IMG/VR virus record: IMGVR_UViG_3300041964_000131
Location: 1 to 38,310 of that record
DNA length: 38,310 nt
Origin: a virus
Strand: one strand, 5' to 3'
The notes below the pieces were generated by a model. It saw only the letters and a list, made by a program, of their open reading frames with translations. It was not told the DNA's origin and searched no databases. Position 1 is the first letter of the stretch. The number at the start of each line of letters is the position of its first letter. Made by a program: the position numbers and the translations under genes. Positions 1-38,310 of this stretch are shown here, piece after piece.

Positions 1-1
1 G

Positions 2-166
2 TTTCGCGATGCTTGGCCTATGCTTGCCCTTCTAGATGATCTTTTGAAAGAGCTTGCTCAGCTTGAGTCTAAAGCTGTCTCTCCGCGTGAATTTTGTGAT
101 TTGTTAATGCAGCTTGGATTTCGCGACGACACACCACGGAAATTTCAAGATGAGGACGATCGATGA
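2..166 (+). CDS. Partial hypothetical protein (3' end only)
   Basis: The frame is open from the left edge to a TGA at 164-166, giving 54 residues of a C-terminus that begins outside the window. It is leucine-rich at first (around LALLDDLLKEL) and ends in an acidic DEDDR tail, which looks like a helical soluble domain. Its stop overlaps the ATG of the PadR-like gene in an ATGA arrangement, as expected for translationally coupled genes. No family is recognised. Confidence 0.6.
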   Translation, partial: FRDAWPMLALLDDLLKELAQLESKAVSPREFCDLLMQLGFRDDTPRKFQDEDDR

Positions 167-438
167 ACTTACTTTGGTGGCTTCGACCCAAACAAACACG
201 CCTCAAAATCTTGAGGGCGATCGCATCCAAGCCCCTACCAGGTGTGGAAGTTGGCAGGGCGATCGGGGTTGGCATCGGTTCTCTCTACCCCACTCTTAAC
301 GAAATGGAGCAGGAGGGCTTGATCACCTCCTATCTTGACGAGAAGCGACTAGAGGAAAGAGGCGGAGCTAGGCGGCGCTTCTATGGGATCACAAGGTTGG
401 GACGACGAAAGTTAGAGGAGGGCGATCGAAGTGTTTAA
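163..438 (+). CDS. PadR-like winged-helix transcriptional regulator
   Basis: This 91-residue protein fits the small single-domain PadR-like class. An N-terminal helix (residues 12-20, RLKILRAIA) is followed by a helix-turn-helix with the typical GSLYPTLNEMEQEGLI segment around residues 39-54. The wing then carries RRRFYGITRLGRRKL, matching the PadR 'YxLTxxGxxxL' signature. The usual dimerising C-terminal helix is very short, so it resembles the compact PadR-s2 type. The ATG at 163 overlaps the stop of the preceding frame, and its stop overlaps the GTG of the next gene, so the three are probably one operon. Known PadR proteins are ligand-responsive repressors; the target here is unknown. Confidence 0.82.
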   Translation: MNLLWWLRPKQTRLKILRAIASKPLPGVEVGRAIGVGIGSLYPTLNEMEQEGLITSYLDEKRLEERGGARRRFYGITRLGRRKLEEGDRSV

Positions 439-646
439 TTTATCCGCAGGCGATCAGGTTCGAGTTTGTTGGCAAGGTGCTGATAAAAAGCCAAAGGGTT
501 TCAATTGCGAGGTTCTTGAAGTAGGCGAAAAGGCGTTAATAGTTGAAGTTTTGGTAGATGTGCCTAGGCGGATTCCATTCGATCGCACGACAGGGCAGCA
601 GATTCATAGCGATGGTGGTGAGTACTGGCTAGAAATGCCGTTTTAG
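431..646 (+). CDS. Small hypothetical protein, beta-rich
   Basis: The GTG start at 431 lies inside the end of the PadR-like gene, giving an 8-base overlap, and the frame runs 71 codons to the TAG at 644-646. The predicted protein is beta-rich: GDQVRVCWQG, then FNCEVLEVGE and ALIVEVLVDVP, a pattern like a small SH3-type barrel. No catalytic motif is visible. It probably belongs to the PadR operon. A strong AGGAGG (645-650) follows directly, but the ATG behind it (659) opens only 18 codons. Confidence 0.6.
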   Translation: MFNLSAGDQVRVCWQGADKKPKGFNCEVLEVGEKALIVEVLVDVPRRIPFDRTTGQQIHSDGGEYWLEMPF

Positions 647-761
647 GAGGCGCGATCGATGAACTACAGAATGAAACCGTGCAACTATTCCGCGTCGGTC
701 GCTGTCAATGTTTAGTTGTCGAGCATTTGGCATCAAGGAGCAACACCCGATCGGCTCTGAG

Positions 762-1175
762 TCAGCAGGGAGTATCTTCGATGTTTGGAAGTAGCGGCAA
801 GTCGGCAGCAGAACGATCGATTGGAGGCAGCTTAGCTTCACGCCGCAGATATACACCGCGATCGCGTTCTTGTCCAAATCGTTTGAATCCACGACGCTCA
901 TAAAATGCGACTAACTGATCACCTTTGAGTGCGCGAGTACGATCGCCAAAGGAGCGGGCTAAAGTTTCAATTGCTCGATCGCCATAGTCTTCAATCACGC
1001 GATCAAGCAACTTGCTCCCCACACCTTGTTTGCGATGCGCTTTTTCGGTTTTGATTGACTCTAAAAACACATGCCCACTCTTTTCCTGCACTAAAGCATA
1101 TGCGATGTGCTTGCCTTCTACGTGAATATCGTAGCGACGTAACCCGCCGCCTTCTTCCACGATATTGATGTGCAT
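762..1175 (-). CDS. GNAT-family N-acetyltransferase
   Basis: I place the start at the ATG complementary to 1173-1175 (MHINIVEEGG), giving 137 residues. The longer open frame up to 1451 only shadows the neighbouring gene. The core is GNAT-like: a beta strand (VFLESIKTE), then the acetyl-CoA pyrophosphate loop in motif A (HRKQGVGSKLLDRVI, the R/Q-x-x-G-x-G/A pattern), and later QLVAFYERRGFKRFG, the usual 'FYxxxGF' motif B. It should move an acetyl group from acetyl-CoA to an amine; the substrate cannot be inferred. It is monocistronic, lying after the terminator of the upstream - strand operon and convergent with the PadR operon. The basic C-terminal tail after RRGFKRFG is unusual. Confidence 0.8.
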   Translation of the reverse strand: MHINIVEEGGGLRRYDIHVEGKHIAYALVQEKSGHVFLESIKTEKAHRKQGVGSKLLDRVIEDYGDRAIETLARSFGDRTRALKGDQLVAFYERRGFKRFGQERDRGVYLRREAKLPPIDRSAADLPLLPNIEDTPC

Positions 1176-1250
1176 TTGGCTTACTTGGTTTTCAATAATA
1201 CTAGCCCGAAAAGCTTGTGTACTGCGGTTTTGGGCGGATGTACTGGCAAG

Positions 1251-1276
1251 AAAAAACCGCCCGTTGCTGAGCGGTT
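1251..1276 (-). terminator. Intrinsic terminator of the 1285-2569 operon
   Basis: Read on the - strand, AACCGC pairs with GCGGTT across a short loop and is followed at once by a run of six T. It sits 9 bases past the stop of the 80-residue gene and ahead of the GNAT gene, so it separates the two transcription units. Confidence 0.8.
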
Positions 1277-1284
1277 GTGCGGTA

Positions 1285-1527
1285 CTAGAAAAGACCAAAA
1301 AATCTGTACTTGCGATCGATCGCTTTTCTTCGCTCGTCCCATTCGCGGTTGAGTCTAGCCATTCGTTCCACTCCGTCAAGCCTTGCTCGATCGCGTGCTT
1401 GCAATACTTGCTCTTTCCACTGCTCTGCCTCGTCTTCTGTCGTGCCAGCAATGCGTCTTTCGGCTTCTCGTAGCCGCGCTTCTGCCACGATCACTTCTGG
1501 GTCAGATTCTATGTCTCGATAGTTCAT
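1285..1527 (-). CDS. Small charged helical hypothetical protein
   Basis: This 80-residue protein starts at an ATG (1525-1527) and ends just before a convincing terminator. Nearly all of it is predicted helix rich in Glu, Arg and Ala (for example EARLREAERR and EQVLQARDRARL), typical of a short coiled coil. It ends in a basic/aromatic KYRFFGLF tail. It is the last gene of a three-gene - strand unit with the 228- and 120-residue genes. No family is recognised; the composition would suit a structural or nucleic-acid-associated role, but that is guesswork. Confidence 0.6.
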   Translation of the reverse strand: MNYRDIESDPEVIVAEARLREAERRIAGTTEDEAEQWKEQVLQARDRARLDGVERMARLNREWDERRKAIDRKYRFFGLF

Positions 1528-1545
1528 TGTTTTGTGTATTAGTGG

Positions 1546-2232
1546 TTAGCGCAAGACCGGAGCAGCGATCGATCGGAACTCTAGATTCTTGCTGCAATGG
1601 TAGAGAACGCGCTCGTTGTCTTCCAGCAATCGGTAACTGTGGGTGAACTCTCGCCAGTCGCGCCCAGTCCGATCGACCCCACGCCAAGTTACGACGATCG
1701 AAGATTGTGGGTTGTTTGGTTCTAGTTCACGCCGCGATCGCTGCATGAAGTCTGCAAGATCAGGAGCGAACCAGTATGACTCGCGCTTGCGCCCGATCGC
1801 TTCTTCCACCGTGGCGTTTTTGATTAGCACCTGACTGGATTGTGTCATTGCAATCTGCCGCTGGTCATGCAGCCGCACTAATGCCCGCCGTTCTTCTGGA
1901 TGCTCTAAAAACTCTGTCAAGACTTTCAGGATTGGCAGTGACATGATTTGCTGCGCCTGCACACCGGGAATCAGCACCGGGGCGAAAGCTTCGCTTCCTT
2001 CGGGCGGGCTAGTGTTGTCGGCTGCGTCTGCCATGCTTGCTAAGACTCGATAGCAGCGGTTTGCGGGGTTGGGATAGCGCAGTTGAGCTTCGTGCTTGCC
2101 AAAACGTGCCGCCCATTGCGCCAAAACACGGCCCTGCAGTCGTAACTCGTCTAGCGCGTCTTCTGCTGTAGGGTACGACAAAAGAATGGCGCGATCGCTG
2201 AACCCTTCAAGATTGCGCAGGGATGATTCCAT
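1546..2232 (-). CDS. Hypothetical protein, C-terminal half possibly PAS-like
   Basis: The protein has 228 residues from an ATG at 2230-2232. The N-terminal half is helical with a probable disordered patch (NTSPPEGSEAF). The second half reads like a degenerate PAS sensor: SSQVLIKNATVEEAIGR, then SYWFAPDLADFMQRS, then SSIVVTWRGVDRTG and an aromatic strand near YRLLEDN, mimicking 'NxAxxxxxG.......P......'. The resemblance is by eye only. The start overlaps the end of the 120-residue gene by 26 bases, indicating tight coupling. A regulator with a sensing domain paired with a ribbon-helix-helix partner would be a coherent unit, but this is not shown. Confidence 0.55.
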   Translation of the reverse strand: MESSLRNLEGFSDRAILLSYPTAEDALDELRLQGRVLAQWAARFGKHEAQLRYPNPANRCYRVLASMADAADNTSPPEGSEAFAPVLIPGVQAQQIMSLPILKVLTEFLEHPEERRALVRLHDQRQIAMTQSSQVLIKNATVEEAIGRKRESYWFAPDLADFMQRSRRELEPNNPQSSIVVTWRGVDRTGRDWREFTHSYRLLEDNERVLYHCSKNLEFRSIAAPVLR

Positions 2233-2569
2233 TTTTCTTTTCTCCGTTCAGGCATAAACGAATTTTTTCAAGCGTCTCTGTTGGAATATCGGCGTCGTGA
2301 GAGATTGTCACTAATTCAATCGGATCGATCTCCTCTCCTGCTGCCATCCTGAGCAAGAGCGATCGCAGTTGAGCTTCAACGTCATTGGACTGTCGCTCTA
2401 AGAAAAAGCGCTGCCGCTCATGGTCGTCTAAAAGCGATCGCAGCCCTCGACGAAAACCGTCGAGGAGTACGTCTCCCTCTGATCGCCCTTGGGATTGAGC
2501 AAGGTCTCGGATGGTCTGCTGCTCCGCATCCGAGGGAGAGCAGTACATTTGTCGCTGCCGCTTTGCCAT
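2207..2569 (-). CDS. Putative ribbon-helix-helix type DNA-binding protein
   Basis: This 120-residue protein begins MAKRQRQMYCSPSD and then has two helices, AEQQTIRDLAQSQG and SEGDVLLDGFRRGLRSLL. That strand-helix-helix pattern, with an 'xxGRSxxDxLxxG' turn, is what RHH (MetJ/Arc/CopG-like) repressors show. The remainder is helical and acidic. It is the first gene of the - strand operon and faces a divergent + strand operon across a 281-bp AT-rich intergenic region, a usual place for an autoregulating repressor. No sequence search was possible, so the family is an inference. Confidence 0.5.
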   Translation of the reverse strand: MAKRQRQMYCSPSDAEQQTIRDLAQSQGRSEGDVLLDGFRRGLRSLLDDHERQRFFLERQSNDVEAQLRSLLLRMAAGEEIDPIELVTISHDADIPTETLEKIRLCLNGEKKNGIIPAQS

Positions 2570-2850
2570 TTTTCTTGTGAAAACGCAGTACTTTTACAAA
2601 TTTTCGCGCTTTTTGCCAAAAACAACTGCAACGCAATCGTCCATTTCCCTTAAAACTCAATATTTATCAGTTTTCTAGCGCGATCGAGCAGCACATTTAG
2701 TTTGGATTTGTCTAAGCATGTAGAACTTATTTTCTTGAGACTGCGGTATTTTGCGGTTTTTTAAGCCCAAAAAACAGAAGATTTTTGAAATTCTCACCCC
2801 GCCTCTGTAGAAAGCTGGTACAAATACAGTAGAAATACAAATTCAGGGCG
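2570..2850. promoter_or_regulatory. Divergent promoter/operator region
   Basis: This 281-bp stretch has no gene on either strand. It lies between the divergent RHH-like gene and the + strand operon, is AT-rich and lacks HIP1 octamers over most of its length. It contains a TGCGGT direct repeat near 2741-2760 followed by a T-run, and an AAATAC repeat just upstream of the 2851 start (ACAAATACAGTAGAAATACA). These are candidate operators. No convincing -35/-10 pair with 17-bp spacing could be picked. Confidence 0.45.
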
Positions 2851-3345
2851 ATGTTTCGACTCACAGAGATCCGAAAAGAACTCAAGGCAATGACGATCGC
2901 GGGCAGATTGTGCAACCAAACCTGGGGCGAATGGCGTGATGCCGCTGGAATTGGACATTACGCCCACACCTGCACTCGCGATCAGTGGATTCGTTTATGC
3001 GCTTGCGCGGCATTGCAGCGTCGGCGCAAAAAAGTAAACGCAATCACCGTCGAAGTGTTTCTAAAGAACCACGGCGACGACCCGCTAGAGTTTCTGCCCG
3101 GACTACTGCCGCTATCTCAAATGCGATCGCTGCCTACATCTTGTTCTGGTCGTGAAATTGCCGATATTGCCGCCGACATCATTGGGCATCGACCCACTGA
3201 AAACACGGTGAAGCGATGGCTAAAAGCGATCGGTGCATTTTATAGCCGCAACGATTGCTACAGCGCTACTCAAGTGCAAGCGGTACTGCGTCACGCCGTC
3301 CGCTGCGAGTCGAAGCATCCGATCGCGCTCGTCTTCGAGCTATGA
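2851..3345 (+). CDS. Hypothetical protein with helix-turn-helix-like C-terminus
   Basis: This 164-residue protein starts at an ATG behind CAGGG. It opens the + strand operon that ends with an ATPase and an HNH nuclease. The N-terminal half is basic and cysteine-bearing (CTRDQWIRLCACAALQRRRKK). Residues about 100-150 look like a helix-turn-helix followed by a second recognition unit: REIADIAADIIGHRPTENTV, then KRWLKAIG and YSATQVQAVLRHAV. It could control the operon or initiate an element-specific process. The family is not recognised. Confidence 0.6.
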   Translation: MFRLTEIRKELKAMTIAGRLCNQTWGEWRDAAGIGHYAHTCTRDQWIRLCACAALQRRRKKVNAITVEVFLKNHGDDPLEFLPGLLPLSQMRSLPTSCSGREIADIAADIIGHRPTENTVKRWLKAIGAFYSRNDCYSATQVQAVLRHAVRCESKHPIALVFEL

Positions 3346-3385
3346 AGCCACGTCAACGTCAAACATTTACAGGAAGTGCTGCAGC

Positions 3386-3894
3386 ATGAAAATTGAAGAC
3401 ATCCTCAAGTACCTATCCGATCGAAACATCCAAGCTACTGAAGCTCAAGTTAAATCTTTGGGTGTCGATCTCGATGACATCACTCCGCAGTCGATTGAAG
3501 TGATTGCACAGCAGTTGCAGTCTCAATCCACAGCGATCGCCCCACAACCCCATCTGCCGCCATTTCTCCTGCCAAGCGCAATCGCCGCAAAAAAGACGCT
3601 CTAGCCCCGGTCAACGCTCCGGTTGTCAGCACTACGCAAGACGCGGAATCAGCCGGACAATCAGCGGCAGGCAAAATCGAAACTCGATTCGATAACGAAC
3701 TTGATCCACTGGTTAATCAGTTCGACCAAATTCGGCTCGATCGTCAACGCGAAGCTGCTGCTTACATGCTGCAAGCAACTGCAAATCTGCAAGCCGACAC
3801 TCTTGAACTCGTTGCAAAGGGCTTGGAGGTGATGCCCATCGGCAATCAATTTCGATTCTTTTCGGACGCTGACGATGTTGGCGCATCAGCTTGA
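3386..3894 (+). CDS. Hypothetical protein (one frameshift near 3550)
   Basis: The ATG at 3386 opens MKIEDILKYLSDRNIQATE, and the frame stays protein-like to about 3550. There it continues without loss of character in another frame (SAAISPAKRNRRKKD) and ends GASA at the TGA 3892-3894. The break lies in an ACAACCCCATC run, so a missing base is likely. The joined protein is about 169 residues: an N-terminal helical domain, a basic linker (KRNRRKK) and a C-terminal segment with REAAAYMLQATANLQADT. The corrected end overlaps the next ATG by 20 bases. The function is unknown; it may be a soluble partner of the following membrane protein. Confidence 0.55.
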
Positions 3895-4630
3895 GGCAGG
3901 CAAACGCCGTCACACTTGGCTGATGTGGTTAATCGCTGGCATGATTGCCGCTCTGTCGCTCACCTCGATCGCTGTTTTGCTCCGCCCTTCCAACCCCTAT
4001 CAGGGAGTTTTTATGAGCAATCAACCCGCTAATCCTCAAGTTCAAACGCCTCCTGCTGCGCTTGCTCCCGCCGCAGAGCGTCAACAGATGCTTGCTAAGT
4101 TGCAGCAGGCGATCGTCCAACAGCAGCAGAACGCCGTTACAGGTGTTTTGCCCACTACGGCGCTACCTGCTCTCGCACTACCGCCTCAACCGCGATCGCA
4201 GCGTGATTGGATGCCCTTCGCCATCCTTGGCAGTGCAGGACTGCTAGCGACCACGATTCTAGGCAGTGTCGGCATGATCTCCGCTCGATCGCCTGCTGCT
4301 GTGTCAGAGCGTCAGATAGCGGCTCAAATGGCGGCAATGTCAGCCCTAGCAATGGAGGCATCGAAGCAGCGATCGGTCTGCATTGCGTTTGTCTGCCCTC
4401 CTAGCGAACCAGCAGCACAGCCTCAGCAGGTATTGCCGCAGTCTTTCGGCAATCTGCCGCAACAACCCCAGCCAGCGCCTACAGCCTGGTCGTGGCTACA
4501 GCAGGAGAGCAATGAATCGATCGTTTTGAGGGCGCGATCGATTCAGCAGAACGGCGCAATCTGCGCTGAGAATCCTGGCTTCTGTGAAGCGCTGCAAGCT
4601 GAAGCCCAAAACCGTCAACTGCAAATTTAA
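3875..4630 (+). CDS. Membrane protein with two TM segments and Pro/Gln/Ala-rich linkers
   Basis: The protein has 251 residues. A basic N-terminus (EAGKRRHTW) precedes a first membrane helix at about residues 15-37 (LMWLIAGMIAALSLTSIAVL). A long Pro/Gln/Ala-rich stretch follows, then a second helix near 113-136 (FAILGSAGLLATTILGSVGM). The C-terminal half is Gln/Pro-rich and carries two cysteine pairs (VCIAFVC and ICAENPGFC) that could form disulphides or bind metal. It overlaps the previous gene and is followed by AAGGAG for the next. It is probably an inner-membrane component of a multi-protein assembly together with the small membrane proteins and ATPase downstream. Confidence 0.65.
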   Translation: MLAHQLEAGKRRHTWLMWLIAGMIAALSLTSIAVLLRPSNPYQGVFMSNQPANPQVQTPPAALAPAAERQQMLAKLQQAIVQQQQNAVTGVLPTTALPALALPPQPRSQRDWMPFAILGSAGLLATTILGSVGMISARSPAAVSERQIAAQMAAMSALAMEASKQRSVCIAFVCPPSEPAAQPQQVLPQSFGNLPQQPQPAPTAWSWLQQESNESIVLRARSIQQNGAICAENPGFCEALQAEAQNRQLQI

Positions 4631-4639
4631 GGAGTGCAA

Positions 4640-5071
4640 ATGCTCAACTTATTGACCAATTATCGCGAGGTACGGCAATCAACCGAAGGTGAGCTTGGGA
4701 TTCAAGCCCCTACTGCGATCGGTGGTAATGCCAAACAGCACGTTAAAAAGCTAAACAATCTACCCCGCCAAATCTCTCAAAAGTCGTTGCTAGTTGAGAA
4801 GGAATTGGCCTCACGAGAAGCCAACACCGTAATCCTTCTGAAGCAACTCGTCGAAGTTCGCAAAGCTCGAATGGCTGCCGCTGTCGCCTCTCATGCCGCT
4901 GTTGCCGATCATCGTCTTCACGTTATGGATACCGCAGAAAAGCTTGCCGCTACTGACGCCAATTTTGCCAGCAAAAATATGCTGCATGGTCTGACGATGG
5001 GCAGTCAAGAGGCAGAACTAAACGGGATGCAGCGGGCTTTTAACGGTGCAAGAACTCTGGTCAGAGGTTAG
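4640..5071 (+). CDS. Hypothetical helical protein
   Basis: I choose the ATG at 4640, which is correctly spaced from AAGGAG (4629-4634), over the GTG at 4634. The product is 143 residues, largely helical and alanine-rich (for example ARMAAAVASHAAVADH), with a conserved-looking Gly-rich end (GARTLVRG). There is no signal peptide or membrane span. Given its position between two membrane-protein genes it may be a cytoplasmic coiled-coil subunit of the same complex. No family is recognised. Confidence 0.6.
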   Translation: MLNLLTNYREVRQSTEGELGIQAPTAIGGNAKQHVKKLNNLPRQISQKSLLVEKELASREANTVILLKQLVEVRKARMAAAVASHAAVADHRLHVMDTAEKLAATDANFASKNMLHGLTMGSQEAELNGMQRAFNGARTLVRG

Positions 5072-5074
5072 ACA

Positions 5075-5239
5075 GTGAAAACCCAACAGCAAAAGGTGAT
5101 CGACAGTGCGATCGAGCGATTAGAAGCACTCCACGCGACCTGCAAGCGCGAATCGGCTGGAAACAGCGCAGTAAATTTGGTCTATCGATCGTGCGCTAGC
5201 GAGATTCAAGCAGTCATCAATCAGTTAAAGCGAGGTTGA
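5075..5239 (+). CDS. 54-residue hypothetical protein
   Basis: This is a short GTG-initiated frame, 3 bases after the previous stop, encoding 54 residues. The protein is amphipathic helical throughout (VIDSAIERLEALHATC, then ASEIQAVINQLKRG) with two cysteines. It fills the gap between two well-supported genes in the same direction, and codon use and HIP1 content match its neighbours. The function is unknown. Confidence 0.5.
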   Translation: MKTQQQKVIDSAIERLEALHATCKRESAGNSAVNLVYRSCASEIQAVINQLKRG

Positions 5240-5247
5240 ACCGACAC

Positions 5248-5595
5248 ATGGAAAATCTTCAGGCTTTACTTGACCAATACGCTGCCGACGCTCTAGGCGC
5301 GATCGAGTCCACTGACAGTCAGTTTGCCACTGCCATCGCTCAGCACGATCGAGCAATGGCAAAACATCGAGAGAACGCGCAGCGCTACGCCACACCACAG
5401 CAGCACATCCCACAGATTGCCAGTATCTCGGTTAAGCATGGCGATCGGGCTTACTCCTGCACTAATGCTGAGGTGATTGCAGCAGCTAGACAAAAGCGCC
5501 CTGATACATCCGAACTGCTGCATCAGTGGTTGCGATCGGAGTTCGGGGTTTACATCTTGCCTAATCAAATCAAATACGAGGTGCATCGACAATGA
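5248..5595 (+). CDS. Hypothetical soluble protein
   Basis: I take the ATG at 5248 (MENLQALLDQYAADAL); a TTG at 5236 in the same frame would add four residues. The product is about 115 residues. The N-terminal part is helical, and the C-terminal part is mixed (ASISVKHGDRAYSC, then ELLHQWLRSEFGVYILPNQI). The stop overlaps the ATG of the next membrane-protein gene (ATGA). No family is recognised. Confidence 0.6.
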   Translation: MENLQALLDQYAADALGAIESTDSQFATAIAQHDRAMAKHRENAQRYATPQQHIPQIASISVKHGDRAYSCTNAEVIAAARQKRPDTSELLHQWLRSEFGVYILPNQIKYEVHRQ

Positions 5596-5804
5596 AAAAC
5601 AAAATTGATTGGTCTATAGTAGTCAGCCTCATTGCTGGCAATCTTGTTTGGGTCACCTTGCTTTGTTTCGCAGTGGCAATCACATCTGGAAGCGCAAGAC
5701 AGAAAGATAATGCCGCTTTAGCGGGAGTTGCTTTTGGATGTCTTGCGGTTAACGCTGTTTGGCTTGCAGTTAACTACGAGAACGGATGGGAGGACGAAGA
5801 GTGA
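5592..5804 (+). CDS. Small two-TM membrane protein
   Basis: This 70-residue protein has two hydrophobic segments: residues about 9-30 (VVSLIAGNLVWVTLLCFAVA) and 42-60 (AALAGVAFGCLAVNAVWLAV), with an acidic ENGWEDEE tail. The first ATG overlaps the stop of the upstream gene, and its stop overlaps the GTG of the next, so synthesis is probably coupled. Holins can look similar, but the neighbours are not lysis genes, so a structural membrane subunit is as likely. Confidence 0.65.
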   Translation: MKNKIDWSIVVSLIAGNLVWVTLLCFAVAITSGSARQKDNAALAGVAFGCLAVNAVWLAVNYENGWEDEE

Positions 5805-6091
5805 AATCTTGGCTCTACAGTTCGCTTGGCTTCTGTGGGTTCTCTACCTGTGTTCTGTTGGGGCATCTATCCGCTGCATACCCCGCGATCGCAGTTGGCA
5901 CTAATACCCTGATTGTTGCTGTTTTGCTAGCGCTAGCCGTTCTCACGGTGCTGTCACTGGTCAAGGTGCGGCAGCAGATGGGCGAACTCGCTGAGCGGCA
6001 AGATTACGTTATGTCACTCCTTACCAGCGCGGGTATTGGTTCGATCGTTCTGTTCGCCCTATTTGCGGGCGCGTTTGTGGTAGGAGGGTAG
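5801..6091 (+). CDS. Small three-TM membrane protein
   Basis: I choose the GTG at 5801 (MKSWLYSS), which overlaps the preceding stop and follows GGGAGGACG; an ATG at 5786 would add five residues. The 96-residue product has three hydrophobic helices: about 4-26, 30-54 (IAVGTNTLIVAVLLALAVLT) and 70-94 (GIGSIVLFALFAGAFVVGG), with a basic/polar loop (VKVRQQMGELAERQDY). Size and topology recall VirB2/TrbC-like or other small secretion-channel proteins, but no signature confirms this. It lies directly upstream of the membrane-anchored ATPase. Confidence 0.6.
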   Translation: MKSWLYSSLGFCGFSTCVLLGHLSAAYPAIAVGTNTLIVAVLLALAVLTVLSLVKVRQQMGELAERQDYVMSLLTSAGIGSIVLFALFAGAFVVGG

Positions 6092-6095
6092 CGAA

Positions 6096-7673
6096 GTGGT
6101 GAGCATTTTTGGTGCAGAGCAGGCACTTGTAAACCCATTGCAGCAGCGCGATCGAGAGACGTTGTTAGGACTGGCGATCGGCGCAATTATTGGCACGATT
6201 ACGCCAATCATCCTCACGACTCAACTTCCTACCCCGCTCAAAAGCATTTCTCTTTTAGCAGGCGTGGGATGCTCTGGTGCTGCTGCCGTGGTGAGTGGCA
6301 ACAAGATCGCCCGCAAGCAAAACAAGTTCGCCAAAATCATCGACACCACTCAAGAGGATGCGGTGCTATCGCGGATGGAAAGCGAGATCGCCTACGCCAA
6401 GATGCTAGACGACATCTACAACAACAACCGCATTCTTGATGTGGTCATGCAGTTGCCAGCAGATCAGCAAAACTATTGGCTCAATTATTTTGGTGTTTCT
6501 GGCTTGGCAGCTTCAACGATCGCCGTCGAATCACGTGCTGTTCTAGAACCAGCCGAACCCGTCACCTATACCACCTCAGCAGGTACACTCGCTCGATCGG
6601 GTGCAATCACCAAGGCTTACAGTCAGTCTCCTGATCTGCCGTTCCCTGAAGAAGATTTAGCACTCACCTTGGCGCAGACCACGATCGATCCTGACAACAG
6701 CGGCTCCACGCTAATTTCCTGTCCACGCGGAACCGGAAAATCTACCTTGCTGCGAGTGGCAACCAGCTATGCCAACACCATTCATGAGGGCGCGATCGAT
6801 TTCTCGGTGTTTGCAGGCAAAGACGGCGAGAACTACTGCGGACTGGAAGACTCCGACCAAGATTATCTCTACAGTGGCAGCAAGCACAACGTAGAAGAGA
6901 CCTACTCTCGACTGAATGCGATCGAGCAGCGCTGCGAAGCCTTTGCCGGATTCCCCACAGTAACGGTGCTAGATGAGTACAACAACACCTTGGCAGCAGC
7001 GGCAACCTACGACAGCCTAGAGCGCGGCAGAAACTATCGTAAGCGCATCGCTGCCACGACTTACGAGCGAGTCACCAAGGGGCGATCGAAGCTGGTATGT
7101 GATTGGATTACCTCACACTCGCCCTTTGGTGCAGGATGTTGATCTCAACTCCCAGATTCAGAACTCAGTTTATATCGTGATTTTGGCGCGGGGCAGTTCT
7201 TACGGCACGATCGAGCAAGCGCTGAAAAACAAGATTCAAGTAGTAGACAACGCCACCCGCCGCGAAGAATTGCAGCAACAGCTTGCCGACTACCGCAACA
7301 GCAGCAAGTTCGATCGCGATAAGGTCATGGCACTGACCAACCTGCTAGGGGATTGGCGCTTGGTATTCTTGCCTCACTATGGCGAAGTCGGCAGCATCGA
7401 TCGCGGAACACTGAATCAGACGGCGAAGAAATCGCAGAGACGATGGAACGCCCAACACGCCGATCGCTCAGCCTGGACAGAGTGCAATCGATCTGATGCA
7501 GCAGTGGATGGATGAGTTGCATCGTGTTGTGACTGATGCCGAACTAACAGCTCAGTTTAAAGGCACTCACAGGGCGATCGCTCGATGAGCAGGGCTTGCG
7601 CTATCTCAAACAAGGATTGGGGCTGGATGGTGACGACAACACGCCGAACACCGAAACCGAAGAAATTTGGTAA
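6096..7673 (+). CDS. Membrane-anchored P-loop ATPase, HerA/FtsK/VirD4-like (several frameshifts)
   Basis: A GTG start 8 bases after AGGAGG opens an N-terminus with two membrane helices (around GLAIGAIIGTITPIILTT and SLLAGVGCSGAAAVVSG). A cytoplasmic domain follows with Walker A CPRGTGKSTLLR (about residues 208-219) and Walker B PTVTVLDEYNN (about 286-296). The frame breaks near 7125 (an extra C in GCCC) and continues as THSPLVQDVDLNSQ..SVYIVILARG, matching the sensor region of VirD4/FtsK-type pumps. Further indels near 7400, 7450 and 7560 lead to an acidic tail (NTETEEIW) ending at 7673. The corrected protein is about 525 residues. DNA or protein translocation with the preceding membrane proteins is the likely role; the substrate is unknown. 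Confidence 0.7.
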
Positions 7674-8025
7674 ACGCCGTCGGAAAGCAGGGCAACCGGA
7701 CTGGGATAGCCGCTATGCCGACAACTGGCGAAAGATCTGCGCGATCGCGCATCAGGCGACGGGTGGTATCTGCTGTTGCTGTTTGGTGGCGAAATCAACC
7801 AACGTACATCACCTGTATTATCGAGATAAACGAGGGGCGATCGCGGGTCGTGAGATAGCTGGAAAGTCAGTAGTCCCCCTTTGCTCTGCTTGTCACGACA
7901 GATCCCACAGAAAAGATGTCTGGGTCTACGATCGCATCAATCCGTTGCTAGGCAACCATCAGAGATCGGGTTGGGCAAGAAAACTGAGGCTTGGCTATCG
8001 ACTGCTCAGCAGTGCGATTCGGTAA
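7627..8025 (+). CDS. HNH-type nuclease
   Basis: I take the ATG at 7627, inside the end of the ATPase gene, because the residues before it only shadow the ATPase tail. The 132-residue product has a basic N-terminus (RRTPKPKKFGKRRRK). It then shows an HNH/zinc-knuckle core: GICCCCLVAKSTNVHHLYY followed by PLCSACHDRSHR, that is CxxC...HH...CxxCH. It should nick or cut DNA with one metal ion at the HH site. It ends the + strand operon and is convergent with the fibre genes. It may be a homing or packaging-associated HNH; nothing decides between these. Confidence 0.75.
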   Translation: MVTTTRRTPKPKKFGKRRRKAGQPDWDSRYADNWRKICAIAHQATGGICCCCLVAKSTNVHHLYYRDKRGAIAGREIAGKSVVPLCSACHDRSHRKDVWVYDRINPLLGNHQRSGWARKLRLGYRLLSSAIR

Positions 8026-8042
8026 GGGCTGCGCTATAGCCC
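8026..8042. terminator. Possible hairpin between convergent genes
   Basis: GGGCT and AGCCC pair around a 7-base loop immediately after the HNH stop and 37 bases before the end of the convergent - strand operon. There is no T-run on either side, so termination is only a possibility. Confidence 0.3.
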
Positions 8043-8079
8043 GATCGCCCCTTATGACAGATTTCTCCCAATACTCCCA

Positions 8080-8454
8080 CTAAGGCGCAGCGATCGCGAT
8101 ATCTTGTCGCACTAGAAACCAAGCGGGCGACTGTTCGATCGTGTAAACCTTTGTACTACTGGCGATCTGCATTTCATAGTACAAGCGCAGCCCATTTGCA
8201 GGTACGGTGAGCGATCGAGTGTCGGTGGTAGACAAACTGATTCGCGCTACCAAATCAGAAACGATCGTGATTCCAGCGCCCACCGTTTTAATCATCGCAG
8301 CGCTACTATCAGGCGCTCCAGGTGTAGCCTTGGCAACGAATCGAGGTGTCCAGCCCACGCTGTTAAAATGCGGGTTTGAGCCTGGATTGAGCCTATACTC
8401 AAATTCTGGTGTATCGCCTTGTGTAATCGTCGCGCCTTTTAGCGGTCTAACCAC
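8080..8454 (-). CDS. Phage structural protein, probable fibre/baseplate-associated beta domain
   Basis: This 124-residue protein starts at GTG (8452-8454), 16 bases inside the end of the 77-residue gene. It is beta-rich: ITQGDTPEFEYRL, then SVGWTPRFVAKATPG, TTDTRSLTVPANGLRLYYEM, and ends TIEQSPAWFLVRQDIA. That order (GDT..F, W..+F.+K, dT..L, YY.M, V.T, F.V+.D) resembles the small N-terminal domain of BppU-type baseplate proteins and a group of short fibre-accessory proteins in prophages. It is the last gene of the - strand late operon. A role at the tail tip or as a fibre accessory is inferred from position. Confidence 0.55.
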   Translation of the reverse strand: MVRPLKGATITQGDTPEFEYRLNPGSNPHFNSVGWTPRFVAKATPGAPDSSAAMIKTVGAGITIVSDLVARISLSTTDTRSLTVPANGLRLYYEMQIASSTKVYTIEQSPAWFLVRQDIAIAAP

Positions 8455-8672
8455 GCCTCACCTCCAGTTGGATAGTCCAAAAGCACCACGTCGCCAAACA
8501 GCGGGTAGGGCAGCAAGAACACCTCACCCCCGATCGAGTAGGGCAGCAGGTACGCCATGCCAGCCGGATACTGAAATTCTTCGACTGGAATACTCAGCCC
8601 ACCGACTAGCAAGCCGTTGGTAAGGAGTCCGATCGCGCTGCCACTGCTCAGCCCTTTGGTTAATAGCCTCAT
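8439..8672 (-). CDS. 77-residue repeat protein between fibre genes
   Basis: The ATG (8670-8672) overlaps the stop of the long fibre gene (ATGA), and its end overlaps the GTG of the next gene. The C-terminal half is three tandem 11-residue units: AYLLPYSIGGE, VFLLPYPLFGD and VVLLDYPTGGE. The N-terminal half carries two related LLTxGL segments. The pattern predicts a small repeated beta structure rather than a membrane helix. It is probably a fibre adaptor or receptor-contact protein; no family is recognised. Confidence 0.55.
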   Translation of the reverse strand: MRLLTKGLSSGSAIGLLTNGLLVGGLSIPVEEFQYPAGMAYLLPYSIGGEVFLLPYPLFGDVVLLDYPTGGEAWLDR

Positions 8673-10981
8673 GGCGGCGGCTCCGGTGCGATCGTGTAGC
8701 TGCCGTCTGGATTCTGCGTTAGCGTCTGTCGAATTGTGGCAGTGCGGCGATACCCAGGGACACCCGCAATCGGATCTTTAGCAGATGCCGGATCGTCAAT
8801 GCCTTCGAGTTCATGCAGCTGATCAACCTGCGTGGCGATCGTGGTGATAACTGTGCGATCGCCTGTGGTGAATCCACCGTTCACTGTCACCTGCACATCA
8901 TCAGGCGTTGCCGCCCCGCTGATAGCAGCGTCAATCCGTCCCAACTCAACCCCTAAATTCGTCCTGACTGCAGCAGCGTTCTCGTCAGCAGTTGGGATCG
9001 CTTCGACGGTTGCTTCTTTTGCTAGTAGTGTGGCGTCGATCGCTGCCTGAACTCTGCCGCTGTTAATTACGATCGAGTCCGTTTTAGACCTGATCGCTGC
9101 AATCCCTGCATTGTCTGGAGCGGGTGGAATCTGACTGGACTTGGCAAGCGTGGCGGATGCTTCGATTTGTACTAAAGTCGGGCGATCGCTGATCTTGCCA
9201 TCCAGATTGACCAATCTTTCGTCTGTAGTCAACAGAGGATTGACCGGAATAGAGCCTATAGGTGCATTGAGATTATTTAGCCTCGTATCCGAACTCAATA
9301 ACGGATTTGTTGGGATAGAGCCTACTGGGGCATTGAGGTTATTCAACCTCACATCTGAAGTTAGCAAGGGGTTCGTTGGAATCGACCCGATCGGCGCGTT
9401 TAGGTTATTCAGCCTTGTGTCCGAAGTGAGTAAGGGATTTGTAGGAATTGCGCTCAAGCTGCTCTGAGTCGCCAGCCCGCTCTGAATCTCCGTCACCGCA
9501 CTCGCTGCCAGTCCACTAGAAGTAATCGCATCAGTGTCGATCGCCACTGCGGTGATGGCGTTGTTGGCGATCGTGATTGTTGTTGCATCAACTCTGCCCG
9601 TATTGGTAAAAGTTAGCTTGCTGGTCTGACTCTCGATCGTTGCAAGCTTGCTGCTGTTGTTGTCGATCTCCTGCCGAATCTCGATCGCTGTTGCACCCGA
9701 TCCGCCACTTGCAGAAGCCGAAATAAATTTGGTTGTACCCATCCTGATCTCAGGTCGATCGCTCAGTCCGGGTGCTGAACTTGACAACCCATGCACAAAC
9801 ACATCAGCAGTCGGATCACCCGTCCGCATCACCACAAAATCAGTCAAAATCGGTGACGTTGCCGCAGTTGCCGATGCTGCTGCTGTGAGCGGGTTAGGAA
9901 ATTGAATCAGGTTGGCGTAGGCGTTTTTAATAAAGTTCAACTGCCGTACTAGGGCAGAATCAAACACCGTCAACCCAGCCTGAGAACTCGTCAGCACCTC
10001 TTTTTTATCCAGCGCTGAGAAGAAGTCGATCGCCCCTGAATCAATCTCAAATCGCCCTGCTGACTGGTTGTAGCTGATCTTGTCCATCGTTGCCTGGACA
10101 CCCAAGCCCACCATTGCATCGCCATCATCGTCAACAATTTCTCTAAACAAATTGGCAAAATTGAATGTGCCTGAATAGTCAGCATCGATCGTGCTGTCCG
10201 GTGTACGAATCCAGCCAATCGCGTCTGCCCGCACGACTAGCTGATAGGCAGGCGCAGTCGCTAGTTGACTCAAGGAAACGCTGACAGACCCACTAGAGGC
10301 ATCGTAAGTATGCCAAATGCCAGAACTCACATCTTGAATTCCCAGCGTTGCCTCAGGCGATCGACCGTTGGCATTCGCTGCGGTCGGAAATCCGGTAAAC
10401 ACAACCGGAGTCGATCGAACGCTGATACTGCCGCCACCTGTCGAGGTTGTGCTGATGTTGCCGATCTGGTCATAGTCCACCAAGATGATCGCAGCACTCG
10501 CTGAGGCATTGTCGATCGTTGCGCCTGTGAATTGCCATCCAGATAGATTCGTAGTGCCTGCTGCCACCCTAGTAGTCGTTCCGCTATCCCGAATCCAACG
10601 AGTTGCAGAGTAGTCACCTGCAACTGAGAGGATCAGGCTCCCTGTGGTTTTGACCTCTGTGTATTTGGCTGTTGAGGCTGGATTATTAGCAGGAGCCGCG
10701 ATCGTGATGTCAGAACCAAAGACAGCGCATTCGCCTAAGCGGGTGGGTGCAGGAGCGCCAACTGTGTTCCGCCAGTAGAACTTGCGAGAATCGTAGACTT
10801 GATTAAGGTTCAGCGTCCCTGACAAGGTGTAAGCGCTAATGTCGTTCGTAATACCTGCATAACCCGAAACCGTTGCAGTGTTCGTTTCAGTCACACCTGC
10901 ATCAACAGTCATCCCATACGCAAACGGCTGAGTAGCGCTGCCTACAGGGCTATCGATCGTTAGTGCTTCTAGTTCAGCCAA
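8669..10981 (-). CDS. Long phage tail fibre protein
   Basis: This 770-residue protein starts at TTG (10979-10981), 13 bases after the preceding stop, with AAGAG just upstream. The sequence is rich in Ser, Thr, Ala, Gly and Asn with few charged residues. The first half is a chain of beta-strand-like segments (for example TTNLSGWQFTGATIDNAS). From about residue 480 it has repeats of a 22-residue unit around NPLLTSDTRLNNLNAPIGS. The end is Pro-rich (PEPPP). These are the marks of a trimeric fibre shaft with host-contact domains. It lies with a spike-like gene and two small genes at the distal end of the capsid operon, far from the tail hub. Confidence 0.75.
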   Translation of the reverse strand: MAELEALTIDSPVGSATQPFAYGMTVDAGVTETNTATVSGYAGITNDISAYTLSGTLNLNQVYDSRKFYWRNTVGAPAPTRLGECAVFGSDITIAAPANNPASTAKYTEVKTTGSLILSVAGDYSATRWIRDSGTTTRVAAGTTNLSGWQFTGATIDNASASAAIILVDYDQIGNISTTSTGGGSISVRSTPVVFTGFPTAANANGRSPEATLGIQDVSSGIWHTYDASSGSVSVSLSQLATAPAYQLVVRADAIGWIRTPDSTIDADYSGTFNFANLFREIVDDDGDAMVGLGVQATMDKISYNQSAGRFEIDSGAIDFFSALDKKEVLTSSQAGLTVFDSALVRQLNFIKNAYANLIQFPNPLTAAASATAATSPILTDFVVMRTGDPTADVFVHGLSSSAPGLSDRPEIRMGTTKFISASASGGSGATAIEIRQEIDNNSSKLATIESQTSKLTFTNTGRVDATTITIANNAITAVAIDTDAITSSGLAASAVTEIQSGLATQSSLSAIPTNPLLTSDTRLNNLNAPIGSIPTNPLLTSDVRLNNLNAPVGSIPTNPLLSSDTRLNNLNAPIGSIPVNPLLTTDERLVNLDGKISDRPTLVQIEASATLAKSSQIPPAPDNAGIAAIRSKTDSIVINSGRVQAAIDATLLAKEATVEAIPTADENAAAVRTNLGVELGRIDAAISGAATPDDVQVTVNGGFTTGDRTVITTIATQVDQLHELEGIDDPASAKDPIAGVPGYRRTATIRQTLTQNPDGSYTIAPEPPP
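9190..9455 (-). repeat. Four tandem 66-bp (22-residue) repeats in the tail fibre
   Basis: Four consecutive 22-residue units share IPxNPLLxxDxRLxNLxxxI. The first three are nearly identical in protein and close in DNA; the fourth (TTDERLVNLDGKI) is diverged. Such repeats usually form fibre shaft and can change number by recombination. Confidence 0.85.
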
Positions 10982-10994
10982 ATGCTGATAACTC

Positions 10995-12053
10995 TTAATC
11001 GATCGAGTATAAATTGCTGTTCCAACTACGGGGAGTAGGTGGGTTTCTTGTCCCAGTGCCTACAATATCCGTGCGTTCAACTACAAGGGCAAATGCCGGG
11101 GCTGATCCTGCCGCATCTGTGACTTCTGTTAGAGTCTGGAAGCCTGTAAATCTAATCTCAGCACCCGATACCGCACCATTACTATCGACTAACTTATAGA
11201 TGTGTTCAAAACCCTTAAAGGTTTCGGCTTGAACCGTGACATGAGAGTAATCGTCTATCTTTCCTTTCGACAGATCTACGTCTGGAGAGTTGATAAAAGT
11301 TAAGGCATTGCGAGCGTCAACGTAATAATCCGCGGCCGCCCCGATCGGAGAAAATTCTCGAACTATGTCTCTTCTGGAAGACGCTTGAAATCCAGAATAA
11401 AAAACAATTGCATTTCCAGCATTGTAGGATTTGCAGCCTTTGAAGCTGAGATAATTATTTACAACTTCGATATTGACACGATCGAAAATGCAATCATTAT
11501 AGCTTCCTCCATTCTGGAGATACAGAAAATTTCCTTCCCCTAGATTGTAATAAGAGAAAATGCAATCATAGGCATTCGAGATAAACAGGTCAACCCGAAT
11601 ATTGTTTACTGTAGAAACAGTGTAAACCCTTGTTGCGTATAAATTTACGCTCGATCCTGTTGAAAATCGATTGTTAATATCTGAATAAGAAAAAGCGGAA
11701 CTACTGGGGTCGCCAACTACACTAAAAGACCGTCTAACCGTTAAATTACAGCCTTTGGAATAAACAGGCTCGCCGTCTACTGTTTGGGTTTCTCCAAAGT
11801 TAATTTTTCCACTGCCTGTGGCTCGAATTATCCCAGGACTGCTAGAATCAGCGCCAAAAAGCTCGATCGTTTTCTCTAAAATATTCAGCGTTGCGCTGCT
11901 TGAAATTTCGATTATTCCTCTCCACTGATAACTACCGTTGTCGCAAGTAGTTAGCTTCGTACTGCCCAACGCCTCAATGTCAGTCCAGGTGTAAGTGCCT
12001 GAGTCCCCTCCAGGAGTAAAAATATTGCCGCTACCGTCTATTTGTAAAGGCAT
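10995..12053 (-). CDS. Phage tail spike/fibre-like protein, beta-helix-like, low GC
   Basis: This 352-residue protein starts at an ATG behind GGGAG. It is made of short repeated strands with Asn/Ser/Tyr-rich turns (for example GSYNDCIFDRVNIEVVNNYL and NAYDCIFSYYNLGEG), typical of right-handed beta-helix or spike domains. The last 100 residues form a separate domain (AETFKGFEHIYKLVDSNG onward). It is markedly AT-richer than both neighbours: lines near 11521-11640 are about 36% GC by my count, against about 53% in the fibre gene at 9001-9060. CGATCG sites are scarce in it, so it looks recently acquired. It is probably a host-recognition module. Confidence 0.62.
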   Translation of the reverse strand: MPLQIDGSGNIFTPGGDSGTYTWTDIEALGSTKLTTCDNGSYQWRGIIEISSSATLNILEKTIELFGADSSSPGIIRATGSGKINFGETQTVDGEPVYSKGCNLTVRRSFSVVGDPSSSAFSYSDINNRFSTGSSVNLYATRVYTVSTVNNIRVDLFISNAYDCIFSYYNLGEGNFLYLQNGGSYNDCIFDRVNIEVVNNYLSFKGCKSYNAGNAIVFYSGFQASSRRDIVREFSPIGAAADYYVDARNALTFINSPDVDLSKGKIDDYSHVTVQAETFKGFEHIYKLVDSNGAVSGAEIRFTGFQTLTEVTDAAGSAPAFALVVERTDIVGTGTRNPPTPRSWNSNLYSID

Positions 12054-12064
12054 TCGATCGCTCC

Positions 12065-12448
12065 CTATGACGGCGCAAAGTAGCCACGAATCTTATCCAC
12101 CAAATCAATGTCCAACGACTTTAGGTAAGGATTTCTCTGCGTTTGCTCTAACCAAAATCGCCCGCTCTGCCCATCAATTAGGGCAATACACTGCTGATGA
12201 GAAGCGATCGCGCTTGGCAGGGGTCGAGGGGCAACGAGGTAGCCTTCAAACCAGATCGCCAGCGCGTCTACTCCAGGAGATCGATCGCGGTTGGGGTCGC
12301 GCTTTTGCTGTAGCAGTGCGACCACTTCGATCTCCTGCTGCTCACTTGGCGCAACATTGCCCAGCGCATCCGCAACCAAAGCGCCCGACGAGACGACAAA
12401 GCGCAGTCGAGCGTTAGCGTAAGGGGCGAAAGGCGATCGAGCGGTCAT
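12065..12448 (-). CDS. Hypothetical phage virion protein
   Basis: The 127-residue protein is translated from an ATG with AGGAG upstream. It is mixed alpha/beta (ARLRFVVSSGALVADALG, then EIEVVALLQQKRDPNRDRSP, then LAIWFEGYLVAP) and ends with helix SLDIDLVDKIRGYF. It sits between a connector-like protein and the spike gene. A neck protein or an adaptor for the spike is possible; no signature is visible. Confidence 0.55.
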   Translation of the reverse strand: MTARSPFAPYANARLRFVVSSGALVADALGNVAPSEQQEIEVVALLQQKRDPNRDRSPGVDALAIWFEGYLVAPRPLPSAIASHQQCIALIDGQSGRFWLEQTQRNPYLKSLDIDLVDKIRGYFAPS

Positions 12449-12456
12449 GCCATCTC

Positions 12457-12807
12457 CTAGCGAACTAACCGAACACCACCGCGACTAGTCAGATGATTTA
12501 ACAGCAGCGATCGAGCGACAGCAAGGCGTAGTCGGCTCATTTCTGACTTAATGCCCGCCGTTTTGCCGCCTAGCGCCCACTCAAGCACGTCTGCCTTGAC
12601 CAGTCCGGCGTTCTCTGTCCCTTCACTCAGCGCTGTTTCTTGCGCCTCGTATTGGTCGAGATAGCCCTCAATCCGCGTCACCGCAGGCTCACCGCCATAC
12701 GCTTCTGCGTGATTGAGGGCATCTTGCACGTTTTGGCAGTAATAGATGGTTACAGGCAGCTCAAGGCAGCCCATAACCCGATCGCGTGTGGTCGCGGCAA
12801 ACGGCAT
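12457..12807 (-). CDS. Putative head-tail connector protein
   Basis: This 116-residue, largely helical protein (DALNHAEAYGG, TRIEGYLDQYEAQETAL, LVKADVLEWALGG, MSRLRLAVARSLLLNHL) has the size and helix layout of gp6/gp15-type connectors. These form the ring under the portal. The ATG overlaps the corrected stop of the upstream gene (TAATG), so the two are translationally coupled. It lies two genes downstream of the major capsid protein, the usual place for connectors. Family membership is inferred. Confidence 0.5.
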   Translation of the reverse strand: MPFAATTRDRVMGCLELPVTIYYCQNVQDALNHAEAYGGEPAVTRIEGYLDQYEAQETALSEGTENAGLVKADVLEWALGGKTAGIKSEMSRLRLAVARSLLLNHLTSRGGVRLVR

Positions 12808-13341
12808 TACATCACCCTCAGCCCAGAAGCAGGCGGCATTGTGGCGCGAACTTTGTTAAGGGCAACGATGCGACCGTTACCCATCGGCACTTTCGTCACT
12901 TGGGGCGATCGGGCTGGCTGGCTTGCGCGATTTACGGGTGCGATCGATTGGATCCGGGGTAAGGATGGGTGTTTCACTGGGTTGTCCCTCTAGTAACTTT
13001 TGAGTCTCGTCAACCGTCTTTAGCGGAGCATCTGTCTTGAGCGATTCCAAGTTCTCAGGGTGATTCTTTTGGTTGTCACCCGGCTTGGTTGCGGCAGAGT
13101 AGGGCAGTCCGGTGTAGTCCGGCTCTGTATCCACTCCTTTGTTGTTGTCGCCTTCTCCCTCTCCGATCGAGGCAGGTTGGCGCGTGTCGTAGTCCATTAC
13201 GATGTCTGCCTCTGCTTTGGTCTTGGTCTTCACCTCAGCGTCGGCAGTTTCGCCCACGCCAAGGTAATGATCAGTCGCTTCTGGGTAGGAAACGTTTTCG
13301 TTTGTTAATCGGCGCGATCGCTGAAATCCTGTCAGTCCCAT
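12807..13341 (-). CDS. Acidic, disordered phage protein with structured C-terminus (frameshift near 12905)
   Basis: The ATG behind GGAGG opens a 154-residue frame rich in Asp, Glu, Lys, Pro and Asn that looks disordered and ends early at 12877. In another frame the DNA continues as PQVTKVPMGNGRIVALNKVR...SGLRVM and stops at 12807-12809. That stop overlaps the next ATG as TAATG, which strongly suggests one indel near 12905. The full protein is about 178 residues. Lying directly after the capsid gene, it could be a capsid decoration or head-completion protein. Confidence 0.55.
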
Positions 13342-13350
13342 GCCGCCCTC

Positions 13351-14325
13351 CTAGTTGGTGATTAGTTGAACGATCGGGATATTCTTGCGCTCTAGCACTG
13401 CCTGCCAGTTCGTGCCCGTCTCCAGCTCGGTGTTTGTGGGAGAAATGCCCGCCGCAGTGCCAATCCATTTCGCACCTGTCGGATGCAAAATAAACTGACG
13501 GCGATTCACCAAGTACTCTTCACCCAAAAGGATGTCGCGATCGGTTTCCACTGGGGCTTTAGCAGGTGCTTCACCAAACGCAACAGCACTATCGCCAAAC
13601 AGGTAAGAAGTGTACCTAAACCCATTGGTGACAGCAGTGCGAGGTAGGGAGTCATCGACAATCACCCGCTTGCCTAAATAGGTGCGGATGGGTGCGCCCT
13701 GCTCAGACACTTGGTCAAACTGAATCAGGTTTTGCTTGTAGAGGTCGTGATACTTTTTGGAGTGCAGTGCGATCGCGGTAATGTCGCTTGCTGCGTCACC
13801 CAAAATGTCTACTGCATCGATTGTGGCGTTAGCGCTGATTTTGTTGGCATCAGTTGCAGTAGCCGCATCTGATACAGAAATGTTGATCGTTGCGTCCGAC
13901 ATCGATGCTGCTGCAAAATAGCCTTTCAGCGAGGAAATCAGAGTCTTTTGCATATCTCGCGCCCACCAAGCGGCAACCAGATCTCCGATTGCTTGCATCG
14001 GGTCAACGCCTGCTAGTGCAGCGGCTAGATCGTTGCTACCCCAGGCTTTACCTCGAAAATGCTTGGCTCCAACTTGAGATCCGGTCGTAATTTTGTTGAC
14101 CGTCAGAGGCACGGTATCGCTTAAAACCTCAGACACGCCAACTAAATCTTTGAAGAATGGGATTGTAGTCGTAGTGCCGTTGCCTTGAGCGGCTTCATTC
14201 AACTGCTCGTTGCTACCAACAATTCCAGATTGATAAAGCTGCGAGACTTCCTTTGTTCGGACGGTGACATACTCCATCCAACCGACCGGATCTTGCAAAA
14301 TATCGGCTACCTTCACGGCTGCCAT
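13351..14325 (-). CDS. Major capsid protein
   Basis: This 324-residue protein starts at ATG with TAGGAGA six bases upstream. Features common to HK97-fold major capsid proteins without a delta domain are visible. There is an N-terminal helix (ADILQDPVGWMEYVTVRT), an E-loop-like TTTTIPFFKDLVG, a spine helix region LVAAWWARDMQKTLISSLKG, and a C-terminal P-domain with SYLFGDSAVAFGEAP and EYLVNRRQFILHPTG. The neighbours are scaffold (upstream) and connectors (downstream), as expected. It should form the icosahedral shell. The fold assignment rests on pattern and context, not on a search. Confidence 0.85.
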   Translation of the reverse strand: MAAVKVADILQDPVGWMEYVTVRTKEVSQLYQSGIVGSNEQLNEAAQGNGTTTTIPFFKDLVGVSEVLSDTVPLTVNKITTGSQVGAKHFRGKAWGSNDLAAALAGVDPMQAIGDLVAAWWARDMQKTLISSLKGYFAAASMSDATINISVSDAATATDANKISANATIDAVDILGDAASDITAIALHSKKYHDLYKQNLIQFDQVSEQGAPIRTYLGKRVIVDDSLPRTAVTNGFRYTSYLFGDSAVAFGEAPAKAPVETDRDILLGEEYLVNRRQFILHPTGAKWIGTAAGISPTNTELETGTNWQAVLERKNIPIVQLITN

Positions 14326-14363
14326 AATTTTCTCCTAGGGGGTAAGTTTTCTTTTCCCCTCGG

Positions 14364-14404
14364 CATTGCTCTAGGGCTACCCATTGGGCTTTTCTAGAGC
14401 AATG
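14364..14404 (-). promoter_or_regulatory. 11-bp perfect inverted repeat in the capsid gene leader
   Basis: CATTGCTCTAG (14364-14374) is perfectly complementary to CTAGAGCAATG (14394-14404) with a 19-base spacer that itself contains CCCATTGGG. It lies between the HNH gene and the capsid start, about 40 bases upstream of the ATG. There is no T-run, so it is more likely an mRNA leader hairpin or an endonuclease target than a terminator. Confidence 0.6.
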
Positions 14405-14412
14405 TTCCCACG

Positions 14413-15372
14413 CTACAAAAGTGGAATTTGAGCGTAAGTCTTTTCGTTCTTTCCTAAGAGTTTCAAAATTTTCAGCCATTGCTGTCGGCTAAAAAACGAC
14501 TGCCGACTGTACCACTCAAGCGGATCAGCATTGTGCTTTGACGAGTTGCAAGATTGGCAGCATGGCAGCAAGTTTCCTATTGCCTCCGACCCACCTTGTG
14601 ACACGGCAATGAAATGATCGATCGTCTTTCCCTGACTCTTCAAGCAGTAGCAGCACAAACCAGAGAAAGCCTGCAACCGATCGTTCAACTGCTGCTTAGA
14701 GTAATTTGCCGAATGATTTTCTAGCTTTTTTGCCTTACGGCGGTTTTTTGCTTTTTTTCTTACAAACCTGCCGACATCGGTTTTGTAGTAACCGTCAAGA
14801 TACTGGTTGATATGGTCTATGTTTTCTTGGCGATATCTTCGATGGTAAGCTCTGACCCGATCGCGATTGGCGGCTAACCAGTCCTTCGCTTTTGCCTGCT
14901 TGCGATCTCTGTTTGCTGCATACCAAGCGTTTGATTTTGCGCGGTGTGCTTCTTTGTTTGCTTGGCGATGTCTGCGCCCATATTCTGAGCGTCTAGCTAT
15001 ATAGTCATCATTAGCACTGTTCTCAATGTATTTTTCTCGCTCACACTCATAGCAAGCCTTGTTGATTCGCCTTCTCAAGCTGCCGCCCGTCCCCTGGTAG
15101 TCGTGACTTCTTTTGCAAAGCACTCCTACATAGGATTTTTCGTCAAGGCAAAGATTAGAAGCGTTCTCTTGGACTGCTTTCAACTGCTGAGCTTGCTTTT
15201 GCTGAGATTCGACAAGCGCAGATTGTGAAGACTTCCAGCGACACTGACAACATCTACGCCCACCAATTGATCGCAAACTCTGCTCAGTGTCACGCCACTT
15301 GTGCCCAAGCTTGCACAATCCGCCAAGGTAAAACCTGCTGGCATCAAACCCCAGATCTTCTAAACTATTCAT
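14413..15372 (-). CDS. HNH homing-type endonuclease with duplicated zinc fingers
   Basis: I use the ATG at 15370-15372, five bases after AAGGAG (a GTG two codons upstream is less well placed), giving 319 residues. The N-terminus has two matching zinc-binding units: GLCKLGHKW...RRCCQCRW and GVLCKRSHDY...KACYECER. A long basic helical region follows (repeated xNRDRxxAxxWxxANR). The C-terminal HNH module is CCYCLKSQGKTIDHFIAVSQ and LLPCCQSCNSSKH. It sits between scaffold and capsid genes, is AT-richer than both and has its own leader. This is the pattern of a free-standing selfish endonuclease inserted in a late operon. Confidence 0.82.
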   Translation of the reverse strand: MNSLEDLGFDASRFYLGGLCKLGHKWRDTEQSLRSIGGRRCCQCRWKSSQSALVESQQKQAQQLKAVQENASNLCLDEKSYVGVLCKRSHDYQGTGGSLRRRINKACYECEREKYIENSANDDYIARRSEYGRRHRQANKEAHRAKSNAWYAANRDRKQAKAKDWLAANRDRVRAYHRRYRQENIDHINQYLDGYYKTDVGRFVRKKAKNRRKAKKLENHSANYSKQQLNDRLQAFSGLCCYCLKSQGKTIDHFIAVSQGGSEAIGNLLPCCQSCNSSKHNADPLEWYSRQSFFSRQQWLKILKLLGKNEKTYAQIPLL

Positions 15373-15455
15373 AGCCACTCCTTACTTCCGATAAGGTGTT
15401 GGTTAGCGATCGCCACTGTTATCAGCAGATAGGCGATCGCGATATCTAATTTTAA

Positions 15456-15486
15456 CCTGAAAACCTTACACAGAAAAGCTTTCAGG
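15456..15486 (-). terminator. Possible weak terminator after the scaffold gene
   Basis: On the - strand CCTGAAA pairs with TTTCAGG around a 17-base loop, 11 bases past the scaffold stop, followed by TTAAAATT. The tail is poor, so it may be partial or only a stabilising hairpin. The rest of 15379-15496 holds two HIP1 octamers and the ribosome site of the HNH gene. Confidence 0.35.
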
Positions 15487-15496
15487 CTTTAACTAG

Positions 15497-16237
15497 CTAC
15501 TTAACGCCTGCCGCCGATCTCAAGCGCTCCCATTCTGCCGGATTCTCTTTGCGTAGTCGCATTTGCTCGGTCAAGTTGAATGTCTCAGGCTTAAACGGGT
15601 TCACGATCGGCGATCGCCCGCCTCCAGGACTCGGCAACGCACCACTACCCGATGCACCATTCGGCTTGAACTGGTTTAGGTAGCGAGGCTGTTCTTTCAG
15701 TTCCTTGACAAACTCACCAAGCTCAAAAGACTTGTACTCATCACCCGCGATGATTTTGCCTTCTTCGTTGCGGCGAATCTTGTGTCCAACCAGAGTAAAT
15801 AGTTGCTCTGGGTCAAATACACCATGCTCAGGCTTAGCGAATTCTCCAATCGCTTCGGTTCTGAGTTGCGCAGCTTCAAGTGCAATCTTTTCACGAGCGC
15901 GTTCTTCTTTTTCGGCTGCGCGTTCCTGCTCGATCGCTTCCAAGCGCTGCTCTAGCTTGGACTTGTCTTTCTGATAGAGATCAGCGTATTTGCTTTTCTC
16001 TGAGGTTTCCAATTCTTCGTAGCGCTGCTTGATTTGCAGCAGTTCGTCAATGTTAATATCGGCGTGTTGCTCAAATTGCTTGAACTTTACTACCTTGCCT
16101 AACAGTTCCTTATTCTTGGCAAGTAGCCGCTCCTTTTCGTCTTTGAGTCCGGTAACTTCGGTACTCAACCCTTCGATCGTGGTTTTTTGCTCTTCAATCT
16201 TCGCTAACGCTTGCTCTAATTCCATGAGTCGTCCCAT
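15497..16237 (-). CDS. Phage capsid scaffold protein
   Basis: The 246-residue protein has a long coiled coil from residue 5 to about 130 (ELEQALAKIEEQKTTIEGL, then KLEQRLEAIEQERAAEKEER). A short folded part follows (VFDPEQLFTLVGHKI), then a Gly/Pro/Ser linker (GASGSGALPSPGGGRSP) and a C-terminal basic helix (NLTEQMRLRKENPAEWERL) that could dock to the capsid protein. This is the standard layout of scaffold proteins in phages lacking a delta domain in the capsid protein, and it lies between portal and capsid genes. An internal ATG at 16223-16225 is an alternative start. Confidence 0.8.
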   Translation of the reverse strand: MGRLMELEQALAKIEEQKTTIEGLSTEVTGLKDEKERLLAKNKELLGKVVKFKQFEQHADINIDELLQIKQRYEELETSEKSKYADLYQKDKSKLEQRLEAIEQERAAEKEERAREKIALEAAQLRTEAIGEFAKPEHGVFDPEQLFTLVGHKIRRNEEGKIIAGDEYKSFELGEFVKELKEQPRYLNQFKPNGASGSGALPSPGGGRSPIVNPFKPETFNLTEQMRLRKENPAEWERLRSAAGVK

Positions 16238-16240
16238 TGG

Positions 16241-16267
16241 GCGGGCATAGCCCTATACTTCGCCCGC
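16241..16267 (-). promoter_or_regulatory. Hairpin just upstream of the scaffold start
   Basis: GCGGGC (16241-16246) pairs with GCCCGC (16262-16267), with a nested ATAG/CTAT in the loop, ending four bases before the scaffold ATG. No separate Shine-Dalgarno is seen, so the hairpin probably affects initiation. Confidence 0.4.
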
Positions 16268-16274
16268 AGGGTTC

Positions 16275-16706
16275 CTACGAATCAACCTGGCTAAGAGCTT
16301 GGCGTAACTGCATGACAGCATTAACCGGATCTTCGTAGTAAAGCTGCTCTGAAGCTAAGAAGCGCTCTACCTCGACTTTCAAGACTTCCAATCTGGCAAG
16401 CCTTGCATCAGCATCAACACTCGATCGATCGCTGGATGCTTGCAACGTCCGCAGTTGGGCAAGTTCTTCTAGGATGCTTACAAACCAAGTCGACTGGTGC
16501 GATCGAAAGAGGTCGATTTCATCAAATGCAACTTGAAGAGCAGCGAGAGACGGGAGAGAATCATCGCTATCCATTCCAGCAAGCTCAGCTTCAAACAGCA
16601 GATCGCTTACTTTTGCTCTTAGATTCTCAAACTTGGCAAACATATCCTGCCGCTTCTCTTGGCTGAGCGATCGAAGTTTGTCTAAGTGCGGATTATCTTT
16701 GCTCAT
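16275..16706 (-). CDS. Helical phage protein with two internal repeats
   Basis: The ATG at 16704-16706 (MSKDNPHLDK) is preferred over an upstream TTG. The 143-residue product contains two related ~40-residue helical hairpins: one beginning KFENLRAKVSDLLFEAE and ending AFDEIDL, the other beginning LARLEVLKVEVERFLASE and ending ALSQVDS. The second is clearly homologous to the whole of the next small protein. It lies between portal and scaffold genes. It may be a head-associated helper; no known family is recognised. Confidence 0.6.
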   Translation of the reverse strand: MSKDNPHLDKLRSLSQEKRQDMFAKFENLRAKVSDLLFEAELAGMDSDDSLPSLAALQVAFDEIDLFRSHQSTWFVSILEELAQLRTLQASSDRSSVDADARLARLEVLKVEVERFLASEQLYYEDPVNAVMQLRQALSQVDS

Positions 16707-16721
16707 ATCCAATCGACATTC

Positions 16722-16907
16722 TTAAGAGTTGGCTTTGTCAAACGCCAATTTTAGCTGTATGACGGCAAAAAGCAACTCTTGATGGGAGTGACACTCAGAG
16801 TCAAGAAACCGCTCAACTTCTGCATTCAACGTCTCTAGCTTGGCAAGTCTTTGAGCAGTCGATCGTTCGCTATCTTGCAAATCCGATTTAGGCTGACTTT
16901 CGTTCAT
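16722..16907 (-). CDS. Small helical paralogue of the neighbouring gene
   Basis: A 61-residue protein from the ATG at 16905-16907; a TTG two codons earlier is possible. Residues from LAKLETLNAEVERFLDSE to AFDKANS align with the C-terminal repeat of the 143-residue protein, sharing the RLAxLExLxxEVERFLxSE core. The two genes are therefore a tandem duplication of one helical hairpin, with a third copy inside the longer protein. The function is unknown. Confidence 0.6.
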   Translation of the reverse strand: MNESQPKSDLQDSERSTAQRLAKLETLNAEVERFLDSECHSHQELLFAVIQLKLAFDKANS

Positions 16908-16918
16908 GTGCAATCGCT

Positions 16919-18466
16919 TTATGCTGACGCCTCAATTGTATCGGGTGGTATTGGCGTCAACTGCCGCTGACTAAGTGGAATTGCATTCACATCGATCGTA
17001 TTAGTATCACTTGGTACGGGCGCAGCCTGTCGCTTGAATTCAGATTCCAACTTGGCGATCTCTTCTTCAATATCAAACTCATCGTCAAATATTTCGCCTT
17101 TTTTCAGCAGCGTTAGCAGTGTTTCTAGGCTGATCTGACTGGCGCTGTGCAAACGGCTAAAGGCATCGATCGCTTGTGGCGTCAACTCTGCCACGTCAAA
17201 ATCACGATTCACCTGGCAAGTGCCTGCTGGTTGGTTCATATAGGCAGCGTGGAACTCTAGGCACAGATCGAACGCATCTTGCAGTCCTTGAGCGATCACC
17301 GACATAATCGAATCACCCTGGACTCGATCGAGCTTTTTCGCCTCTGCTGATTCGCCTACATTCTTCTGGCCAACCAGCGTAGACAGCCCCAGCATCGCCA
17401 TCTGCTGCTCTAGCTTGTCAATCCGGCTATTCAGTCCATCAAATGAGGTTGGAGGCGGTGCAATCCATTCTGCTCTGCCGTCTGGGTTATCAAATACCAG
17501 CGCTTCATCAGCGCCAACAACTACATCACCTTGATCGGTGTTGTAGCCGTATAGCACCAACTTAGGGTGAGCGGTGATGTGGAGGCTGTGGTTGAGGTCG
17601 GATGATAATTGAAAATGGTTGATATTGAGATAGGCGACTTCCAGCATCGGAGGACGGGTGACTGACTCTCGTTTCTTGTCTGTGTAAATGAAGGTGAAAG
17701 GGATGTACGGCAACGACAAGAAGCCATCTTCGCCCACCTGCATCCAGTTGCCGTCAATCTCTTGAAACAGTCGATAGCGACAGCGCCCCTCAAACAGGTC
17801 GTACACTTTGATCCGCTCGACTTCTGCTTCTCCAAACTCTCCAGAAGGCTCGATCGAGTTCTCGCGGATCCTCAATTGAGTAAATACGCGCCGATTGCCG
17901 ATCGTGCTGTAGCGCCAGCCAATAATTTCAGGAGCCGTGTAATGCACCCAGTAAGGGCGATAGCCTCTTTCCACCTCATCGGCACGAGTGCGAACGTCTC
18001 CTTCTTCAACCTTGGGATAATTCACAAAGATCCCGGTATAGCCAAAATCGATCGCTGCCTCAAACACCTCACGCGCAAAGCTGTTGAGGTCGTCTCCCAG
18101 TAGGTTGATGTTGTCGAGGTGAGACTCGATCGCAGGCACTACGTCCTGGAGTGCGATCGGCTTGCGCAAGACCATGCCCGACTACGCCACGCACTAAGCG
18201 GACGTACCAAGGCGCAAAACACGATCGCCCTAGTCTGCGTCCATAGGCGTCCTCGCGCTCAAAAGGTTCGTGAGGCAAAAATGCTTTGCCACCTTTGCGG
18301 ATGTCGGGAGTGCCACCCTTGACGACTTGATCACCTCCCACCAAGGGCGCATCTGCTCATAGGCATTGCAAGGCGCATCTACCCCATGTGTCGAGGGCAG
18401 GGGCGCGGTTCTAGCGTCAGGTAGCGGAGTGAGTTTACTTCGCTCGGCGATAAAGTTATAGGTCAT
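16919..18466 (-). CDS. Phage portal protein, DUF4055-type (N-terminus frameshifted)
   Basis: The 3' part (418 residues from 18175) is intact. Upstream frames give the missing N-terminus: MTYNFIAERSKL at 18466, then GGTPDIRKGGKAFLPHEPFE and REDAYGRRL, then FAPWYVRLVRGVVG, leading into VLRKPIALQDVVPAIE. This order (EDAYxxR...F.P...R.V.G.VG.V.RKPI) is that of the DUF4055 portal family. Typical continuations follow: FGYTGIFVNYP, a PYIPFTFIYT strand and the crown-side SESAEAKKLDR-like helix (GESAEAKKLDRVQGDS). The full length is about 515 residues. It forms the dodecameric DNA gate at one capsid vertex and follows TerL directly. At least two indels lie between about 18180 and 18345. Confidence 0.85.
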
Positions 18467-18500
18467 CAGCAGGGGCGATCGCTGTTGTGAGCGTTCCTAC

Positions 18501-19982
18501 TTAATAGACCCGAATGCCCGATGAACGAATGGCAAACGGCTTGTTCTCTTCTAGCCAAGCGATCGCCTGAGAGCAACCGTCTACCTGATCGTCGTTTGCC
18601 CCGTTAGGAAATGCGCTGAATTCTTCCACCAGATCATGCACCCAAGGCGCGATCGAGGGATCTGGCAGATAGACGTTACCCGCTTCAATGTAGGGCGCGA
18701 TCGCCGTTGCCCTGACGACTTTGCCGCCCTGTGGATTGATTGGAATTAGCCCTGAAATCTCACGCTTGAGCAGATCGATTACAGCGCTGCCGTTGGCTTT
18801 GTCCTCTACCAGTTTGGCCTTTGGCTTGCGGCCATTTGGCGGAGAGCGATCGAATAGCAGTAAGTGTGGCGTTGATGTCCATGCGATCGCGCACCTGATC
18901 GAGCAGATAGTATTCGCTGCCTGACTTTCCCCAGACTTGCCCGACTACAAAGTCAGAGGTTTTTGCATCCTTAAAGGTGCAGTCCCAGGATTGAATGACG
19001 CGATCGAAGCTAGCCGGAGGTACTTTGTAAAACTGCCACCAATCGCGCTTGAATAGACCACCTGTAGCAGGTGAGGGGCGCTGCTGAATTGCCCTGCGTA
19101 GCCATAAGAACCGAGTCGGGTTTTGAATTCTGTCAGCTCAGCCTGTCCAACCCGATCGCCCCAAAGTAGCTCGCCTGGGGCTGTTCTAGGGTCTGACCAA
19201 AGCGGGGTAACGCTGCGGCGATTAGGTTCAAATTCAGCAGGCAAGCATAAGTGAGTGTAGCCACCCTGCTCTAGGACGTGACCGGATAGATCCTTGTCAT
19301 GCACTCGCTGCATCACAATTACTTTGGCGGCAGTCTTGGGGTCATTGCCGCGTGTGGACATCTCCTCATCCCACCATTCGAGGGTTGATTCGCGTACTGC
19401 TTCACTCTCCGCCTCATTGACTTTGTGCGGATCGTCCACCACAATCCGATCGCCGCCCTCGCCTGTACCTGCACCGCCAACTGAGGTCGCAATTCGATGC
19501 CCAGTGCGATCGTTCTCAAATCGCAGTTTCTCATTTTGATCGCCCGTCAGTTTGAAGCAGTGACTATAGCGCTGCTGATACCATCGGGATTGAATGATGC
19601 GGCGGCACTTGAGCGAGTCACGCTTGGAAAGCGACTGAGCATAGCTTGAGAACAGCCAACGACTAGCAGGGGTTGATCTCTGCCCACTCCCAGCAAGGCC
19701 AAAACACGCACACCGTTAAAGATTTGGCATGACGGGGCGGAATGTTGATCAGCAGGTTCTTGAGGTCGCCAAGCGTAACCGCGCTCAGAGTGGTCTGAGA
19801 TCGCGTCAATATGCCAATTGTGCTGGTAGTCCCGTCCTGGTTCGACGATGTGCCATGCCGCCTTTAATGAACTGAGGCAGCGTCAATGGCTCAAACTGAG
19901 GGCGATCGCGATCGTCTGCACCAAACTCAGCCTCTAAATCTTCGATAAGCCGCTGCTTTCGGCTTACGCTTGCAGCGACCAT
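18501..19982 (-). CDS. terL: Terminase large subunit (about five frameshifts)
   Basis: Joining frames gives about 493 residues from MVAASVSRKQRLIEDLEAEF to SSGIRVY. The ATPase half shows QHNWHIDAIS, the Walker-A-like LINIPPRHAKSL, SSYAQSLSKRDS, the Walker B GGDRIVVDDPHK, and the coupling motif VIVMQRVHDKDLSG. The nuclease half has the RNase H-like acidic positions in IQSWDCTFKDAK, LVEDKANGSAVI and NDDQVDGCSQA. Breaks lie near 19855, 19790, 19665, 19080 and 18815. It cuts concatemers and drives DNA into the head through the portal. Its start overlaps the TerS end by 19 bases, and its stop lies 34 bases before the portal ATG. Confidence 0.85.
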
Positions 19983-20447
19983 TTTTCCTTCAATTCACGA
20001 ATAAAGTCTTGCGGTGGAATCCCAAGCGCGATCGCCTGCTCAGCCAGTTCTGCGGCAGTCGGAGGAACCAATCGACGACGATACTCTAGCAGCGAACAAG
20101 TGCCCCTGCCAAGCCTCCCAATGCCCGCAAATCTTCAGACTTGGCAACGCCCATTGCATCGGCTAGATCCTCGATCGCGCCCTCTACAATCGATCGTTCA
20201 TCCTGCCTGAGTCTGCGACCCGATCGGACAGGTGCAGCAGGTGGGATATCTGCGCCTTCTCTAGAACCAAACTCAACAGAGACGACATTTGCGCTCTTGA
20301 CTTCTCTTTCGTCTGCCCAGCGTCCCGACTTAGCCCAACGGTGAACAGTACGACTGGACACCCCAAAGTGATCCGCGATCGCCTCGTATGTCCACCCTTG
20401 TCAATATGTAGTTTTTTGGCCTTGTCTTGACGCGGATCGACTGACAC
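19964..20447 (-). CDS. terS: Terminase small subunit (two frameshifts)
   Basis: A GTG at 20445-20447 opens VSVDPRQDKAKKLHID. After an indel near 20398 it continues as a helix-turn-helix, WTYEAIADHFGVSSRTVHRW, followed by AKSGRWADEREVK. The middle is basic and then helical (SIVEGAIEDLADAMGVAK). A second indel near 20105 leads to LLEYRRRLVPPTAAELAEQA and LGIPPQDFIRELKEKW, ending at 19964 inside the TerL start. The corrected length is about 160 residues, normal for TerS. It should bind the pac/cos site and recruit TerL. Confidence 0.75.
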
Positions 20448-20540
20448 TTGCGACAAAATTCTGACACTGCTAAGCTCAGAATTCCCGCAGTGCAAGGCTT
20501 TGAAATGATGACAGATAACCTGACACCATGACAAGACTAC

Positions 20541-20681
20541 TTAGTCCGATCGAGCCTGCGGAGATTCTAACCAACGCTGATTACGTCGATCGCACTCCCG
20601 TTGTCGGGTTACAAATTCATCTGTTGCGCTCGTCTGTCGAAGTTCTTGTTTGGCTGCCTTGGCGGATCGATCGTGCGTCAT
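20541..20681 (-). CDS. 46-residue basic hypothetical protein
   Basis: The ATG at 20679-20681 lies two bases after the stop of the 278-residue gene (TAA-AC-ATG), and the frame ends at 20541. The product is very basic and polar (MTHDRSAKAAKQELRQ, then RQRECDRRNQRWLESPQ) and probably helical. It is too short for most ORF callers. Tight spacing within the operon is the main support; the charge suggests nucleic-acid contact. Confidence 0.5.
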   Translation of the reverse strand: MTHDRSAKAAKQELRQTSATDEFVTRQRECDRRNQRWLESPQARSD

Positions 20682-20683
20682 GT

Positions 20684-21520
20684 TTACCCCAACACCTTGC
20701 TAGCTTCCACCAAAAACACTTGATCCTCTGGTCTGCCAATTTGCTCTAGCTTTTGAACTGCAACTCTCAAATAGCGAGTAACGGCAAGCAACCGCATTTC
20801 TGCCACATCATAAGCGCTCTGCAAGCCTTCAGCAGGATTGGTAGGCTGTTGCTTTGGCACAGGCACAATCGCCTTTACAGGCGCAGGAGCCTCACTCCCA
20901 ACGGTAATCTGATTAACCAGCAGTGCCGTTGTCTTCCCCGGCTCTACCTCAATCTTTACCGCCAAGCCCTGCCGCTCAGTTGCCACACCCGATCGCCCAT
21001 AGAGCGGATGATCAGAGTCGCTGACAGTGATGGTTTCTTGCTGTGCGATCGCATTGTCGATCGCCTCATAGGGTGTTTTCGCCTTGGCAGCAGCAGCAGC
21101 TTTTTGAAAGTCTGCGGTGACTGGAGTGCGATCGGGCGTAGCGCTTGCAATCACATCTACAGCAATAACCGCCTCTGCTTGCTGCTCTGGATTGAGTGAG
21201 GCTAGCTGGCGCAAATGCTTTTCTTGAGTGGGAACCCAGGTTCCCAAATCGCTAAGGCTGTCTTGCATCTCCCCAGCGGAAATCAGCATATTGATGTATC
21301 GATTGCTTTTTCCCCACCGTTCCTTGCAGTAATCCGCAAAAGTAGCGTGTGTTGCCCGATAGAGGCGATTGTTGCGGATTTCTTGCAGGGATCTCCAGGC
21401 TTTGTTCCACCCTCTCTCTACAGACTCCATGCCGGACTCGATCGCCGCCTCTAGATGCGACAGCCGAAGCCCTTCTTGAAATGAAAGAGGTTGATCTTGT
21501 GTCAATGATTCAATGTGCAT
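20684..21520 (-). CDS. Phage/plasmid-type DNA-binding protein (LYR...YCxxRWG...VPT domain)
   Basis: The 278-residue protein starts at ATG overlapping the end of the sigma-like gene by 19 bases. Residues about 35-125 follow a layout often met in plasmid and prophage ParB-related or replication-control proteins: SLQEIRNNRLYR, FADYCKERWGKSNRYINMLI, then VPTQEKHLRQLASLNPEQQ. The middle is Ala/Lys-rich with a beta part (GLAVKIEVEPGKTTALLVNQ), and the end is a helix. A site-specific DNA-binding role just ahead of the terminase genes would suit packaging-site marking or regulation. The exact family name is not certain. Confidence 0.62.
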   Translation of the reverse strand: MHIESLTQDQPLSFQEGLRLSHLEAAIESGMESVERGWNKAWRSLQEIRNNRLYRATHATFADYCKERWGKSNRYINMLISAGEMQDSLSDLGTWVPTQEKHLRQLASLNPEQQAEAVIAVDVIASATPDRTPVTADFQKAAAAAKAKTPYEAIDNAIAQQETITVSDSDHPLYGRSGVATERQGLAVKIEVEPGKTTALLVNQITVGSEAPAPVKAIVPVPKQQPTNPAEGLQSAYDVAEMRLLAVTRYLRVAVQKLEQIGRPEDQVFLVEASKVLG

Positions 21521-21840
21521 CTGAGGGAGTCCAAAGCGAGAGTGACGATCGATTCCAAATCTTCGAGGCTTAGATCATGCCGTTGGGCAATTTGGGCGGT
21601 TTCGAGTTTCAGGAAGTAGCGGGCAGTGAGTACAGCGTGTTGAATTTCGGGCAGCAGTGCCATTGCCTCATGTAGCGATCGATAGGTTTCGAGATCTCCG
21701 CTTGAAATAACTGCCGTACTCTTGCAGATTTCCTCATCCAGTTCCCCTATCGACTTTTTAGCGGTTGCCCGTTCTAACCACTCCCACTCGTCTTTGCCAA
21801 TTCCCATCGCAGCAGGCAACCTTAACAATGGGGAAATCAA
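21502..21840 (-). CDS. Sigma factor C-terminal part (region 3/4-like), separate frame
   Basis: This 112-residue frame starts at TTG overlapping the stop of the upstream sigma region 2 gene (TTGA). LPAAMGIGKDEWEWLERATA resembles the region 3 segment of cyanobacterial SigF-like factors. The C-terminus EAMALLPEIQHAVLTARYFL...AQIAQRHDLSLEDLESIVTL is a region 4 helix-turn-helix in the usual 'L...r.v...ryf...t..eIA...gls' pattern. It is either a separately translated half or, more likely here, the same gene after one indel. It would read the -35 element. Confidence 0.6.
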   Translation of the reverse strand: MISPLLRLPAAMGIGKDEWEWLERATAKKSIGELDEEICKSTAVISSGDLETYRSLHEAMALLPEIQHAVLTARYFLKLETAQIAQRHDLSLEDLESIVTLALDSLRCTLNH

Positions 21841-22214
21841 ATCCCTTGCAAGACAAGCTGCCGATGCTCTTTTTTTACTTTGGCAGCGGTTTCACGAGCG
21901 CGTCGCGGAACCTTTATTAGCTCACCATGATCGCGGAGGAAATGCATGATTTCTCCGCGAATAGAGGGCACAGCGATCGAGCTGAACTTAAGCCCTAGAG
22001 TCGGGTCGTAGCACTTAATCGCTTTGGTTAAGCCAATCAATGCAAGCTGCTCTAAATCCTGCAATGGTTCGCCGCATAGTGCCTGCATCCGCCTTGCAAT
22101 TTTTAGAGCCAACGGGCGGTGATGCTTGAGAAGTTTTGGAATAGGAAGACTCGATTGAACCGAGGAAGCAGATCGCATCGAAGCGGCGGCAATTGCGACT
22201 GAGGGCACGATCAA
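21837..22214 (-). CDS. Phage-encoded sigma-70 family factor, SigF/SigB-like (region 2-3)
   Basis: Within 125 residues lie HRPLALKIARRMQALCG, then DLEQLALIGLTKAIKCYDPT, then SSIAVPSIRGEIMHFLRDHG and IKVPRRARE. These are regions 2.1-2.4 and early 3 of group 3 sigma factors. The start is uncertain: TTG 22214, GTG 22208 or ATG 22178 (MRSASS), none with a good Shine-Dalgarno. It is the first gene of the 14-kb - strand late operon and faces the + strand late operon. It probably directs RNA polymerase to phage late promoters. The region 4 half is in the next frame. Confidence 0.78.
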   Translation of the reverse strand: MIVPSVAIAAASMRSASSVQSSLPIPKLLKHHRPLALKIARRMQALCGEPLQDLEQLALIGLTKAIKCYDPTLGLKFSSIAVPSIRGEIMHFLRDHGELIKVPRRARETAAKVKKEHRQLVLQGI

Positions 22215-22290
22215 AAGTACTAATGAGTTTCGCTAAATGTAGCGTTTTGTACTCAAGATGTCCATTCGTTTAGCGTTTTTAGGGTAAAGA
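22215..22290. promoter_or_regulatory. Divergent late promoter region with TAGCG repeats
   Basis: This 76-bp gap separates the two late operons. It contains CGCTA-AATG-TAGCG (22231-22244, perfect inverted repeat) and two direct copies of TAGCGTTTT (22240-22248 and 22271-22279, exactly 31 bp apart, about three helical turns). AGTAC/GTACT flank the first part. These are good operator candidates for controlling both directions. No standard -35/-10 pair was identified. Confidence 0.6.
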
Positions 22291-23481
22291 GTGAGCGGCG
22301 AAGCGGCAGCACAATTAATCGAGAGAACCGATCGCACTCTTCAGGACATGGAAGATGCGGAAGTCGATCGACTTTATGCAGCCTTAGACGCTTCTTATCG
22401 ACGACTCGAAGCTGATTTATTGCGTCGATATCCCAACTACACCGCAGAATCAAAACCGGATTTGCTAGCGACTCAGCGCGGCGTTCTTCTGGTCAACGAC
22501 CTGCAAGCGCAACTTGCATTAATTGACCCCGATCGTGAGCAAGAGTTGCGCGATCGCTATGAGAAATTGCTGTCAACTGCCTCGAAAGAGGAACGACGCT
22601 GGGTGATGAGTTGGTAGCACTTGAGCAGGGCGATAGCTTTGTCAAGGCAACTGCAACTGTACCGATCGAAGCTGCTGCTTTTGCGGCGAGGGATGCAGTC
22701 GATCGCCTCAAGAAACACGATCAGACATTCCGTGAAGAAGCGTCCACGATCATCACTCAAGGATTGATTCAAGGGCAAGGAGCGCAAAAGGTTGCTGGAT
22801 TTCTGCGGCAGCGGCTAGGTGTGACCAAGGGTAAGGCAGAGACGATCGCCCGCACTGAAATTATTTCGGCTCAAGACTCAGCCACTCGATCGAGATACAA
22901 GGAATATGGGATTCAATACAGTCCAAGAATCGCCACGCAAGACCGTAGGGTCTGCAATTTCTGCGCCGATCGCGCTGGCAATGTCTATCCCGTTGACGCT
23001 GCACCTGCTGTAATTCATCCGCAAGATCGCTGCTATTCGCTCCATATTTCCCTGAACAAGAAGCGTCTAACCCTAAGCGAACGAGTGGATCAAGCAACAC
23101 GCTCAAAAAGTTAAAGCGGCAACCACCGATCAATCGAATAGCAATGTTGCGCCATTTGAACGCGCTGCAAATATCTCTCCACCTAAGCCAGTTTGGACAC
23201 CTGCCGATGGCTACCTCGATCGCTCCGTGCAGGTTAAGGGCGAACAGTGGGCAGTCGGCAAGCTAGCAGCGCAAATACTCACAGATCGATCGCGTCGGCA
23301 GACTCCACAAGAGCAAGTCAACAACGATCTGCTGATTGCGCTCACGGTGGGGGCAGCGGTCGCAGGTACGACAGTCGGCAGCTACTATCTAGCTCGATCG
23401 CGCTATCGCAAAGGGTTTAAGCGATCGGCAACAATGGCGCAAGAGACTGTCGCAAAAGTTTCGCAAAGGGGTAGAAGCTGA
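22291..23481 (+). CDS. MuF/SPP1 gp7-like minor head protein domain (frameshifted)
   Basis: A GTG start opens a helical N-terminus (EAAAQLIERTDRTLQDMED). After an indel near 22600 the frame at 22611 carries the gp7/MuF core. It includes GLIQGQGAQKVAGFLRQRLG, AETIARTEIISAQDSATRSR, then RIATQDRRVCNFCADRAGNV and the closing VIHPQDRCYSLHI (Cys/His pattern CxxC...H...C). A second indel near 23100 leads to QKVKAATTDQSNSN and a hydrophobic helix (LIALTVGAAVAGTTVGSYYL) ending at 23481. Minor head proteins sit inside the capsid near the portal and can be injected. This is probably the N-terminal part of one giant protein reaching 27239. Confidence 0.75.
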
Positions 23482-24130
23482 CCCCAGCGAAAACGATGAG
23501 CAAGTAACGTTTGTCGTGGGTGGCTTTTCAGGAGAGCAGGGCGGGCAGGGCATTTATCTAGCGAACTACTTTCAAAAAGTCGTACTGCCCAAGCATCGAG
23601 TTGTGGGGGTACGCACACCCGAATTCGATGTAGAAGATCCGGGCGGAGCGCCCACACCTCGCAAGGTAAGCCAAATCTTCTCGAAGTTCCTTTCGACTGC
23701 GATCGTCGAAGGGCGCAACATGGCATCAGTGAGAGTGGCAGCGCAAGCCTATGCTTTTCATCAGAAATACCCTGACAAACCGATCAATATCATCGGCTAC
23801 AGTGCAGGCGGTGCAACGGCATTCGAGGCAGCAGAGATCCTTAAGGAGATGGGCATCACTGCCAAGGTAGTCGCGATCGGGTCGCCTTATTTTGGCTTCA
23901 ACGAAATGTCGCCAGAGCAGGGCATCACGATCGCTGGCACAGGTGATCCGTGGGCACAGCTTAGCGCTCTCAATCGCGTTCCACTTGCCAATGTCAAAAA
24001 CCACTCATTAGAGCAGTATTTGCCGGATGAGGAATTCGTCGCCACGATCAAGCAATTTCTGAAAGCAGACATTCCGCCAAAGAACGATCGAGCGAAGCGG
24101 CTGAACCTGTCAAGACGAGCGAACCATTGA
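23482..24130 (+). CDS. Alpha/beta hydrolase (lipase/esterase-like) domain, likely fused to the MuF protein
   Basis: The frame entering at KGVEADPSENDEQV has no ribosome site and reads on from the MuF tail across a homopolymer-rich GCAAAAGTTTCGCAAAGGGG, so it is probably the same gene. It has an oxyanion-type loop (FVVGGFSGEQGG), the nucleophile elbow INIIGYSAGG (Ser codon 23801-23803), an acid in TIAGTGDPWAQ (Asp codon 23944-23946) and NVKNHSLEQYL (His codon 24002-24004). A complete Ser-Asp-His triad is thus present in correct order. It would hydrolyse an ester, lipid or acyl bond; the substrate is unknown. The frame ends at 24130 by another indel. Confidence 0.72.
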
Positions 24131-24859
24131 CGACGATGTACTAGCACGGCAGATTGACGAACTGATCCCGCAACTGCTGTTGCTCAGTGCTGACGAGATT
24201 CGATTGCTTCCCCCTGCGATCGCGCAAAAGCTTCTCCTGCCCGTAACGCTGCCGGATTATTGCCCGGACGCGCTGATCCGAAAGCTTTGCCGGGGCTAGC
24301 AGAACCGAAAGCACTGCCAGGATATGAGCCATTGCTGGCACTACCTGAAGCGCAACCCGTTAAAGGACTGCTGCGGGGTGAGTTGCCACGATTGGCGCTG
24401 CCAGCAGGTGTAGAGCTTGCACCGTTGACACCCGTTGAACGGCAAGCACTGGAGACGAAGATCGCCCGCAATTTGTACAAGCAAGCCCGATCGATCGATC
24501 GGGGAGCCTCACGACTGGCAGAGTTTCGACTGCGGCAGGCGATCGATGAAATCAAACGGCAAGATATGCCTGCACAGGCAAAAGGTGCAGCCTATCGCAA
24601 GGCAGTTTTCGAGCAGTTGCAAGGCACGATCGAGACAGCAGAAGCTACGCCACCCGGAGCAAAAGACGCTGAGCAGTTCGATCGTTTTCGATTTAAGGGC
24701 GTCGATTGGTACGTTCCCAAGCTAGGAGAAAACAGCCCCACCCTTGACCTACTGCGCAAGGTGGCAGAACTTGACTTGCCTGAGAATGCGCTTGGTCAGG
24801 GGATATTTATATCACTCGGCAGCGCAACGCTTCAGAGCAGTATTGGCGCAAAAAGCTGA
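24131..24859 (+). CDS. Middle part of the giant head protein: helical plus Leu/Pro repeat linker
   Basis: Just after the hydrolase, another frame continues as TIDDDVLARQIDELIPQLL and LPPAIAQKLLLP. It then shifts into the frame at 24260 with a proline-rich linker built from PKALPG and related units (DPKALPGLAEPKALPGYEP). A helical part follows (VERQALETKIARNLYKQARS) and then a compact domain with FRFKGVDWYVPKLGENSP and LRKVAELDLPENALGQG. Indels near 24250 and 24800 break it. No start with a ribosome site is found, so I treat it as an interior segment of the 22291-27239 gene. The domain after the linker is not recognised. Confidence 0.5.
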
Positions 24860-24886
24860 AGCTGAACACGCCCTAAAGTAAACGGC

Positions 24887-27239
24887 ATGGTCGCCTTCGA
24901 CGAAGGGGCGATCGCGCTCTACGGAGGACGTGCCAAGATTGACGATCTGCTGCTGCAAGCTGGCTATCTGAGGGCATATCAGCAGTTTGGACAACTGACG
25001 CCACCTGAGCGCTCTGAATACGCCCGTGCCATGTCAGAGACGCGCATGGCCTATCAGAACAGACCCGATCGCGACTTTGCTGAATCGGTGAAAGAGTTCT
25101 TCTTGAATCCTGACTATCTGAAGAAATTCGCACCCGCCCGCTACGAAGCGATCGCCCGCATCTTTGACTATCGCCATCCTCGCAAAGGCGTCCTTCAACC
25201 TCAATCTGCTGAGCCACAGCAACCGGATACACGCAGCCCGCAGATTGTTGAAGACTTGCGCACTGCTAACGCCACACTTGCCGATCGCATTCGCACCCAG
25301 CGAGAGCAGGCTAACGAACTCGCGACAGCGCAACGCAGCACCAAGAAAATCCAGCAGGCACTCGATCGAGTGGATCTGCCACGCACTGCGGTACAGCAGG
25401 AGCAAGCGTCTCAGGAAATTCGTATCCAAGAGGAGGCGATTAACCGAGTCGAAGCGCAGATCGAAGCGATCGAGCAGCGAGCAGCACAGCTACTTAATCC
25501 ACTCAACCCGCCCTATTTCTCGACCGTGCCGCAGCAGATTCGAGCAGCTAAGGCGCAACTGAAGCAAGCATCAAAGCAACTACAGGCGATCGAAAACATC
25601 GAGCAGACCGCAATGAAGCTGCGAACCAATAGCGCAGAATTGCAGCGGACGTTGAATGACCTCAGCACTCGTCGCGAATCCTTGCAGGCAGAGGGAGAAC
25701 GGCGAGATGTGGAGCGATCGATCACAAGCCTGAAGCAGGATTTAGAGTCCGCAGAAAAAGAGTTACTGGACTTGCCGCGATCAAGTGAAAAGTCACAGGC
25801 ATTGCGAGATTTGCAGCGATTGCGGGCAGCAGTGAATTCGCAGTCTACAGGCGTGAGCGTGGCAGACTTGCACCGCCAAGACTTAGAGCCGCGCATTCGG
25901 CAGGTATCGCAGGCGGCAGAGTCGCTTGAGCTTCTGACAGCGCGACTCGATTATAGCCGCGACAAGCTAGATGATCTGCTACAACGCCTGAATGGACTAC
26001 CTACCAAAACTCAAGATTTAACCGCAGAACAGCGCGATCGCTACAGTGCAATTAAGCGCACCCGCAACGCTCAAGGCAAGCTTCCTCAGCGGGTAGAGCA
26101 GTATCGACAGTTACGGGCTGAATTGAGTTCACAGCTTGCCACCCGCGCCAACACCACGCAGCAGCTATCCGACAATTACAGTACTCAGCGGCAGTCAGCG
26201 ATCAACAACCTGCAAGCGATCGTTAGCCGCGATGTCGAAACCGTTCGCACCAACTTACAGATCCTTGCTTCTCTTCGTCCCGGATCAGTCGCGTGGTTGC
26301 TAGACAGTCGCAACTGGGAAGAAGGAGCGATGCCTTCAGACCTGGCGATCGTGCTTCAGCGCCAACCCGGAAAGACACCAAACGAGCGCTTACAGTCTGC
26401 CGCCAACGAAGTAGCAAAGCTAGTCGGACAGGTGAACGGGCGCATCCAATCGATTCAAAAGCAGCTTGACTATCCGGATCAGCTTGCACAGGCTACAACC
26501 GCTCAAGCCGCTGCCCAGATCGCTCAGTGGCAGCAGTTGCGCGATGAGTTGGCGGATGAGGGCAGGTTAAGCGATCGCCAAATTCAGCAGCTTTTGAAGA
26601 CGCCAGAGCGGCATTCGAGCGATCGATGTGGCGCGATCGGGCAATCAGTTGATCGAAGACTTGGCAGAGTTCAACCAAGACTTTGCCAACCTGCTTCTAA
26701 CTGATGAGAATGTTGATCCACGCCAAATCATTGATCAGTCTGAACTGTACCGACGCGCTCGTGATGGCTTTGCTGAGGAAACTGCACAGACCAAAGCAGC
26801 GATCGCTCGTGAGATTGAAGATGCGCTTGCAATTGCCACGGCACTACAGCAGCGCAGTGAACGCGATCAAGGGGCAGCGTTAATCTATGAGGTCGATGGT
26901 CGCGCGATCAGTGTGGCAGACTTGCGATCGCAGCTAGAGCAATACAATCAGCAGTTGCGAGAATTCTTGCAGATCCCTCAGATTGACGTAGCGGCAAGAG
27001 TGACGGCAGAAGAAGACGATCGCTTGCGTCGTCGCCAAAGTGAGGTAGAGAAATCTCAAGCGCAAATCGCACGATTGGCAGCACTTCAGGGTGAGCTATC
27101 AGAAGTTAACTTGGAAATTCAAAAGCGAATTGAAGCCAGAGAACGCGGACAAAAGCGAGGAATTGCAGTCGATCGACTGGAAGCAAGACGCAGACGAATT
27201 CTGAAAGACATCGAGAACGCAGGCAACCCGAATGGATGA
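24887..27239 (+). CDS. C-terminal part of the giant head protein: zincin-like remnant and long coiled coil
   Basis: The segment starts NGMVAFDEGAIALYGGR, then LLLQAGYLRAY and about 35 residues later RDFAESVKEFFLNPD. That spacing resembles zincins (HExxH ... FAE) with the HExxH positions replaced. From about residue 100 a heptad-rich coiled coil of some 450 residues follows (for example EEAINRVEAQIEAIEQRAAQ). One indel near 26630 moves it to the frame ending GNPNG at 27239. The stop overlaps the ATG of the next gene. Long coiled coils occur in capsid-internal and injected proteins. Together with the upstream segments the corrected product is about 1,650 residues. Confidence 0.6.
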
Positions 27240-27435
27240 TACACGAGCGGATTGAAGCAACCGAAGAGGAACCGCTACCCAATGGCGGGAAGTATGCGGT
27301 TGTCCGGTATGAGGGCGCAGACGGGCTACCTGCTACCAAGGCGACGGCGACTAAGGCAGAAGTTATTGAGTACAGTGCCGACGATCGCCCGATATCTTTG
27401 ACAACTATGAGGCTTGGCAATGGAAGTGGATCTGA
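27236..27435 (+). CDS. Small phage protein between head and neck genes (frameshift near 27390)
   Basis: The ATG overlaps the preceding stop. The product starts MIHERIEATEEEPLPNGGKY with a beta segment (AVVRYEGADG) and EVIEYSADDRP. The frame as read runs on to 27472 in low-quality sequence, while the neighbouring frame gives DIFDNYEAWQWKWI and stops at 27435, overlapping the next ATG by 16 bases. The corrected length is about 66 residues. It is probably a small head-completion or connector protein; no family is recognised. Confidence 0.5.
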
Positions 27436-27851
27436 TCGGGCTGAGGACAGCGATCGAGACAGCGCTGAGTGATGAACTGGGGATCTATGTTTTCCCAAAC
27501 GGGCAGACCACGCCTGCGATCGTGCTGAGCATGGGAACCGATAACAGTCCGATCGTTGGAACTAAGGCAGAGGGGCTAGAATGTGTGCTTGTGTTCCGTC
27601 CTGATGTGCCGCTGCGTCCCTTGATGGGCAACGCTTTCGAGGAAACCTACACGGTTCAAATCCTGCTGAAACAGTGGAGCGCTGAACAGAACACGCTGGG
27701 CGCACTGTCGCGAATCCTGGAGACGATGATTACATTGCCTGGGTGGTCAGTGCAAAGCGGCAGCGTTCGTCGTCAGATCCCGATCGTAGAGCTTGGCAAT
27801 ATCGAGATTTTATCGATGGTTCTCACTCAAACCTTGCTGAGAGAAGCATAG
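27420..27851 (+). CDS. Putative tail-terminator/tail completion protein
   Basis: I take the ATG at 27420 (MEVDLIGLRTAIETALSDEL), giving 143 residues; a TTG at 27414 is in frame. The alternation of helices and strands (IYVFPNGQTTPAIVLSMG, EGLECVLVFRPDVP, YTVQILLKQWS, GALSRILETMITL, IVELGNIEILSMVLTQTLL) matches the size and layout of lambda gpU-like tail terminators. It lies immediately before the tail tube gene, the conserved position for that protein. It would cap the tail tube at the head-proximal end. Confidence 0.6.
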   Translation: MEVDLIGLRTAIETALSDELGIYVFPNGQTTPAIVLSMGTDNSPIVGTKAEGLECVLVFRPDVPLRPLMGNAFEETYTVQILLKQWSAEQNTLGALSRILETMITLPGWSVQSGSVRRQIPIVELGNIEILSMVLTQTLLREA

Positions 27852-27888
27852 GAACACTGCCCGCAGAACTAATTCTAAAGACTCTGCA

Positions 27889-28589
27889 ATGGCTAAAACT
27901 CCTTTTTTCACAGGGAAGGGCGTAGAACTGTGGCTAGCTGCGCTTCCCTGATGGTATTGAAACCGAGCCGATCGAATTTACGGCAACGGCATCCGCAGCA
28001 GCAAAAGGGGCAACCACAGTCACCATTACGCCCGCCCTGCCTGCTGATAGCTTCGTACCCAAAGACAGCTATATCAATGCTATCAGTGCGCTTGGTTACG
28101 AGGTTCTGGTGCAGCTTAATGCTGATGCTGAGGCTGGAGATACGACGCTAACAACCAAGCCACTACCAGAAGCGATCGTTGCGGGTTCGACGGTCGAATA
28201 TCCGCTCAAGCTTCGCGCTCGTACCACTGCCGACCTTGATCGCTCTGGCAACCGAGTCACAACGGTTACTTTTGATGATGATGCCTACGAATCCGGGCGC
28301 ACCACGACGATCTCGATCGGGACTGAACATGCAAGGTAACTGGTCGCCTCTCGATGCAGGCTACGCCACTGCTGAGCAATGGTTTAACGAGGGCTACCAG
28401 CAACTTTACTTCTGGATGCAGCTTCCCAATCCGCGCCCGACTGTTTACAGCAAGGGCAAAGGTTACAAAGGCACAGGGTCAATCACCTCAATGCCGCTAT
28501 CTGCTCCGGCTGATGGCATTATCACAGGAAATATTGACGCCGCCTTTAACGGCAAGCCGACGATGGTTAACCCAGCGGCGATCGTCTAA
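27889..28589 (+). CDS. Major tail tube protein (two frameshifts)
   Basis: An ATG at 27889 opens MAKTPFFTGKGVELWLA. Indels near 27945 and 28325 then divide the gene. Joined, it reads PIEFTATASAAAKGATTVTI, ALPADSFVPKDSYI, then PLKLRARTTADLD, and a C-terminal part QLYFWMQLPNPRPTVYSKGK, TGSITSMPLSAPADGIITGN, FNGKPTMV. This ending (small beta domain with GxxxxxSxxxSxPxDGxIxxxxxxxGxG-like spacing) is typical of tail tube proteins. The length is about 233 residues. It polymerises into the tube around the tape measure. Gene order (terminator, tube, chaperone) agrees. Confidence 0.75.
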
Positions 28590-28591
28590 GG

Positions 28592-28816
28592 ATGATCCGC
28601 TCATTGCAGTCGCGCGGTGTCTTTTGCTGTGGCTGTACGTTGCAGCCCGAAGGTGTCCAGGTCGCGATCTATATGACTGATGGCAGTCAAACAGGAAATC
28701 GCGACCTGGTAGACCTCGACACAAACGATCGCTACACCGTGCAGCTTCCCCAGATCACAGAAAGCCCAACTTACAAGATTTCTCTTCCCTATGCCCCTGC
28801 CCTACAAAACGCTTAA
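28592..28816 (+). CDS. Small hypothetical tail-module protein
   Basis: This is a 74-residue frame two bases after the tube stop, with weak initiation signals. The N-terminus has three cysteines in a short space (VFCCGCTLQPEG). The rest is beta-like (VQVAIYMTDGS, then NDRYTVQLPQITESPTYKIS). It overlaps the chaperone start by 26 bases. The N-terminus might itself be shifted, since the later part looks more protein-like. It is probably a tail-associated minor protein. Confidence 0.45.
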   Translation: MIRSLQSRGVFCCGCTLQPEGVQVAIYMTDGSQTGNRDLVDLDTNDRYTVQLPQITESPTYKISLPYAPALQNA

Positions 28817-29572
28817 GCCCGTTGAAACCGTCGAGGTAGGCGGGTTCACAATTCGGAAGCGAGGCAGCTTGACCGTAGCCGAAGAACACGCCATGCGCGA
28901 TCTTGGCGCTGAGATTGAAACCGAATTAAAAGATCTGACTCCAATGCAGTCAGACTTGGCACTAAAGCAGCGTGTAGTCACCATCTTGATTCAGTCACGA
29001 CTCGATCGCGAGTGGAGCCTTGAAAAAACTCAAGCTTCTGTTTGGCCTGTAGAGATGGATGGAGAGACAGCAGAGATTGAACCAGACATGGAAATGCTGG
29101 ACGCACTGTTTGACTTCTTCATGGCTGAACAGCGGCGACACAAGTCGATCGAGGATTTAGAGACAGAACCGCAGTCGGCTAAAAAAAAGAAATAAATTGG
29201 ACGGAAACCTACTGGCGACTGAAGCTGGCATATCCCGGTGAGGAACGCTTCAATGAGGATCGGTTTGGTGATTGTTCTCTGACTGAAGTTGAAGACGCAC
29301 TAAATGCACTCGATCGCCGCGACTTTGAAGCCGCCAATCGTGCCGCCATCCCGATCGCTTCTGTTGGGCAAATGGTCGCTGCTAGTAAGGGTGTTAAGGA
29401 AATTGACTCAGAGATGTTTAACCCCTACGCCAGTGTTCTCTATTCAGAAGAAGCCCGATCGATCATCGATCCAAAAGTTGCTCAAATTTGGCTGGATTTG
29501 GCAAATGAGCAACGCATTCCGAGTTGGGCGATCGCAGAAATCGACATGAAACTGATTCGAGCCGCAGTATGA
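28791..29572 (+). CDS. Tail assembly chaperone, gpG and gpG-T by -1 frameshift
   Basis: The zero frame (28791-29195, 134 residues) encodes a gpG-like protein: FTIRKRGSLTVAEEHAMRDL, then helices, an acidic part (EIEPDMEMLDALFDFFMAEQ) and a KKKK end. At A8G (29181-29189), just before the stop, the -1 frame continues with NWTETYWRLKLAYPGEERFN ... AQIWLDLANEQRIPSWAIAE to 29572, making a ~260-residue fusion. Tailed phages conserve this arrangement between the tail tube and tape measure genes, where the two products chaperone the tape measure in a fixed ratio. The extension has no independent start or ribosome site. Confidence 0.85.
29181..29189 (+). promoter_or_regulatory. Programmed -1 ribosomal frameshift site (A8G)
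   Basis: In the zero frame the codons are AAA AAA AAG AAA TAA, so the canonical heptamer A-AAA-AAG lies at 29183-29189, two codons before the stop. Slippage by -1 enters exactly the frame that stays open to 29572. Confidence 0.85.
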
Positions 29573-29944
29573 GCAGCTATAAACTCAGCCTAAACATCAC
29601 CGAGATCAACAGAGCAGCAGAGCAGGCATTTGTTGACACTGCTTTTCAGTTTGGCGCTGCCATGACTCGCGTAATCTCAGAGCCTCGATCGTGGGCGGGC
29701 TGGGATGACACACGAGACATCGTTGACACTGGACAACTGCGATCGAGTCAACTGATGGTCTTTAACAATCCTTTTGAAGCTGCCTACTCGTGGCCTACAG
29801 AGTACGCCGCCTACGTTCACGAAGGCTACACACTAAGAAACGGCGATCGAGTTGCAGGGACGACCTTGGACGGTGATTGCACAGCAGGAATTTGACATCC
29901 AAGAGGCGTATGCTGCGGCGTATCAGAAGTACATAAATTCGTAG
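29569..29944 (+). CDS. Neck/minor tail protein, HK97 gp10-like (frameshift near 29865)
   Basis: The ATG overlaps the chaperone stop (ATGA). Residues include AFVDTAFQFGAAMTRVIS, WAGWDDTRDIVDTGQLRSSQ, ATAYSWP-like AAYSWPTEYAAYVHEGYTLR, and after an indel WTVIAQQEFDIQEAYAAAYQ ending at 29944. A 'DTGxLRxSQ ... Y..yvHeGy ... rpW...a' course is the usual order in gp10-type neck proteins. The corrected length is about 125 residues. It would sit between head connector and tail. Here it lies downstream of the chaperone rather than next to the connector, which is slightly unusual. Confidence 0.6.
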
Positions 29945-29977
29945 CCTCTTGTTTTCATCAAAACTTCACAGCCAAGA

Positions 29978-30008
29978 TTGCAGAATTTTATCTCGCGACA
30001 AGCATACT
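29978..30008 (+). promoter_or_regulatory. Possible promoter of the lipoprotein gene
   Basis: TTGCAG (29978-29983) and CATACT (30003-30008) are separated by 19 bp in an AT-rich gap between two structural genes. The long spacing weakens the call, but an 88-bp untranslated gap in an otherwise packed operon suggests a separate transcription start. Confidence 0.35.
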
Positions 30009-30032
30009 AAAGGGGTCGATTCCATCTTCCTC

Positions 30033-30482
30033 ATGAAAGCTCAAGCATCTGCGATCGCTGCCTTGATTCTTTTGGCTGGGCTGCGCTGCTCAATCTAAGA
30101 TCTGAGTGGACAGGTACTCTTTCCTAGCGCTCCACCGGGTATGATGGGCAACCCTGCTGCTGCGCCAACAGGCTATGACGATATCAAAGCGGGGTTACAG
30201 GTTGTCGTCAAAAATGCAGCAGGGCGAGATCGTAGGCAGTGGAACGCTTCAGGAAAGCACGTCAACGGCGAAACCTTGAGCGAAGAGCAGCAGCGAGGAT
30301 TGCAAGATCCACAGGTGGCAGCACACCTTGCAGGCAGAGTACCAATTAGCTGTAGCTTCCCTTTCGAGGTTGAAGGAATACCAAAATCAGACTTTTACAC
30401 GGTTCAGGTTGGAAGTGGCGATCGCGGCTCTCTAACTTTTAAGTTTGACCAACTTGAACAGCAGGATTGGAAGGTTGTTTAA
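30033..30482 (+). CDS. Secreted lipoprotein (two compensating indels in the signal region)
   Basis: The ATG at 30033 opens MKAQASAIAALILLAG. As read, the next codons give LRCSI and a stop. With a one-base correction in GGGCTGCGC the DNA reads LAGCAAQS, a textbook lipobox with Cys+1. A second indel returns to the original frame, which continues DLSGQVLFPSAPPGMMG to 30482. The mature part is about 130 residues, including RDRRQWNASGKHVNGETL and VPISCSFPFEVEG. It should be lipidated and membrane-anchored outside the cytoplasm. Placed before the tape measure gene, it may be a superinfection-exclusion lipoprotein; that is inference. Confidence 0.6.
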
Positions 30483-30529
30483 CGCTGGGTGATGCGCCCT
30501 AGCTCGATCGCTTTGAGGTAGGAATTCTA

Positions 30530-30559
30530 GCCACGAAGTCTTTAAGCAAACTTTGTGGC
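30530..30559 (+). promoter_or_regulatory. Hairpin covering the tape measure start codon
   Basis: GCCACGAAGT (30530-30539) pairs with ACTTTGTGGC (30550-30559), ten pairs with one G-U. The GTG start of the tape measure (30555-30557) is inside the second arm, and no Shine-Dalgarno is visible. There is no T-run, so translational control is more likely than termination. Confidence 0.55.
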
Positions 30560-33500
30560 AAGTCTCGGAACCCTCAATCTCGTCTTATCCGCAGACTCCA
30601 GCCCGCTACGCAAAGAGCTAAGCGGAGTAACGCGAGAAGCCCAATTTGCCGCCAAAGCAATTCAAGGCATCTCCACAGGCGAAAGCTTTAGCGGTGCAGG
30701 GCTTCAGGTTCTAAGCTCAACCATCATTGGACTAGTTGACGATACCCATCGGCTAGGCAATGAATTCAAGCTCACCACCTCGCTAGTTGAAAACCTAAAA
30801 AACGGAATTGGTGGTCTTGCTGCCCTGCCGATTCCCGACTTTCAGGCAGAAGCTTTATCCTCACTGGGGCTAGGACAGGTTTCTAGCAGTCTAGAGGTTT
30901 TGAGTCTTGCCTCTACAGGGTTAAAGACGCTGGCGATCGCTCAAGGGATCGCTCAAAACGCGATTGTAGCTTTTAGCGGTGCGCTCGAAACGCTGAGAGT
31001 AAACCTCAAGTTAGTCAGCTATTTCTTCGAGGATATTGGCAATTCACTCAGGGCAGCAGGGGCAATGTTTGCGCCCCTGGTTGGCTTGATGGATGGCGCT
31101 GGTCGCGCATTCGATCGACTGTCGGATGGGGCGGGCGACGTTAAAGGCAGAATGGATTCTGCCTGGGTTTCGGTTGGCAGCTTTGGGCAACAACTCCAGA
31201 AATATATCGGAGCCGCCGAAAAATTCCAGTCGGCAATGGAAGATCTGGGCGAAGCTGCCATCCTATTTAATCAGTGGAAGAACCTTTCTGATATCGTTGA
31301 CGGTTTTTTTTGGCGGGCTTCAAGAGAATTTTGACGCCGCTCGCAACTTTGAAACGCTAAATAATCGACTTGAACTTACCTCTACATCGGCGGGTGGAGC
31401 GAGAGAGGATCTAGCCTTCCTTCGGCAAACAGCAAAAGATTTAGGGCTAGACTTCAAGGCGGTTAGTGAGGGTTTCGCCCAATTCTCAACAGCAGCAAAA
31501 CTAGCGGGCTACGACGCTAATCAGACCAAGCAAGTCTTCACAGACGTATCGCAAGCCGCCTCTGTGATGGGTCTGTCGGCTGAAGAGACCTCTGGAGTAT
31601 TTCTAGCACTGCGGCAAAGTTTATCAGGTGGAACAGTTCAGCTAGAAGAATTAAACCAATTAGCTGAGCGTGTACCAGGTGCATTTGCTGCTGCTGCCCA
31701 AGCGCTAGGGGTAACGACAGGCGAGGTTAAAGGCTTGATTTCGGCGGGCAATGTTTCCTCAGCCGACTTTATTCCTAAATTTGCTGCTGCTCTTGCTTCT
31801 GTCACCGAGTCCGGCGTTACTGATGCGATGGGTTCTGGCACAGCAGCGGTCAATCGTTTTAATAACGCGCTGGGCGAAGTGTCGGTTTCACTTGGTAAAG
31901 ATCTGCTGTCATTCGGTACGCCTGCAATCAATGCCTTTGCCAAAGTGCTTGAATTTGGCGCAGAAAATGCTGAATTGTTTGGAACTGCTGTCGATGCATT
32001 CCTCGTTGCAGCAGCAATACGAGGAGCGGGTGCAGTAGGCAAGATGGGCAGCGTGATTGCTAGCTTCGTCGCGCAAGGCGGCAAAGGCTCGATCGCCATG
32101 CAACTATTTGGGCAGCAAATCTCGCTTACGACTGCACAGATCGGGAAACTGGCAGCGCAGGCTGGCTTAACTTTTGCTGCCCTAACGGTTTTTTACAAAG
32201 TACTCGATCGATTCAAGGATGGTCGGCAGTCGAAACCCAAAAGGCGGTCGACAGCCTCAACAATTCCCTGGTTGAACTGAATCAAGCTGCTGGCAATACT
32301 CCGTCACTTGCCTGCAATCATCCCTGAAAATCCACCTTCAACTGATTTTCTCGACTCATTTGTCCACAAACTGAATGATGCCAACGCCGCAATCAATCGC
32401 TTGTTTGGACTGGATGAAGGCTTTGGCAGACTGACCACCAATGCTGATAAACAGCTCAACGATCAGCTGATCGCGATCGGAGAATTCGGTCAAAAAGCAC
32501 AGGAGATTTTAGGACAATCGCTCAGCCTGCGTGAACAAAACAAAGGCGGTGACGGAGCGATCAACGAACTGAAGCAGCTTGACGCGATGCTTGCCCAAAT
32601 TGAGCAGCGCAAAGTCAACGTTGACCCTGCCAATGAGGACGCGATCGCTCAGATCCGACAGGAAGAAGAAGCGCTATTAAAGCGACGAGCGGACGCCCAA
32701 AAAGAGGTGCAAGCCACCCAAAGCGCCATCAACAACGCGCTAACGCAGGCACGGCAAGAGCTTCAGAATCTTGATCCTGCTCAGATGGGGCAAGAGGGAT
32801 ACGATCGCGCTAAGGAGCAGATCGAGACTCAGATCACGCTGCTAGAGCGAGAGAAAACAGAACTCGATAAGGTTGCCAACGCTGCCACACAAACTGCTCA
32901 AGTTACGGCTGACGCTTTCAGCAAGTCGAATCACGAGATCGAAGCGGGCTACCAGCAGCGGCAGGCAGCGATCGCAGAAGCGCTGGCAAGTGGAGAATTG
33001 ACGAAGAGCAATCGAGAGAACGATCGCTACAGGCTGAGCAAGAATACTTACAGCAAAAGCTGGAACTGAACCGATCGCAGCTTGAAAAACTGCGGGCAGA
33101 ACTAGAGAAAAACGCCAAGCTGCGGGCGATCGATCCTGCTGCTGCCACGCTGACGGCAGATCAAGAGAAAGCAGTACGCAGAGCAGGTAAAGCAGCTTGA
33201 ACTGAGACGGCACAGACCCGATTCAGATCGCCCAGAACACGCGCGAGGGCAAGCAGCAGGCGCTAGAGGATGAACTGAAAGGGATTGAGCAGGCCAACAG
33301 CGAGGCTGAGGCGGCAGTACGCCAAAGTCAGAGCGAACGCACAGCCGCTATCCGTCAGCAGCAGCTAGCAGGCACGGTGGGAGAGGAGGAAGCGCCGCAA
33401 GATTGCCGAAATTCAGCGCGACTCGATCGCTGAGCAAATCGACCTTGAGCGTGACAAACTCGCTCAGCTTGCAGAACTCGAAGCCGCTGGCACAATTCCA

Positions 33501-35727
33501 GCAGAGGAAGCCGCCAAGCGTCGACTAGACATCCAAAGCGAAATCAGTGACCTCAGCTTGCAGCAGATTGAAGCTGAACTCGATGCCCGTCTAGAAGCAG
33601 AACGCAAAGCGGCAGACGAAGCAAAAGAACTGCGGGATTCGGTAAACGTCGATGCGACTCGCGAAACCTACACAGGTACGAGTGCGGCAGGCAGGCGGCG
33701 AAATTAATGAGGCAGAAGCCGCAGCAGAAATTGCAGAAATTACCGCTAACGCCACTGCTCGGCAGATTGAACTGGTAGAGCAGCGTTTGGGCGTGGTGCG
33801 GCGTGGCAGTGACGAAGAAAAGGACTTAACCAGAGAACTTGCTGACTTACAGCAGCAGTCCGCAGAGCAGGAGATCGCCCGCCAAGAGCAGGTGAAGCAG
33901 GCGCGATTGGAAGCGCTTGAACGTGCCAACCAACAGGCAGAAGCTGCGATCGATCAGGGAGAAACCGCTGAAATTACTGCTATTCGTGAGTTGCAAGCCC
34001 AGAGGGTGATCAGTGCTGAGGAGGCAGAGACAAGAATTGCTGCCATGAGGCAGCGCACGGTAGCCCTTCAAATTGCTCTTACCGAAAGCGAAATCGAACA
34101 AGTTCGACAGCTTCGAGCGGAAGGCGTTCTTAGTGAAGAAGAAGCGATCGAGCGTCTGTCAGACCTAAGTGGCGAACTTGGCGAACTAAATCAACAGCGA
34201 GTTGAAAATGAAATCGACGCGCAAGAGCGATTAAAGCAGGCTCGATTGGAGGCAATGGAAAGCGCCAATCGCCAAGCAGAAGCGGCGATCGATCAGTCAC
34301 AAACCACAGGGGTTACTGCAATCAAGAGCTTGCAGGCGCAGCGAATAATTTCAGAGGAAGAAGCCACCGAAGAAATCGCAGCGCTACAGCAAGAAGCACT
34401 CGATCAGCAGATTGCCCAAACTCAAGAGCAAATTGCAGAAATTCAGCAGCTTCGATCTGAAGGCATTCTCAGCGAAGAAGAAGCTACTGACAGATTAATC
34501 GACCTAAATGGAGAATTAGGCGATCTTAACGAGGAACGGATCGATGCAGAAATTGACTCTCAAGAGAGGCTAAGAGAGTCGCGAATAAAATCCCTTAATG
34601 AGGAGCTAGACTTCAAACGCAAATCAGCGGAAGCAGATCAGGGACTCAACCAAATCGCGATCGACTCTATTAAAAATGAAAACAATCTTCTATCTGCTCA
34701 AAGCAGTCTGCTTGAGGCCCAGTCGGGGCTAGCAGAACAGCGACTTCAATACGCCTAGAAGACGCTGAAACGGCAGGCAATAGCGCCCAAGCCGATCAGA
34801 TCAGACAGCAAATTCTCGCTCAACAAACCGTTGCCCAAGAGAAGCAGTTTGCGATCGCTCGACAGCAGCTTGAACTCAAGCGCGAACAAGTCGCACTGGA
34901 ATCACAGCAGCGGCAGATTCAAGCTGATATTGCAATTACAGAGGCAGAAGTTGCGCTCTCTACGGCAGCAATCAATGGTGAAAATCAACAGGTGATCGCA
35001 GGGTTAGAACGAATTTTAGATCTGAGGCGGCAGCAGCGAAAGGCAGTCAATGACCAGAACAGAGCGCAAGAGCGATCGCTTGAACTTGAGCAGCAAACGC
35101 TCACCACTCAACAGCAACAAACGCGAGAGCAGCAGCACGGCAGCGGGCGCAGGGAAACAATAGAAACTCAGGCAGCGGCAGTGGTTCGGGTGGTCAATCA
35201 GGATCGGGATCAGGATCTTCTGGAGGCTCAAGGAGTTCTGGATCAAGCTTCGGATCGAGATCTGGACTTGCACCCAGCCGATCGCTTGTAGTCGAGAGTC
35301 GCTGGTCGCTGCAATGGGTGCGGGAAGTATGCCAGCCAACTTTAGCTATGGCGGAATCGGTGGCAGTCAGATGCGGCAAGCGGAATGGCGCACACCCGAA
35401 TGGAGCGATGGGCGATCGACACCAGTGCAAAGTCCTGCTGCTTCGACAATGGCAGCATCTAGGCAGCTAAGTCCTTTGCAGTTGCAAGGGCTATCACAGA
35501 CGGGCTTACAGCGCAATGCGCAAGCAAATCGCGCAGTTCAGCCACAGACTACAGGAACACTAACAGCCAGCCAATTCAATAGCGGAATTAATCAGCTATC
35601 GCAAAGGATTGTTCAACTTGCGAATGCGCCAAGAGCGGTAACACTTCAAACACCCGAACCCGTTCGTGACTATCAGCGAATCTCCAGTGATTTAATGTCT
35701 TCTCGCGCTAGAGCAGCAGGAATATGA
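30555..35727 (+). CDS. Tape measure protein (several frameshifts)
   Basis: The first segment (30555-31334) has SLGTLNLVLSADSSPLRKEL and hydrophobic helices. A T8 run at about 31304 shifts the frame into FDAARNFETLNNRLELTSTS ... DLAFLRQTAKDLGLDFKAVS ... LAERVPGAFAAAAQALGVTT, the conserved tape-measure domain. Then come a hydrophobic stretch, further indels near 32230, 33010, 33200, 33390, 33700 and 34755, a very long Gln/Glu/Ala coiled coil with 113-residue repeats, a Gly/Ser linker (SGSGSGSGGQSGSGSGS, near 35176) and a C-terminal part ending at 35727. The corrected length is about 1,720 residues, suggesting a tail near 250 nm at ~1.5 Å per residue. It sets tail length and leads DNA entry. Confidence 0.82.
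33871..34640 (+). repeat. 339-bp (113-residue) tandem repeats in the tape measure
   Basis: Corresponding points begin at 33871, 34210 and 34549, exactly 339 bp apart, giving two full units and a third partial one. Each unit has QxRLExxxxANxQAEAAIDQ, then LQAQRxISxEEAxxxIAA and LRxEGxLSEEEAxxRLxDLx. A more diverged copy lies upstream around 33420-33600. Repeats of this kind change tail length in whole-unit steps. Confidence 0.85.
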
Positions 35728-36176
35728 AACCAGGAACGATCGAACTCTACGCAGGCGGCATGATGCTCTTACTGGAGCTATTCAGCGAAGGGACTTTTCC
35801 ACGCGAAGATCTTGAGGTTACAGGCGTCTCGTTTTCCGCATATGGAACGCCTGCTACAGATGGCACAACCTACCAGATGAGCATATGGAATCTTACGGTT
35901 TTGCTAACCGCTAAGGATGCTGAAAAGCTAGCGAGAATGTATCGGCTCAGCAAAAGTCAAAATATTTTGATTGTCGATCGCACCGATCGCTATTGGGAGC
36001 CCACCCAAACGAGAGCGATCGCGCCTGGAGATGTGGCAGTCGTAGAAGACGGAATGACCGGATATTTTGCTCAGTTCTACGGGCGAATTACTCAGGCGAT
36101 CAAGCAAGACAAAGAAGGTAGAATGCGGGCGATCCAGTTACAGCTAACCGAAACTGACAAAGTGCCGATCGCATGA
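35724..36176 (+). CDS. Putative distal tail / tail tip protein
   Basis: The ATG overlaps the tape measure stop. The 150-residue protein is beta-rich: MKPGTIELYAGGMMLLLELF, EDLEVTGVSFSAYGTPATDG, MSIWNLTVLLTAKDAEKLAR, ILIVDRTDRYWEPTQTRAIA, and the end MRAIQLQLTETD. It falls in the slot of the distal tail protein (Dit) or lambda gpM, between tape measure and hub. No motif is decisive. It would form the ring closing the tail tube. Confidence 0.55.
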   Translation: MKPGTIELYAGGMMLLLELFSEGTFPREDLEVTGVSFSAYGTPATDGTTYQMSIWNLTVLLTAKDAEKLARMYRLSKSQNILIVDRTDRYWEPTQTRAIAPGDVAVVEDGMTGYFAQFYGRITQAIKQDKEGRMRAIQLQLTETDKVPIA

Positions 36177-36178
36177 GC

Positions 36179-36412
36179 ATGAGCGAAGATCTGCAATTAC
36201 TAAAGCAATTAGGCTTGTCGCTGGTACTGCGCAATGGGCAATGGTATTGCGGTCAATTTGGCGGCGACTTCGAGGGCGATGAAGGCTATTTAGACGAACA
36301 TGGAAGGATTGATGGGCTTCTATACAATGCCGGGGTAGCTGATACCATCCCTAAAGCGATCGCGCTTGCTGTTGTCGCTCGTCAAAGTGTGCGGCAGCGA
36401 TCGAAGAATTGA
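36179..36412 (+). CDS. Small hypothetical tail-module protein
   Basis: An ATG at 36179 or 36173 (both in GCATGAGCATGAGC, the second overlapping the previous stop) opens a 77- or 79-residue protein. It starts SEDLQLLKQLGLSLVLRNGQ and has WYCGQFGGDFEGDEGYLDEH and a helical C-terminus (AIALAVVARQSVRQRS). The Asp/Glu-rich loop may bind a cation. No family is recognised. Confidence 0.5.
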   Translation: MSEDLQLLKQLGLSLVLRNGQWYCGQFGGDFEGDEGYLDEHGRIDGLLYNAGVADTIPKAIALAVVARQSVRQRSKN

Positions 36413-36435
36413 AATTAAATCAGTAGGAATTCTCA

Positions 36436-36458
36436 CGGCAGCTTATCTAGCGCTGCCG
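36436..36458 (+). promoter_or_regulatory. Hairpin before the tail hub gene
   Basis: CGGCAGC (36436-36442) pairs with GCTGCCG (36452-36458) around a 9-base loop, ending one base before the ATG at 36460. There is no T-run. It may lower expression of the hub gene relative to its upstream neighbours. Confidence 0.45.
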
Positions 36459-36459
36459 C

Positions 36460-38293
36460 ATGACCGTCGATCGCAGTTCCCGCCCTTTCAAAATCGTCGT
36501 TGCTGCGCCTGGTGAATCGATCGCGCAAGGATGGATGTAACCGCGATCGTTCAATCATTCAGCGGTAGCTGCAACCTACTCGATCAAAGTGGATTCAATC
36601 TGGACAGGCGATATAGTCCTTAAGCCTACTCTCCAGGAATCACGATCGGAGTGCAACCCCAGGCGCGATCGAGTTCGTTGGGCGCGTGGCAACCGTGTAG
36701 TGATTTGGCTGGCAGACAGTCAGGTGCGCTAGTCAGTACAAGACGGTTCATATCTGAAAGAAACCGTTGCCGCCCACGCCAAGAATTCGACAACTATCAC
36801 CCCTAGACATCGGTGATAAGCTCTCTCTCCTTGACTTTAGGCAACCACCAGGAGATGAGAGCGGCGTTGCACCCGGTACAACCAGCACTCGATCGGATGT
36901 CGTAGGCTCCCTGTACAGGCAGCAGGTGCAGGCAATCTCACCGGTTCAATCCCTGGTGATGTCAACTGCCCATTGCAAAAGTTAGGCAGGAGGTTTTATC
37001 CAGCAGGCAGGGCAAATTGCCTTTGCCGCTGGGAGATACCTTTGGTGTGATGCCACTGGAGATGTTCGCGCTTCAGCAATTCCTGACGATGAGGACGCAA
37101 CCGCACACCGCACGATCGCAATCGGGCAAGACGAACTCGGATATGAAGCGATCAGCAGTGAAGAAACACCTGCCGAAATTGTGCGCTGTACGGGTACTGA
37201 ACACATCACGAAGTACACGGACGACTACAACAAAAGCACTGTTGAAACGTGGGGGCCAGCGGCGATCGTCAGCCCCAACGCAGGCGGCATCACAATCTTT
37301 TCCAGAGAAACGATCGAGGAGTCTTGGGGGCCAAACTCACGAACCGTCAGAACCTACCGAGTAGAACCGCGCGGGCTTGTGTTTCCTGACGTACAGAGCA
37401 ATCGGATCGCCTTAGTACCCAGCCTCGATCAGGAGGAAACGTTTGTTTATGAACCAGGGATCGAGGGGAAACTGCTACGAATTGAGAGGCATGTTCGCAA
37501 GCCCTACGGGGTGGCACTGCGAGAGTATTACGCCACACAATCTGCGCAAGAGCAGGCAAACAATCGATCGAACATGATCGCGGCTGAACGCACAATCACG
37601 ACCTACGACTACAGCCTAGAGCAGACGATCGGAGTCTACAGCGATACGTCAGAACCACAGGGCGCGATCTTGCCTGTGAGATTGGACGTTTGGTAACCCT
37701 GCTTTTTAGTGCCTTCTGCCGCAGAGAATCAAACCTGGAAAGAGGTCTATAAGGGTGAGTGGAAATACACGAAATCGACCTATGAAGCTGTTGCGCGGGC
37801 ATTTCCAGAGGTGATCGAGGCGATGCTGCCGGATACGCCAACTCGGCAAAGCTGGGGATCTGCTCACCGATAAACAGACCGTAACCAGCAACTCAGGGCA
37901 AGCGCAACCGCCTGCACCCGATCGACGGAAACCGAAACCACAACCGAAGAAAACCGATCGAAGGTGTGGCTGAATTCCGCTCTTACGCAGGTGCAGAGTA
38001 TCAGGAGAGGGAGCGCACCTATGACGTTCCTACGCCGACCAAGAAGAGCTAAACGCCAGCAGCAAGACGACTAGGCAAATTACTGATCGGGCGGCATCTA
38101 GGGCAAAATATCGAGTTCGCGCTGAGTGACTATTGGCTGAACGATCGACCGCCATTGCAGACCATATCGGTGATTGAGCCTGACGGTCGTGAGTATAAAT
38201 TCTTGCTGAATAACATTTGCGATCGCGTTCGATAATCGCAACTGTTTTTTAGGTGGCGACGGCATTTGGCTAGGGGAGATTGTTGATGACTAA
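36460..38293 (+). CDS. Tail hub / tip-associated protein (many frameshifts)
   Basis: An ATG at 36460 opens MTVDRSSRPFKIVVAAPGES. Indels then scatter the reading, but protein-like segments follow in order: VAATYSIKVDSIWTGDIVL, then FIQQAGQIAFAAGRYLWC and ATAHRTIAIGQDELGYEAIS. An intact stretch to 37696 follows (TEHITKYTDDYNKSTVETWG, FVYEPGIEGKLLRIERHV), then TWKEVYKGEWKYTKSTYEAV and a Pro/Lys linker. The end reads LIGRHLGQNIEFALSDYWL and AFDNRNCFLGGDGIWLGEIV, stopping at 38293. About 600 residues with this 'd.tT....ee.w' hub-like middle and position after the distal tail protein fit a gp27/Tal-type hub. The family is inferred. Confidence 0.58.
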
Positions 38294-38310
38294 ACGCCTG
38301 AAGCTACCTT
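38286..38310 (+). CDS. Partial CDS at right edge
   Basis: An ATG at 38286, preceded by AGGGGAGA at good distance, opens MTKRLKLP and runs off the window. It overlaps the corrected hub stop by 8 bases, matching the ATGA-style overlaps elsewhere. Nothing can be said of function. Confidence 0.45.

Follow-up and report, generated by a model that had tools for sequence, protein, structure and literature searches.

A SigF-like sigma factor gene heading a packaging operon in a probable cyanobacterial phage, most likely split by sequence errors

The window, a viral DNA stretch of 38,310 nucleotides analysed as a whole, is best read as carrying one SigF-like sigma factor gene of a cyanobacterial phage. 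In this reading, to which we give a probability of roughly 85%, the gene heads an operon on the minus strand, and its apparent split comes from two insertions that are most likely errors. The whole gene (21502..22214) was delimited by alignment with two related phage contigs and by domain matches, and it runs through three reading frames in the window. ORF1 (22214-21837, 125 amino acids) is the N-terminal part with sigma region 2 (Pfam Sigma70_r2, E=1e-11), and its true start may be an ATG some codons further in (MRSASS...). ORF2 (21840-21502, 112 amino acids) supplies the C-terminal end, where Pfam recognises sigma region 4 (Sigma70_r4, E=6.7e-7; Sigma70_r4_2, E=4.6e-7). At their junction the TTG at 21840-21838 lies over the TGA at 21839-21837, which gives the overlap TTGA. 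An earlier note had described the two overlapping frames and had called the factor SigF/SigB-like. Both descriptions agree with the Pfam and NCBIfam matches, as a single NCBIfam model, SigBFG TIGR02980, matches ORF1 on its positions 7-100 and ORF2 on 165-225. As the two ORFs cover its N-terminal and C-terminal portions, the arrangement is far from chance.

Two close relatives were found in the searched collections, both from IMG/VR. L002 (contig 3300018877_000004, handle G001) is 86% identical to the window over ORF1, and L003 (contig 3300041964_000082, handle G002), itself on an indel-rich contig, is 83% identical. The sigma gene of L002 is a single uninterrupted frame of 235 codons that extends from region 2 to region 4. 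TIGR02980 matches its residues 16 to 222, and its predicted model has helices for regions 2, 3 and 4. These regions thus lie on one polypeptide in L002 and not in the window as assembled. A corrected sequence with a single gene of about 235 residues had been named beforehand as the finding that would refute the split. Here it is the closest relative that supplies such a frame, and not a corrected sequence of the window contig. Of the one- or two-gene versions to be sought in relatives, L002 has the one-gene version. The L003 gene is also broken, by another one-base difference further downstream than those of the window, so that no kept two-gene form appeared.

Two insertions of one base each, near 21814 and at 21842-21846 and about 30 nt apart, are found in the window and in neither relative; the exact inserted bases are ambiguous inside short runs. 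The frame changes in the gene are two and not one, because the roughly 30 nt between them (21814..21846, minus strand) encode FDFPIVKVA, as in the relatives, in the third frame only. The interval 21830-21850, which had been proposed for resequencing, holds one of the changes, but the other, near 21814, falls outside. The window differs from L002 at six positions between the insertions, and every one of them is a third codon position in the third frame (probability 0.0014 under equal positions). Therefore, the gene either is still read through in a single frame or has ceased to be only very recently. Judged from the sequence, neither two separate genes nor one -1 shift would predict a third-frame segment of this kind.

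The insertions are not peculiar to the sigma gene. Across 17.1 kb of the window alignable with two or three relatives, 47 private indels break the frame and 2 keep it, a rate of 2.7 per kb, compared with 4 frame-breaking indels (0.23 per kb) for G001 in the same alignment. At the local rate, calculated with the sigma gene left out, 1.8 indels are expected in a gene of 672 nt, and at least two have a 54% chance. The substitutions private to the window number 121, 55 and 432 at codon positions 1, 2 and 3, respectively. This third-position bias indicates strong purifying selection. Indels that ignore the frame beside substitutions that respect it make the pattern that sequencing or assembly errors give. 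In a virome benchmark, the indels per 100 kb were 15 for Illumina-only, 37-130 for Nanopore and 25-519 for PacBio data, depending on the assembler (PMC10926689). On this scale the 274 of the window fall within the published long-read range, and the 23 of G001 are close to the short-read figure. The indel pattern argues that the sigma split is very probably an artefact of an indel-rich assembly. A frameshift error had already been favoured as the simplest reading in the earlier note, and it is supported by the intact L002 gene, the private insertions and the contig-wide indels. Split genes elsewhere in this contig should likewise be compared with relatives before they are believed. Private one-base indels are most tightly clustered at 36411-38310 (7.9 per kb), which is perhaps a low-coverage contig end.

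The insertions could instead be real and mark a sigma gene recently inactivated in a decaying phage or prophage genome. Defective prophages are common, and many further genes of the contig are broken too. Decay of this kind is nevertheless unlikely, as the private substitutions remain strongly biased to third positions. They have room for no more than about 165 unconstrained substitutions, or about 3.5 for each of the 47 indels, which is fewer than neutral decay should give. Moreover, G001, a relative whose assembly is clean, is intact.

A further contig bears on the question of whether region 4 is needed at all. The 80 relatives of the terminase and the 37 contigs with the family of the downstream gene yielded one new syntenic sigma gene, on contig 3300034630_000009 (L103, handle G003). 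The gene (L103:5907-6422) is an intact SigF-like frame of 171 amino acids that stops short of region 4, and 8 nt past it the next listed ORF starts. It likewise heads the packaging operon, and the gene order there is sigma, a relative of the downstream gene (27-28% identity to the 278- and 284-residue proteins described below) and terminase. Beyond regions 2 and 3, the predicted model has only two short helices of low confidence, and a region-4 domain was not found elsewhere on the 72-kb contig, which has long intact frames (1884 codons). The sigma of L189 was discarded as a syntenic relative; it looks RpoD/SigA-like and is separated from the family gene by about 7 kb. The L103 protein, a single example of a sigma lacking region 4, may simply be truncated or may function in the absence of this region, and it deserves separate attention. 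The wider proposal would be that the packaging-operon sigma of these cyanobacterial phages works without a covalent region 4, which is dispensable or a separate protein, and that the split in the window is a tolerated step. We consider this proposal very improbable.

The least credible reading is a true two-part sigma, in which regions 2 and 4 would be two proteins coupled in translation or would be joined by programmed -1 frameshifting. Both parts retain their domain matches, and the TTGA overlap looks like a coupled stop-start. Two-subunit precedents also exist in SigO-RsoA (PMC8103513) and in T4 gp55 with gp33 (PMC7892883). Against it, the closest relative has one frame and L003 is broken elsewhere, so there is no conserved two-gene layout; the stretch between the insertions has evolved in the frame of neither ORF, and the indel rate of the contig suffices to explain the split. 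The genuine two-subunit sigma that the earlier note had entertained is disfavoured by the segment in the third frame and by the indels throughout the contig. As for frameshifting, the sole candidate slippery site is the seven-A run at 21870..21876 (minus strand; coding strand GTA AAA AAA GAG), where a -1 slip at A AAA AAA leads into the region-4 frame. It was rejected because the intact L002 gene has the same run with no shift needed there, and the RNA that follows the run is not folded more stably than shuffled sequences (z -0.52). A phage sigma of two subunits would be of note, and as the split is very probably an artefact, this false lead falls away.

The comparison with the two precedents can be made more exactly. 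In SigO-RsoA of Bacillus subtilis, regions 4 and 2 are in separate frames, as they apparently are in the window, and the split is a real protein pair (PMC8103513). The split of the window, in contrast, is private to one contig whose relative has one gene. T4 gp55 is a phage late-gene factor with a region-2 domain, and it forms with gp33 a two-subunit sigma in a looser sense. This comparison is relevant mainly to L103, whose sigma lacks region 4. By contrast with the window, where region 4 is a true Sigma70_r4 domain, gp33 is structurally unrelated to region 4 (PMC7892883).

With the split read as error, the gene stands as a new SigF-like sigma that leads the packaging and head genes in a group of cyanobacterial phages about which little is known. 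From its matches, the intact protein is predicted to be a SigF-like group 3 sigma of about 225-235 amino acids. TIGR02980 and SigF NF005644 are the best or near-best family matches for both the window gene and L002. The score of L002 against TIGR02980, 107.9 bits, is below the curated cut-off of 234.35. Because the matches stay below the curated cut-offs, the gene belongs to a divergent phage branch outside the named subfamilies and is called SigF-like only. L002 has regions 2, 3 and 4 in one protein, like the group-3 sigmas of the SigB/SigF/SigG type with about 225 amino acids. Searches for the fold in the PDB matched bacterial sigma factors, as expected; the loose placement of the domains kept the overall TM-scores low. 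PHROG 351 covers residues 16-222 of L002. The same sigma type is represented among phages by this PHROG, by SigF-like sigmas of Bacillus phages and by the 'type III' sigma of cyanophage PSS2. The SigF/SigB type had been called unusual for phages, which does not hold. At E values up to 1e-5, L002 matches 95 phage records, cyanophages among them, with identities mostly of 23-42%, and about 90 phage sigmas were classed in a survey as sporulation-like, i.e. SigF/SigG (PMC9429907). One scan of genome contigs returned only distant bacterial sigmas (26-40% identity) and no cyanobacterial prophage with the sigma gene.

The position of the gene at the head of a packaging and capsid operon was also confirmed. 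The next gene (20684..21520, minus strand) encodes a protein of 278 amino acids from an unnamed family and stands beside sigma in three related phages. The rest of the operon spans 13351..19442 on the same strand and has PHROGs matches for a piece of the terminase large subunit (18945-19442), a broken portal (16919-18344), a scaffold (15497-16237), an HNH endonuclease (14413-15378) and the major head protein (13351-14325). In L002, one strand carries in order sigma, a gene of 284 amino acids, two small proteins, a 144-residue protein, a 169-residue protein and the terminase large subunit. The 169-residue protein, at the position of the small terminase, has no family match. A minor-head gene (22291..27239, plus strand) diverges from the operon; it is in several pieces in the window and is one frame of 1651 codons in G001. 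Elsewhere in the window, a sequence of about 310 bp is repeated in tandem (two copies with 68% identity) at 33883-34529, inside an ORF of 368 amino acids (33652-34758), for which no PHROGs match was found.

The host is probably a cyanobacterium. The HIP1 motif GCGATCGC, typical of many cyanobacteria, occurs 49 times in the window against 1.6 expected. Relatives of the 278-residue family are on many cyanobacterial plasmids, including those of Nostoc. The assignment of the host follows from this excess of GCGATCGC together with the plasmid relatives of the neighbouring gene.

A late-gene role of the sigma is plausible from its family and from its first place in the terminase, portal and major-head operon. 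The intact factor would bind the core of the host RNA polymerase. Its region 2 would read the -10 element and open the DNA, and its region 4 would bind the beta flap and the -35 element. The polymerase would thereby be sent to phage promoters, perhaps including those in the divergent intergenic region (22215..22290), a candidate promoter region of 76 bp that separates the sigma operon from the minor-head gene and could serve both structural operons. Compared with L002, region 4 of the window (21502-21750) has only about 45% nucleotide identity and region 2 about 80%. Region 4 is far more divergent, and thus the -35 specificity may differ among these phages. The uneven divergence counts against the reading of the split as error. 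A search of viral contigs with ORF2 only gave no match, by a method that requires short exact peptides while region 4 is divergent.

Two exact direct repeats of AAAACGCTANA (22238 and 22269, 31 bp apart) are present at 22231-22279, and the divergent intergenic region also has the near-palindrome CGCTACATTTAGCG. These elements are partly retained in G002. From their form, the repeats and the near-palindrome are a possible operator. As a shared late-promoter motif AAAACGCTANA was rejected, with six matches at one mismatch or fewer against 2.4 expected and no convincing use at other operons. No shared promoter motif able to test late transcription was found.

Other features of the relatives were observed along the way. 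G001 has a second sigma-like gene (L014:6277-7152, 291 amino acids), with RpoD/SigA-type and MzaA as its closest models, which adjoins methyltransferase-like genes. The two ends of G002 (L018:1-12433 and L022:2282-14714) are 12.4-kb copies, 91% identical, that differ by 122 single-base gaps and 947 mismatches. They may be redundant ends with sequencing errors or, given the 947 mismatches beside the gaps, two strains joined. Finally, across the divergent promoter region, the window and G001 are identical at 178 of 180 positions (22171-22350), after which the identity falls suddenly to about 80%, likely at a recombination boundary.
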